Assembly: GCA_010093515.1 (NCBI GenBank)
Contig: MU001674.1
Location: forward strand, 1,389,560-1,453,559
Direction: 5' to 3'
DNA: 64,000 nt
DNA from: Lineolata rhizophorae
Taxonomy: Eukaryota; Ascomycota; Dothideomycetes; Lineolatales; Lineolataceae
The notes under the pieces were generated by a model. It was given only the letters and a program-made list of their open reading frames with translations, was not told the origin of the DNA and ran no database searches. A program made the translations under genes and the position numbers. Numbering within the stretch: the first letter of the stretch is position 1; each line of letters starts with the position of its first letter. Below, piece after piece: positions 1 to 64,000 of the stretch.

Positions 1-3000
1 TCCTGAGGAAATGTTCGGATATGGTGGCCCATTTCCTTTGTCTATGGCTAACTATTTTCTAGTTCAACGCCATTACAAATGTATTCGACATCTAAGTCCA
101 GCAAAACGCCCGTTTGGACGCCTTTCTGAGACTTAGATATCGAATATCTATCTAGGTTCGGGTGTCCTCATGCGACTGCCTAAGCATAGCAAGCTAAAAG
201 CAAATATGCATGCGCCGAAGGAGACCAAAAATACAAAAAAAAAGCCTGAGATACAAAGCCTCATGCAATATTGAAGATAAGAGAAGTTCGCAATGAGTTT
301 GCGATTAACGGCAGAAGCAAACTTAACCTATTTGCTCACTACCTTTGAATCTGTTTCCAGTCCACCTAGCCTACGTACGCTGAGCGGAGAGACTAGAGAG
401 CGACTCTACATACCAAAGACGTGTTCGAAATAGCTACTGGTGAGGATGCTCATACAATCATACCTAGCAACGAAGTGGCGACCACAAAAATACAGAAACA
501 CTCAACCAATGCACGCCAATGACGCGAGAAACTCGTGACTTAAGGACATCGCAACAGACAACTGTTGGCGGGAATTTTGCAAAGAGCGAATCTCCATGCT
601 CGAGGTTGGGAGGTCCCCGGTGCGTTTGACGTTGACGTCGGGAATGTACGAGGACGGACAAACCTTGTCCCGGGCCAACCCATGGAAAGCGAGCGCAGCC
701 GTGGCAATTCGAATTCAAATCCCTACCACGGCGATTCGGCATGTATAAAAAGCACCGAGCATATCCTTACGATGGTAGGCTTCAAGAAGCAGTTTTGCGT
801 ACTTAGGACGGACTCATGCCAGCCCGCGGTTTAAACCTCCCGAAAGTTGCGAGGCCAATGAAATAGAAATAGCATCTGTCGCTTTTCGATGGCGGCTGGC
901 GAGCGAGATTGTCGAAATTTGAAGCATCCCAAATGCGAGTAGAGCGAGCACAGGCGCGCGATATGCCGATACGCCTTGAATAACGTTTTGGAGCGAATCT
1001 ACTTAGCCATGCTCGAAGCTTGCTAGGCAGCTTAAGTTCCGGCAAACGCTGCGCTTCCCCGAAGCACGGCGCTGATGACTGAGCAGCCCGCGCCGGACGA
1101 TCCAGGAATCCAACCATTTTTTACCTACCCTTATAGGACTAAACGCGACGCCGCTAGGCTAGTTTCCAACGACATCACCTCCTCCATTCGCACAAGGCCG
1201 ACTATGCCAGTCTCCAGGAACGTGAAGTAGTGCCTTCGGCATTGTCAGGCGAGCAGGGCCTGCTTTAGCTAGGGGTGTGCTAGCCAGCTGCAACCCGACG
1301 CTCTTCCCGTTCGCCATTACCACCAGAATGCATGCTTGGAAACCGAAGCATCATCCACCGTCATCATCACACCAGAAAGCCCGCCGACAGCCATTGCCAA
1401 AACGCACGTGTGCGCTGGCATCAATCGGCGGGGCGCTTTTTCCTTTCGCCTCAGCGTGACCTGAAAAATCCCCCGCCCGGGCCCGTCAGCTTCGCCCAGC
1501 CTGCAGCCGTGCGAGCCTCCTTTCATCGAAACACATCGCCCCGAAAAGTCAGGCACCTCCCGTCAAAAAAAAAGGCGACCAGATAAAAACCTTTTCCTCT
1601 TGGCACAGCCAGACGCTGCCCGCGTCCTGAACCTCAGCACCTGCCGTAGGTATGTGGCCCGGCCGAGCGAAAAACTCACGAATACGAGCCCGCCCCGCAG
1701 GCGGGAACCTAGCGCCCCGCGGGCCGGATCGGCAGGCCGGCCCCCGTAGCACGGAAGAGCTTCCCCGACCGAGAGAGCGCCCGGCCGGCATCGGGCACCT
1801 ACACAGCGACGAAGCGCGGCTACGGCGGCGGGCGGAGGCGGAGCTACATACATACATTGTACGGGCACGCGGGCTCCACCAGCGCTAACGACGCCACCTT
1901 AGCTCCCGGCCGGAGCGCCCCGCGGGGTAGAACAATGGCACAACGTGCGGGACTAGATGGAAAAGGCGAGCCTCCGGAAGAATCCACCTAAGCGTCAAAG
2001 GTTGCGCGGTTTTGGCGCTCAACCGATGGTGACGCAGGCCTGGGGTAGAGGGCGTACGTGTACATACGTACCTGTACGTTGGAGGCCCGTTTGATTGCGG
2101 GTTCCTGGACACGTAGCACAGCTATGGGCCGTTGGTGGCACGGCTTTGGCCAGGCGGCGGCAGTGCAACGGTCGTCTAATTTACTCCTCCCGTGTCCCGG
2201 TGTAAGCGGAGACGAAAGAGACGGATGCAAGAGTCAAATTACATACGTCTAAGACAAAGAGAAAGACGTCGCCGTTGAAAGCTCAGTTGTTGGTTCCAAC
2301 GCTCGGGTACTACAACGGCATGATGGGTCTGCGAAACGAACAGCTGTAACCGGTGAGGCTACTCTCTCCCAACCAAGCTGACCGCAACTTTCGCCCTTAC
2401 GCCCGGGAGACGACGAAACTGGCCAAAGGCTCCTTTTGTGCTCCTCACATGCTAAACTACAGCAGCCTCCGATCGGCATCATGACGCCTACATCTACATT
2501 GCCTCTTGAACGGGCACGTGCCCCATTGCAAAATACCTAGATACGTACCTGGACAGTTCCCGCGTCCGGCATCCCGATCCCCACAACCTTATGGGCAGAT
2601 CACCGTAGATGGGCCCAACCATTGAAATCCAGCCCCCCTCCCTTGCCCATGCCCCCGTCAGCGCGACACAGGGCTGGAAGGGCCTACCACCCCCCGGAAA
2701 AAGCCGCATTCGATGCAGGGTCGTTCGGCATCCCTCCGGCACCAAAGAATCCCACCAATGGCGCCCGAATCCGGACGAGCCCGGCGACGAAGGCCGAAAA
2801 CCGAAGGGGCACGTGGACGTTTCTTTTGCGCAGCTGGGAGAGGCTGACGGCATATGAGTGAGGTGGCGACAAGGCGCGACTGAATTGTTGTCCGAGAGAG
2901 AAAAAGGTCGCGGGCTGAGTTGACGCGTACTGATAATGCTCTGTGACAAAGGGACCGGGAAAAAATTCCGAAGGAAAATCCTATAGATGATAATGATGAT

Positions 3001-3255
3001 GCTTGGCAGGCAAACAACCCCCTAACGGATGGTTGGATGTATGTGTCAGAGAGCCGACCCAATGCAAGATATGCAAGATATGACACCCGAGAAAAATGAC
3101 GAGCGAAAAATGGTTCGGAATGCAGGGTGCGAATGTTGATGTCAGAAGGAGAAAAAAAGCAACTGAGCCGAGAATCAAAAACAAAAGATTTCGTTCGAAA
3201 CGTCATTTCTCCCTTTTCCGCGCAAAAGAAAAAAATGCGCCCTGTTGCCCCTGTT
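1..3255. other. Intergenic stretch, no supported gene
   Basis: No open frame here shows a recognisable domain, a convincing start or a splice pattern; the open frames overlap on both strands and look like chance. The sequence between about 1650 and 1900 is GC-rich and contains CpG-rich short repeats. The right end (about 3000-3255) is the 3' flank of the D-lactate dehydrogenase gene, which is read leftward and stops at 3256. Confidence 0.6.
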
Positions 3256-6200
3256 TCACTCCGGCAGATCCATTATCTTCCCAGGATTCATCAGCCAATG
3301 GGGGTCCAGCGCGCTCTTAATGCTCTGCATGACGGCGATGGTGTCGAGCCCCAGCTCTTTGACCAGCGAGCCCTTCTTCCCCAGGCCAATGCCGTGCTCG
3401 CCCGTGCAGGTGCCGCCCATCTCGAGCGCGCGGTCTACCATATCGTAGATGCATTTCTCGACCGCCGCGCGCTCCTTGGGGTCCTTGGCGTTGTACAGGA
3501 TCGACTCGTGGAAGTTGCCGTCGCCGATGTGGCCCAAAATGCTCGCGAACAGGCCCAGATCGTCCATTTCTTTTTTCGAAATTTCTAAAAAAGGGTGCGA
3601 AAAAGAACTGTTAGCGGGGCTTTCTTTCTTGCAATTTTGCTTCACACGGGCCCATTGTTCGCTCTGCTGCCCCCTCCCACCCTTCTTTTTCTCCCTTGTC
3701 TTGAATCTGGCCACTCTGCTGGGCCCCGCTTTCGCCCTCTTTCTCACTGCGCGACGTTATCGTGACCGAGAAGAGCCAGGGTGGGTGAGGTGTTCGAGCT
3801 AGCCGAGATAGGGCTTGGCGTTGCGGCCTTGGGCGGCGTCTGGTCTCGACAAGCACTGTCGAACATTCGAATACACTTCCTCAACTGGAGCATCCAATTC
3901 CGAACTCCCAATTCCGCATCCCGGTTTATCGCTGCCGATCCACAAAAGAACAGTAAGCAACTCACCGATAATATCCGGCAGCCTGCTCAACGGCACGGCG
4001 ACGTCGGTGCTCCAGACCTCCTGGCCCTCAGTGCGCAACGCGAGCATCGACCACAAGCTCTCCTTGCGCGCGCTCCACAGCTCCTTCTGCTCTTGCGGCG
4101 TCGCCGCGAACTCGAAGTCGCCGCACTTGTGCGCCTTCGCGATGCGCTTGACTTGTTGGACGTTTTCTTGGACCTAAAAAAGCAACAACAACGACCGAAA
4201 AAGGCAAACAGATTAGCAACCTATTTAGCCCGAAGCCAAAACTTCTAGAGGGGAAACAACACCCGGGCAGGGTGTCACGCAATCGATTTGTGTGGGTTAC
4301 GCACCCCCGCTTTTGTGCCGCTGAACCTGTTGCGCTTGTTAGCACGTCTCCCCATCTTCCTAAGACCAAATTCGATGACGCGCCCAATCGGACAAATCGA
4401 ACCATTTGCCAGAATTGAGCCGCAAATGCAATGGCAAAACTTACTTGAAAAAGAGCGTCGGCGTCTCCTTCCAAGTTTTGCTGGTGGAGCCGGCGCGGTT
4501 GACGACGCTCATCTGGACCTCGTCCATGATTTCCATGGCCGCCACCGGCACCCCTGTCCGCATAATCTTGGACGCCGCCGCAGCCGCGTCGCGCATGCTC
4601 GGGAACGTCACCACGGCCACGCTCGTCTCCTCGGGGATCACGGCTAGCTTGAGCGTGATCTCCGTCACGATGCCCAGCGTGCCCTCGGACCCGATGAACA
4701 GGTTCGTCAGGTTGTATCCCGCCGAGGATTTTCTGCGCAAAAAAAATATATGGTGCCCCCACGGGACCCCCGGACCAATCAGAAATTGTTGCCATTGTAC
4801 AAAGAGGGGAAAATTATAGTGAAACAAACAGCCACATCTCAGACTCTTGGACTTTCAACTCACCTCGGTCGTCGCCTCGTCTTAATCACACGGCCGTCGC
4901 TCAGCACCACGGTAAGATTGATGACCCAATCTTTCATGGTCCCGTAGCGGACCGCGTTCGTGCCACTACACAAAAAAAATACGCGTTGCGCGTTGTCAGG
5001 AGCCACGTGGAAACTTGCCAATAGTGAGCGTCGCGAAAGCGTCTAATCATACCTGCAGCTGGTGCCAACCATTCCGCCAATCCTGGCCTTTTGCAACCGC
5101 GAGGCAAAGAAAAAAATTTTTTGTCGTCAGCCGCACATTTTTCCTTTCCACTTCCGCTCTGGGCGGCATTCGGAGAAAAGAGGGGCCTCGAGTTTCCAAA
5201 AAAGGCCCCGAGGCCGTAGAGGAAGGAGAAAACTAAATGGGGCCAATTACTTACGGATGGGCCGGGATCCACTGGGAAGAAGAGCCCGCTGTCCTTGATC
5301 TCCTCGTTCAAGCTCATCCACGCGACGGACGGTTGGACCACCACGTCCATGTCATCCTAGACCCACCGCACGTCAAGTCAGTTCGGTGATTCGCCGATCC
5401 GGACCGAAAACAAGTGTCCGTGGAAGAAACGCAGGGCGCCGGCACGCACACACCTCGTGAAGGCCCAGGACTCTGTCCATGTGCGTGAAGTCGATGCTCA
5501 TGCCGCCGTAGGGCGCCGAGAAGTTCGCCTCGAGGCTGCTGCCGCCGGAAAACGGGACTTAGGCGTGGTCAAAACTGTGAGTAAAAGTGGGGAAATACCG
5601 GGTGCCCGAAGGGTCTCAGAAACTCACTCATCGGGACTCGGTATTTGTAGCATACGGACGCGATTCGGGAGACGTCTTCGGTAGACTTGGGATAGGCGAC
5701 GGCGACGGGAAGCTGGTCGATGTTGATGGAGGACCACTCGCTGTAGCCATGCATACGGAGGTCTTCGTCGTCGGTGGAGATGGCCTCTTCGCCGAGGAAC
5801 CAGCGCAGTTCTTGGATTGCCTTTTTTTTGACTTGCTGTCAGAATTGCGGCCTTCACAATCACACATAGGAAACTGGAAACAAAAAGTGAGGGTGCAGTC
5901 CAATATGCGCGGGTGAGCAGGGCCGAGTATTAAAACTGCGCAGGTGATTAGTCAATCAGGCCATTTTGAAGGGATTCCGGGTGCATCTTACTCTCGGACG
6001 ATAGCTAAGTCTAAATCCGCGGAAATAGAACCTTGGTGGACCGTGGCTCTTCACAAGTGATTTGTTGTTTGGGGCCGGAATAACAATTCAAATCCACACG
6101 ACGCGCGAAGTCCCCAGTCCAAAACAGCAGCAAAGTTACCTTTTCCATCTCCCTCTTCCCGCCGTACCGGGGACTGATCTGGCGGAAAGCCGGCCACGCA

Positions 6201-6460
6201 TCCTGCGCGCGGAACCCGCCGTCCGAGACGCCGTAGTAGTAAGCTGCAGTACCGAGCGAGGCCGAGAGCAGGAGCACACGGCCCGTGGTCCAGAAGTGCT
6301 TGACGGAAGGCGTGGGCAGGGCGAAGCCGCCGCCGGGCGCTGACGACGAGCTCTGCTTCCTGAGGATGCGCTGAGAGGTGGAGGTGGTGGAGGCGGGGTA
6401 GACGGGGGGACCGCGGTGGTGCCGGGCGAGCTGCAACGCCCGGAGGGCCCGACGTAGCAT
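3256..6460 (-). CDS. DLD1: D-lactate dehydrogenase (cytochrome), mitochondrial, FAD-linked
   Basis: This enzyme oxidises D-lactate to pyruvate and passes electrons to cytochrome c, at the inner mitochondrial membrane. Ten exons fit with intact phases: 6460-6140, 5820-5628, 5557-5454, 5356-5255, 5087-5053, 4965-4864, 4732-4445, 4326-4305, 4173-3966 and 3584-3256, giving 567 residues, close to the family length. The N-terminus ([17 protein letters not shown]) is an arginine-rich mitochondrial presequence, followed by a hydrophobic segment near residues 60-80. The FAD-binding PP-loop reads [18 protein letters not shown], with the following FAD-domain motifs [20 protein letters not shown]. The C-terminal oxidase domain carries [12 protein letters not shown] and [14 protein letters not shown]. 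Exon 8 is a 22-nt micro-exon that restores the FSGTKAG segment. The start is the first ATG before the presequence. Yeast Dld1 is the nearest family member that I know. Confidence 0.95.
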
Positions 6461-9400
6461 CGTGAGGGGCGCAAAATTGGAGATAGGGGCGGAGAGGTAG
6501 GCAGGGGGGCGTTGAGGTTCGAAAAAAATTGTGAGGTGGCGGCTGCTATGTAATGCCGGAGCACGAGGACGTCTTTGGGCGGAGCAGCAGCAGTGAGTGT
6601 ACGGAACCCTGGGCCCGTCTTGTGACAGCAGCCATCAGTGGCAGTGCCAGCGCACTGTAGAGGAGGAGAGGGAAGCAGAAAGAGGGAGGAGAGGGGGGGC
6701 AAGTAAATATCAGTAGGAGGGCCCCATGCACGAACGACTCGGGTCGTCACTGACTAGATATATATGGGCGCCAAGATAGGGCTGCTACGAGATCGGATAA
6801 GGGAATAAAAAAGACCCCACTACAGCTTCCCAGTCGCCATGAGTAGTAGCCTTCTCACACTTTTTGCCCGCCTCCCCCCCCTTACCTAGGCGGCGGCGGC
6901 GGCGGTGGGGTGGCGCCCGAGGCTGCGGGGATGGGTCTATGTACATACCAAGAACAAGATGCACAAGTGCCTCTATTTTAGCTTGCGGGCCCAGTCCAGC
7001 ATCCATCGTTACTTTTAGCACGCAATTGTGTCGCTGTTGGAGTGGGGAAGAGAAGTGCCACCCATGCAGCGCAGCGCACGCCCTCCCCCTGGGGTGCCTA
7101 GTGTCGCCTGGCCACCCAATTTGGGCCCGGTTGCGTGGTCGCTGCGGCGAACAAGCTTTTTTGCTCTCGTCTCGGCCAGTCGTACACACACATATGTCCA
7201 CACTGTAGCTGAAACTTTTTTTTTCCTTCTGCTTCCAGTGGATGGCAAATTGCCCGACGGGTGGGCGTCGAGTGGTGAAGCCTCGGCCGCCGACTACAGC
7301 TATGAGTGGCGGGACCGCTTGGATCTTAACAGGGGCCTTGCTTGCAGCCGGGCGCGCCCCTTCTCCGCTACTTCTGCGTTGCTTTTTCTCTCCCCTCGAG
7401 AAACTGCGGCGACACCTGCGCAGCATACAATTGGGCTGCATATGATCAGCTGCAGGGGATCCAGGGGGGGTGTTGGTGCTGGGGAGGGATATGTGGGTGT
7501 GTGGGCCTCGGGGAGGGGGGGCGGTTTGTACAGCGGGAGGTCGAAGGAAAACTCGATTTGCGGGGAAAGCTTTCCAAGGCAGCGGGTTCACAGCAGTACA
7601 GGCGGCGGAAGCAGGCGGAGTGGTGACCGCCGCTCTGGCGCGCTCTGCGAGGTCCCCCCCCCCTGGTGTCAGCTCATCCACCCCCCGGCTGCCCGCCTTG
7701 GGCGTCGCACGGGACAGACGACTGCTCTTCCTCCCTACCCTGCCCAGCCGGAAAGTGGAGTAAGGCGAGCGAACAGCGAAGTGTGGGGGACGTCCGTGTG
7801 GATGACTCGAGCCTCAAAGTGCCCCGTTTCGCAGTTGCCATGACCAATTTTTTGCGTGGCCCCAGGATAGGCACATCAGGCCCTTTCCCGTGCTGCCCTT
7901 CTCAGGGAATCTCGATTCCCTCGACATGTCGCGTGACCGAGTACATGCTTTCCGGCGAAGAGGAGAAACCCCGCAAAATCGACTTTCGCGGCAATGCGGG
8001 CAGCGATCGAACCGGCCCGGTCGAGCAGGTCCATCCCGAGGTTTGGCCCGACGCAATCTGAGGGGCCCGAGAAATGGTGGCATCTAGCCACGCTAGCGGC
8101 ACCTCGTGCACGGGGAGGAGACTGACGGTCGAGAGCTTTTTTGCCTCTTGCGACGAACGGCAACGTGCCCGGCCGAGCTCCATGGCACAATGGGCTTGTG
8201 AAGCCAGAGGGAGCGTGCTGGTGCAACGCCACAGGCGCGCAAGTCCCCTATTCAGCGTTCCAGAGGCCTCAAAGGCGGTAAGGCAGAAGAAGCAAAAACG
8301 CTGCCGAGGTCGAGATAACTGGCCCGGTGCCTGATTGCGCCCGCCAGAGACCCAGCGTGTTACAATCAGCTAATCGTAACTCGCACAAGCCCTGCTTCCT
8401 GGCCCTGATGCTCGCCAACCTGTCCTGAACAGCCACGACGGTTTATTCGCTCGCTCCTCCTGACGGCGGTGGGGGGCACACACCGACATGCAAAGCCAAC
8501 AGCGGCCTAAACCAAGAATTAAACCAGTTAACACTTGTGAGGAAGGCTGGAAAATGCCTCAGAGGTGAAAGGGGAGTTGTTCTTGAAAACTTCAGATGTC
8601 AGGACATAGATCGGGTAGATCATGTCCGGATTTCGTATGCCTGGCTCTTTTGCAAGCGCCTCCAGATGGGAATACCTACAGTGAATCGACAACCCACCCT
8701 TGCCGTGGGAATAGCGCTTTTCCAAAATTTGGACATTCCGGACCGATTACAACGAATGTCGTAATGCGCTATACAGGGTCGAGTGCTATAGCGGCTACCG
8801 ATTAGAAAGTAGTGATCTGCGGCACAACGTACGCGTGCACGGCAAAACTAAGAATTGGTCCACCTATGGTGGCTCTAGGACTGGCTAATTCAAATATGCA
8901 ACTTACCAAATTAACGACATTGCTCGCCTAGTAGACTACGCATATCGACGCACTATAGTGGAGTTCTTTGGAAACTGAACCCGGTCAGTGCAAGTGTGCA
9001 GTTGCCTCTTGCAACCGAGTGGTAGAAGCAAAACACCTCATCGCGTCCCGCCCGGCCACAACCGCACACGTGCGTCTCCTGAGGTCGTCCACCCTTCTGC
9101 ATCCACGCCCACTCTTGACCGCTTCTCGCTCGACTTCGCCTTTCAGGAATAGCTGCCCTGCTTACGCGCCAAAAAGCATGCCCGAACTTGTCTCGCTGAC
9201 CGCAGAAATCCAGCGAAGTGCTCGTTGCTGCCCTACGGGCGGCCCCGTCTCCTGAGGTAAGGACGTCACAAGACCGGGCAGCTGTGCAGCCATGCCAGCG
9301 ACTAGGTATTTCCGGGTGCCTCTTTTGGATCTTGTACTTTTATTTTTTCGCCACGGACAGCTGCATGCACACGCCTCGGGAGATATGTGGCAGCTAACGG

Positions 9401-11491
9401 CTAGTCGTATGCCGGTCATTCCGTGCTGGAGGCTCCAAGAGGTCGAATCGCGGCGCTCCGGCGGCGGCGGAGGCGTCAACGGGGCACAGGATGCTTGGCC
9501 GCATGGCCCCGGGCCGACGGAATGATTGGGTGGGAATTCCCACGTACCTACTTTTGCGCTTTTTCTTTTTCGTCTCTTTCTTTTGTTTTTTTTTTTTTCC
9601 GCCTCGCGCTAGGTCAGGGCGTTGTGCGTTGTGGCGTAGCGATGTCTTGGGGCTGACGCGTGCCTTCCTGACGGGCCATGCTTGGGACGCTCTGCTGCAG
9701 AGAGATCGTGCCATTCTAAGTCGGGTCCTATCAAAGGCCAACGCATCGTCAGCTGAAATCGAACCGAGTAATTGAGTGAGAATTGCAATGTTCCCTCCTT
9801 TGTCATCTTGCATCTCGATCCCATCTCCTAGTCACGTCGAGTAGCGTCACCGGTCCTTTTGACGCCAGCTCTCATAGTCAGCATTCGGGTGCCTGCATAT
9901 ACTTCTTGGCTGCAGGCTCGCTTCCCATTCCTTTGCCAGCATTTACACAAACATTCTTGATTCGTCTCCTCGAGCAAGCCATTCGTTTGCTTTCAGCTGA
10001 GAATATCCCCGCCGTGTATTCCGTCGTAGGCAGTGCCTTCTCGTAGGTCAACCTCTCCTCCCAAGCTTCTCGCCATGTCTGAACATGGATTACGCCGAGT
10101 CCTGAAGATAGTGTCGGGCTTGAGGGGTGGAAGGCTTCCCGTTGTTTGTCTCGGGACGACTGCTGTCCTGAACTGTCGGTCCCGGGCCAAGAGTATCTGT
10201 CTAGGTTGTCAGAGTCTCGTGACCGGCCCGTTACCTCGCCGTTGACTCTGAATCTGTCGAAGTGACAAACAGATGCTGCCTAAGACTAGTTTGAAAGGCC
10301 CAATTCGATCAAGACACTCCATTTTTTGGTTTCACCGGCGACTTTAGCCCATGTAGCACAGTCTGACTTGTCACTTTGGAACCCTGGGAACAGTGTTAGG
10401 ACCACAACCGGCGCATTCCCTCTCATACAGCCTACAACCCGCCAAAAAATGGCGCAAGACTCGGACCTAAGATTGCCTAACTTTTTGGGAAAGGGTCGGT
10501 GAGTCAGAGGCTGGGCCACTAATTCAGTTAGACGTAGGAATCTATCCGTTCCGTTGTTTGATAAACCGCCTAGATTTGTAAAGAGGCGTCTAGCCGCCAC
10601 TACAAATGCCAGGGCGGTATAGAATCTAGCCATTTTATATGCTTTCGAATCTCTAAACTCAGAATGGCCACACACATGTTCTAGCAGCTATTCTCTTTGT
10701 CTCCTGCACCACTTTCGTATTCTGCTGTTGAAATAGGGTAGCCTGTTTTCCTCAGACATGTGGAGGTAGCAGCAAACGACTACTACCGCAGAGCGGTGAA
10801 AATCCTGCTATCCGCAATATCGGTAAGTTCCCGGGCTGATATCTGCATTGCGCCACCACGTTAATTCTGCCCTCAGGGGCTTCTGAATCCTGTTTTCCTA
10901 AAGGACATCTTCAAGCTGGCCCTGCGTTCAACCGCACGTCCGAGACATTCTAATAACTACTATCTAGCTAGCCTCCATGTCTTGATCCCAGGCATTCACA
11001 ACAAAACCGCAGAATTGCTGCCATCCGACAAAAGATCATTCCGGCTACTTCGTCAAACGCCATGCCGGACAATATAAGTGTGCTGCTTGAAATCTGCGGG
11101 GTCGAGCAAAGCTGCCGTTCTCCAACCTCAACTTCTCCGAATATGGCCAACGCTGAACAAACGCGCCTTCTCGGCACGCAAACGTACGCTACCCTCCGCT
11201 CTATGGGGGATGCGCAAGATCTCGCGGTCGGTCCAGGCCACCCTATGACCGTCGATTTCTTCGCCCTCGATCTCAATCGCGCCTTCGAACCCTCCGTTTC
11301 CTGCACGGGTGAATTTCCGGCCCTTGGATCATTTACCGTCATCATGAGGCCGGACGCACCCAAGCTGACGTCGCCCTTCTCCTGGCATTTTTTCGATCCC
11401 CAGACCAGATCGCGTTCTAGGCCAACGTCATACGGGTGAAAGATGTGTTCGACGAATACCTTCCTAGTTAACCGGGCCCGACTCCGACCTA
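6461..11491. other. Long intergenic stretch, no supported gene
   Basis: The left end must hold the promoter of the D-lactate dehydrogenase gene; a TATA-like stretch (atatatat) lies near 6757-6764. A pyrimidine-rich tract with a long T run lies at about 9553-9600. Several long open frames (for example 7028-7843 on the plus strand and 6785-7681 on the minus strand) overlap one another in GC-rich sequence and carry no recognisable domain or splice logic, so I do not call them. The frame at 11062-11439 (plus) lies just before the coiled-coil relic and could be its upstream part, but I cannot support a junction. Confidence 0.5.
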
Positions 11492-12303
11492 AGTGCCGTT
11501 GGCAGCGCTACCGCCTCCCGCCCAGGCTCACTCTTCCGAAGTCCCCATTTGCAGCTACCCCGGCTGCACCAATCCCGCCGTCGTGTACGAGCGCCACGAT
11601 GATCCGGTTCCAACGCCGGCATCCACGCCTGAGTCTGCGCCCGCGCCGGGTCCTCTTCCCGCTGCCGCCACGGACAACGCCGCCGTCCAAAAAGCCCCGC
11701 CCAACGCCGTCGGCGCCAGCCGGCTCTGCCAGGCGTCGCTGGGACCCAACGACGCCTGGCAGGCCGAGCTGCGCAACCACATGGCGCTCTTCCGGGCGGT
11801 CATCGGCCGGGCCTCGGCGACCGCCGTGGCCGACTACGCGCGGCACTGCGCGTCGGTGGGGCTGCATCTGTGCAGCGCGGCGAGCGAGCTGGACCGCGCG
11901 TGGGCCGGGCGGGACGACGCGGTGTAGTGCGTCGAGGGGTGGAAGGAGTACGCGGACACGGCGGTGGCGGCGAACCGGCAGGCGTACGAAGCGAACGATG
12001 GGCGGCTGAGGATGCGCGTAGGGGAGCTGGAGCGTGCGCTGAGGTACAAGGAGAGGGATGTGGCGTTTTTAGCTAGGAAAATAGACGGTGCCAAAGGGAG
12101 AAGGAGAAGGAGAGAGCTAAGTGGAAGGCGGATGAGAAGGTGCTTGAGAAGAAGGAGGCGAGGATCGCGGAGTTGGATGGACTGCTGGAGAAGCGGACCG
12201 CTGTGGTGCCGGGCATGAAGACTGCAGTGGAGAAGGCGAAGGCGATGGTCGAGTAGTTGGCCGAGGCAAAGAAAGATGTTGAGACTGTTACCCTCCCGTC
12301 GCA
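11492..12303 (+). pseudogene. Decayed coiled-coil protein gene
   Basis: A plus-strand frame begins with a Pro/Ala-rich segment holding a small Cys-containing motif (ICSYPGCTNPAVVYERH), continues through an Ala-rich helical part, and ends in a long charged coiled-coil tail (for example VGELERALRYKERDVAFLA and ADEKVLEKKEARIAELDG). The frame is interrupted by an in-frame TAG near 11926, a shift of frame near 12090-12110 where the heptad-rich coding resumes in another frame, and a second TAG near 12254. The composition after each break still reads as coding, so this is a gene that has recently lost function or one with unrecognised splicing. I do not recognise the family. Confidence 0.5.
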
Positions 12304-13761
12304 ATTCCGCGTGACTAATTCGATATGCCTAGTGCCTCTAAGAAACCTTTAACGCTAGGCGCCTAGAAGCCGAGTGTAGCCGCCTCCATCAGCACTATGC
12401 GCAGGAGCTCAACCGTCAGCGCGAGGGCCACAACTCTGCGGCCACCAACTACCTTGAGAGAGATGGTCGACGCCCGTAGGGCCGCCTAAGCCAGACAGAG
12501 CTATCTGGGCACTATTGGTGGCTTGCAATTCAACGGAGCTAGCCGAGAAGACATCAGTCAGCAGTCTCTGGCGGGGAATAAGGGCTCGACTCAGGCTAGA
12601 CAGCCCGATGGTGATTTCAGTGCTTTGGTCGGGCTCCGGGTGGTGGCTCCATTTCTGAAAGGTGGCCGCTACGCTAGGCTTGGATTACACTAATGTTTGA
12701 CAGAGCGGTTAGGAAAGTCTGAATGCTTAGCTGGAGGTGATCCAGCTCTGTTTCAAAGGCTTTGTTTGAGGCTTAAGACTAGTTTCATTTGCGAGGCCTA
12801 TTTATCGTAGCGTGGGGATCACGTGAGCCATGTCTAATCAGTCGTGAATTGCGGCGAGCACAAGAGTGAGAAGCTCGTAGCAAACTTCAAGTCTGCAGGG
12901 AATACTACTAGATCTGATGTTTCACAGAGAATCTGGAAGAATCGTGAACTGCACGTAAAGTTCTCTATTCGGGCTATCTATATGAACCTTTTTAAGCGTA
13001 TAATTACAGCAAACAATAGTCTGGTTTCAAAACGTTATGATCGTAATTATGCCGTATAAAAGTGACAATATGTCGGGGTGTCCACAGTCGCACAATATAT
13101 CCGTCATTCTTGTCCATGATTTGGAAGTGTGAAGCTGAATTGTGACCTACATTCAAAACCTGCGGACAGTCTGTATAAGTTTAATTGTTTTCATCCATTG
13201 TTTTCGGCGTGATGCCCCTCTGCCAGGCCATGTTTGCCCTGTTGGGCTGGACCCTCAAGGTAGGGACCAGTGTGGAACCTCCGACACGTCGCATGGCTTC
13301 CCTATCTGAGGCGGAGGCAACAACCGACGAGCTTGAAGTGACACGAGACAATTCACCAGTTTTCTCGGCCACAATTACTAACTAATTTCCCGCTTTCATT
13401 TCGCCATCACCTCTCTTTCAGGCTTTGCCGTAGTTGAGCTCACCTCGCAAAGGTTAATAGTACTTCGAAAGCGTGAATGCCAACCACCGAGGGCTTTAGA
13501 GCAGCATCCAAAACTGCAACGTCACGCTTGCATCCGTCACGTCACCACCCCACGAACAAATTCGTGAATACAGTTCGCTTAGAACTTGGCCAGCGGACAA
13601 AGTTGCTTCCGCTTAGAATATTAATCGAGCCCAGGTGGCTCTTTTACTTCCTTCCTTCTTCCTTTTCCCTCTCCACACCACTCTTTCTCATCTTCCTCCG
13701 GAGCCCTCATTTCCAGGCTCCATCCATCCCGGAGACTCTACGGCCTCAACACCAGCCAGGC
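12304..13761. other. Intergenic stretch upstream of the RNA polymerase gene
   Basis: No domain-bearing frame is visible. An open frame that starts at 13477 runs in phase into the polymerase gene and would add 95 residues to its N-terminus, but this part is Ser/Leu/Phe-rich and looks like leader sequence; CT-rich tracts at about 13640-13700 resemble fungal promoter or 5' UTR sequence. Confidence 0.5.
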
Positions 13762-16700
13762 ATGCGTAGACAGCACAATCCGACCTTGGGCCGAGGCCTA
13801 GGCCGTGGCCGTGGTCGCGGCCTAGGTCGCGGCAACAGCGCTGCGAGTCATGCGCGCTCATCATCGGGCAACGCCAACGCTGCGTACCCAGATGCGCCCA
13901 ACGCACCCTGGCGCTCTTGGCCAGAGGTTTGCGTGTCGGTCCGGAGCCTTCCGCCGAGCACTACCACCGATGACGTGCTCAGGATCTTCTCGGCCTATGG
14001 AGACATCGGGTATATCAGCATCTCGCCACCGACGGGCCGCTATCCAGATGCGGCTGCGAAGGTGATCTATAGGTAAGCCACACGTGACGTCGCGATGTGC
14101 GTTGAGGCGTATGGTCAAGTGCTGATCTGGAATTGATACCAAGGCCGCCACCGTCGACTGCAGTTTGGATGGAACCCATCCGAATGGGATCCAGGATCTT
14201 GAGGATGTTCCTCGCCGGCGAGCAGAAGACAGAGGATAAGCTGATCAAGAGCCCGGTGCATCCCAACACCTTCTATCCCGAAGAGATGGTACGCACTCGT
14301 AGTTTAAAACTATAACAGGAACAAATATACTGATGTTATCACCACAGAAAAAGAACGCCCTCAGTGTCGAATTTGGACAAACGCCTGTCCAAGGCACTTT
14401 CCTGAGCATGAGGAAGATCCTACCGACGAGCACCAACCAAGAATCCCCACTTCGATTCCAGCTCGATCTTCGCAAGAGGATGCTGTCGGTCTGGTTTTCT
14501 CTCCGCTTGGGCAAGGATGAACCTCACGAGTTTAAATTTCAGGTCCCATTCTCGGGCCTTCGGAAAATAATTCAGGAGCGCGTTGGGCCGGAGAAGAGCG
14601 CCATCACTTTCTCTGTGGAGTTTCCTCCGTGGTACACTGGAAAGGTTAGAAGCCTAGACAAGGCGTCGTCCGACATCCCTAGCCGCACGTGGGACAGCGG
14701 CGGGCTATGGTGGCGTGTTACCACAATCTTCCAGCTCGACGACAAGGAAATGCTTGAGAAGTCCCCAGAGAGGTTATATAAGCCATACGCTTTCATTGAT
14801 CCAGGTTCGGCAACTTGTTCCACATGCATTGATTTTTCTCTTGCTGACTTACTACGTCTAGGCCGTTGGCTTACCTGGCGCATCCAATTCTTGGACGACG
14901 AGCAGAGCGATACGTACTTGCAAATGCGTGCCGCACTACGTGACTTCAACATCAACACCGTTCAGGATGAAACGTTGAACATCCTTTACAAACCGGACAT
15001 TAAGTTCCACGGACTTGTTGATTTCCCGAAGCTTGCACCGAATAATCTCCACCTTCTCACTACACCAGAAGAGCATATTCGACTCACTTGGCCGGTCCGT
15101 TACCAACTCGAAGTCTGTCTCTCTTGGGGATACTTGCTGGAGTACAATCTATCAGCGGAATGGCTTCGCCAGCTTGCCGAAACCGAGCCCGAGGTAGCGA
15201 CTAGAATGTTGGAGCAAGTGGCCGAGGAAAAGAAAAAGGTTGAAAACCCATTTGATATATTCAAACACGAGGGCCTCAAGAAACGCCGAACGCCTCCTGA
15301 ATATTGTTTGCACATGCAGTCAGCTACTGTGACTCCGACAACAATCTATTTCCATACGCCAGTCATAGAGATGTCGAATCACGTGCTGAGGAAGTACGCC
15401 AAATACTCGAACCGTTTCCTGCGGGTGAAATTCCAAGGCGAAATTCCCGACGGTCAATACTACCCGCCGGACAACAATACACATATTGGCATCTTCAACC
15501 GTTTCCATCGTGTGCTCGACAATGGTATCGCTATCGGCGACAAGCACTTCGAGTTCCTTGCCTTTGGAAACTCACAAATGAGGACACATGGCGCATTCTT
15601 CTTCGCATCTAACGAGAACGCCACCGCGGCTCAAATTCGCGATTGGATTGGTGATTTCAACCACTTGAAACTTGTCGCAAAATATGCGGCGAGGCTTGGT
15701 CAGGGATTCTCTACCTCTCGAGCCATCCAGGGAGCACCGACGATCAAGATCGTGAACATTCCTGACATTGAGCGCAATGGGCACTGCTTCACCGATGGTG
15801 TCGGCAAGATCTCGAGCTTCTTAGCTATGTTGGCGGCTCAATCGCTGGACCTGCCTACCGCTGAAATGGAGCCGCCGTCTCTCTTCCAGTTCCGCATGGG
15901 AGGTTGCAAAGGCGTTGTGGTGGTCGATCCCACCTTGACCGGAATTCAGATCCAGATCCGCCCGAGCCAGAACAAGTTCAGTACGCCCAATCAAGGGCTG
16001 AACATCATCCGCACGTCGTCCCTTGCCACGGCGACGTTAAATCGACAGATAATCCTCGTTCTATCATCGCTCGGAGTGCCTTCAAACATCTTCATGTTCA
16101 AACAGAAGACTCTGCTTGACCAGCTCCACAACATTTTTGATGACGAGGACTTAGCAATATCTCTTCTTCGGGCCAACATGGATGCTAAGTGTACAACTTT
16201 GAAACTTGCAGCCATGGTCGCAGACGGGTTCCTGACAGCGAAGGAACCCTTCGCTACTTCCATGTTGCGACTCTGGCGAGCCTGGCTCATCAAGTATCTC
16301 AAAGAGAAGGCCAAGATTCCGATCGAAAAGGGCGCTTTCCTTCTTGGATGCGTAGACGAAACTGCTACCCTGCGAGGACATTTCAAAACCGACCGCCCAC
16401 TTCCGCACGCTTCTCGTGAACAGCGCATGAGCAAGGTCCCCGAGATCTTTGTCCAGATTTCCGACGTAAATAAAAAGGGCCATTACATCATCCTCGAGGG
16501 GATTTGCCTTGTGGCGCGCAATCCCTCACTCCACGCCGGCGACATCCGCGTCGTGCGTGCCGTCAACAAGCCGGAGCTTAAGCACCTCAAAGATGTGGTC
16601 GTGTTCCCACAGACGGGAGACCAACCACTTGCGAATATGTGTTCTGGAGGCGACTTGGATGGGGACGACTATCTAGTCATTTGGGATCCGGAGTTGATCC

Positions 16701-17818
16701 CAATGCAAATCAATTACGAGCCTATGGACTTTTCACCGCCGAAGCCAACAGAGGTTAAGGATAAAGTCACGGTGTCGGATGTCACGGACTTCTTTATCAA
16801 GTACATGTGCAACAACAAACTTGGGCAGATTGCAAACGCCCACGTTGCTCATGCGGACAGGTCGCCAAAAGGTGTGAAATCGGCAATTTGTGAGGACCTT
16901 GCCAAGCTCCACTCCATAGCTGTCGACTTCCCCAAGACCGGTGTCCCTGCCAAGATGGGACCTGATCACCGTGTCGCGACTTGGCCGCACTATATGAACC
17001 GCAAAGGCCCTTCATATCACTCCGAGAGCACTGTTGGCCAACTCTACGATATGGTCCGCTGCGTCGACTTCGTTCCATGCTACGGCGCAGGCAGCATCGC
17101 AGTCCCCATCCCGACGGCACGCAACGACCCTAAGGACAAGAACAACACAATTCCTACTGCCGACAATGGCGACGATCTCTTTGGCAGCTCGCAGCAGCAG
17201 CAGCAGCATGCCAGCCACCAGCAGCAAGCCACGGACAACTGCGCCTTCGACGCGCGCCTCCTCTCGGCCTACGTGCCGGACGCCGACCTCGAGGCCTTCT
17301 GCATCCGCCTCAAGCGCGACTACGACGCCGCCCTGCGCCGAGTCATGACGCAATTCGAAATCGCGACCGAGTTCGAGCTCTGGTCGTCCTTCATCATCGC
17401 CCATAACGGGCACGACTACAAGATCCACGAGGAGGTCGGCTCCATCGTAGACGCTATCAAGGAGACGTTCCGCGCCAGCTGCTGGGAGCGTGTCGGCGGC
17501 TCACCGCGCTACGACGGCGGCGACGCCGAGCGCTTAAGGCCGCTGCTGCTCGCGCTGTACAAAGTCACGGCGGACGAGGTCACGGCGGCCGTCAAGGGGT
17601 GCACCGTGGGTAGCGAGGATAATAAGGATCCGGCTTGTAGGCCGCTGATGAGTGTGGCGTGGTTGTTCCCGAACGAGTTGGGTGCCGTGGCGAAGTCGAG
17701 TTGGATGGAGAAGGATAGGATGGCGAGGGCGCTGATGGAGGTAATGAAGCCGGTTGGGCGTGGGGTTGGGACTGGTGGGTTGGTGAAGCATACGGAAATT
17801 TTGAATTTGATGGACTAG
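13762..17818 (+). CDS. RNA-dependent RNA polymerase of the RNA-silencing pathway (QDE-1/SAD-1/Rdp1 family)
   Basis: This enzyme copies single-stranded RNA into double-stranded RNA that Dicer cuts into small RNAs. The exons are 13762-14072, 14144-14288, 14348-14804 and 14862-17818, giving 1289 residues. The catalytic signature GGDLDGDDY is present, with D902, D904 and D906 as the metal-binding triad. Family blocks such as GKISSF, FQFRMGGCKGVVVVD and LARNPSLHAGDIRVV-like sequence lie around it. The N-terminus has an Arg/Gly-rich segment and then an RRM-like fold (VCVSVRSLPPSTTTDDVLRIF). A Gln-rich stretch lies near 17190-17230. The third intron (14805-14861) is 57 nt and contains no in-frame stop, so its retention would add 19 residues; I treat it as an intron because removing it restores the family motif IDPGRWLTWRI. 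An upstream in-frame ATG at 13477 is a possible alternative start. Confidence 0.95.
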
Positions 17819-18952
17819 GGGTGGTTGGGCGTGGGTCCTTGTGGGTTTTTTTTTTGGCAGTTTTGAACTTTCTGCTTATTTCTTATTTGCGAAAGAGACG
17901 ATAGCGGTGTTGGTTCCAAAAGCGCTGAGACGCTAGGTGATAGGGCATTCTGAAGACCTCTGCTCTCAAAAAGTTGCATGGTAGTGGCCTCAATACCCCT
18001 AGGCATTGGCAGCGAGTTCAGTTTTGTTTTCTTTCTATTAGTTCAAACAGGCCTCGAGGCATGATTTGGACGTTAGAGTGCTGTCCGACAAAGGCAAACA
18101 GTGGTATCTGTGTTCATAGGTTTTAACGGGACAAAAAAGTTTGGTGGTTAACTTCGATCCAACGCTCCCTCTTGGCAAAACCTTGACTACGTTTTAGTGC
18201 GTCCTTCACTGTCGTCCTGTTGGCACCTGGAGAATAGTATCATTAAGCGCTACGAAACTCTAAGGAGCTAGACTTTCATTTCTAACTTTGTCTAGCTCGT
18301 CTCAACAAGCGATCGTTGTTAGGACTTGCACGAATTCAAAGGCGACGAACCACCTACACACTCTGCAAAGCACATACTCAGACAATTATCGCATTAAAAC
18401 CAGAGCTACAGTACATTCCCACAGTGACAAAGGGGAGCTGAGTAGAAGACCGACAAAAAGGCAAAAGAAACAAAAAACTAAAGTAAAGAGGACAGAAGCA
18501 TCCAACTCCACATCAGCGGAGGTGCAAAAAGCCAGAAAGAACACCAAAAGAGGCGCGGACGCCTCTAGTGTTTGCATGCATGAAAAAGAAACACCCGCTC
18601 GTTCAGTCCGCCCCAGCTGATGCAAAACCCGCCAGCAGCAAACGCGCGCTCGGGTATCTCAAAAAATATTTTGAAACAAAGAAAAAGGAGAAACAAAAAG
18701 GAACAGCACAGAATAGAGCAAACAAATTCCACTTCTGCGGACCCTGAGCACCAACCGAGGCCATCCATCCATCCACGACAACTAGCCATGTCTGCCACGC
18801 CTCGCCATTCCCGGCGCACACCTTTCCCTATAATCAAACCCCCAACCCCATTTCCCCTACGAACACCCACCAAGAAAAGCTCGTATCATACAGCCGTGTT
18901 CCACCATTCTCTACCCGCTAACTCCCGCCTCACTATTCCACCCAGCCCCCTC
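17819..18952. other. Convergent 3' intergenic region
   Basis: The polymerase gene ends on the left and the RhoGAP gene ends on the right, so both 3' UTRs lie here. The sequence has T runs and A-rich stretches and no supported gene. An open frame on the plus strand from 18620 is mainly the shadow of the RhoGAP gene. Confidence 0.6.
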
Positions 18953-21632
18953 TTAATCCTCATCAAAAATCTGGTACGTATTGACCAAAATCGTATCCAA
19001 GACCCTCGCCTGCAGACCCGCGTCCTGCAGCGGTCCCCTATGGGGCCCCAGCAGCGTCGGGGCCCAGCAAATCGCCAGATTGGCCGCGCTCATGCGGTTG
19101 CGATCCTGGTGCTCCTGGACGCGGTTGAGGTGGAGCACGAGGGCGCGAAGCGTGGCGTAGTTGGGGTCGGGCAGGTCGTTGATGCGGGCGTGGAGGGCGT
19201 CGCGGCGGACGGCATCGTCGTCGATGCGGGCCGCGTCGATGAAGGCGGCGTAGTGCTGCGCCGTGAAGAGCGGGTCCGGCAGGTCGCGGAAGAAGGACTT
19301 GAGAAGGCCGGCGACCGAGTTGACGTCGTGCAAAAAGGACGACGGGTTGCGGAAGTCGACCTTGGAGGCGTCTATGAGGTACGGCGGCGGGAGCACGAGG
19401 AATATGTTACCTTTTGGACTGTACTGAAGCCAAGAAATACTTTGATGGAAGGAAGGACTTTTGAAACTCACCATTGTCGAACATCGCCTTCATCATCTGG
19501 ATGCTTGACGCCGTGCCCGGTACGCGGTATATGCCCTCCACGTCCAACCCGAACAGATCCACCGCCTGAATGCACTGGTACACTACCATGGGTACGGGCG
19601 TCTGATCGCGCGCAAACAGCTCGTCCAACGAAACGCCGAACACAGGCCTCACAGGCGGTAAATCCGCCGCGCCGGCCGGCGGACCCTCGTATCCACCCAT
19701 GGTTAGTCCATTACCATGCGGCAGTGCGCCCGGCCCGCCCGGCCCACCCGTCGGGCTCGTCGACTGCTGCGGCAGCTGCTGCTGTTGCGGCGGCCCCGGC
19801 GGCCCCGGCGGCCCCTGCGGCTGGAACTGCGTCTGGCTCCCGAACCTGCCATCTCCCTGGGGCGCACCACCGCCGCTCATGGGCGGGTAGCCTGCGTGTC
19901 CGAAGCCCGAGCCCGGCGGAGGGGACGCGCCGCCATACGCGCCGCCACCCGGCCTGCCGAAGCTCTCCGAGCGCCTACGCTGCTGAGCCCCACCAGGCGG
20001 CGGACCGTACGAGTTGGGCCCGCCCGGGTATGGGTATCCTCCAGGGCCTTGCTGCGGCGACTGCGGAAACCCGCCGCCCTGCTGCTGCGCGAACGGCGGC
20101 AGCTGCGGAGCGGTAGGCGCCTGCGGGGAGTCTCCGCCGCCGAAGCTGGGCGGCGGGAGCGTCGGCGGGCCCGAGATGGACTGCCTGCCCTGGCGACTGC
20201 CCGTCGTGCCCGTCGTTTGTTGGGGCGTCGAGACGCTCTGTTGGTGCTGCTGCTGCGCGGGGAGCTGCGGCTGGGACTGCGAAGGCGCAGTTGGTGGGGC
20301 CCTCGGCCCCGCCAGCGTCGGATGCTTCTCATACTTGATGTCGGCGTGGCGGGGCGGCACCTTGGAGAGGTGCTCTGTGACGAAGGCGCGGAAGTCGCGC
20401 TCGTTGTCGATCTCGGCCACCATCTCGCGGAGGCTCTTCTGCTGCGAAGGAGGCGCCGTGGCCGCCGACGGAGAGACCGGCTGCGCCGTGTCTGCGTCAG
20501 CCGAGGGCGCCGGCGCGTCCTTGATGGGCGCCACCAGGATGCCGTTGCCAAGAAGCAGCTTCTCGTTGAAGGTGGCAAACTTCTGCAGCTGCAGCGTGAG
20601 GCCCGAGTCGCACTCGGCGATGAGCTCCTGCATGGCGTGGATGGCCTGGGGCCGCAGCGTCGACACGAGCTCCTGACGCAGACTCTGCGCCGACTGCACC
20701 TTGGCGGCGTAGTCGGCGTCGGCCGTCTGCAGCTTGCGCAGGAGGTCCTCCTCGTGCTGGGCAGCGCTCTTGGGCCCCTTGATACCGAAGACGCGACCCG
20801 CGCTCTTGTCGCCAGTGCGCACGCGGTCGTAGTCGTCAGCTAGGCCATCATATTTCGCCTTGGCCTTTTCCATGAGCGCTTCCGCGTCTTGTGTCTTCTT
20901 CTCTGCCGCCAAGCCTTGCTGCTTCCACTGCTTACGGCCCCGCTCCATGTTGGCGGACAGCTCTGAGAGGTCCTCGTGCATCTGGTGTAGTGAGAGCGCG
21001 AATTGCATCCCGTTGTCCGCCATGCGCTCATGCACGCGCGTCACATCCTCGAAACGTGCTGCGTAGCTGCCATGTCGTGCATCTGGGCGCCGGAGCGTGT
21101 CGTGCGTAGAGCGGCATAGCTTCTTCAGACCCTGGGCGTGGTGTTCTTCGAGCTCAGAGCGCTTCTTGAGGAACGCGGCGAAGTCCTATGCACTCAACGG
21201 GTGTTATTGTTAGTTGGCAGGGTTATAAGATGATAGACACATATTGAGAGGCGACAGGATGGGGAGCTGGGCTCGAGAAGAAAGAGGTACACGTACTCGT
21301 GCGGATGCGATACTCTGCTTGAGCCGATTTAGAAGCGTGCTCACTCCAATCTATGTCAATGGCCGTTAGCAGTTGTTCTGCGGCAGAGAATGAGGTGGTA
21401 GACGCGGTCACATCCAAACACAGAAGCAAATACTCACATCTGAGTAGAGCACCTCATCCACGGCCTTGCTGACCGAATTGTCCACGATGTGAGTCTGTGG
21501 CTGCGGCATCTCGGCAAGTGTGGGCCCATGGCCAGCACCACAATTAGTGTGGCCATCTGGCCCAGCTGAGCCAGGGAAGCTATCGTTGCCCGGCAGCTCT
21601 GCACCGCCAGGACTGGCCACTTCGGACGCCAT
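18953..21632 (-). CDS. RGD1: F-BAR and RhoGAP domain protein (Rgd1-like Rho GTPase activator)
   Basis: The protein should bind membrane through its F-BAR domain and stimulate GTP hydrolysis by Rho-type GTPases at sites of polarised growth. Exons are 21632-21438, 21350-21297, 21185-19472 and 19410-18953, giving 806 residues. The F-BAR domain starts in exon 2 and runs through LKKRSELEEHHAQGLKKLC and a long helical part to about residue 330. A Pro/Gln/Gly-rich low-complexity linker fills about 350-590. The RhoGAP domain begins near residue 599 (FGVSLDELF) and contains the arginine-finger block VEGIYRVPG (Arg about 637) and MSAANLAICWAPTLLG. The frame stays open in the opposite strand over the GC-rich linker, which creates long false frames. 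It shares a divergent promoter with ribosomal protein S4. Domain order matches yeast Rgd1. Confidence 0.95.
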
Positions 21633-22170
21633 GGGTGGCAGCGCGGGCGCGGCAACCGTGGCTTGATTGACGGGTCAAGGGTGGGCTTGGAGTTTCAGAA
21701 TCCGAACTGAGATTGAGGAAAGCGGGACGGTGGAAAAAGAGGGACGACGGCCGGACAGCCAAGTGAGGGTGGAAAGGAGGGTGGTGAAGGCGGGAAAGAA
21801 GGAGTGGCGATGCGGGAGTTGTTAAGAGAATTGGCAGCAGCTCGAGTGGTAGCAAAGTGTGGCGGTTGCTGTGCGACGGCCGAGGGGAACGCCGGGACGT
21901 GGCAGGGCCTTGGCGCGGATGATGCAGCCGTTGAGGCGCAGCACCCGCCGCATGTGGCTTGCCCAGCCCGCCCCCGCGCGCCACACGGCTCACGGCACGC
22001 TATCCTCGAACCGGCGCTAGCGCCCACATTGGCTCGCCTACGCGAAATTCGCTACACCAACCACTTCTACCTCGCGCTCTTTTCTTCTCGCCGGTCCAGC
22101 GCCTCAAGAAGTCACCACCCCCACCACTCCTCCACCGTCAGCCTCGTCGCCCCCTTCTTGAGCCGCCATC
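21633..22170. promoter_or_regulatory. Shared divergent promoter, RhoGAP gene and ribosomal protein S4
   Basis: The start codons of the two genes face away from each other with 538 bp between them. The side next to the S4 gene is rich in CT tracts (about 22060-22160), which is usual for ribosomal protein genes of filamentous fungi. I cannot identify particular factor sites. Confidence 0.6.
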
Positions 22171-23396
22171 ATGGGTCGAGGACCGTAAGTGCCTAATTCT
22201 CTCATTGCTTGATGTTCCTATGCGACGCGGGGCGATTGGCCTCGCTACAATACTCCCTCGACGGCTAGGCTGGGGCATCGCGGCCAGTCAAATCTCCACC
22301 ACTCCGGAAATGCCCATCCCACTCGTTTCCCGCAGGGCCAGGACTAATTCTGCTCGCCGCCGTACAGGAAGAAGCACCAGAAGCGCCTCAGCGCGCCTTC
22401 GCACTGGCTGCTGGACAAGCTGTCCGGCACCTACGCGCCCAAGGCGTCGCCGGGTCCACACAAGCTGCGCGACTGCATGCCGCTCATCGTCTTCCTGCGC
22501 AACCGGCTCAAGTATGCACTGAACGGGCGCGAGACCAAGGCGATTGTCATGCAACGCCTGATCAAGGTGGACGGCAAGGTGCGCACCGACGCGACGTACC
22601 CGGCCGGCTTCATGGACGTCATCACCATCGAGAAGACGGGCGAGAATTTCCGCCTGATCTACGACACCAAGGGCCGCTTTACCGTGCACCGCATCACCGC
22701 TGAAGAGGCCGAGTACAAGCTGGGAAAGGTGAAGAGGGTTCAGTTGGGCAAGGGAGGAATCCCCTTCTTGGTTACGCACGATGCGAGGACGTAAGTTCAT
22801 GTCTGCATCTATCAGCCGTTGGACCAAGCTTGGGCGTTTTGCTGGCCGGATTGTTGCTGTTGAAGGGAGATGTGTTTGTATCCTTATATTACCGGTAACC
22901 CGGGGCCTTCTTCAAGGGGAGGAATATGGATACCCGAGACAACGCAGCAACGGGCGGCAAAACCACTGGCGAAATCCATCAGGTTTGTCCGATTCCCATG
23001 CCGAACCCCCATATTAACTCTTGTTTTTCCCTTCTCCGCCGCAGTATCCGCTACCCCGACCCACTCATCAAGGTCAACGACACGGTTAAGATCGACCTAT
23101 CAACGGGCAAGATCACCGACTTCGTCCGCTTTGACACGGGCGTCATCGCCATGGTGACAGGCGGCCGCAACATGGGCCGTATCGGCGTTATCACGCATCG
23201 CGAGCGCCACGACGGCGGTTTCAACATCGTGCACATCAAGGACGCCGTCGACAACGAGTTCGCCACCCGCGAGACCAACGTCTTCGTCATTGGCCAGGAG
23301 AAGCCTTGGATCAGCCTGCCCAAGGGCAAGGGTGTCAAGCTCAGCATCGCCGAGGAGCGTGATCGTCGTAGGGCTTATGCTCTGGCTGGGCATTAG
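22171..23396 (+). CDS. RPS4: 40S ribosomal protein S4 (eS4)
   Basis: This is a small-subunit ribosomal protein of the cytosolic ribosome. Exons are 22171-22184, 22368-22790 and 23045-23396, giving 262 residues, the usual family length. The first exon is only 14 nt and encodes MGRGP-; the joined start reads [20 protein letters not shown]. The S4/KOW-type body is intact, with [36 protein letters not shown] and the C-terminal [15 protein letters not shown]. The second residue is Gly where most orthologues have Ala. The introns of 183 and 254 nt are long for this window, as is common in fungal ribosomal protein genes; I saw no clear snoRNA in them. Confidence 0.98.
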
Positions 23397-26130
23397 GCTA
23401 AGCAACCTGGTGCGTTGGTGCTTGTGAGATGGAACCGGAGTATGTGATCGCGACTGCGAGGTTAAAAGGTCTTTGGCTCGGGCTTCCTTTGCAAGTTATG
23501 GCAGTAGATTAGGCTGGGCTATGTTAGGTAGCAATAGCACTTTTCTGACGGTCTATCTGAGCATGGGCTTGGAGGCTGGAGAGTGATAATACTGTCATAC
23601 ATCGGCTGTAGTCTGTAGTTCCTGTGCCACTTTACAAGGTCTCGCGCTTTAGTCGCACTTGTCACTGCATTCATAACGAGTGTCCCCCCCCCTCCCGAGG
23701 GGGGGCCTCATGGTTGGGTTGCCTTAACGTGTCGTACCTAACTCATCAAGACTTCAACTTGTTCAGACTACTTTTAAACTAATCCTGAGGTTGGGTTTTC
23801 AGTTACTGGATGACTTGCCCACAACCAACTACTCCTGTGTTCTGGACTTGCTTGGGTCCTTCACTCGGCTTGACGCAATGGATAAGCCAGCTAGACTTCG
23901 ACAACGACTGAAAGAAAGTAGGGATTACCGTTCAAGCCGAAGTACCAAACTCACATAAATGTCCAGAAGTTGCCGCCAAGTTTGGCACCTTCAATACAAA
24001 AGAGTCATTCGTTCCATTTGACAAGCTGGGCGAGGTTTCATGCCTACGGCCTACATGAGTTGAATGGTGGAAATCTGACCTTGTTTATCGTTAGGTCTGA
24101 TGTGCCTGCCTTTGCGCCACGCGGTAAAACGTGTTCGCCGAAGTAAACCCCTCTTCGAATTGCTTAAACTCGAGAGTCCGAACAGTACTCATTTGCCAGC
24201 AGGGGCGCGGTCGTGATGTTGAAGCACGTGCAAATTGTCACAGACACCCGCAGGACACGTTTGGTTGAGGCCAGTGAACCCAAGTTGTGTAAGAGCAGGG
24301 CTCGCCAGGTGAGACTGATTCGACAGTACAGGAGTGAAGGAAGAGTGACAAAGAAGGGAAAAGGAAGGGAGAAAATGCAAAGGGAGAGAAAGCGAGGGAA
24401 AGGAGGGAGATAGGGAGCTAGTGCGACGCACCCCATTTTCGCCCACTGTTGTAGGCGGCAAATGCTGATGCCTCTTCAATAGGAGTATTAATAAACCTGT
24501 GCATACCTCTCGTAGCTATCCTTATTTCTCACCCATCTAGGCTTAATCCCAGCGAGCCGTTTGCGTTCAAGATTACGTTTTCCATGCGAACGAACATACG
24601 TCATCGGATCCTTTATTTTGATAAGCTTGCCTCCGTACGGCGGCTAGCCTTGTATACAGTGTTAGAGCGATAGCGGCCTCCATTACAAGCAAAGCGATCG
24701 ACAGCGTCAACAATCCCGAGTGTGGATACAGCAACATTACAGGGGCCGAAACTTACACTGGAACGAACAAAGATGGGAGCGCCTGCGGCGAAAACTTCCC
24801 AGCTAGGTATTCTACAACAAGATTTCAACCAGTTCTGATGTTGATGTTAGCGCAGGGCACGTTCCCACGGTAGTACGAGGGAAAAGAGGATAAGGAGCTT
24901 CGTAGTGTAAGAACACGGATTCTGCGCTCTATCAGAAGGCGAGGGGGACTATTGCACTGAACCTCTACGCTAGGGTTATTTTAAAGCGGAATTTAGATGT
25001 CGTTGCTCCACCAGATCATCCATCGGTTTGCAATCTCAGGATATTCGATGCGTGATCATCACCGGGTAGATCTATGCTGCCCAAAACGGAAAACTTCGTT
25101 CTTATCGATTCCGTGGGGACAAAGGAGGTAGGCAGAAGCCGCTTTGGCTACATGAACGCTTCCTACTGGCGCTGGTACTGCTGCGCCGTTCTCAAGGTGC
25201 ACTAGGTGCGTCTTTCGGCGGCATAAGGCGCTCCAGACGGTAGTTTGCGGCTCGCGTGATATCTATCCCCCCTCGAATATCGACTCGAATATCGCTTTCC
25301 TCTCGCAAATCCGAACCGTCTGGTGGTAATACTGCCGGACTGTGTAAAGGACACCTTTGGCAGTCACCTCACGTAACAGAGTCGCCTTCCTCAGCACGTT
25401 CTAGGTGCTGCTATGAATCCTTGACGGGAAGTAGAGCCTCTGGACGTCCTTTGGGAGGGGCTTTCCAACGAGTTGTTGCTCGGCCGGCCTAGTATGCACC
25501 GCGTCCGTAGCATCACCTCGTCGATAACGATCCGCTCCGTTACACTGTCCCGCTAGACCTCGATAAAGTGCTCTTAGGTTACTGTCTTGATCGTCGGATC
25601 GAACCCCAGTTCCTCCTCGTTTATCTAGAGAAACCTAAGGATCGTGAACATAAGCTAAAGCCCATTCTTCGCTAGTACCGATTTGCTTGGATGCGACGCC
25701 AGCGAGCCGGTCAAACGCCCATACCCTCATGAGAGACCTACAGATCTGCCGACAGCTTCTCAGAGAAGTCCGCGAACCAGCTCATGAGGCGGAAGCGTCG
25801 CTGTGACCACCGCTTTGGGAGCTATGTCTATCGGCCAGATTCTGTAGCTTGTCCATTGGCGTTGCGGAATTGCGGCGGTTCAGTATGTGATGGATTCGGG
25901 ACGGTCGGTTGACAACAACTGAAATGGAGCGTCTGAAGGGCTGCGGTTCAACGCTTGCGCTACACACGTCTAAGCTGCTGAATCCATACATACATATCTT
26001 AGTGTCCATAATACAGTTCGAGAAGACATGTACATCCCACTCCATCATTGTTCATCAGGACATCTTACTGCCAGGTGAGGGGTTGAATATCCCCCCCTCC
26101 CCCAATGCACGCCGAATCCCAGCCCCTTTT
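23397..26130. other. Intergenic stretch between S4 and the acyl-CoA lyase gene
   Basis: No supported gene. A GC hairpin-like run (nine C, then TCCC, then GA and seven G) lies at 23684-23705 in the 3' flank of the S4 gene. The part from about 24500 to 25800 has a mixed composition with many stops in all frames and might be old repeat sequence, but no domain survives. A B-box-like string on the minus strand near 25597 lacks any matching tRNA stem. Confidence 0.5.
23684..23705. repeat. Poly-C/poly-G inverted run
   Basis: Nine C residues, one T, three C, the pair GA, then seven G form a run that could fold as a strong hairpin or a structured G-rich strand. It lies about 290 bp downstream of the S4 stop codon, so it could be in or just beyond the 3' UTR. 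A role as a transcription terminator is only a guess. Confidence 0.6.
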
Positions 26131-28160
26131 TCACAATTTCGGACCCCCCTTCTCTTCCTTCTCTTCGCCTTCCTCCTTCTTCTTCGACTTGCCCTGCCAC
26201 CCAAACTCCAACTCGCGCTCGGCGCCCGACCTGATGATGACATTGACCACGACGGGCCCCTCGGCCGCGAACCCCTCCACCGTCGCCCTCTCCAGCTCGT
26301 CGGGCGTCCGGGCCAGGTAGCCCTTGGCGCCCAGCGCCTCGGCCAGCCCGTCGTACCGCGTCTCGAAGCCGAGGCCGGTGGACCGGAGCCCGCCGCGGGC
26401 CGGGCCGGCGCCCGCCAGCCACGCGGCCCGCCGCCGCGCCCACCCGGCCGCCGTCTCCGCCTCGCCCCGGTACACGCCCGAGTTGTTCATGACGAAGACG
26501 AGCACGTCCATGGCGGCGCGCGCCAGCGTCTCGACCTCCATGGCGCTGAAGCCGAAGGCCGAGTCGCCCTCGATGGCCACGATCTTCTTCCTCTGCCGGG
26601 CCGGCCGCCCCGGCCCCGGGTCCGGCGCCGCCTCCACCTCGCCGTTGTACGCCGCGTGGGCCGCGACCGCGTAGCCGAGCCCGACGCCCATGGCGGCCAG
26701 GGTGCCGGCGTCGAGCCGGTGGCGCGGCGCGCCGACCCGGAACGCCGAGCGGGCGATGTCCATGGCGTTGGCGCCCTCGCTGACGTAGACGACGCGGGCA
26801 CGCTCGGGCGGGCCGGCGACGCGGTCGAGCGCGGCGCGCACGACGGCGAAGGCGCGCTCGAACGAGAGCGGCAGGCCGGCGTCGGCCGCCTTGGCCGCGG
26901 CGCGCCGGGCGTTGCGCTCCTTGGCCGCCGCCAGCGCGGCCAGGTAGGGCGGCGCGGCCTCCTCGCCGGGCGCGCCGCCGCCGCCGCCGTAGCGCCACCC
27001 CCGCAGCTGCTCCAGCAGCTGCGCGGCCACGAGCCCGACGTCGCCCTGGACGGCGAGGCCGGCGTCGGCGGCGGCGGCGCTGCGGCCGAGCTCCTCAGGC
27101 GCGAGGTCGACCTGGGCGAAGCGGGCGCCAGGGCTCCACCGCGGCGGCTCGCCGAAGTGCAGGAGCCAGTTGAGGCGGGCGCCGAGCACGAGGACGGCGT
27201 CGGCGCGGGCGAGGGCGGCGCCGCGGGCGGCGCCCGCGTCCAGCGCGTGCCCGTCGGGCAGCACGCCCTTGCCCATGGGCGTCGGCAGGAAGGGCACGCG
27301 CGTGGATTCGACGAGGCGGCGCACGGCGGCGGCGGCGGCGGGCCCGGCCGCCGCCGCTCCCTTGCCGACCACGATGAGCGGCGCCGAGGCGCCGCGGAGC
27401 AGCGCGGCCACGGCGGCGACGCGCGCCGGGTCGCCGGCGGGGCGCGGCGGCGGGGCGACGCGCGCGCCGAAGTCGACGGCGGCCGCGGGCGCGGCGGCCT
27501 GGATGAGGTCGGCGGGGAGGTCGACGAAGGATGGGCCCGGCCGGCCGTACCAGGCGTGGCGGTAGGCGGTGGCGATGGAGCGGGGGACGAGCGCGAGGGA
27601 CGCGGGGCGCAGGGCGAGCTTGGTGTGCGGCGTGAGCAGGGAGACGGCGTCGAGCTCCTGGAAGGCGCCCTTGGTGGCGAGATGGGTCTCGGAGGCGCCG
27701 GCGAGGGCGAGGAGCGGGAAGGCGTTGGCGGACGAGTTGCCGATCTGGCGGCGGGTTGGGTCTGTCAGCACCGCGAAGCTGGCCGGAGAGGCTTGCTCTG
27801 CCACGGGGGAGCCGGCGCGGCCTCGCAGCCCGGCTGGTGGAGGTGCGGCGGCGCTTGGAAACTGCGAGATCGCTGGAAACATACCCCCGCCATGGCGTGC
27901 AGCACGCCCGGCCCGCCCACGACCAGCAGCACGCCCGGCTTCCCCGTCAGGTACCCGTACGCCCCCGCCGCGTACGACGCCGCCTGCTCGTTCCGGAAGG
28001 CGATGAAGCGGATCCCCAGGTTCATCATCTGCTCCGCGACGTCGACGACGGGGATGCCGACGATGCCGAAGACGACGGTGACGCCGAGGTCGCGCAGCGC
28101 GCGGGCGATGATGTGCGCGCCATTGAGGGTGGCGGGCGGCGAGGACGACGACGACGACAT
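26131..28160 (-). CDS. 2-hydroxyacyl-CoA lyase / oxalyl-CoA decarboxylase family, TPP-dependent
   Basis: Family members cleave 2-hydroxyacyl-CoA or decarboxylate oxalyl-CoA, using thiamine diphosphate and magnesium. Exons are 28160-27885 and 27744-26131, giving 629 residues. The N-terminal domain has the catalytic glutamate in [19 protein letters not shown] (E58) and the [20 protein letters not shown] loop. The middle domain has [15 protein letters not shown] and [16 protein letters not shown]. The C-terminal domain has the TPP/Mg motif [16 protein letters not shown] followed by NNSGVY. The C-terminus ends in a Lys/Glu-rich tail with the tripeptide PKL, a weak variant of the peroxisomal targeting signal, so import into peroxisomes is likely but not proven. 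Exon 2 is extremely GC-rich with alanine runs and produces many false frames. The start ATG is followed by a run of serine codons; an in-frame frame continues upstream but lacks family similarity. Confidence 0.93.
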
Positions 28161-30590
28161 GGCGACGCCGCGGACTTCAGGTGTTTGGGACGAACAAGAA
28201 GGGTGTCGCCGAAGCTTGAGGCTGGGACGGCATGCTGCGGCGGGTTGGCGATCGATCGAGTCGGATGCCGAGGTCGGACTTCGCGCCGCAGCGCCACGGC
28301 CAGGGTGCGGCGCCACGTGCGGGCGGGCGGTGATCCTCGACGCGCAGGGCAGAGGACGCGAACGAGCAGCCAGAAGCACGCCGCACCGCCAGGCGCCCGT
28401 CGGCACAGGCCGGACTATGCTACATACGCTGGGACCTGCGTGAGCAAGGTGGCTGATCCGACATGCAGATGGAGGACGCCTGCATGGGCCAGCGTAGAAC
28501 GACGGGTGTCACTCTGCGCCACGGACTCGAAACGGCGCACGCCGGCTGCGAGGACCACCCTGGCAATAAACAGGAGAAGCTGCAGCTCGAAGACTTCAAA
28601 AAGCCCGGCTATGTTTCGACTGGAGGTTTCGGTGTTCGTTCGCTCTGCGCATTGCTCCACTCCAGCATGCCCTCCTGCTCAGCTTCTCCAGGGTTGCGGG
28701 CAGCCCAGGAAACATGGGGACAAAGTCTTCCTAGTAGTGGCTTAGCCTATACAAACGCGCAGAGTGAACGCCATAATCTACTGTAAGGCTTGCAGCCCTT
28801 TCTTTTCCTTTTTCTTTTCCTTTTTTTTTTTTTTTCGATAACCACCGCTTTATGACGCCATGGTATAATCTTACCGACTGTTCAAAAGGCCTTCAGCCGC
28901 ACCTTCTTCTCCTTGCTCGCTACAAATTGCCTTACTTCTAGATCAAAGCCCTCCAGGCGGCTTTCATCGCGTTTACATCCAGCGAGTTTGCTAGCTACCT
29001 GGTCACCATAAAATACCGCGGAAGGGGCTGCGCTTAATGGCCGGCACTTGCGGACTCCGCGCCAAGAATACGGAGCATGGATGCGGCCCTACATACGTAG
29101 CACGTACTTTCATACTTCCATGCTTACATAGGTACATGCAAGGACGTAGTCTGAGGAGGGGCAGTAGGTTGACCAGGCCACGAAGACCTGCCGGCGCTCG
29201 AGGATGCCGACCGAGACACATCCGTACACCGGTCAGGAAGAGCCGGTGTCAGCCATGCGCCGTCCTTGCAGTACCCTAGAGATCGTGGCCTACAAATAAA
29301 AACACGCTACAATTATGCTAGATGTAGGGTTATGCGGTATCTTGCGACGTACGACATAACCTCTTCACGTGAAAGCCAACCACGCTAATAGTAGGGGAAC
29401 GGAAATTCTGCGGCACCACTCCGCTTACTACAGCTTCGCCATTGATCCGCACCCTGGCGGAGCTTCAGGTAACAGTCATAAGGTAGGTAGCCGTTTGGCG
29501 AATTGCTTGCTTGTAGTTATTCGGCAGCCCTTTGCTGGTCGTTGGTATAATATGTAGAAGCCAGCCTAGCGTATAGAGGAATAGCTGATAACGCAAAAGG
29601 GTCTAGGCTCTAACGTTAGGCTATCAATGCTCTATCTACACTCTATACGCCCGTAGTTATTCAAGCCCGAGCGTCCGAAAGGCCGTAGTTTTATTCCTGC
29701 AGTATGACCAACGGTCCTTATATAGTCCATTATTCGTAGCCCTTTGGATTTACTGCTGCACTCTTCCGTTAAATCAAAACTTAGAGGCGAAACACCCTTT
29801 TAGCGATCCTTTACCGACCGTGGCAACTAGGGCTAGATTTGTTCTTATCATCCGCTAAAGTAAGAGGTGTCGCCTACAAATACTATCGCTGCAGCCCCCG
29901 TCTGAATAAGTACCTAACCTAGAATCGCTAGTACAAAGCGCCCACGATTTCGGTCCGGCTTGTAGTCCTTAGGAGCCCTGCCGACTTTCTATCCTTTCCT
30001 CTGCAATTCATCCCCTCTGGCCCCTCGCGTGCAACCGCAGGCTACTTTCGACGATATATCCGCATTTCTAGCTGGCAAGAGGACGTCTTAATGGTCATAA
30101 CTTGTCGAACGTGTACTAGCCTTTCTAACCTAACCCTCTCGTTTCGAAGAATGACAAGGATTTTCCAAAAGCCCCTAATACTCCGCTGTAGGTCTACGGG
30201 CGAGGTCAGAACGTCTACTGGAAGCAGTGCGAGCTCAGCGTTATAGACAAAGAGAGCAAGGGAAATAAAGAGACGACGGATGCCCACGAAACATGTGATG
30301 GAGAAGGAAAAGTGATCGAAGAATGATAGTATTGCATGTTATGACGAATGTAAATCTCATTCCAGCTGTACATCTTGTCTCTGATCCGCAGACCCCCTTC
30401 AAGTGCCCGACATACATTCACATACGCTCCCCTCCTCGCGCTAGGTACTCCTCGATGCGGCGCTGCCCGGCCTTCTTCCTCGCTCGCTTAGACGCACCAC
30501 GGCACGGCGACTCGTCCTCGCCATCCCTGCCGCACGCAAGACGTCAGCACACGAGAGAGCGTAACGATGCGATCGCATACCTGGTCCTTT
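28161..30590. other. Intergenic stretch with TA-rich section
   Basis: A pyrimidine tract with a run of 15 T lies at 28801-28835. From about 29280 to 30040 the sequence is rich in TpA steps and stops in every frame, which resembles old repeat DNA mutated by repeat-induced point mutation, but no element can be named. No gene is supported. Confidence 0.5.
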
Positions 30591-32472
30591 TCAGGCTCGT
30601 CGTGCCTCCAGCGCTACGCTGCGCCGTCTCCGACGGGCACGTCCCCGGCATCCTCCCGCGAAGGGCCTCGGACCCGTCCGCACCCGCCGTCTCTCCTCGC
30701 CCGTCGGCCGCGGATCCGGCGACGCGTTGGTCCACGTCCTCTCCTCGGAGACTGCGGTCGCTGCTTCGGGGCCCGGACGGGGCGTCGGTTCTTCCGTCTC
30801 CGTCTCCTCTTCCGTCTCCGTCCGCTCTTCCGTCTCCGTCCGCTCTTCCGTCTCCGTCCGCTCTTCCGTCTTCGTCTCCCCTTGCGGCTCCCGGCCGACT
30901 CCGCCGTGATCTGGCAAGAGCAACACCATCTCGTGGCACTCCGCGGCCGACGCTCGGCCGGACGGCTCCACGTCCAGCATGCGGCTGAGTAGGAATGCGG
31001 CCAGCGGGTCCTGGGTCTTGGAATGGTACTCTCCGACCTGCGCGCGGGTTTCCTTGTGCCGGGCAGGCCCGAGGGGCCCGATGCGGTCAGGGAGACCGCA
31101 GAGCAGCTCGGTCACCACCACCCCGCAGACCAGATGTCCATGGCCGGAGTAAACCAATCCTCCCGTTCAGACGCACCGCTCCATTTCCCCTTGACCTCGG
31201 GCGCGAGGTAAACTTCGTTGCCGTAGGCACTGCTAAGTTGCGGCACTTCCTTGGCCAGACTGAAGCCGGCAATCTTGATGAAGATGCCGTCAGCGCTGCG
31301 GGAGTGGATGAGGATATTGCTGGTCGACACGTCTCGATGTACAATCCGCATGCCGTGAAGGTACTTCAGGACGTCCGTGACTTGACGTAGAACTTTGGAC
31401 AGTTTCGAATCTCGAGAAGCCAAGACGGCGCTTGAGGTGATCGGCGAGAGACCCGCCCTGGGCGAATTCCATGGATAACGACGGTTGCGGGTCGAACTTG
31501 GCGTCGATGAGTTTGACGATGTGCTTCTAGCCTAATGTTAGCAATGGACGGTTCGGAGGCTGTGAAGGAGTCGACCTGGGGGCTCACATGAGAGATTCGC
31601 CCCATTATTGTCGCCTCTTTCCGCCAGGCATCCCTGTTGATATGCCTTTCTAAAGGCGCTTTCACTGCGATCTGCTCTCCAGTACGAGAATTCCAGCGGC
31701 AATGGACGACCCCGAAGGCTCCCTTGCCGATCTCCTCGACAAACACGTGCTCTTTGTCGATCGCAGATGTACGCATGAGTGACATCGGCGTGTTATGCGC
31801 ACGACCCTTGTCGCCTTCCATAGTTTGCTTGAGGGTCCGGAGCTCGAGGTCGCTAAAGATGTCTTCCGCGTTTGCGGTCCCCTGACGGAATCGATCCACC
31901 TTGTCCCTATATTTGGATGAGTTGATATTGCGAACAGGAACCTTGATAGCAAACTCGAGATGTGAAATCGCCCGGACGACGATGTCAATCCCCTCTACGA
32001 TCGAGCGTCCGCCGATAATGAACGGGGTGCTCGCCGACACGTCTACGTATTTGCTGCCGTATTTGACCGAGGTTCCGGAAGCAGAATTCAGGTCCCTGAC
32101 AGTGAGACGGTACTCATCGTCAAACTGAAAGGCAAAGTGGTGCCGGCTAACACTCTCCAATCCTGTAATAATAAAGTCGCTTTGCGGGCTTCGTCCGACA
32201 ATGAAGCCGAATCTTGTCTTCGGACCTTTGCTGAACGTCAGTCAATAGCCAGGTGTGTAGTCCGGGCTATCGCACGTCCCTGGTTCTACGGCTTTCTCCC
32301 GTGTAGGACTGACGACTGAGGTATTGGGCGGTGCTTCTAGAGCCGCTATTTTGGCTTGCTTTGGTTCAGCGTACCCCGCCTTGCTCTTGTTCAGCAGAAT
32401 TAAAGCCTTCGCAAGCTTGCACTCCGAACCTGGCGCGGGGTACATGATCAGGACCGTATCGTCGTCGTCCAT
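30591..32472 (-). pseudogene. Broken FHA-domain serine/threonine kinase gene
   Basis: Read leftward from 32472 the coding sequence gives an acidic start (MDDDDTVLIMYPAPGS), an FHA domain (FGFIVGRSPQSDF, then GLESVSRHHF), and a protein kinase domain with the glycine loop IGKGAFGVVHC, the lysine in IAVKAPL, the catalytic loop HRDVSTSN, the APE-like LAPEV and DIWSAG. One normal 61-nt intron lies at 31587-31527 with branch point gctaac. The gene is broken at least three times: an in-frame TGA just before the FHA domain (near 32245), a shift of frame after the ADHLKR segment (near 31430), and loss of one G after DIWSAG (near 31125). The DFG motif reads AGF, so the magnesium-binding aspartate is also gone. 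The tail has five 18-bp repeats. The order FHA then kinase suggests a Rad53/Cds1-like or fungal-specific FHA kinase; the exact subfamily is not settled. Confidence 0.8.
30791..30880 (-). repeat. Five 18-bp tandem repeats in kinase C-terminal tail
   Basis: Five consecutive 18-bp units (plus-strand form cttccgtctccgtccgct with small changes) encode repeats of Glu-Glu-Arg-Thr-Glu-Thr on the minus strand. Units start at 30791, 30809, 30827, 30845 and 30863. The three middle units are identical. The length is a multiple of three, so copy-number change would not shift the frame. Confidence 0.9.
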
Positions 32473-33507
32473 GCTGAGTCTTGTCTCTATCGATGCGTGG
32501 AAAATGCGTGGAGAGAAACAGTGAAGCGAATGAGAGAATTGGAGGAAGCAAAAGAGGAAGGGAATAAATAGGAATGCCTAGAGGATCATATTGCAAATTG
32601 CCTTGATAGCCGCATCGTTTGTTACATGCCACGCAAGGCTTCAGGTCAACGATGGTCACGACAACACACTACGTCCAACAATGGATCCAAAGCAGCCCTG
32701 GCTTTCCCCCTTGGTGCCTAAGGGTGCATCCCTTTGTTTGTCGACCTTGAGTTGATTGTCTACGTGGTAAAACCGACGCTCCGGGATTGTCACTTGCTTG
32801 CCTGGCAAACGGATTCCTCCAAAATGGCCTTGTGGGTGAGCAAAGATCCATGACCACCGCAAGGTACATATCAAAAAGTTCAGCCCCACAGCGGAGGAAT
32901 TGGATGCTAAGGAAGGGTTGGCTCGGGGAAGCGCTTGCCGAATGCGGAGGCAGCAACGACAGACAAAGCGATGTCGAACAAAGCAATGACAGACAAAGCG
33001 ACGACGAGCAAAGCAATTATAGACAAAGCGATGAGAGACAAAGGGATGGTTTCCCCGGGCCGGTTTCAACAAATCAGCAATGCTGAGCGCACATGGCGAC
33101 TGTAGACCTGCCACAGTATACATACGCAGTATGTAGTACTACGTAGTATTGCTGTGGCTGCCCGTGAGCTACACAGTGGCGACGCGCAGCACCTAAGATC
33201 AGTCCTAGGGTACTAACCACATGCGGGCGCCAAAAGCGATTTCTAACTGAAGGAAAGCCGTGCTGCAGAGTTTCTTTGCCAAACTGCTCTACGTCTAATT
33301 TACGTGGTTTGACCAATTACATATTCAACTCCATCCAGGGACTTTCGCCGAAAGGACAAAGGACCGGCGCAACCCAACGTCCCGCAGATAAAGGAACGGC
33401 GCGACCCAACGTCCGCAGACAACTTCCTGCTCTTCCATCGATTCCACGCCCACCCACAACCAGCCCAGAGCATTTTCACTCCCTTTACGCAATCCACTGA
33501 TCTCAGC
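32473..33507. other. Divergent intergenic region with a 30-bp minisatellite
   Basis: The FHA kinase relic reads left and the repeated-intron gene reads right from this region. It holds three 30-bp repeats (listed separately) and a pair of similar 33-34-nt blocks near 33355-33420 with the shared words aaggac/aaggaacggcg and caacgtcc. An open plus-strand frame over the 30-bp repeats (32787-33086) has no recognised domain. Confidence 0.5.
32955..33044. repeat. Three tandem 30-bp repeats
   Basis: Units at 32955-32984, 32985-33014 and 33015-33044 share the core agacaaagcga and diverge at several positions. On the plus strand they stay in one open frame and encode imperfect decapeptide repeats (SNDRQSDVEQ, SNDRQSDDEQ, SNYRQSDERQ). 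Whether this frame is translated is unknown. Confidence 0.85.
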
Positions 33508-35649
33508 ATGTCGGATTTCCCTCTCGATGCTTGGCTTCCGCCCGCGGAACTACCCGCGTGGGTATTCCTCCGCCTTCCTCCCGCCGCCCTCGTCTCGTGG
33601 GTAAAGCGAAACTATGATGCTGCTGATGGCACTGTGAACCTCAATGGTCTCCATGGTATTTCTGAGTTACCAGATGAAAAACAGGAAGAGATACATGACA
33701 GTATAGAGAGGTAGCTACGCTTATCCAACCGCATTCTTCCTCCCCTGCCACTAATGTCCAGATAGAGTCCGTGATCGCCTGGCTTTTCTTGCGAAGGCGT
33801 CATTCAAGTTTTTCGGTGACGAGCGGGAAGTTATGAGACTTGAGGAGTAGCTACACCTATCCGACCGTATTCTTTTTCCCCTAGTCGCTGATATCCAGAT
33901 AGCATCGTTGTTCGCGCGAAGGCAGATCATTCTCCTCCAGTTGAAATATCAACTGAAGAACGGTACCACTTCATGGAGAAATTCCACAGGTAGCTACGCT
34001 TATCGGACCACATTCTTCCTGCCCCAGTCGCTAATGTCAGAAAGCGCTTCTGAACACTCGCGGATTTACACGGGCATTCCGGGTACTAGGCGGTCCCCGG
34101 CAATTTCCGTGAAGGAGCTCCTCGCCCTCCCTTTCATCGAAGTCGGCAGATACATTGGCAACCAAATGCGTTCTGACGACTACCTTCATTTTCAATTCTA
34201 TGATTATTCTGCGTCATCAAATGAAAAACGGAAACAGTTCGAGTTGAAATTTCAAAGGTAGCTACGATTATCCGACAGTACTCTTCTTTCCCTAGTCGCT
34301 AAAGTCTAGATAGTGCTCTAGCTCTTCTGTTCGAACCTTCTCACCCAATCAGTGCTGTCGAACTTACTGCAGCGCTGCAAAAGCTCCAAGAAGACCAAAA
34401 ATCGTCATCCTGGTCCCCCAGATATCCACGTCGCTTTCGCCAGGAAAGCGCGTCCCCTGAAGAATCTCCAGAGCAAGTTCAGATAAAAAAATACCACGAA
34501 CTTGTCGAGGACGGTGGCCGGCCGTGGTTCTCACTCGACCGTCTCCACACTATCGCCCACGATTTCGAAAAGAACTCTGCCTTGCTTCGACCCTGGGCAT
34601 GGGACCCGGATAAACCTGGACCAGATGACTGGAAAGTCTTTGCAAGACAGGTGCACAGCTGGCGGAACTTTCGGAAGTGGCAGCGCGACAATAGACGTGG
34701 TTTCGACGAAGACGAGGAATTGGCTATCTTCTACCAAGAGATGAAGAACGATGGGTTCAATGACCAAGACCAGTTGACGTTGTTGTGGGACTTCTCATAC
34801 CGGAAGGAACGCCAATCGGAGATGAACGAACGCAGGGAGGCTGCTGCCGATCAGGGGTTCCTAGGATATGTTGAAGCAGCGAGACAACGGCTGGCAAAGC
34901 ACGGTTTCACCCAGCCATTCCAGTTCCAAGAAGACGCCGAACTCCAAGATACCTGGACGACGTGGATGGAATACATCGAGTTTAATTGCTTTTTGCTTGA
35001 CAAAGATATTCCCCGGGTAAAATCCTCACAACCAGGGTACGACGAAAAATGTAAGGCGTTAGAAGAGGCCGGGGTACTGAGAGAGAACGAGACAGTGAAG
35101 AGTATATTGACCGACGACGCGGAGTCCGCGCTCTTTCATGAATTCATTAAGGCCTTCGAAATGGAGCATGATGTCCGGTTCGGAATCCGTCGACCGGCCT
35201 CAGAAGACATTGGACCGCTACCTAGCAGCCTGCAGGAGGCAGAAGCGCTGCTCGAGACCGCCAAAAAACGTCGCGACGTCATCCACGAGTTTCGTGCTAG
35301 CTCAAGGCCCTATAGACTCGAAGAGGCGAAGATGCGCCACCACCAGGTCCTAGTGCGGTCACTCATGGAACTGGCACCTCAGATCTGGGATGAACAGGAG
35401 AAACAACGGCGGACGGCGGCGGAAAGCGGCCAGGCCGCCGCCGCCAGCGGGAAGAGGAGTCGCCAAGAGGAAGAGGAGTCGCCAAGAGGAAGAGGAGTCG
35501 CCAAGAGGAAGATCAAGAACCGCCGGCAGAGCCCAGCACAAAAAGGAGAAGAAGCGATGCGGCACAGACTACAAGCGACCAACGAGATAACGTCGATGGT
35601 TCGGTCGACACGGCGGCCGCCCATCCACAAACCGTGCCGCCACACGTAG
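33508..35649 (+). CDS. Hypothetical fungal protein with four near-identical introns
   Basis: Five exons join in frame: 33508-33710, 33766-33846, 33903-33989, 34045-34257 and 34314-35649. All four introns are phase 2 and close copies of each other. The N-terminus (MSDFPLDAWLPPAELPAWVF) and exon ends share a recurring charged pattern before each intron. The large last exon is helical and charged, with blocks such as WRNFRKWQRDNRRGFDEDE and LQDTWTTWMEYIEFNCFLLD; from memory this resembles a large fungal family often auto-labelled 'ankyrin 2,3/unc44', though I see no ankyrin repeats. The C-terminus is Lys/Arg-rich and contains a 19-bp triple repeat that sets the frame of the tail. With the three copies present the frame stops at 35649; in the frame reached with one or four copies it stays open to 36038. 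Start is the first ATG of the open frame. Function unknown; nuclear localisation is possible from the basic tail. Confidence 0.8.
33711..33765 (+). repeat. Repeated intron, copy 1 (55 nt)
   Basis: Begins GTAGCTACGCTTATCC, has a pyrimidine-rich centre and a CTAAT branch site, and ends CCAGATAG. Phase 2. Its first 15 nt are identical to copy 3. Confidence 0.9.
33847..33902 (+). repeat. Repeated intron, copy 2 (56 nt)
   Basis: Begins GTAGCTACACCTATCC, branch site CTGAT, ends CCAGATAG. Phase 2. Removing it joins a GA codon start to C and keeps the frame open. Confidence 0.9.
33990..34044 (+). repeat. Repeated intron, copy 3 (55 nt)
   Basis: Begins GTAGCTACGCTTATCG, branch site CTAAT, ends TCAGAAAG. 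Phase 2. Confidence 0.9.
34258..34313 (+). repeat. Repeated intron, copy 4 (56 nt)
   Basis: Begins GTAGCTACGATTATCC, branch-like CTAAA, ends CTAGATAG. Phase 2. The 38 nt of exon before it are clearly similar to the exon end before copy 3. Confidence 0.9.
35451..35507 (+). repeat. Three perfect 19-bp tandem repeats inside coding sequence
   Basis: The unit gaagaggagtcgccaagag occurs at 35451-35469, 35470-35488 and 35489-35507 without a mismatch. Because 19 is not a multiple of three, each copy is read in a different frame (GKRSRQE, EEESPRG, RGVAKRK) and any change of copy number by one or two changes the downstream reading frame. Confidence 0.95.
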
Positions 35650-36905
35650 ACAAGACGAGCGAACAGGCCTCGGCCGGCGTGGCTAGCGAAGGAGCGGCAG
35701 CCCAGCAGTCGACCACCGGAACGCCAAAGAAGGTGACGGGGAACCGGTGGCAGGCCTTTCGCGGCGCGCGGCGCACACCTAGCTCCAAAGCAAGGCCGGG
35801 GAGGAGTCGTGACGAATGGATGGGTTGCTTGCGGAAAAGACCGCAAGAGAAGAGGACGCAGCAGCCGACGGCGCAGGCTCGCCAGTCGGAGGAGACCCCG
35901 GGTGAAGACGAAAAGAGCCGTGTCGGCGGGGGAAAAGAAAAAAAAGAAAGGAAGAAAGCCATAAGAAGCGGCTGTCGTAGGGACCAGGATGGGACGCCAC
36001 CAAGGGGAGTTGCGAGTGGACCTAGGTCGTCGGATTGATTTTAAGCTTGGTCTTTTGCAGTAGACATGGGAGGGACTGGAGTTTTGGGCGGAACAAGATG
36101 TATACAATCTAGCATGGTCGATTTGCGTGGGGTGCTCTAAGCCTTTAATGTCTGTAGATGACGCCTTCAAATGCCTTAGTTTATGGTCGTCACGATCAGA
36201 ACGTACATTTCATTTCGCCTTCCAGGGAACTCCCCCCGCGTTAGTCAATTCGAGTAGGTCTTTGATGATATGTTCACTATCCGATCCTAAGCCAACCACA
36301 AGCGCCAGCCATCAGCAACATAGAAAACGCAATCAAAAGACGACTTTCCACCAGCGATGCGAAGAGAGAAGCAAGATGGAGCCAAACTATGAGCCTGCGC
36401 GGCTGGCGCGCTCTGGCAAAATGGCCGACCGACGATGCCTGTCATCTGTTCCGCTCTGGTGTAAATTCTGCAGTCTCTTCCATCCCTTGATCCACCTGTC
36501 AGTTCCTTTCTTCGCCGATGCCCGGGCCAAAAGGCCGCTCAAGCGCTCGGCCGTTCGGCTAGTGCCGCCGACATTGCGGCGTTGATCTATCCCAGATCGT
36601 CGTGCACCGCTGCAAGACCTCAACGTTGTTGCGCCGCTCCCAACTGACCGGTGACGGTGACGTCGTAGGCAGGGGAAGCTTCAACGCCGATAGCAGCGGT
36701 AACATCGATATCAGTGGTAACCCGTATTTCGCTGCAACAGTTAGCATTACGCGCAGCCACAACGTTAGAGAACCTACAGTTTCTTAGATTCTTTCGGATC
36801 TTTCCTGCGGTTGTCGAAGAGCGGGAGCGTATATGGCTTCTTCCGGCGACGCGAGAGACATGGGAGCAGCCGGGGAAGCACTGGCTTCTCTTCGGTAGCG
36901 AATTC
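35650..36905. other. Region downstream of the repeated-intron gene
   Basis: The first part (to 36038) carries an open plus-strand frame continuous from the 19-bp repeat, rich in Lys, Arg, Ser and Gln with KRRR and KKEKKERKK stretches; it reads as the former or alternative C-terminal end of the gene on its left. From 36039 to 36905 I see no supported gene. Confidence 0.55.
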
Positions 36906-37715
36906 CTAAAGCACAGTATGAGCGCTTATCGAATGATGCCATACTGCTGAGTGTCTTACCTGGTGAGCGTTCCAATCTGACCGCACCCTAGAACTTCGAA
37001 CGACACAGAACAGGGCCGCGAGAGTCGCAGAAGCCACCAGGAGGAGAAGGAGCCATTGTCGTTGGGCCACAGCACTCGTGACAGACGTCCAAACGTGATA
37101 GCTGACCCCGAAGAAAATAAAGCATGCCGAAAGAGCAAGAATGCAGCGGCGTAGCCCCTGTTGAAGGGACACGAAGGAGGACGCCATGTTTGGAGGTAAA
37201 CAATCGACAAGATAGTCCAGTCCAGACCGGCCGGTGGCAAGGTTTGGTACAAGCCAGATGAAGAGGCGGCAACGGAGGCACTGTATAGGAAGGCAGCCAT
37301 CTGTGAAGATGTCCTCCATGAGGACCATCCCACCAAATGGCGCCGCCCTCCTGAGCGTGAATCGCAGGTCGAATAGATCCGGCGTGTAGCATAGGTGGAA
37401 CATGTATCGTGACCCAGTTCGACTGCCTGCAGACACGTTTCCTCCGTGGGAGAAGCGAGCCCGCGATCCTGTTTTGTCGTACAGTTGGCAAAGAATGGAG
37501 TGTTTCGAAAGGTCAGATGGAGAAAGGCTGACCGGACCATGTTTGGTCCAGGCCATGAGTTCGATCGTCGGGTTAGACACAGCGTCCCGGCGGCAACCTG
37601 AACGGCAAGATGGACATACCCGCGGCAGGCCTCGCACCGTCAGAGAATATGTCACGGTGTCGCAATCGCGAGCCTGCAGAAGCGGATCGCAGTGCGGAGA
37701 TTCCCAACGCCGCAT
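36906..37715 (-). CDS. Possible membrane protein of unknown function
   Basis: An uninterrupted 269-residue frame starts with an ATG at 37715. Its C-terminal third contains two hydrophobic stretches that could cross a membrane (around LRRCILALSACFIFFG and QRQWLLLLLVASATLAALF), separated by about 20 residues, and the middle has several cysteines. I recognise no family and see no splice sites that would extend it. It lies in the zone of decayed genes and could itself be a remnant or a chance frame. Confidence 0.3.
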   Translation of the reverse strand: MRRWESPHCDPLLQARDCDTVTYSLTVRGLPRVCPSCRSGCRRDAVSNPTIELMAWTKHGPVSLSPSDLSKHSILCQLYDKTGSRARFSHGGNVSAGSRTGSRYMFHLCYTPDLFDLRFTLRRAAPFGGMVLMEDIFTDGCLPIQCLRCRLFIWLVPNLATGRSGLDYLVDCLPPNMASSFVSLQQGLRRCILALSACFIFFGVSYHVWTSVTSAVAQRQWLLLLLVASATLAALFCVVRSSRVRSDWNAHQVRHSAVWHHSISAHTVL

Positions 37716-40700
37716 TCCCTGATGGTTGAACGAGCAAAGGAGACGGCAGAGCGCAAGGGATATGACGAGAAGACGGGATAAATAATCTCGAACGGAGCGG
37801 AGAGCGCTTTCAGGGGCTGCTTGGTTTGGGTGATTCGAGAAACGTCCAGACGTCGAAACTGATCAGCCGCGAAATGGCACAGTCGTGTGGTACACGCCTG
37901 TGCCTGGACCGATGTTTGGACGCAGTCCTCCACTGGGCTCAGCGGAGGCGTGGGCGTGGAGGGGAACGCGCCGCCGCCATCCGATGCCGGAAGATCTGTG
38001 GAGAGAAAGCCCAGGCCCGAGAAACCTTGGGTGAATCTGCTTTTGTTCGACACGGTCGAGGACGCAGAGGCTTCGTAGGGCGTGAGTGCGAGGCTTGCGG
38101 GAAGGCGAGCAGAAGGGCGCGGGCGGCGCTTTCCACCCACCGCGATGCCTGCGCGTCCACTGCGCGCCGGGGGAGCGAGTCGCATACGTCAAGACGCCTT
38201 TGGCCGGCCGTTCGAGGCCCGCGAGGCCGCTTCAGCCCCGGCCTAGCCGTCCAGGCCGAGCAGCGACGCGGCCCCAAGGCTCGAAGCGCGCGTCGACCCG
38301 GCGGGTGCCGCCCGTTAAGGTTTCGCCGCGGTGCGGCAGGCGCGCGGAGCGACGGTCCAGACGAGCTGGGATGGGCTGGGACGGGGTGAGATGGGCTGGA
38401 CCCGACGCCGTCTGGGCCCTGGGCCGGCGTCACATGCTCTCGTTGGGTCGAGAAGGCCGAGGCGCCCTGGCCGCCGGAGCAACGGCGCGGTGTTGAGCCA
38501 TCGTGAACCACGGATCGCCGACGATCAGCCTTGCTTCGGCCGCGCGCGCCGCGGCCGGCAGCAATCGGCGGGACGACTTCCCCCTCAGGCGTTTCCGCCG
38601 CCCGTTCGCCGGAAGCTTGCTGGAATCCCTGCGCGCATCTCCCTGCTATGAGTTCCGAGCTGGAGCGGATTCTCCCCCTCGCAGGGCTTGTGGGAGTAAG
38701 AGAGAAAGGGTCTTCACGGATTTCATGCCATGGACAGTGCGACATTAACGAATAAACATGAACCTCTCGAGCTCCGGATGTGGGCCCACGGTAAGGTGAG
38801 GTGGGAGTTCACTTTGTGTTAGACGCTCTTGAAGTCTATCTTAGGTTAGCAAAATTAGCAGGTGATATCCAATGGGATGAGACTCCAACTACCTCACGCT
38901 CCGATAATAAGCGGTATCTCCCCCAGCCACGGCGAGAAAACATCATGACAGCCTCCTCCACTCTCCAAGAACTGTACTCCTGCCTCTCTGAGATCTTCAC
39001 CCTCGACCCGAGCCCAAGAAGACGTCCAAACTCAAGCGCACGGATGCTATGAATGTCCCAACCTCTGTCCAGCACGAGGGCGACGAGCCGTTGAAGGTGC
39101 CCGTGGTGGAGCGGGCGAATTCGGCAAGTCTGAGATCGCAACGGAGAAGAAACTCGTGCTAACATACAACGTAACGCAGTTCCAGGTCGGCGGCGCACCG
39201 GCCCCCCACCTTCCTGATACGGACCCTCCAAGGCCCATACCAACCCCGAGCTCGAAGGAATCTCCGTCACCTCCGGCATGCCTTCCCCATCAGCGTATGC
39301 AACTGGGTGCCGCTGCCACAGCCCGATCCGTGCCCGGGTCTCGGGCGGAGAAGGAACTCGCCAACATCCAAGCAGGACGCCCTGCTGAAATGCTGCACGA
39401 CCTTCAAGATTCGTTCGAAAAACACGGCGTGGACATGCGGCAATGGGAATGGGATTTTCGATCCTTACCGCCGGTCGTAGTGGTGCTGGGCAGAGCTCAT
39501 AATGCAGTATTGGCACATTACGAGCCGAATGTGAGCAAGAAGAAGCGTGGCTTGGAGGATATGGGAGGGATGGAGGCAGCCAAGAAGGAGGGTGATTTGA
39601 AGGAGAAAAAGGTGGACGGTCACGAGGAAACAATCAACAAATCGCTGGTCATAGTTCGAGGCGAGCTTGACGGAGAAAATGGCACGAATGTGTTAGGATG
39701 GTCTCGTCTCAAAAAACAGGCATTTCTTTACTTCACGAAACTGATTTTTGACGCAGCAGTGGAATTTCACTATGAGGGGGAAGAGAGGTAGAAGGAGCTT
39801 GATAGGGAGGACAAGGACATGGAAAGTGATGGGGAGGAGGAGAAGTAGATAGTTGCTGAGTAACGGTTTGCGAAGGGTAACTACATCGATTCGAATATGC
39901 ACACACCACCTTTAACGACGGTCCAGTGAACCGAGAACTTGTGGATGGGGCTCTGTGTGGCGATGGAGAATAAGACACAGGGCTGGAGGTTCGTTGTTTT
40001 TCCGCAATTGGCCATGCGATCCAGACAATGTAGTGTGTTTTGCGCACAAGCCGCGGAGCCCGCAGCTTGGTTCTCTGCCTCGAGAAGGCCTTGCTCTCGG
40101 CAACAGCAAATACATAGGATGAGCATTGGCGCAAGCGACCCACCTAGTCGCGCAGCACCATCCCGTTCTAGAGCCCGTCGATAAATTTTGTGTGGCCTTT
40201 CCCCTGCCAAAATCCTGCGAAGTGAGCGCAGAGATGAGAACCTCGAGGTCTACGCCCACTGTGACGTCCGGATGGGGGTTTTTGACCGGGGAACGATCGT
40301 CTTTCTCCAGGACAAGGGCCGGAGCATTGATGACGGTCATGAAGCTCGGACTAAAATACGGCGGCTGCTAGGCTCCTGGCATCAGTTCCGGTCGCCAGGT
40401 GGTTTTTCTATGGATACAAAATTTTCTAGGCCGCAAGGCCTTAATGGCAGTGTAGAGTTTATCAATGAAGTCATCTTCACCAGTCTGAGCCCTGGCACTT
40501 TTGAGTCAGCCGTCGCAGACTTCTTTGGTTACGACGTCGAGTTCGACTCAGCGCTGCTCGGGGAACGTGGCGTTGACAACGCCTTTGATAGTAGTTTCGA
40601 TATCGTCAGGCGGCTCAGTACGGAGGCGGATGTGATTCTGGCAGCGGTAGACGGCGTTGGTATTAGAAGAGCTTTGAGTTCGGTCTGACCCTGTTTCCGA

Positions 40701-41261
40701 TTGGACTATGGAACGCTGCAACAAGGTCCGTTTGGAAGCATTGTTGGATGCGAAGTCTATCACGTCCTTACAGAGTGCTTGCGGTGATTCTGAGTTCTTC
40801 CCAGAGAGCAGAGGGAGTTGTTGGGACTGTTCTGAAGGACTTTCTGGGTCATCGGCTTCAGCTCGAGGATCTCGGGAACACTTTCGTTTGGTGCAGGCCG
40901 GTTGGGACTTGGTTACAGGAGGAATGAGGGATTTTTGGGCCTGTCTGGGCTAAGGAATGGTAGAAACTAGCGGCATGTTTTATAAACTTTAAATCTTTCA
41001 TTTTGAAAGGCGTAGCAACAAAGTCCATCATACCAGCCCCTTGTTACCATCGTATAGTCAAAGTTCCCGCGCCTAGCCGTAAGAGGTCCCGCTATCTCCG
41101 AATAGGGTATATCAAGACCACTAGCCATGTTCATCGCGAAATCTTGGCCGTGCTACTGAATCCCCCGCTGAACTGCCGGGCTGATCTTTCTTCAATATCC
41201 AGCAGCCCTAGCGTCATTTCCTTCTGCACTCCTTTCGAACCACAAAGCAACGGCGGGTAAA
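37716..41261. other. Accessory stretch with unrecognised open-frame remnants
   Basis: GC-rich sequence at 37830-38700 opens frames on both strands and no one of them is favoured. On the plus strand, 38944-39791 reads like a decayed gene: MTASSTLQELYSCLSEIF, then KLVLTYNVTQFQVGG and a charged helical part ending near 39791, with at least two changes of frame between them. A second plus-strand frame (40188-40688) ends in an acidic, hydrophobic segment and has no recognised family. I do not call genes here. Confidence 0.35.
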
Positions 41262-41780
41262 ATGTCACTGTACAAGCTGGTGGTGCTAGGAGGTGGGTAT
41301 GTGGATAAGACGGTGCTGGAGACTCAGGTATGCCTTTAGTTTTGAGTATTGGTAGGAGTATTGGCACGATGTGATAGCTTTGCTTGAATAAGTTCGTTGA
41401 GACCTACGACACTATGATCGACGATTCGTACCACAAGCAAGCGCAGATTGACGGGTCAGTCCTGCATGCTGGACGTGCTGGACGCCGCCGGACGGGAAGA
41501 TCACGTGGCGCTCTGGGACCAGTGGGTAAGGCATGGCGAAGGCTTCCCTAGTCTACAACATTTCCGACAAAGCATCCTTCACTCGCATTCCAAAGCTCCA
41601 CCGCGAAATTGAGCGAGTCAAGGAATCGGCGCTATCTGGAAATTTCAATGGTTTTCGGCCTCCACCGGATCAAGAATCGCTACCGATGCCGCCTATTATG
41701 TTGGTTGGAGACGAGTACGACGAGGTCACAGGGAGTGAAATTTTTGGGGGTGAGGGGGAGGAGGGAAAGAAGAAAGGGGT
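41262..41780 (+). pseudogene. Degenerate Ras-family GTPase (Rap/Rsr1/Krev-like)
   Basis: Starting at an ATG at 41262 the sequence reads MSLYKLVVLGGGYVDKTVL, a close match in pattern to the start of Rsr1/Krev-type Ras proteins. After a probable intron it continues FVETYDTMIDDSYHKQAQIDG, then SCMLDVLDAAGREDHVALW and YNISDKASFTRI. Shifts of frame lie near 41455 and again near 41545. The nucleotide-binding boxes are all damaged: the P-loop glycine pattern is changed, the switch I threonine is lost, the DTAGQ box reads DAAGR and the guanine-specificity box (normally NKxD) reads DEYD. It is therefore a dead duplicate; the working gene should lie elsewhere in the genome. The right boundary is approximate. 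Confidence 0.75.
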
Positions 41781-43585
41781 CGGCATTGTCTTTTTCTTTC
41801 CCGCAACAACGATACCTATCCCAAAGAAAGCCACAGCTGCTATGCCGCCTTTTCGTCTACCTCCAGGACCTGTCAATTTCACGTCCAGATCCTTTACGCT
41901 CAAGGTGACCTAATCACCACCGCTTCTATCCACCTCGTGCTATGGAGCCAACAGGCCCTGGTTTCAGTCTGTGCACCTTCAAGAATGACCCTCACCATTT
42001 CTCGGGGCCAAGGGTGGAGGGCATGCCGTAGCCGACGCAACCGTTCATTCGGTCCGACGATACCCGCGAACTTCCCCCCTGGGACCCGCGAGCCCAATAC
42101 TGAAGCGAGCAACGACCATCTCTCCGGCCGGGCAGCCCCAAGGCCCAAGGCGCCGCTGCAGCATCCCAACGAGACCTGGGAGGAAGTCGCAAGGTATGTC
42201 GTCCATGCTCCGGCCAGTGCGGATGCTACCGATCCGAACGAGATTGGATCGTGGGCGCGCTTCCACCTTCGACCGGCAAAGAAAGCTGGAGCAGCAATGA
42301 CGACGGCGATGAAGGCAACGAGTTGCCTTTGATTGATTTCCTCCTCTGCGACAGCGCGCACCCGGGGAACTCGCCTCGACAGGACAAGAGAGTCGACGAT
42401 GAGAGATTGTCGGAACCGCATTCATTTGGACCGTGCGCTAACCCGATTTCTGGGACCGAAGAATTTTGACCTTACTGCTGAACCGAATGAGTGACGACGA
42501 GAGATCCGACTCGGGCCCGACGACTCTTCAAGACTCTATCGGCCCCACGACCGACAGCCGGGGCGAAAACGAACCGTCAACCGCAAGCATATGAGCCTGG
42601 CGCCCAGCTCCGAGCTCCCGAAGCGCGTTCGTCGAGAGAGCCCGTCTCCGGCATCGAAGAGAACCCGGCCAGTGCAGAGAGTCTTAGGTTGTCAATTTCA
42701 ACGAGCGCTGGCATGGAGGTGACCAATCCTAGGAAAAAGGTTCGCGGCGAATGAAATTGTTCCTCCGCATGACCTTGAGCATTCAGCATTGACCAGTTGG
42801 ACGGCATTGTTTCGGTCAAGGCGAACAGCATGGGCCCAAATCCGAATTATTGGGTCTGGACCAAGCGATATGAAACGTTCTAAAGACGCATTGTCGAACC
42901 AAAGTGCGAACCCTTGGCTCGCGAGGGTCCTAAGGTCCAGCGTTCCTATTCCTACGGCGTCAGCAAGTCGAAAGCAACCGCCTGGCCGTTCCCCACCGGC
43001 CTCAAAGCGGTCAATTTGGAAGGCATGCCCTGGGCTGAGGTTCCGGGACAGTTCCCGTACCGGGCCGAAGACGAGGTGAAGGCGGAGTGGGACTTGCTGC
43101 AAGCGGAGTAGACCGTAGAGTCTGGGGCTGAGGAACACGGGCCCCCAAAATGACGACATTGAAATTCCAGAACTCCTGAGGATTCCGAAACGGGCCTTTA
43201 GATGTCATGCCCCTGGTTTCTAGGATACTCTCCTCCGATCGCAGTGCTAGGTTCTCTTCCATCTCTGGGATTTGAAAGCTCCTGGGTGATCTTTCTCCAA
43301 CCTCGTCTGGAGCCCGTCGACTGACACAACCCAAGTTTGAATATGTCGGAGGGAAGTAGATGCAGTACAAGGTCAGATAGAAGGGACATCCTGGAAGACG
43401 TGCCTGCTGAATCGAAGTGGAGTCCAAAGCGTCAACGATTCGAGAAACAACATGCCGGTCTTCGGACTGCGCCTCGCCGATCAGCAAAGGGAAAACAGCT
43501 ATCAGATACTCCTTGAAGCGCAGCACGTCGGGTACATGGACTATGCTCTCATTTCTAGGGATTGAGTAAGGGTCTAATATTGCCA
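41781..43585. other. Accessory stretch with unrecognised fragments
   Basis: Open pieces on the plus strand at 42489-42600 (MSDDERSDSGPTTLQDS...) and 42780-43111 (ending WPFPTGLKAVNLEGMPW and DEVKAEWDLLQAE) look like parts of a decayed gene but contain stops and change frame, and I do not recognise the family. No intact gene is supported. Confidence 0.3.
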
Positions 43586-44192
43586 TTAGGCCCATGTCTC
43601 GCTTGCAAGATATGGGAATAACACAATACAAGCCTTGGAGAAAACAATGCCGCATTCAACGAGAGTCCATGTAGTCCTCCACAATGGATGCCAGGCTAGA
43701 TGCAGCCACATTGATAGTAGAGCTACCGAGAAGAAATGATAAAATAAAACTGCAGGATTCCTCGTGATGCCGGCTAGTAATCCTGCCGGCCCTTCGACAG
43801 GTGCGCTACCTTGCTGAAAGTATTCGAAACACCCTCTTTGAAGTGCCTTTAGATAGACATCCGTAAAGCGCCTCTGCGAGGACGTTGATAGTCGAGGCCA
43901 AGTCTTTACGATGCCGGTAGAAGATCGTCATTTGCTTCCGAACAAGATCCATGTCAGCTATATCGCGAACAACACAAGGGGAGAGCAGATTTCGGAGATG
44001 GAGGACGTCGTTGAGTACGACGGTCATCCCGCCGCCCATGAGGGGGTGCCGCATGCTCATCGCATCTCCAAGAATGATCAGGCCCGGGATGCGGCTTTGG
44101 CTGGGTTGGAGAAAGGAACTTGCTATGCATTTCGGGCGGCTTCCGTCCAGCGCCTTCAGGGATGGTTGAATACGTCTTGGCGGCGGCAGATA
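43586..44192 (-). pseudogene. C-terminal remnant of squalene epoxidase (Erg1-like)
   Basis: Reading leftward from about 44192 the frame gives PRRIQPSLKALDG, then the diagnostic FAD-binding block PGLIILGDAMSMRHPLMGGGM and VLNDVLHLRNLLS, and ASTINVLAEALYG. One shift of frame follows near 43860, after which the family pattern resumes as LKALQRGCFEYFQQG, PVEGPAGLLAGITRNP, VLFYHFFSVALLSMWLHL and a hydrophobic C-terminus that stops at 43586. The N-terminal FAD-binding (Rossmann) half is absent. The family enzyme makes 2,3-oxidosqualene in the ergosterol pathway at the endoplasmic reticulum; this copy cannot. It is a truncated duplicate of an essential gene. Confidence 0.85.
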
Positions 44193-44487
44193 AGTTACGG
44201 CCCGGCGATGTTTACAACACAGCCATGAGCAACAAAGCAAGGTGCGAACAAAAAGCAGCTCTTCTGCACAAAAACAATTGAAATCTATTGAACTGCGAGA
44301 CAAAAGTGACGTCGGAGGTTGCGATCCCGTACTGTAGCCTTCACTCGGCTGTGGCGCGTGGGGTTGCCAAGGCCAACCGGCAACCCCGTGTGCCTGTTGG
44401 CGCCGTAAACAAAATACATCACATGCAGTTCATTCCCATTTTCTGGGATTTCAACGCACGACTTGAGCCTCAACACTATCAATATTG
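44193..44487. other. Short spacer between two broken genes
   Basis: The squalene epoxidase remnant reads left and the HNH-family gene reads right from here. No further gene is visible. Confidence 0.5.
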
Positions 44488-45711
44488 ATGTCCACCCGTA
44501 CCGCATACGAGGATCCCTCCCATCTTGACGGCGCCCACGACCTCCCCGCAAACGTCAATGATGTGACCGTCACGATTCGGCATCCCGGATATGACGACAA
44601 CTGCAACATTCTGATGCTGCTTCCCGGGCTTGACGACGTGGATGGCGCGATTGATTACGACACTGCGCTCGCTGCGTGTGGCATCGCGGCGGATAACAAC
44701 TGGGAGGGCTTCTTCACGCTGGATCAAGCTGGACGGCATCGGGTCGTGCGACCGGCAGATGGGCTGCTTCGAGAGAAGGATTGTTACTTTCACGTTCCTG
44801 GTAACGCGTCGGGTCTGTGGCCGTGTCTAACAGCCTCGTGTAGGAGCAGGGAGGCTAATCTGTCGCAGTAGGAATCTACCCCATCGTCCCAAGTTTTCGC
44901 GACTGGCAATTCCCGCGATCTCTTCCATCGCCATGGAAAGAGTGCACTGTCTCGCCAGCACCTGCGCACCGCATCCCTCGCGAAGTCACTCTCACCGAGG
45001 CCGTCCTTGCTCGCGATATATCCTGCCGACTCACAAACCATATTGAAGGAACGGAGAACGCGCACCTTATTCCGAGGACGGAGAAAAAATGGTTCGATAG
45101 GAATGCGATGGCCAGGTTCGCACAGATATCCTGTGCTGGCGTTGATGCTATCAACGTGCCGCGGAATGCTATAGCTTTGCGTTCGGATATCCATACGCTC
45201 TTTGACAACAAGAGATTTGTAATTGCCCCGAAACAATCGCCTTAGGGTACGCTGTCTTGGTTCGCGCATGTTCTTATCCCAGGCCAACATCCTCAGATGA
45301 CGCAACTCTATCACAATGTCGCTATGCAGCCCTTCGCCAGGATCGCTATCGAAAACATTTTCGCACGCTTCGCATGGGCCATTTTTGACTCCATTCACAT
45401 CTTCATCTCACAGGGCACTCCGTGCTCTGTCTATTTGTGGTGAATTCCGTCCAAAAACTCTTGAGTTAGCCGGGGAGCAATTGCAAGCTCATTTTGGACG
45501 GCAGTATCCAAATTCGCGAAGCAGCAGTCCTCGAAAGAAGAGCGGCAGCCCTTCTAAGAGACCGGGAGCAGAGGACACAGAAGACGAGGCTGATGAACCA
45601 CTTCGTGGCAGGCAGCGGAGACGAAGCTTCAAGTCCTCTTCTGTGGAATCCCGGGAAGGTACGCTGTGGTTGACGGATGACGAATCAGCTTCATATGAAG
45701 AGGCAAGTTAG
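44488..45711 (+). pseudogene. Interrupted HNH-nuclease-family gene of fungal type
   Basis: The ATG at 44488 starts MSTRTAYEDPSHLDGAHD and a conserved-looking N-terminal part (VTIRHPGYDDNCNILMLLP). A probable intron begins at 44801 (gtaacg) and ends at 44868 or 44871. The next exon reads YPIVPSFRDWQFP and then the HNH core GTENAHLIPRTEKKWFDRN, followed by NAIALRSDIHTLFDNKRF, the pattern of a large family of fungal HNH proteins. The later part (FARFAWAIF and a Ser/Arg-rich acidic tail ending at 45711) is recognisable, but the frame is interrupted about twice, so the gene looks broken. The role of this family in fungi is not established. Confidence 0.7.
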
Positions 45712-47649
45712 GAAACGCTAGGACTCACAGACAATGTAGACTTTCCCCGGACGCATGATGCCGATGTGCCACTGACAAGCTCTGAAGTTGACAGAGTGAA
45801 CAGTGTTTCTCACAAGAGACAACGCATGCAAGGGACAGACTGACTTTGAGATGAGGGAATTGGGATTCCGCATGGCCGAATCTGTTCTCCCGCTCACACT
45901 CGAGCATTGTCGTGATCGTTGGAGTCGTGCTAGTTATTTAGCTCTAGTGTCTTCGCGTACTCGACACTACCTTTGGCGATTGGTATCAACAGCCACACTT
46001 GCTGCATTGCGAGGGATAAGGAGGAAAGGATGTGTTTCAAATCTGCAGCTGGATAGGGAGATATGTGCGTGCTCCCGCGAGTCGCCTGTCCTGCGAGTCG
46101 ATCGAACAACAAAGCGAAAATTTCCAGCGGCAGGACACTCTCTTCACGAAAGGCTGCAACCTATGGAAGATGAGGGTAAATGTGTTTGCTAGTACGCAGG
46201 AAACGTCGATGCCATGTCTCTTATGACTAGCAAGGACTTCTCCTATCATATCGAGGGCAAAGGTTTTGTTGCATCACTTGATGGTTCTTAGTTACTCGAC
46301 TGACCATGTTTTAGGCTAAATTCTACCCTCAATCAAGACACCACCGGATTTCCTAAGGCAGAATGACGAAGGCAAAAGAAGCTGGGGTCCAAGAGTCACT
46401 GAGAGTGGGGGACCCTTTGTTGAGATACCTTGTAAATAAATATCTTTCCCTATGAGTCGGAGAGCGCGTGAGAGAAATGGGATTATCCAGTAGCGAGTAT
46501 GACAACTAGTGCTCGGAGGTAACCTTCATGTCGCTGCGTAAAATATAAGAGCTAGTATGTGTATTAGAGTCGCTCAGAACCTACGAGCTAAAAGAAGTGA
46601 AAGGGCGCTTAACCTCAGCCTCAGCGTGTTGCTTCAAGCAATGGATCCACTAAAATCGGGAACTCCTACGTAGGGCGAGAAGGGGACTAAAACCAGGCAT
46701 CATACCTTATAGCATGAGAAGGTAACTGAGTCCAGGCATCAAACCTATAGCACGAGAAGGTAACTGAGTCCAGGTACACCCGCCACCTAACGCGAGGTGA
46801 CCAAAACTAGGCTACTTACATCCCTGGTTGGAGGTGTGGGGGCCGCGAAAGCTGGTCCGCCGCTTTTCCATGCCGAGGACGAGGAGACATCGGGCAGCGG
46901 GTGAAAGGAACCAGACCGGCAGGGCAGTGGAACGGCCCGCAAATGCCCGCGTACTCAAACATCAGCGACCGATTTTATTGGGCGTGCCAACCCAGCCTCG
47001 CTTTGAGCGACAGGCTTCATCTAGAAGTCATTCGGCTCCCACGTCTGTATTCTTCCTGCCAGGCACGAATGTCATCAGCGAGGTGCATCAAACCGTATCG
47101 GACAAGCCACGGAGCAAAGCAAGCTGCTACCGCAACTGGAGTAAGCCGACTTGGGCATTATGGTCCCGACAACTAGTTGGCAAGCAGTACATTGCTGCGG
47201 CCTTGCAATCGCTCCCGAACAGTGAGAGGCACATTTGCCACATTGTAGGCAAGAATTGATAACCCTCGTGCAAAGGCTGCTGTTCGGTGGGTCCCAATGT
47301 GCATAAATAAGTAACGGACCTTAGGTAGATGCTTTGCGTGCACTATATGCCATTGCTCATGGATTCATAGCACCCGCACCAGAGTGCGTGCACGATCGTC
47401 TTAGTGGCCAAGGAACACGCAGACGGGCGCTCGGGCTACCAGGGCGCCTTCATGTGCTCCTTGTGGCACTCTCCACCCAAGCGACGCTGTCCATTTCCAC
47501 GCCCTTGCCGTTTTCCCATCTAAGTGTTCTTCATTCGTGATTGTGATGCACTTTATTTGAATTTATATGCGCATGAAGAAAGGTCAAAGTCCTCGCATAC
47601 TAGGCAATGAAAACCGGACAGTCTACATCCTAAAGAGTATCAGAATATG
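45712..47649. other. Accessory stretch without a supported gene
   Basis: Contains a tandem pair of 39/38-bp repeats at 46692-46768 and otherwise short open frames with no recognisable domain. An open plus-strand frame at 46828-47259 is compositionally plain and I do not call it. Confidence 0.4.
46692..46768. repeat. Tandem pair of about 39-bp repeats
   Basis: Copy one (46692-46730) and copy two (46731-46768) share ccaggcatca, cctata/ccttata, gagaaggtaactgagt; a third partial start (ccagg) follows. The copies differ at a few positions and by one base in length. Confidence 0.85.
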
Positions 47650-48172
47650 TTATTCCAGCGCAACAATGGACTTATATGAAGGCATTCGTCGCAGAAAAAA
47701 CTTAGTCCCGTCATTGTTATGCCAAATGGAAACTGGCCGAAAACCTGCGTCTTTGGCCATGTTCGACGATTCTAGATTCCTCCAGAGAAAGGTGAAGCGT
47801 TGTTGCGATGGAAAACCCCAATAGAAAGCGGCGTCCAAGCACTTGAAGGCTTCATAATTTCTATCACGTCCTTACTCGAGTATGTATTCTTCGAAAGCCG
47901 ATGCCATTCTAGTTTACAGCTCTATAAGCCCAATGGAGTAGTGACCATATATTTCTGCTCCCTGAAGTGTTCATGTTCATGCGGGTTTCAAGAAGTCTCC
48001 TCAGGATCGTGCGAGAGCTGCCCGATGCTGCGTAATGGAGAACAGTGTTCCCATTGCCATCCAAACCTTTGAGTGCAATCATGGCAAAGATTTCTACATG
48101 GCCGATTCTAGCCGTAATGTGGAGAGCATTTCTCCCTTGATGATCAGTGTGTAAGTAAGCGTTTATCCACAC
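47650..48172 (-). pseudogene. Ankyrin-repeat protein remnant
   Basis: Reading leftward from 48172 the frame gives two or more ankyrin-like units: DHQGRNALHITARIGHVEIF and DGNGNTVLHYAASGSSRTIL, then a weaker third unit. Stops follow at once after this part, and a short frame from 47838 (ending near 47650) continues in the same direction. No start or complete gene is present. This is a fragment of the kind of ankyrin protein that is abundant in fungal accessory regions. Confidence 0.6.
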
Positions 48173-48615
48173 AATTTCTTACTTGGTTACATATGTAGCC
48201 GCCACAGACTGGGCGCCAATGAATGCTAGTGTCAAGATGTCATTGACGCTAGTGGAAGTTAAAGGCGACCAATCATTGCTCTTAGAGTAGTAGCAAAGCG
48301 GCTTATTTCAAAGCCATCATGGCGTGGCGCGCTTGCTAATTTTTGCACTACCATGTATTGACGCTAGCAACATCTTTGCTCATAGTTTTTCATAAAAACA
48401 AATTAGTCAGGCGTAAGAGGTTTGACAAGCAAACTCTTCTCACCTAGCAACTATTATTGTCTATTACTCTACTAATATCCCTACACCAAGCATGCAGGTA
48501 CAGAATGGTAATGTCCTGATATAGAGGACCTGGTCTAACATTACAGCAGCACGTTTTCGAGAAGTATTCAACCTGACAGCTTTTATGCAAAACTTTGCGG
48601 AAACACGCCGTCGCC
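48173..48615. other. Upstream region of the APH-like gene
   Basis: AT-richer sequence with no gene; the repeated word cattgacgctag occurs at about 48241 and a close variant (tattgacgctag) near 48356. It must include the promoter of the gene at 48616 if that gene is expressed. Confidence 0.5.
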
Positions 48616-49977
48616 ATGGAACGTGGAAACATTTCGCAAGACGGCCTCGGTTGGGAAATTGATATATCGGGAAAATTGCAACCTACATGGACCAAAGAGC
48701 CAGACATATTGAAAATTCGAGACATAGTTATAAGGCATACACCCCTGATGGCCTTTGAGACTATTATCGAGCTTTACGCGGAAAACAAGTATCACAAAAC
48801 ATATCGTGTTCGCTCCTCCAACTGGGACCACTGTGAGGAGTACATGCTATATGCATACCTGCCCGTTTATCCACTAATGAAAACTATGAGTGAGGTCTCG
48901 ACAATGGAGTTTATCCGTAGAAACACAAGCATTCCGGCCCCAAGAGTCATTGCATGCTCTCCAAGTTCCGGCAATGGGCTCGGATTCGAGTGGATACTCA
49001 TTGCACGACCTGAGGGGGTTCCACTAACTATGAAATGGGACCGCATGTCTCCAGAGGCAAAACATCGATTGACGCGACAACTTGCCGACATGTTCACCAG
49101 CCTATACAAGATTCGATTCATGTTGGCGGGCAGTCTGTACAATACATCATTTATTGCCCAACTGACAAGCCAGCACCCAACAGTTCTCTTGACGCGTGAA
49201 TTCAGCAGTGGAGAAGAAGTTGCAAGGCCGGAAGACTATATGTTCGACGTCTATCGTGTAGTCTTGCCATCGTATTTCGAGGGCCGCCGTATGCAGCTCG
49301 ACTCTCATCGCGGCCCGTATCTCTCCGGCGAACGATTGTTGCAAGCCGAAATAGAACTCGAAATGAGACATCTCCAGGCTATTTCGCAGCGGCTAGATGA
49401 CGAATACTACTGCCGAGTCGATGCTATGCTAGCAGAGCACAGAGAAGAAATCCGGAAACTTTATGGGAAGTTTCTGCGACTAATGCCCAAAATATTCCCT
49501 CGAGAGGAGCTGCCGACGGAAATCAAAGTGCTGTGCCACCGCAATCTTACGCTCGGCAATATTTTCGTCGACCGGAAGACACTCCGCATTACCAGCGTCC
49601 TTGGTTGGGAGTGTGCTAGCGTTATTCCGCCGTGGAAGTTCGATTTCACTCCGTCATTCCTGAAAGAGGCCGATCTCTTCTATCAATGTCAGATAAGCCC
49701 AGCCTTTCCGCTCGAAATTACTCCGAGTTTAACACGAACGTTCGAAGACATTATCAATCCTTTGATAGGGGCTGATGGGGAAAAGAGCGAGGGCTATATG
49801 CGTAAGCGGGGATTTGTGGAGAATTTGGAGAAGATCAACGAGGGTCAGTGGGTTGCTGCCAAGTGGTGGGTTGACGAGATGACTGCGGTGTATTGTCAGG
49901 ATCAAAACCAAGAAAGAAAAGGGAAACGTCGAAGAATGCGAAAACGATCATGGCTCCCGGACTGCATATGCATGTAG
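48616..49977 (+). CDS. APH-like (aminoglycoside phosphotransferase fold) protein, probably inactive
   Basis: A single uninterrupted exon encodes 453 residues. The ATG at 48616 has a good context (gccATGG) and precedes the conserved N-terminal part; an open frame extends seven codons further upstream without an ATG. The fold is shown by TYRVRSSNWDH, MSEVSTMEFIRRNTSIPAPRV, LGFEWILIARPEGVPL and the hinge region that follows. The catalytic loop, normally HxDxxxxN, reads HRNLTLGN (H308, N310 in place of Asp, N315 kept), and the metal-binding DWE reads GWE (G330). Both aspartates needed for phosphotransfer in this fold are therefore replaced although the frame is open. The C-terminus is strongly basic. 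It may be a pseudokinase-like binding protein or a gene that has just begun to decay. The natural substrate of fungal members is mostly unknown. Confidence 0.85.
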   Translation: MERGNISQDGLGWEIDISGKLQPTWTKEPDILKIRDIVIRHTPLMAFETIIELYAENKYHKTYRVRSSNWDHCEEYMLYAYLPVYPLMKTMSEVSTMEFIRRNTSIPAPRVIACSPSSGNGLGFEWILIARPEGVPLTMKWDRMSPEAKHRLTRQLADMFTSLYKIRFMLAGSLYNTSFIAQLTSQHPTVLLTREFSSGEEVARPEDYMFDVYRVVLPSYFEGRRMQLDSHRGPYLSGERLLQAEIELEMRHLQAISQRLDDEYYCRVDAMLAEHREEIRKLYGKFLRLMPKIFPREELPTEIKVLCHRNLTLGNIFVDRKTLRITSVLGWECASVIPPWKFDFTPSFLKEADLFYQCQISPAFPLEITPSLTRTFEDIINPLIGADGEKSEGYMRKRGFVENLEKINEGQWVAAKWWVDEMTAVYCQDQNQERKGKRRRMRKRSWLPDCICM

Positions 49978-50533
49978 ATAAGGAAGAGGGTAGAGAAGAG
50001 CTGATTACTAGCTGGTGAAAGCGGAAGTGCCGTACCTTGCGTTGTCTACTTTTGACTACTATACCACCCCGATCGAGACGTCTTCTATGCCCCTCTGCTC
50101 ACGTGGTCATGTGCCACCGTGGCTCGGCTCCGTCTACGTGTGCTCAACTCCCCAGAAATTGTCATCTTTTGGCTAAGGGACCGAAAACCCGTCTCCAGAG
50201 GCGCAAAGTGGGGCGCCCTGTGACTTCACAACCGCAGGAGCTCAAGCCCCAGCCTCCAGGGACGATTGTCGTCTTCCCTTGTCCTCCTCGTCGGCGTGGA
50301 GTGCGCCATTCTACAAGAATGGCCGACTCTCCCGCCTTCCCATCTTCTCTCGCCTCAACCATACCAGCTTTTGTCTCTCCACTCCGGCCTCTGCTTCATG
50401 TGTAGAAAGTAGCACCAACATGACATAGCCTCTGACTTCATAGATATCTGCTGCTGAATTATGCACCAGAGCACGAGTCGCTAGAATGATAGCTCTCAGA
50501 CTTATTCCAGATCAATGGTCATTAGAATGCGAT
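49978..50533. other. Spacer between the APH-like gene and the AAA+ remnant
   Basis: An open plus-strand frame at 50037-50405 is Pro/Arg-rich and has no recognised domain, so I leave it out. The 3' UTR of the APH-like gene should lie at the left end. Confidence 0.5.
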
Positions 50534-51035
50534 TCTTCTTCTAGATAAACCAGATATCTATCTCGAGCGGCACTCGTCCCACGATCTGTCTCGCAACAGC
50601 CGCGTGACCATGTTTTTCCGCAAGCTAGAATATCTAGAACGAATCATGTCCTTGACGACAAACCGGGTGTCCGAGCTCGATGAAGCAATACTCAGCCGCA
50701 TCCGTCTCATGCCGAGATACGATAAGTTGACCAAAGGCGCGAGCAGATCTGGGGCCATTTTCTCTATCGATCGCGCGCATCTTGCGGAGTTCCGCATATC
50801 GTGATTAAGAATTGAAAAGGTTGGTTAGCAGTAAATTCAACAAGTGGCAGGTAGGGTACGTTTGACTGCGTGTCTAAATACAATTTAGTAACGAGTGCCT
50901 CAGATCAAGAGCATTGTTTCTACAGCCTACACACAGGCGACGAAGGAGAAGTGTAGCATACAGTTCACGCACCTTTCTAAAGCTATGACTATGAGCGAGA
51001 AGTTTATGCGTGAGTTCAACGGGGCAGAACATGTT
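50534..51035 (+). pseudogene. AAA+ ATPase remnant
   Basis: The plus strand reads LLLDKPDIYLERHSSHDLSR, a Walker B region in which the usual Glu after the Asp (DEA) is replaced by Lys, then VTMFFRKLEYLERIMSLTTN and NRVSELDEAILSRIRL. This is the sensor 1 to arginine-finger part of the AAA+ proteins common in filamentous fungi. A shift of frame follows near 50730. A later frame (QIKSIVSTAYTQATKEKC, then SKAMTMSEKFMREFNG) matches the pattern of the C-terminal helical part of the same family. The Walker A half is missing. It is a broken fragment; the right boundary is approximate. Confidence 0.75.
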
Positions 51036-51715
51036 GTCAGAATATTAGGTGGCCTATTTGGGCCTAGTTCGCCAACCCCTGATAGGGATTCTACAAGTGT
51101 ATTTATGCAGCCTCAGATAGCACCATTTTTCCAATGTCAATGGACTTGGCCTACCCATTCCAGATTCACCACCCCCTAACAGGGGTTTTCCCTGCCAATG
51201 GACTTGGTCGACCCATTCTTTGTCGGCTTAACAGATTTGCCGAATGCCGGAGCCTAGCGGGCGTCTCGGCTCACCCTAACTCGACCAACAGCCCGGCTCG
51301 AGCACGTGCAGCTCAGTTTCTTGAAGTAGGGCGTAATTTCACGACGCAGATTAAACTCATATGCGCTTTTGGTTTATTTGTCCACATTCATCCAGCGGTA
51401 AATCCAATCCACGTAGGCCAATAGACTTAGGCATGATAGTGCCACCATCTGTGTGGCGACTATCGATTCGTGCCGTGAGCGCAGCAAAATTTACGTAGGC
51501 ACCTGTGCACGTGCCTGAACCACAAAATAATGTCACGTGCTACCTGTATCTTATCGGAATTGCATCAGCTGGCCGTCGGCGCGAGCTCTTGGTCCCTATC
51601 TGGCTTCGCAAATTGACGGCTCTATATTCCACGTTGAGAATCCCTATCCCCGCAGTAGTTCATCCGTTCCTTCACGCTTCGACTAGAGCTGTTTCAGGCT
51701 TGCACCTACTCGCCA
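51036..51715. other. Upstream region of the symporter gene
   Basis: Two direct repeats with the shared string caatggacttgg and acccattc lie at about 51138-51160 and 51197-51219, in sequence where CCCCTGATAGGGG-like inverted pieces also occur (about 51075-51090 and 51174-51187). They may be a small old repeat insertion; no element can be named. The promoter of the symporter gene must lie at the right end. Confidence 0.5.
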
Positions 51716-54122
51716 ATGGGACAACCGAGCTTTGAGGCGTCAAACGCCATCATCTATCTCACCTATGGCGCCTTCTTGTACGTCCCAGACGGCGCCATTT
51801 GCTAGGCCGATATAATACTGACTTCCTGTGAGGATCGTGGGCCTCGTCATTGCTTGGCGAATCCGCTATCAGTCGACGAAAGACTTCGTATCTAGCAACG
51901 GGACTCAGACGGGTTAGAGTAGCCGTACCGCATCGTCAAACATTGATCCGCGTTCCTTCGCTCTCGGTAAAGGGAATCAGACTGCTGACTTCTTCCTAGC
52001 GCTCCCGCTTTCTCTAAACTTCATCGCTTCGGGTGAGTGCAAAATGCACAGAACCCTGGAGCGGCAGCGAGCGTACTTGCGATGGAGCATCATTATCGGC
52101 GATCAAGAGGGAAAAGATTTGAAGTCAAGGGTGGGATCACTGTCGCTTCATGAAGGCCACAGCCCTTTCTTGAAAGGCCAGCATCAGGTTCGTACACGAA
52201 GCAACTTTCGCGGCGCAAGTTACCGGGTAGTACCTCTTTGCTGCAAAGAGACCTGGGATGCTTCGCCGCGCGGCTCACTACGGGCGCTTAGCCAGCGTAG
52301 CATTTGTCCTGCAATCCAGCCACTCCACTAAGAAGTCACCAATGCGCCGGACCGTGTGGAGATGGAGATTGGACGATTCTACGCAAGGCGAAGCTGAGAT
52401 GCACCGTGACAACTCGATCAAGATAATGCTTGCGTGAGGAACGTGCTGCCGCTCTCTTTAACCCTTCTTCTCATTCCCCGTTTTCGTTTTCCATTGGTGT
52501 ATCCGCTGATGTAGCCTCCCTTTCTTTCCACCGCAGCTCTGGGATCGGGAGTTCTCTTCACGTATCCAGAGATCGCGACGATTGCTGGTGTCCACGGCCT
52601 GGTGGTCTACGTGCTCTCCTCTGCACTTCCGCTGTTGATATTTGGCTTTGTTGGGCCGATTATCAGACACAAGTGCCCAGAAGGCTTCGTCTTGACCGAG
52701 TGGACGAGGCAGCGATATGGCCTTGTGGCGGCGCAGTTCCTAAGCTGGATGACGTATGTTCATCCCATTCGTGATTTGTGAAGAGCGAGCTAGTCCTAAG
52801 GTGTTAGATTGATCACTCTGTTCCTGTATATGGTGGCCGAACTGTCTGCCGTGCAGCAAATTGTCAACGCGTTAACCGGCCTAGACGGACTTCCGGTTGT
52901 GATTGTCCAATGCGTCGTTACTACAATCTATACCTGTACGATTGTTAGCTGTCCCGGGCGTTATGAAACTACTCTAACTTCGTAAATAGCTGCTGGAGGA
53001 TTTAAGGTGTCCTTCTTCACCGACAATATCCAGGGCACCATGATTGCTGGACTCATCATCATCAGCGTAATCACCATCGGTGTCGAGACGGATATTGACA
53101 GGAGTAAAATTGGAGAGTCCGGATACCTTGACGCAAACCTTCTCGGTTGGCAACTCATCTACATTCTCCCTGTGGCTATCCTCACCAATGACTTCTTCAT
53201 TTCTGTCAGTGGCTTTGTGCTTCTAGATGTCAATATCCTATTGGCATCAACGCTAACATTTACTCAGGGTTTCTGGCTCCGGACCTTCGCCTCCCGTTCG
53301 GACAGGGACCTGCGCATCGGAGTCAGCATCGCCAGTGCCGTCGTGGCCATTATTCTCGCCTTCATCGGCGTCACTGGTCTCCTGGCAGCTTGGTCCGGCG
53401 CTTGGGACGGTGATGAAAACACTGGCTACTTGTCCTTCTTCTTGCTCCTCGGGCAGCTCCCCGCGTGGGTCGTCGGCATCGTACTCGTTATGGTGGTTGC
53501 ACTTTCCACGGCTGCCTTTGATTCGTTCCAGAGTGCTATGGTCAGCAACGGTTCCAACGACTTGTTCCGCAACCGCCTCAACATCTGGATTATTCGCGGA
53601 CTTGTCGTGCTCGCCATCATTCCGGTCGTTGTCGTCGCCCTGCGCAGCCCAGACATACTGCAGATATATCTCATATCAGACCTTGTGTCTGCTTCTCTCG
53701 TGCCCGTCCTTTGCATCGGCCTCTGGGACGGTGCATACGCCTGGCGCGGCTTCGACGTCGTGGTCGGCGGCCTTGGCGGCATCTTCACCGTGTTCCTCTT
53801 CGGCACAGTGTACTACGGCGACGCGCAGGAGGGCGCCAAGCTCATCCTGCTCGAAGGCGGCCTGTACAAGGGCGACTGGAGCGCGTTTGGTGCGTTCGTT
53901 GCGGCGCCAGTGGGCGGGCTGTTGTGGGGGTGTGGGGCCTTTTTGCTGAGGATTGGGGTCCTTTATGCGGTCTCGCAGATCACCGGGAAGCCGTTCGATG
54001 CGTTTGAGAAGCCAATTTGGACAACCTCCGGTGCTTCGAGATATGTGGATGGAGCGGAAGACGAGGAGGCGCCGGTATCTGGCGATGGAGAGACGGTTAC
54101 GAAGTCCGGCAAGTTTTTCTAG
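51716..54122 (+). CDS. Sodium:solute symporter, urea permease (Dur3)-like
   Basis: The protein should import urea or a related small solute across the plasma membrane by co-transport with protons or sodium. Seven exons join with clean phases: 51716-51777, 51833-51912, 52000-52032, 52537-52753, 52808-52935, 52990-53204 and 53268-54122, giving 529 residues. Family blocks are LPLSLNFIASALGSGVLFTYPE (split across exons), HKCPEGFVLTEWTRQRYG, YMVAELSAVQQIVNALTGLDG and GGFKVSFFTDNIQGTMIAG. Many hydrophobic segments of about 20 residues alternate with short loops, and the C-terminal tail (from about 500) is acidic. The length is shorter than yeast Dur3 (about 735), so it may belong to a shorter sister group of fungal symporters with an unknown substrate. 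Intron 3 is 504 nt, far longer than its other introns (54-87 nt). Confidence 0.92.
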
Positions 54123-56282
54123 AGGTTGAAGTGGGATAACGGGTTCATGCAACGTCTTGGTGAAGATCGGCTTCAGACTAGGCAAGTTGTTAGGATATCA
54201 CTAGTATCGCCGGTGCTCGAGCGCTTGGTTTAACTTGTACTCCAACCCTAATATTCAAAAGTGCCGTTGCCTTTGATGTTCACCGACTCATCCACTTAGG
54301 GTAATCCCCTATCGCGTAAGGAGTAAAACTACTCAGACCTTGGAATCTTAGAGCGTTAAAGCGTATGGCTTACCCCCCCTTTTCTCTTATCTAGTCCCTA
54401 TACAGTTGCATGACTGTTCCTAATTTAGAAATCTGAATATGTTGACAGAAATATAGCTCTATTTGAGGGCAACAAGCCAAGAAAGCTTGCACTCATCAGT
54501 ATAAGATTGCGGAGTATGCATTAGCCCTTCTGGTGTCTATCTCACTCTCCTCTAGGTTACTTTAACAGTCGAATACGTGATCTAGTTGTACATATACCTC
54601 TCGCGGCGGAAGCCACTGCGGAGCATGCGGCGAAGGTACGAGGAGTCGGGTGTGTCACCGCAATGGACAGACTGCACAGGCCCAATAGGGTTTCCCGGAC
54701 TCTTTGGGAAGGCTCTCGTAGATGGTTTGCGGAAATGGTGACTGCTTTTGCGCTTTGGCTCGAGGAAGAGCTCGATCTCCTGGCCCTACACTGTCGTGTT
54801 CAAGACACTGCCAAGGAAGAGTTCAGCACGACACCGAGGCTCTCGGGCGCGCGACATGCGACGTCGGAAACAGTCTGCAGCTGGACAGGACTGGGACGAG
54901 CACCGACAACACCTTACAACAGCGCGGCTGCGTCCGATTTTCCCCATCTCGTGCCTTCGGGCCGTCAAAACATAAAACCTCACGTCCCACCAACACCGTT
55001 CCTTCCACCCAACTCATAAAATATCCACCCCGCCACCTACGCGGCGGGGCCAGGTCCCGCAATCCCAAAACACCTCACCGCACCTCTCCTTCCCCCGCCA
55101 CACTGATCGCGTCGCCCTCGTACATCCCCGCTGCCGACCCCGGCTGCTCCGAGAGCCCGTTCTCGCCCTCGAACCGGCCATCCTCTCTCGACGGCTGGCA
55201 TACCTTCGCAGCCAACTCACTTTCACCATCCGCGTCCGCGTCCCCCTCCACTCCTCCCGCGCACCTCGCTGCCGGTATGCCAATACAACGCCGCACGAAC
55301 CCCGCGACGACGGCGTTCGCCGCCTAGCCAGTCTCGAGCGACCACGCCCGCGACGGCCCGCGCTTCGATCCTCGGGCGGCCCTCGTCCTCGGAGGCGGTC
55401 CCCCGGCCACGGGCCCGGAGGACAGCGTCGAAGACGGGGCCGCTTCGTCTACGTCGGATCCGGTCGACCGTCGCGAGCGCTGTCGCCGCCCACGGGGTTG
55501 CCCGGCCGCGCGGCGCGCCAATTGGGTATCCTATCGTGTGCGCGAAAGATGTGGCCGGCGTAGTTGGAATTCGAGAATCCCGGTCATCATCTCATCAATG
55601 CCGCTGGCATGGGGATCAGGCGGCGTTCATTTTTTTTCATTTTTTTTTTTTTGGTTGCTACACCGCAGAGCGAAGGATCCGACCAACATAGCCCTGGCCA
55701 ATGCCGTATGGTGCTCGTAGTGATTCGTACGAAGCCCTATACGAAATGACGTCATGGGCATCGCCTATTTCAAGAATGCCTGAGGACGGAGTGATGGGTG
55801 GTGACAACGGCATGGTCGAGGGAAGCGAGGCCACGATAAAGCACGATGCGTGCAGTTTGGGGGAAGAGGAACAAAGCCAGCAGAGTCCCGGCGGCGTGTC
55901 CACCGTCCGTGGTGGTGAATGCGTGCTCGTATGGTCGGATGTGTGCCCTCACCCGCATGGGCTACGACCGGGTTCTCCGCAGCCGCCCGGACCGAACCCA
56001 TGCCGAACCCCTCACCAAGGGCCCTACGCCATCCTCCTTCAGCAGAAGAGCTCTCGCGTCCGGGACGCGCCGCGGGCGTGCCTTTGGGTCGCATCGCGCG
56101 CGGGCCTGGCGGACGAGCTGCGGGGAAGCCAGCAGCGAACCCCACCATGCAGCGATGGCGGGGCTGTACCTGGCTGAGCTTACGTCTGGAAGCTTGCTCA
56201 CCTCCACTCGGTTCTTCAACGCCATCCCGTCTCTTCCCTCCCTCTTTCACTCCTCTGCCCCTAATTCGAGACTCCGCCGACG
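54123..56282. other. Intergenic stretch between the symporter and the leucine-rich protein gene
   Basis: Contains a T-rich tract (55629-55652). On the minus strand the frames at 55521-55324 and 55296-55075 are in the same phase and separated by a TAG; the second is acidic and could be part of an exon, but there is no start, splice site or domain to support a gene. The last part (about 56100-56282) is probably promoter and 5' UTR of the next gene. Confidence 0.45.
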
Positions 56283-57591
56283 ATGGCCGCCCAAGTAGAC
56301 CAGGCCGACCCCGCCGCGGCCGGGGCCGCTCCCGTCGACCCCTCCATGGCAACCGCCGCCCAGATCCCGCTGCAGACCTTCACGATCCCGGACTTCCCGC
56401 GGCAAGCCGGCAGCCTGAAGGCGCTGACGCTGACGTCGGACATCAAGCTGGACGAATACTCGAACCTCGTGGCCAAGGACGCCGCCTTCACCGTGCCCGA
56501 GTCCCTGCCCCGGGGCATCGAGAGCCTGACGCTCGAGCTCTTCTCGCTGGGCTACCCCCCGGGCTTCCTGACCCAACTCGCCGCGCGCCTCCCGTACCTG
56601 AAGAGCCTCGTCGTCTACTCGCAGCTGCTCGGCGGCGTCTCCCCGGAATCGCAGGACGACGCGCTACGCTTCGTCGACGCGGAGCCGCACCTGCGCGCGC
56701 TGCACCTGCTCGACGTGTTCGCGAAGCCGGGCTTCTTCTCGCGGCTGGGCGAGAGCCTGCGCTCCGAGGGCACCCGCGGCCGCGGCCTCATGTTCCTCGA
56801 GGTCAACTACAGCTTCCGGCACGAGGACGAGGACTTCCTGACCCGGGTGCAGGGCGCCGAGCTGCCCGGCCTCGTCGCGCCGGGGCTCATCACCTGCGCC
56901 TTCAACATCGCGCCGCCCGACGTCACCGACGACCCCGAGGACCCGGCCAACCTGACCAGCGAGGGCGAGCCGCTGCCCGCCGAGCAGCGCAGGAAGGAGG
57001 GCGTCATGGCGTTCAATCGCACCCTGGCCCCCGCGTTGGTCGACGCGCTGACGGCCGAGGAGACGGCGCCGAGGAACCTAAAGGTGCTTAATAGCACGCT
57101 ATACACGCTAACGACGGAGAGCCTGGGAAAGATCCTGGGCGCGCACAAGGGGCTGATGGTGCTAAGCGCGACGGTCGAGCTCGAGCCGACAGAGCAGTGC
57201 AAGAAGGAGCTGCTCGGTATGCTGGGCAAGCTCGAGACCCTCGAGCAGGTGGAGATTGTGGGCAACCCGAGCTTGGAGTTTTATCTAGCCGTAAGTGGAT
57301 TCTTGTCGCCGAAAGGAAATCAATTTTGAGATCCTGTAGGAGATTTGAGTCGCTGATTTGGAACTGCAGGTCCATACGCCGAAGAACAAGGCTCTGGACA
57401 ATGTCTTTCCCTCGGAGGAGGATATGAAGGCACTAGCGGAAAAGTGTCCGAAACTGAGCAACTTCAAGGCCGGCATCCTGCGGACAACATCCATGGGCAC
57501 AGTCGAGTGGACCAAGAAAGGTGGCAAGTGGAACGGCGGTATTGTATACCCTGATCCACCAAAGGAGGAAAGCAAAGAAGCTAGTAAGTAG
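56283..57591 (+). CDS. Leucine-rich hypothetical protein
   Basis: Two exons, 56283-57290 and 57370-57591, joined by a normal 79-nt intron (gtaagt to ctgcag), give 409 residues. The start ATG has a fair context and is followed by an Ala/Asp/Pro-rich first 25 residues. The body repeats the pattern L-x-x-L-x-L around segments such as IESLTLELFSLG, LPYLKSLVVYSQLL, LRALHLLDVF and LETLEQVEIVGNP, which suggests a leucine-rich-repeat-like solenoid (inference). The C-terminal exon ends in a Lys/Glu-rich tail. There is no signal peptide or membrane segment, so the product is likely cytosolic or nuclear. I do not recognise the family. Codon use is strongly GC-biased in exon 1, like the other intact genes here. 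Confidence 0.8.
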
Positions 57592-60500
57592 ATGTTGATG
57601 ATATCTGTGACGCTGTGTCGGCTAGATAGATATAAAAGTTTGAATATTGCTCGAAGTTGTCCGACGCTTGCCTAGTGAACTCGATCTTCACTTCAAGCAA
57701 TAATATCCCCAAAAGAGAATTTTCCTTGCTACGTCCGGTTACTCCCAGAACTCCATTGGAATTTACACCGACTGCCTGATCGATATTAGATCTGTTCAAG
57801 AATTTCTTTTTTTTCTAACTTGCTGTCTCTTTCGCCAGCAAATTCTTTCCGACGCAATGCCTTAGTCTATTCACGCGATAACAGCTAATGTTCAGATCTT
57901 CTTAACTATGCAGACGGAGATCGACTAGTCAAATACGTCCTGCCGCCAGTGGGGTACCCTAGCTTCTGCATTGTTCAAGATTCTAACGGATGGGTTAAGT
58001 CGGGATCTGTCTACCCTAAATGGCAAACCACATGTCGGAAGTCCTTGCCGTTACTCAAAGTTCTTACTGATGATGGAGAGGTGGATGCGATCACATCATA
58101 CCAAGGCGCATCCTGCCGTCAGAATCAAGCAAAGAGAAGAAATCGGAGCCGAAGCAATGACCGCTTGCAATTTTGAGATGTCGGTGAAAGTCGTGCCATG
58201 CTCAAGTTTCGAACCTGCTGTCTCTTTTCGTTTTCTGGTGCGTGGTGTGTCCTGCAAAGAAGGGTTAAACCGTTAGCCAGACCCAAAAAATAAAAATAAA
58301 AATAAAAAATAAAAAATAAAGTTTCTGACAAAACGACCAGCAAAATGATGGCATGTGCAACACATGACGACATTCCAAAACTCAGAACTCGTTGCAGCCC
58401 GTGCCACGCGCAACATAACCCATTGTCCTTTTTTTCCCAAGCGCGCGAGTCGCTAAAGCTTCTCGCCAAGTAGTGCGAGTTTTGCAACCCCCTTCAACCC
58501 CCCATGTCGCAGGCGGCGCTGAGCAAAGGCCGAAAGACCGAAGTTGCCGAGATATGCACGGACAAATGCTTCATATAAAGCCTTGTCACCACATAGGCGA
58601 ATTGTGGCGCCGAGAGCTGGCGGTGGTACATATGTAGCGCCGTGCGGAGAGCGCGAGGTGGCTTGGGGGAATGGCAAGGGTCGAGGGGTCGCGTAGAGCC
58701 ATGTGGTACGTTGGGCGCTGCACGCCGCGCGACTTGGCGGCGCGCAGCTTAGCCTTATCCTTGACGGTTTGGCGGTCTTGGAAAACGGTGAGCCCCGTTG
58801 GCGGGTAGGTTAGGTTGACGCCCAGCGAGAGGGAGGGAGAGAGAGAGGGGGGGCCAGAGAGCCAAGAGGCGTCGCGTTGAAAATGGACGCAAAGCTGCGG
58901 GATAAGTCCAAGACGCAATTCTAGAACAATGCACCCTAGGATCGGTGCTTTCCCATTCATGGCAGCTGCTTGTAACGCAGGTACAGGAGTGCACATGGTC
59001 GTGGGGTATAAACACGGGGCGTCATACAGCTTGATGATGATGCCATTAGGAGACGAATAGGAGAAGTGACCTACTATGTAAACCACCTACGAGGGGAAAA
59101 GAAAGAGTTCGCTTCACGACGCGCCTGGACCATGCGAATAGGAGTCCCGGCGCTTGGGGTGGTCAGATTTCAATCGGTCAACACGTGGCAGCCCTGCGAC
59201 GACAAAAGGATCTGACTGGATGCCACCAAGGTCCAGGTGTGAACCTTAAGGATACGTTCTGCCAGATAGGAAGGCGCTAAGGCCTGGTCGACTCTAAATG
59301 AAAAGCAAAAGTTACACGACCGGATAGGCCAGAGTTGTTGTAGATCTACCCGGGCACCGGCGGCTGGACTCCATACCAGCACAGCTGAACAGCCGCGAAA
59401 TCGCGCGACGTTCTCGTATACACGTCTCTAGACCCGCCAGGTGATGAGACGGACCCTTCCATGCGCTGGAGTCCCCTCGAGTCTCGTCCACGTGAAGCGG
59501 GCGCGATGAGTGGTTGCGATTCAGAAGGAGGAAATGTACGTACGTAGCTGGGACCCACCGGCCCAAAAGCCAGAACGGATCGGCAAAGTGCCAGAGCTGT
59601 GGTAGGGAACCGAAAGGATCCAGCCCTGGGGCCCTGTCCTGCCAAGCCCGCCCCACATTGGCAAATGCATTACCAAGATTGATCTATATCGGGCCCCCGC
59701 GTACCTATTTCTGGGGAAAGCTGGTATCTCGCTACTTATAGGTGCGCTATAGGCAATTTCTGCCTTTCCCTCCGCTGATGCCGAAGGCCGAGAAAGGTCC
59801 TATACGACTTTGCTCCCCGGCCCAAAGGCGTGCGCCCGTTTAATTTGACATGTTCCACCGCTTATACGTTCAAGGCCCAAAAAATGCAAGTGGTGATACC
59901 TTGCTGCCTTCCTCGTGGCGCTTAAAGCATCCGGACACGGTGCCCCAAAAAAAATCATTTAAAATTACTATGCAAAGCGCAACGGCTCGCGGGTATCGCA
60001 TCGCTCGGGCGCTAATAAATAAGGAGGCGGCCTATACGAGAAACGTATAGGTGACGAAACCGCCTCGAGCGGCTGTGCCATGGGTTCGTGACAAGGCGGT
60101 CAGAGCAATGGGTGTGGCTGGCGGGCGCAACGAGGGCGCGCCACAGCGGCGTTGCCGCTCGGGTGGTGGTGGCCAGTGTGACTGGTGGGCAGGCGGGCGC
60201 TCGAGCCTCGGCAAGGGACGGGCACATCGGACCGGCCCAAGGGCTCCGCGTGCTCCGCCAAACAGCTGGTGGCTGCGTGACGGCCGTGATTGGATCAAAA
60301 TTCGCTTGATTTTCTCTCCGCCTGAGTCAGCGCTAACCTTAAAGACAAGCTTGGTTTGGATCCCTGTACTACATACGTACGTGGTAGGTGGGTGCGGGCA
60401 CCGCTCCGCTACCTATGCCTGCAATTTGGAAGGGCGCAGTTTAGTTCACGAGTGGCCGTGTTTGTGGCGTCCGGCAGTCCCGTTCGTCAACTTGGCTATA

Positions 60501-62955
60501 GGTACAAATGTGATAGCGCTCGAGCCGTCCAGTCGCGGACTCGCACATGTCCCTGTAGCAGGGTTTACGACTTGCTGGAGTCTGGACGGGAATTCTGGCA
60601 CAGAGCACGAGAGACAGACAGGGGCTCTGGTAAAATGAAGGGAAACAGAAAGACTGTACGTAGTAGGTGGCTTTCTCGCTGGTCGAGATGAGTCTTTACA
60701 CCGGATAAGCGTTGCCGACGAGAGGCCCTCATCGGCAGAACATTCTTATTGCGGTCAACTAGTCGACTAAGATGTCGACGTATTCGATAATATTTGGGCG
60801 AGTTGGAGGGCATTGCGAGCCGTGACCAGAAGAACTGAAATACTATTCCACCCGGTTCAGGCATAGATGAGGGCGAGGCTGCGGGCGGCCCGGCAGCGGA
60901 AGTGCATCGAAGCCAGGAGGCTCAGATCTTTGCTGCACCCACCGAGCCTCCATGCGCCTGTCAGGCCCGTAACTCAATTCCCGGGCCCGCTGCGGGCGAA
61001 AAAGTCAGCAAACTTTACTTATGCAGAGCAGCAGTCAGCACTTAATTACGAGGGCCAGGTACCCCACCATGATGTTTGGCAGTCCGCCGTACTAAACGCG
61101 TGTGTAAGCAGCGGGAACGCCCTGCGGCAGAGCATTCTCGGTATCGCGGCAATTTGCCATGGGCACTTGGAAAAGCGGCAAGTGCAGCGCCAGGAAGGCT
61201 GCGGAATCTCGTGGACTCGTAATGCTGTCGCATAACGATTATACAGAAGCTACTTAGGTTACAGAGCCGCGGGACTCCGCGCAGGGCTTGCCGAAAGGCT
61301 AGCACGCCCGGCTGCACTGGCAAGGTCCGAAAGGTGGAGAATGAACGGGGGGGAGAGGGGCGTGACGAGGCCTTTGTCCCAACGTCCATCAGGGTCCAGA
61401 GGGCTTGCGGAGGACGACGGTGTGGACCTGCGGGGGCTCTGCGATGTGACGGTGCCGTCGCTACTCGGCACTAAGGCGAAGAACACAGCAGCGGGAGGGC
61501 CGGCTCCACCAATCCGGGCTGGGTCCGGGCCTTAGGGCTGAACCCGCGGTCCCGGACCACCCGTTGGCTTGGCCGCACCCGGCGGGCACTCTCGCCCGCT
61601 TGTTCCCGTCCCATCCTCGCCGCGCGGCAAGCGAGGCGAGAGCGGCCGTTCACCACTGTGCGGGGCGTGTGCTTGCTCTGACGACGGATTCGATCCCGCT
61701 GCCGAAGGGCTGAACTCGACTGACGGGCCTCTCAGGCCTAAGCCCTGAGCCCCCCGGGCCAAGCCCGCTTGTGCAGGTGGCGCCGGGTCTTGGCGTGACG
61801 GGGCGGCTACCGGACGCGGCGGGACGGGAGAGGAGAGGGCAGGCGCGGGTAGAGAACCGCCCAGACCGCGGCGGGAAAGCGGCTGCGGTACGAGCACATG
61901 CTGCTCGGGGCCCCCTCAAAACGGTCGGGCGACGGGCAACGGAGGGGCTCGCCGCCTTCCAGGTGCCGTAGAGCGTTTGCTGAAAGAGGTCAGTGCTGCT
62001 GTTCTCAGCCCGTGCTGGGCAGCGGCGGCGCGCATGCAGCGGCTGGCTCCTGCCCCGCCCCCCTCCGTGGACCAAGACCAGAAGGGCCGTTTCGCCGGCA
62101 GCCCTACTAAGGCACTGCGAGCCTGCCCGGCGAGCCCACCCCTTCCCTCCTCCCCTGCCCGGCGGCCGGGCCCCCCTCCCCTTTCCTCCTCCCCTCCTCC
62201 CCCTCCCGGCTGCGCGCTGGGGGGTCGTGGAAGTCGCTCCCTCTTAGGGCGACGCCTGCCACGCACGGACGCCGCAGCTCCATGCCCGCCTGCCACCACC
62301 CCCGGCCGCTCCTGCCCGCCCTCACCGTTCTGCTGAGCCTGTCGCGTCCCCTTCGCGCAGGCCCGAGCTAGCGTGCGCCTTCCACGTCCCCTCTGCGACT
62401 CATCGCGCTCTCCACGGTAAGCCTTGCTCATTTAAAGTGTCTCCCTTGCCGCGGCGCCCAAGCCCGCGTCCACGCAAAGCCGCAGAACTCGGTGCTGCTA
62501 CAACCTCGAACCACGCTCCAAACCACACTCCTTCAGCCGTCCCGACGCCGGCCACCGTCCTTTGACCGTCACCCATCCGCTGCAGTCAATCTCATCGTCC
62601 CCGACGATTGGCTGAGCTCCCCGTCCACGCGCCGGCCTTTGGGCTCTCTACACGCTCAAAACGAACTCGCTAAAACTTCCGTGCAACTGAAGTTGCACCT
62701 CTTGCCTTCGTCGGCCAGCAACTCACTTCGTGTCTCGGGCTTAAGACTTGGCTCGAAAACATTCATAAACCTCGTTTCTACTCCTTCACGTCCCCTCCTT
62801 TCCTTGTCCGCATCTCTTCCTCGCCGCCAGGCCTCTTGTTTCGCTTCTCTTCGATCAGCATCCCCGGCCCTTCCCCGTCTGCTTGTTTCTTGCGACAAGG
62901 CCTCCGAACCGGCCTCGACTCGGGCGTGATACTCTCCATTGAAAATCTGGACGAA
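57592..62955. other. Long intergenic region upstream of the bZIP gene
   Basis: No supported gene. An A-rich microsatellite of A4-6T units lies at 58285-58320. From about 61300 to 62900 the sequence is GC-rich and then CT-rich, as expected for a long promoter and 5' leader of a fungal regulator gene. An open frame at 62492-62929 starts with GTG rather than ATG and ends 26 nt before the bZIP start, so I treat it as leader sequence. Confidence 0.55.
58285..58320. repeat. A-rich microsatellite
   Basis: Runs of four to six A separated by single T residues over about 36 nt. Confidence 0.9.
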
Positions 62956-64000
62956 ATGGACTACTCCACATATTACGCGGCTCCGCCAGCCGCTCAGCCG
63001 TTTGGCTACATGGGCATGCCTCCTACCCCTGGATTTCTCAATGACGTCGACGACTCGCGAGTTCATGTGAGTAAGCCGGTTTGCTTCAGTTCAAACTTTT
63101 CCATTTTCTGCCTGCGCGTACCGTTTCATGCGATCGTTACCCTTTCCTTTGGCGGGTTGCGGAGTTTAGAGAAGCGTGGGCGAGTAGGAAGGCTCCACAG
63201 GTGTTGGTCCACCACAAGCAGCGGGCCGAATGGCCCCCACGTCACGACGGGGTTAACGACCTCGTGCATACACCGCGCCTGTTGGGCTCGGAACTGTCTC
63301 CGCAACCCGGATTCTCTCTTTTGATTTGGGTTTTCGCCAAACGGCCGATCTTTCCGCTAACGGGATATATGCAGGACCAACTCGATCCTTCGAGCTTTCT
63401 TCCGCAGCACTATGACGCCTTTCGATTCGCTGCTGCCGCCGCCGCCGCGGTCACGACCACCTCCTCCTCGCAACACCAGCTCCTGGTGAGCTCGCCCACG
63501 TCGAATGCAGCTACGCCGGCGCCCAATTCCGCCATGAGCCCGATCCCAGCCCACGTCGGCAGCGTCGATTCCGGCAGTGGCGTTGATCTCGATCCCGAGC
63601 GGCAGCCGACCCCGAGAACGCGCGGCAGCAGCGAGGAGAAGGAGCAGGCCAAGGATGGTGGACTGACGCCGGCGCAGAGCAGGCGCAAGGCGCAGAACAG
63701 AGCAGCGTAAGTGGTGGAATTATCTTTTGTTCTGGCATTTCCAGCCCACCCGCCCTCCTCCCCTCCGGGACGATCGTGCACTCGTTCAATCCCCCGGTTT
63801 CCCTTTTCTTTTTCCTTACTAGACAGTTTTGTGGGGAGGCAATGACGTCAAAAGACGAGCCATCACTTGCATGTCCAAGCACCGCCATTTGCGGTAGCAA
63901 TTATCCAAGTTGCTTACAGATCCTGGGCGTTTTGCTTTGGAGTGGAACCCCCCCCCTCCCCCCCTAGCGTCAAAGACTGGCTTGCACCCCGAGCTTATCC
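62956..64000 (+). CDS. bZIP transcription factor, Yap/AP-1-like (5' part, runs off the window)
   Basis: Exon 1 (62956-63066) encodes MDYSTYYAAPPAAQPFGYMG and is followed by a 308-nt intron (63067-63374). Exon 2 (63375-63706) encodes an Ala- and Ser-rich part, a Pro/Thr-rich acidic part, and then the start of the basic region SRRKAQNRA, which is the diagnostic Q-N-R core of Yap/AP-1-type factors. The coding sequence then stops at a canonical donor (gtaagt at 63707), and the rest of the basic region and the leucine zipper must lie beyond 64000. The sequence from 63707 to the right edge is intron and contains no QRAFRER-type exon. Such factors act in the nucleus on stress or secondary-metabolism genes; the exact member is not clear. 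Confidence 0.88.

Follow-up and report, generated by a model that had tools for sequence, protein, structure and literature searches.

Four similar phase-2 introns in one gene of Lineolata rhizophorae, probably copied together with the exon ends that precede them

Intragenic exon duplication that carries introns along gives rise to symmetric-exon repeats, a known kind of event. The gene described here shares several features with such repeats: all copies lie in one gene, the intron phase is equal, both exon and intron are similar, and the frame is kept. It differs from them in that the likeness extends over exon end and intron and barely reaches into the exon start, with intron sequence conserved no less well than exon sequence. 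The fungal introner-like elements (ILEs) of Zymoseptoria, Fulvia and Dothistroma are likewise seen as several similar introns, and would be possible in an ascomycete. Compared to those, the introns analyzed here have no further copy in the window (the whole stretch of 64,000 nucleotides of Lineolata rhizophorae DNA that was analyzed), are of about ordinary length, form no stable fold and have similar exon flanks. Regular fungal introns are 50–55 bp and ILEs are longer, as given in PMC4457414, whereas excerpts of PMC9860276 report introner families with median lengths of 30–654 nt and describe ascomycetes as an outlier in transposon signatures. The intron pairs ascribed to reverse splicing in the excerpted text of PMC3879977 are also similar introns inside one gene; here, there are four copies, they are less alike (77–84%), and their exon flanks are similar. 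Where introns of one gene resemble each other, mobile introns come to mind first, but the exon flanks at this locus speak for a more ordinary route.

The gene is located on the + strand at positions 33508–35649 of the window, where its frame is interrupted by four short stretches; when these are spliced out, a single open frame of 639 aa extends over 33508–35649. Exon 1 (33508–33710, 203 nt) ends in phase 2, and its final 50–60 nt form the exon tail of copy 1 of the putative module. It is followed by intron 1 (33711–33765, 55 nt, GTAGCTAC...CACTAATGTCCAGATAG). Exon 2 (33766–33846, 81 nt), the tail of which is the diverged copy 2 with one 6-nt gap, is followed by intron 2 (33847–33902, 56 nt), which contains the branch-like CGCTGAT and ends in AGATAG. 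Exon 3 (33903–33989, 87 nt) has copy 3 as its tail and is followed by intron 3 (33990–34044, 55 nt) with an AAG acceptor; exon 4 (34045–34257, 213 nt) matches the module (copy 4) only in its last 50–60 nt and is followed by intron 4 (34258–34313, 56 nt), again with AGATAG at the end. Exons 2, 3 and 4 are all symmetric (2-2). Exon 5 (34314–35649) encodes the remainder of the 639-aa protein and includes the stop codon. The intron coordinates, the lengths of 55, 56, 55 and 56 nt, the shared GTAGCTAC start, phase 2 in all four and the distances of 136, 143 and 268 nt between intron starts had been read from the sequence beforehand, and we reproduced them exactly. The same is true for the AGATAG ending of three introns; copies 1, 2 and 4 end in TAG, and copy 3, the exception, ends in AAG (AGAAAG).

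Judged by splice signals and frame, the four stretches are most likely introns. The alternative is that they are not introns but copies of a diverged repeat, either in a pseudogene or in a non-coding stretch, and both the AAG end of copy 3 and the donor GTAGCT fit that idea, the latter due to the missing G at position 5, where G is usual in the intron donor consensus. However, exact removal of the four stretches opens the 639-aa frame, each of them has a branch-like CTRAN near its 3′ end, and the variable intron columns are spread over the codon positions without periodicity (9, 8 and 6), which makes this explanation very improbable. If any one intron is retained, a stop follows within two codons; if splicing takes the AG that lies four bases further upstream as acceptor, a stop comes within two to five codons. 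Because all introns are of phase 2, each of the 8 skipping combinations of exons 2, 3 and 4 keeps the frame, and such exon-skipped forms, all in frame, may occur.

The introns had been described as near-identical; their likeness is real, but that wording is too strong for a pairwise identity of 77–84%. In columns of 56, the identities are 45 (pair 1-2), 47 (pair 1-3), 44 (pair 1-4), 43 (pair 2-3), 45 (pair 2-4) and 44 (pair 3-4), and outside the splice signals the introns are still 69–79% alike. As a control, we collected 39 other GT..CTRAY..YAG stretches of 48–64 nt from the same window, which are intron-like by pattern alone and not proven introns; the pattern itself recovers three of the four family introns and misses copy 4, the branch site of which is CTAAA. 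After seven overlapping pairs were dropped, the 734 control pairs gave a mean identity of 48.7% (sd 4.4%) and a maximum of 61.0%. The family likeness, 77–84% against a mean of 49% and a maximum of 61% in the intron-like stretches of the window, is more than chance. The start GTAGCTAC occurs four times in 64 kb, every time in this gene, compared to a mean of 0.30 in shuffled sequences, none of which (0/100) reached four. Searching with a four-intron profile (nhmmer), we found no fifth copy in the 64 kb; the next-best match, at 47045–47074 (E 0.044), is partial, spanning model positions 19–50 without the donor end. Scanning viral and prokaryote contigs with an intron pattern that fits copies 1 and 3 only gave one viral and three bacterial matches, by estimate no more than chance.

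The decisive evidence lies in the exons. We compared, without gaps, the 60 exon nt that precede each intron; random positions in the gene with matching phase served as the reference and gave a mean of 15.7 matches. Pairs 1-4 and 3-4 each match at 36/60 (p about 5e-5) and pair 1-3 at 27/60 (p about 0.002). The match reaches back 50–60 nt in pair 1-4 and about 50 nt in pairs 1-3 and 3-4. The sequence-only reading had seen about 38–40 nt of clearly similar exon before copies 3 and 4; that likeness holds up, but it is somewhat longer than this, and copy 2 joins it through a 6-nt gap. In pairs 1-3 and 1-4, the matching part lies between about 20 and 60 nt before the intron, and the 24 exon nt nearest the intron are near chance (9/24, p 0.16, and 10/24, p 0.08, respectively), whereas in pair 3-4 the match continues to the splice site. 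A gapped test of 50-nt exon tails gave a match in two of the six pairs only, 1-4 and 3-4.

The exon tail of copy 2 showed no match in the ungapped test, nor with a fixed gap of 9 nt (p 0.47–0.89). MAFFT alignment places a 6-nt gap in this tail. The tail was scored against a profile of exon tails 1, 3 and 4, the target and the controls being given the same choice of gaps (0, 3, 6 or 9 nt); the 6-nt match was found after the fixed 9-nt gap test had failed. When all controls were kept more than 15 nt from any intron, copy 2 outscored every one of the 575 phase-matched positions (0/575) and all but one of 1731 any-phase positions, with both tail lengths tried; while the controls still held intron-adjacent positions, its rank was 0.015–0.018 of 615. 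The self-search of the window also links exon to intron within single alignments, with much of the scores coming from the introns: 34216–34317 against 33948–34048 (76%, E 3e-14), 34197–34313 against 33650–33765 (69%, E 2e-10) and 33842–34045 against 33706–33903 (64%, E 8e-11), the last of them running through exons 2 and 3.

Past the 3′ splice site, little likeness is left: of the 24 nt that follow the intron, 6–9 match, where 6.3 are expected by chance. Exons 2 and 3 are the one exon pair of six with some signal, namely 24/60 over the 60 nt downstream of the intron (p 0.016), a local p of 0.008 for the first 40 nt, and p 0.08 in a full-length global alignment. At the protein level, among ten exon pairs only 3-4 reaches p 0.046; among six module pairs, 3-4 gives p 0.001, two are self-overlap and three show nothing. 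No internal repeat was listed when the first 230 aa were compared with themselves by blastp, and the four modules are not among the arrays reported by Tandem Repeats Finder.

The sequence-only reading had offered two explanations, mobile intron-like elements or a repeated exon-plus-intron module, and had leaned to the latter. Our results favor the module as well, on the ground that the exon tails are alike, which is not expected under independent insertions. Probably, the 5′ part of the gene grew by intragenic duplication of a module made of some 50–60 nt of exon end and the following 55–56-nt intron, and an old duplication of this known kind, not a mobile intron, is the most likely event. All four introns would then descend from one single ordinary short spliceosomal intron. 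Copying would have preserved the phase, so that exons 2, 3 and 4 (81, 87 and 213 nt) came out symmetric and the frame stayed unbroken at each addition; afterwards, the exon parts would have diverged strongly while the introns drifted to 77–84% identity. Tandem misalignment, by replication slippage or unequal crossing-over, is what we infer for the duplication itself, and the order of copying is likewise inferred. Phase 2 in four of four introns, all of them within one gene and none elsewhere in the window, supports module duplication. Against it stand the near-chance last 20–24 exon nt in pairs 1-3 and 1-4 together with the thin protein signal, and the fact that the closest intron pair differs from the closest exon pair. 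The weak likeness past the 3′ splice site also counts against it, because tandem duplication of a whole module predicts likeness there too. The several pairs in which introns are better kept than their flanks are a further point against it. These last two observations would suit an introner family inserted ready-made four times, with copies in other genes. Introners are reported in pezizomycotina fungi (PMC9860276, in excerpt), and two ILEs in a single gene are on record in PMC4457414. However, no positive support of its own kind for such a family turned up in the 64 kb: there is no further copy, although a genome family of a few hundred copies could easily miss such a window. The exon tails are alike at the same offset, a likeness that independent insertions do not predict, and an identity of 77–84% would require an old, degenerated family. 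At 55–56 nt, against 50–55 bp for regular fungal introns generally (PMC4457414), the four introns are about regular in length and not clearly longer, as ILEs are. The stable, conserved secondary structure expected of ILEs was not found in any of the four: with z-scores of +0.63 to +1.01, all of them fold less stably than the mean of their shuffles. The self-complementary GUAGCUAC might let introns pair with one another, but such pairing was no better than in single-base shuffles, 21 to 134 of 200 being as good across the six pairs. Length and structure alone do not decide the matter, because introner families as excerpted from PMC9860276 have median lengths of 30–654 nt and ascomycetes are an outlier in transposon signatures there; considering all points, we regard insertion of introners as unlikely.

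The comparison of intron with exon divergence bears on another explanation, in which the exons were already repeated before the intron was copied or homogenized among them, by reverse splicing or by gene conversion limited to the intron. The introns are more alike than the exon tails in pair 1-3, with 31/41 in the intron core against 27/60 in the tail (Fisher p 0.004). The same holds for the pairs that involve copy 2 when exons are counted without gaps (Fisher p 0.004 and below), a count that comes out too low for this copy. The closest intron pair is 1-3 (84%) and the closest exon pair is 3-4 or 1-4, so that the copies are ranked differently by intron and by exon likeness, albeit over very few sites. 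The distance is about the same in each of the six intron pairs, which also fits homogenization, and nearly identical introns in one gene have been ascribed to reverse splicing in the excerpted text of PMC3879977. On the other hand, the intron core and third codon positions show no difference in likeness in pair 1-4 (31/41 against 14/20, Fisher p 0.76) and in pair 3-4 (30/42 against 13/20, Fisher p 0.77), as simple duplication predicts, and the intron alignment offers only two parsimony-informative columns and very few bases overall. We consider this explanation improbable. It is likewise unlikely that the four form a small intron family of one repeat gene, copied or homogenized to the equivalent position, with the introns staying more alike than the exons. 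Fast exon divergence after copying and some homogenization of introns would both explain why introns exceed exons in likeness. If orthologues show introns alike while exons diverge, the gene would be a small test system for homogenization or reverse splicing. Under module duplication, which we prefer, introns and symmetric exons are added together by the copying of exon–intron modules, and the event is legible at this locus because four copies survive.

Exon 4 is longer than exons 2 and 3, and it had been proposed that an intron was missing or lost from its middle. This part of the proposal is not supported. A search with nhmmer --max found no trace of a module or an intron, and in the first 150 nt of exon 4 there is no match to the profile of the introns or to that of the exon tails. 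The spacing arithmetic fails: precise intron loss predicts starts about 217–230 nt apart (a module of 136–143 nt plus an exon of 81–87 nt), versus the observed 268, and reading 268 as 2 x 134 would need the intron to be still present as exon. Most simply, the greater length of exon 4 has some other cause.

For the 639-aa protein, no Pfam family scored above its curated cut-off; PA2201_N (E 0.0055, 17 bits versus a cut-off of 27) and DUF5490 (E 0.19, 12.2 bits versus 27) were rejected. Sequence search against solved structures gave no match up to E 0.1, and the frame 34303–35646, folded alone, reached a mean pLDDT of 48.7, too poor for a fold search. No second copy of the gene is present in the window, the best outside tblastn match having E 0.18. 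A 176-aa part of exon 5 has no relatives in viral or prokaryote contigs, and no description of the gene was found in the titles and abstract openings of the literature searched. The Rfam scan for a known RNA hosted by the introns, which covered 32500–36500, returned SNORD75 as its sole match (34020–34076, opposite strand; 17.7 bits versus a cut-off of 50, E 0.61), and this was taken as chance.

Small tandem duplications do occur at the locus, because three of the window's small tandem arrays fall within 2.6 kb at the gene, one of them inside the coding sequence; this is in favor of module duplication. The array in the coding sequence is a 19-nt tandem repeat at 35450–35512 (+ strand) inside exon 5, with 3.3 copies and 100% matches. 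Since 19 nt is no whole number of codons, a change in copy number would alter the C-terminal reading frame. The two short arrays just upstream of the gene are located at 32952–33048 and 33358–33419, with units of 15/30 nt and 32 nt. Elsewhere, the window holds fungal-type genes, including an RNA-dependent RNA polymerase (PF05183, E 1e-193), an FHA-domain frame and an F-BAR/RhoGAP frame. The region 25891–28443 is G+C-rich (75.6% over 26001–28000), has long overlapping open frames on both strands and shows weak direct and inverted self-similarity. The self-search of the window also detected an imperfect self-inverted stretch of 164 nt at 11667–11830 (67%, E 9e-8), and one further tandem repeat, with a unit of 38–39 nt in about two copies, is located at 46676–46774.
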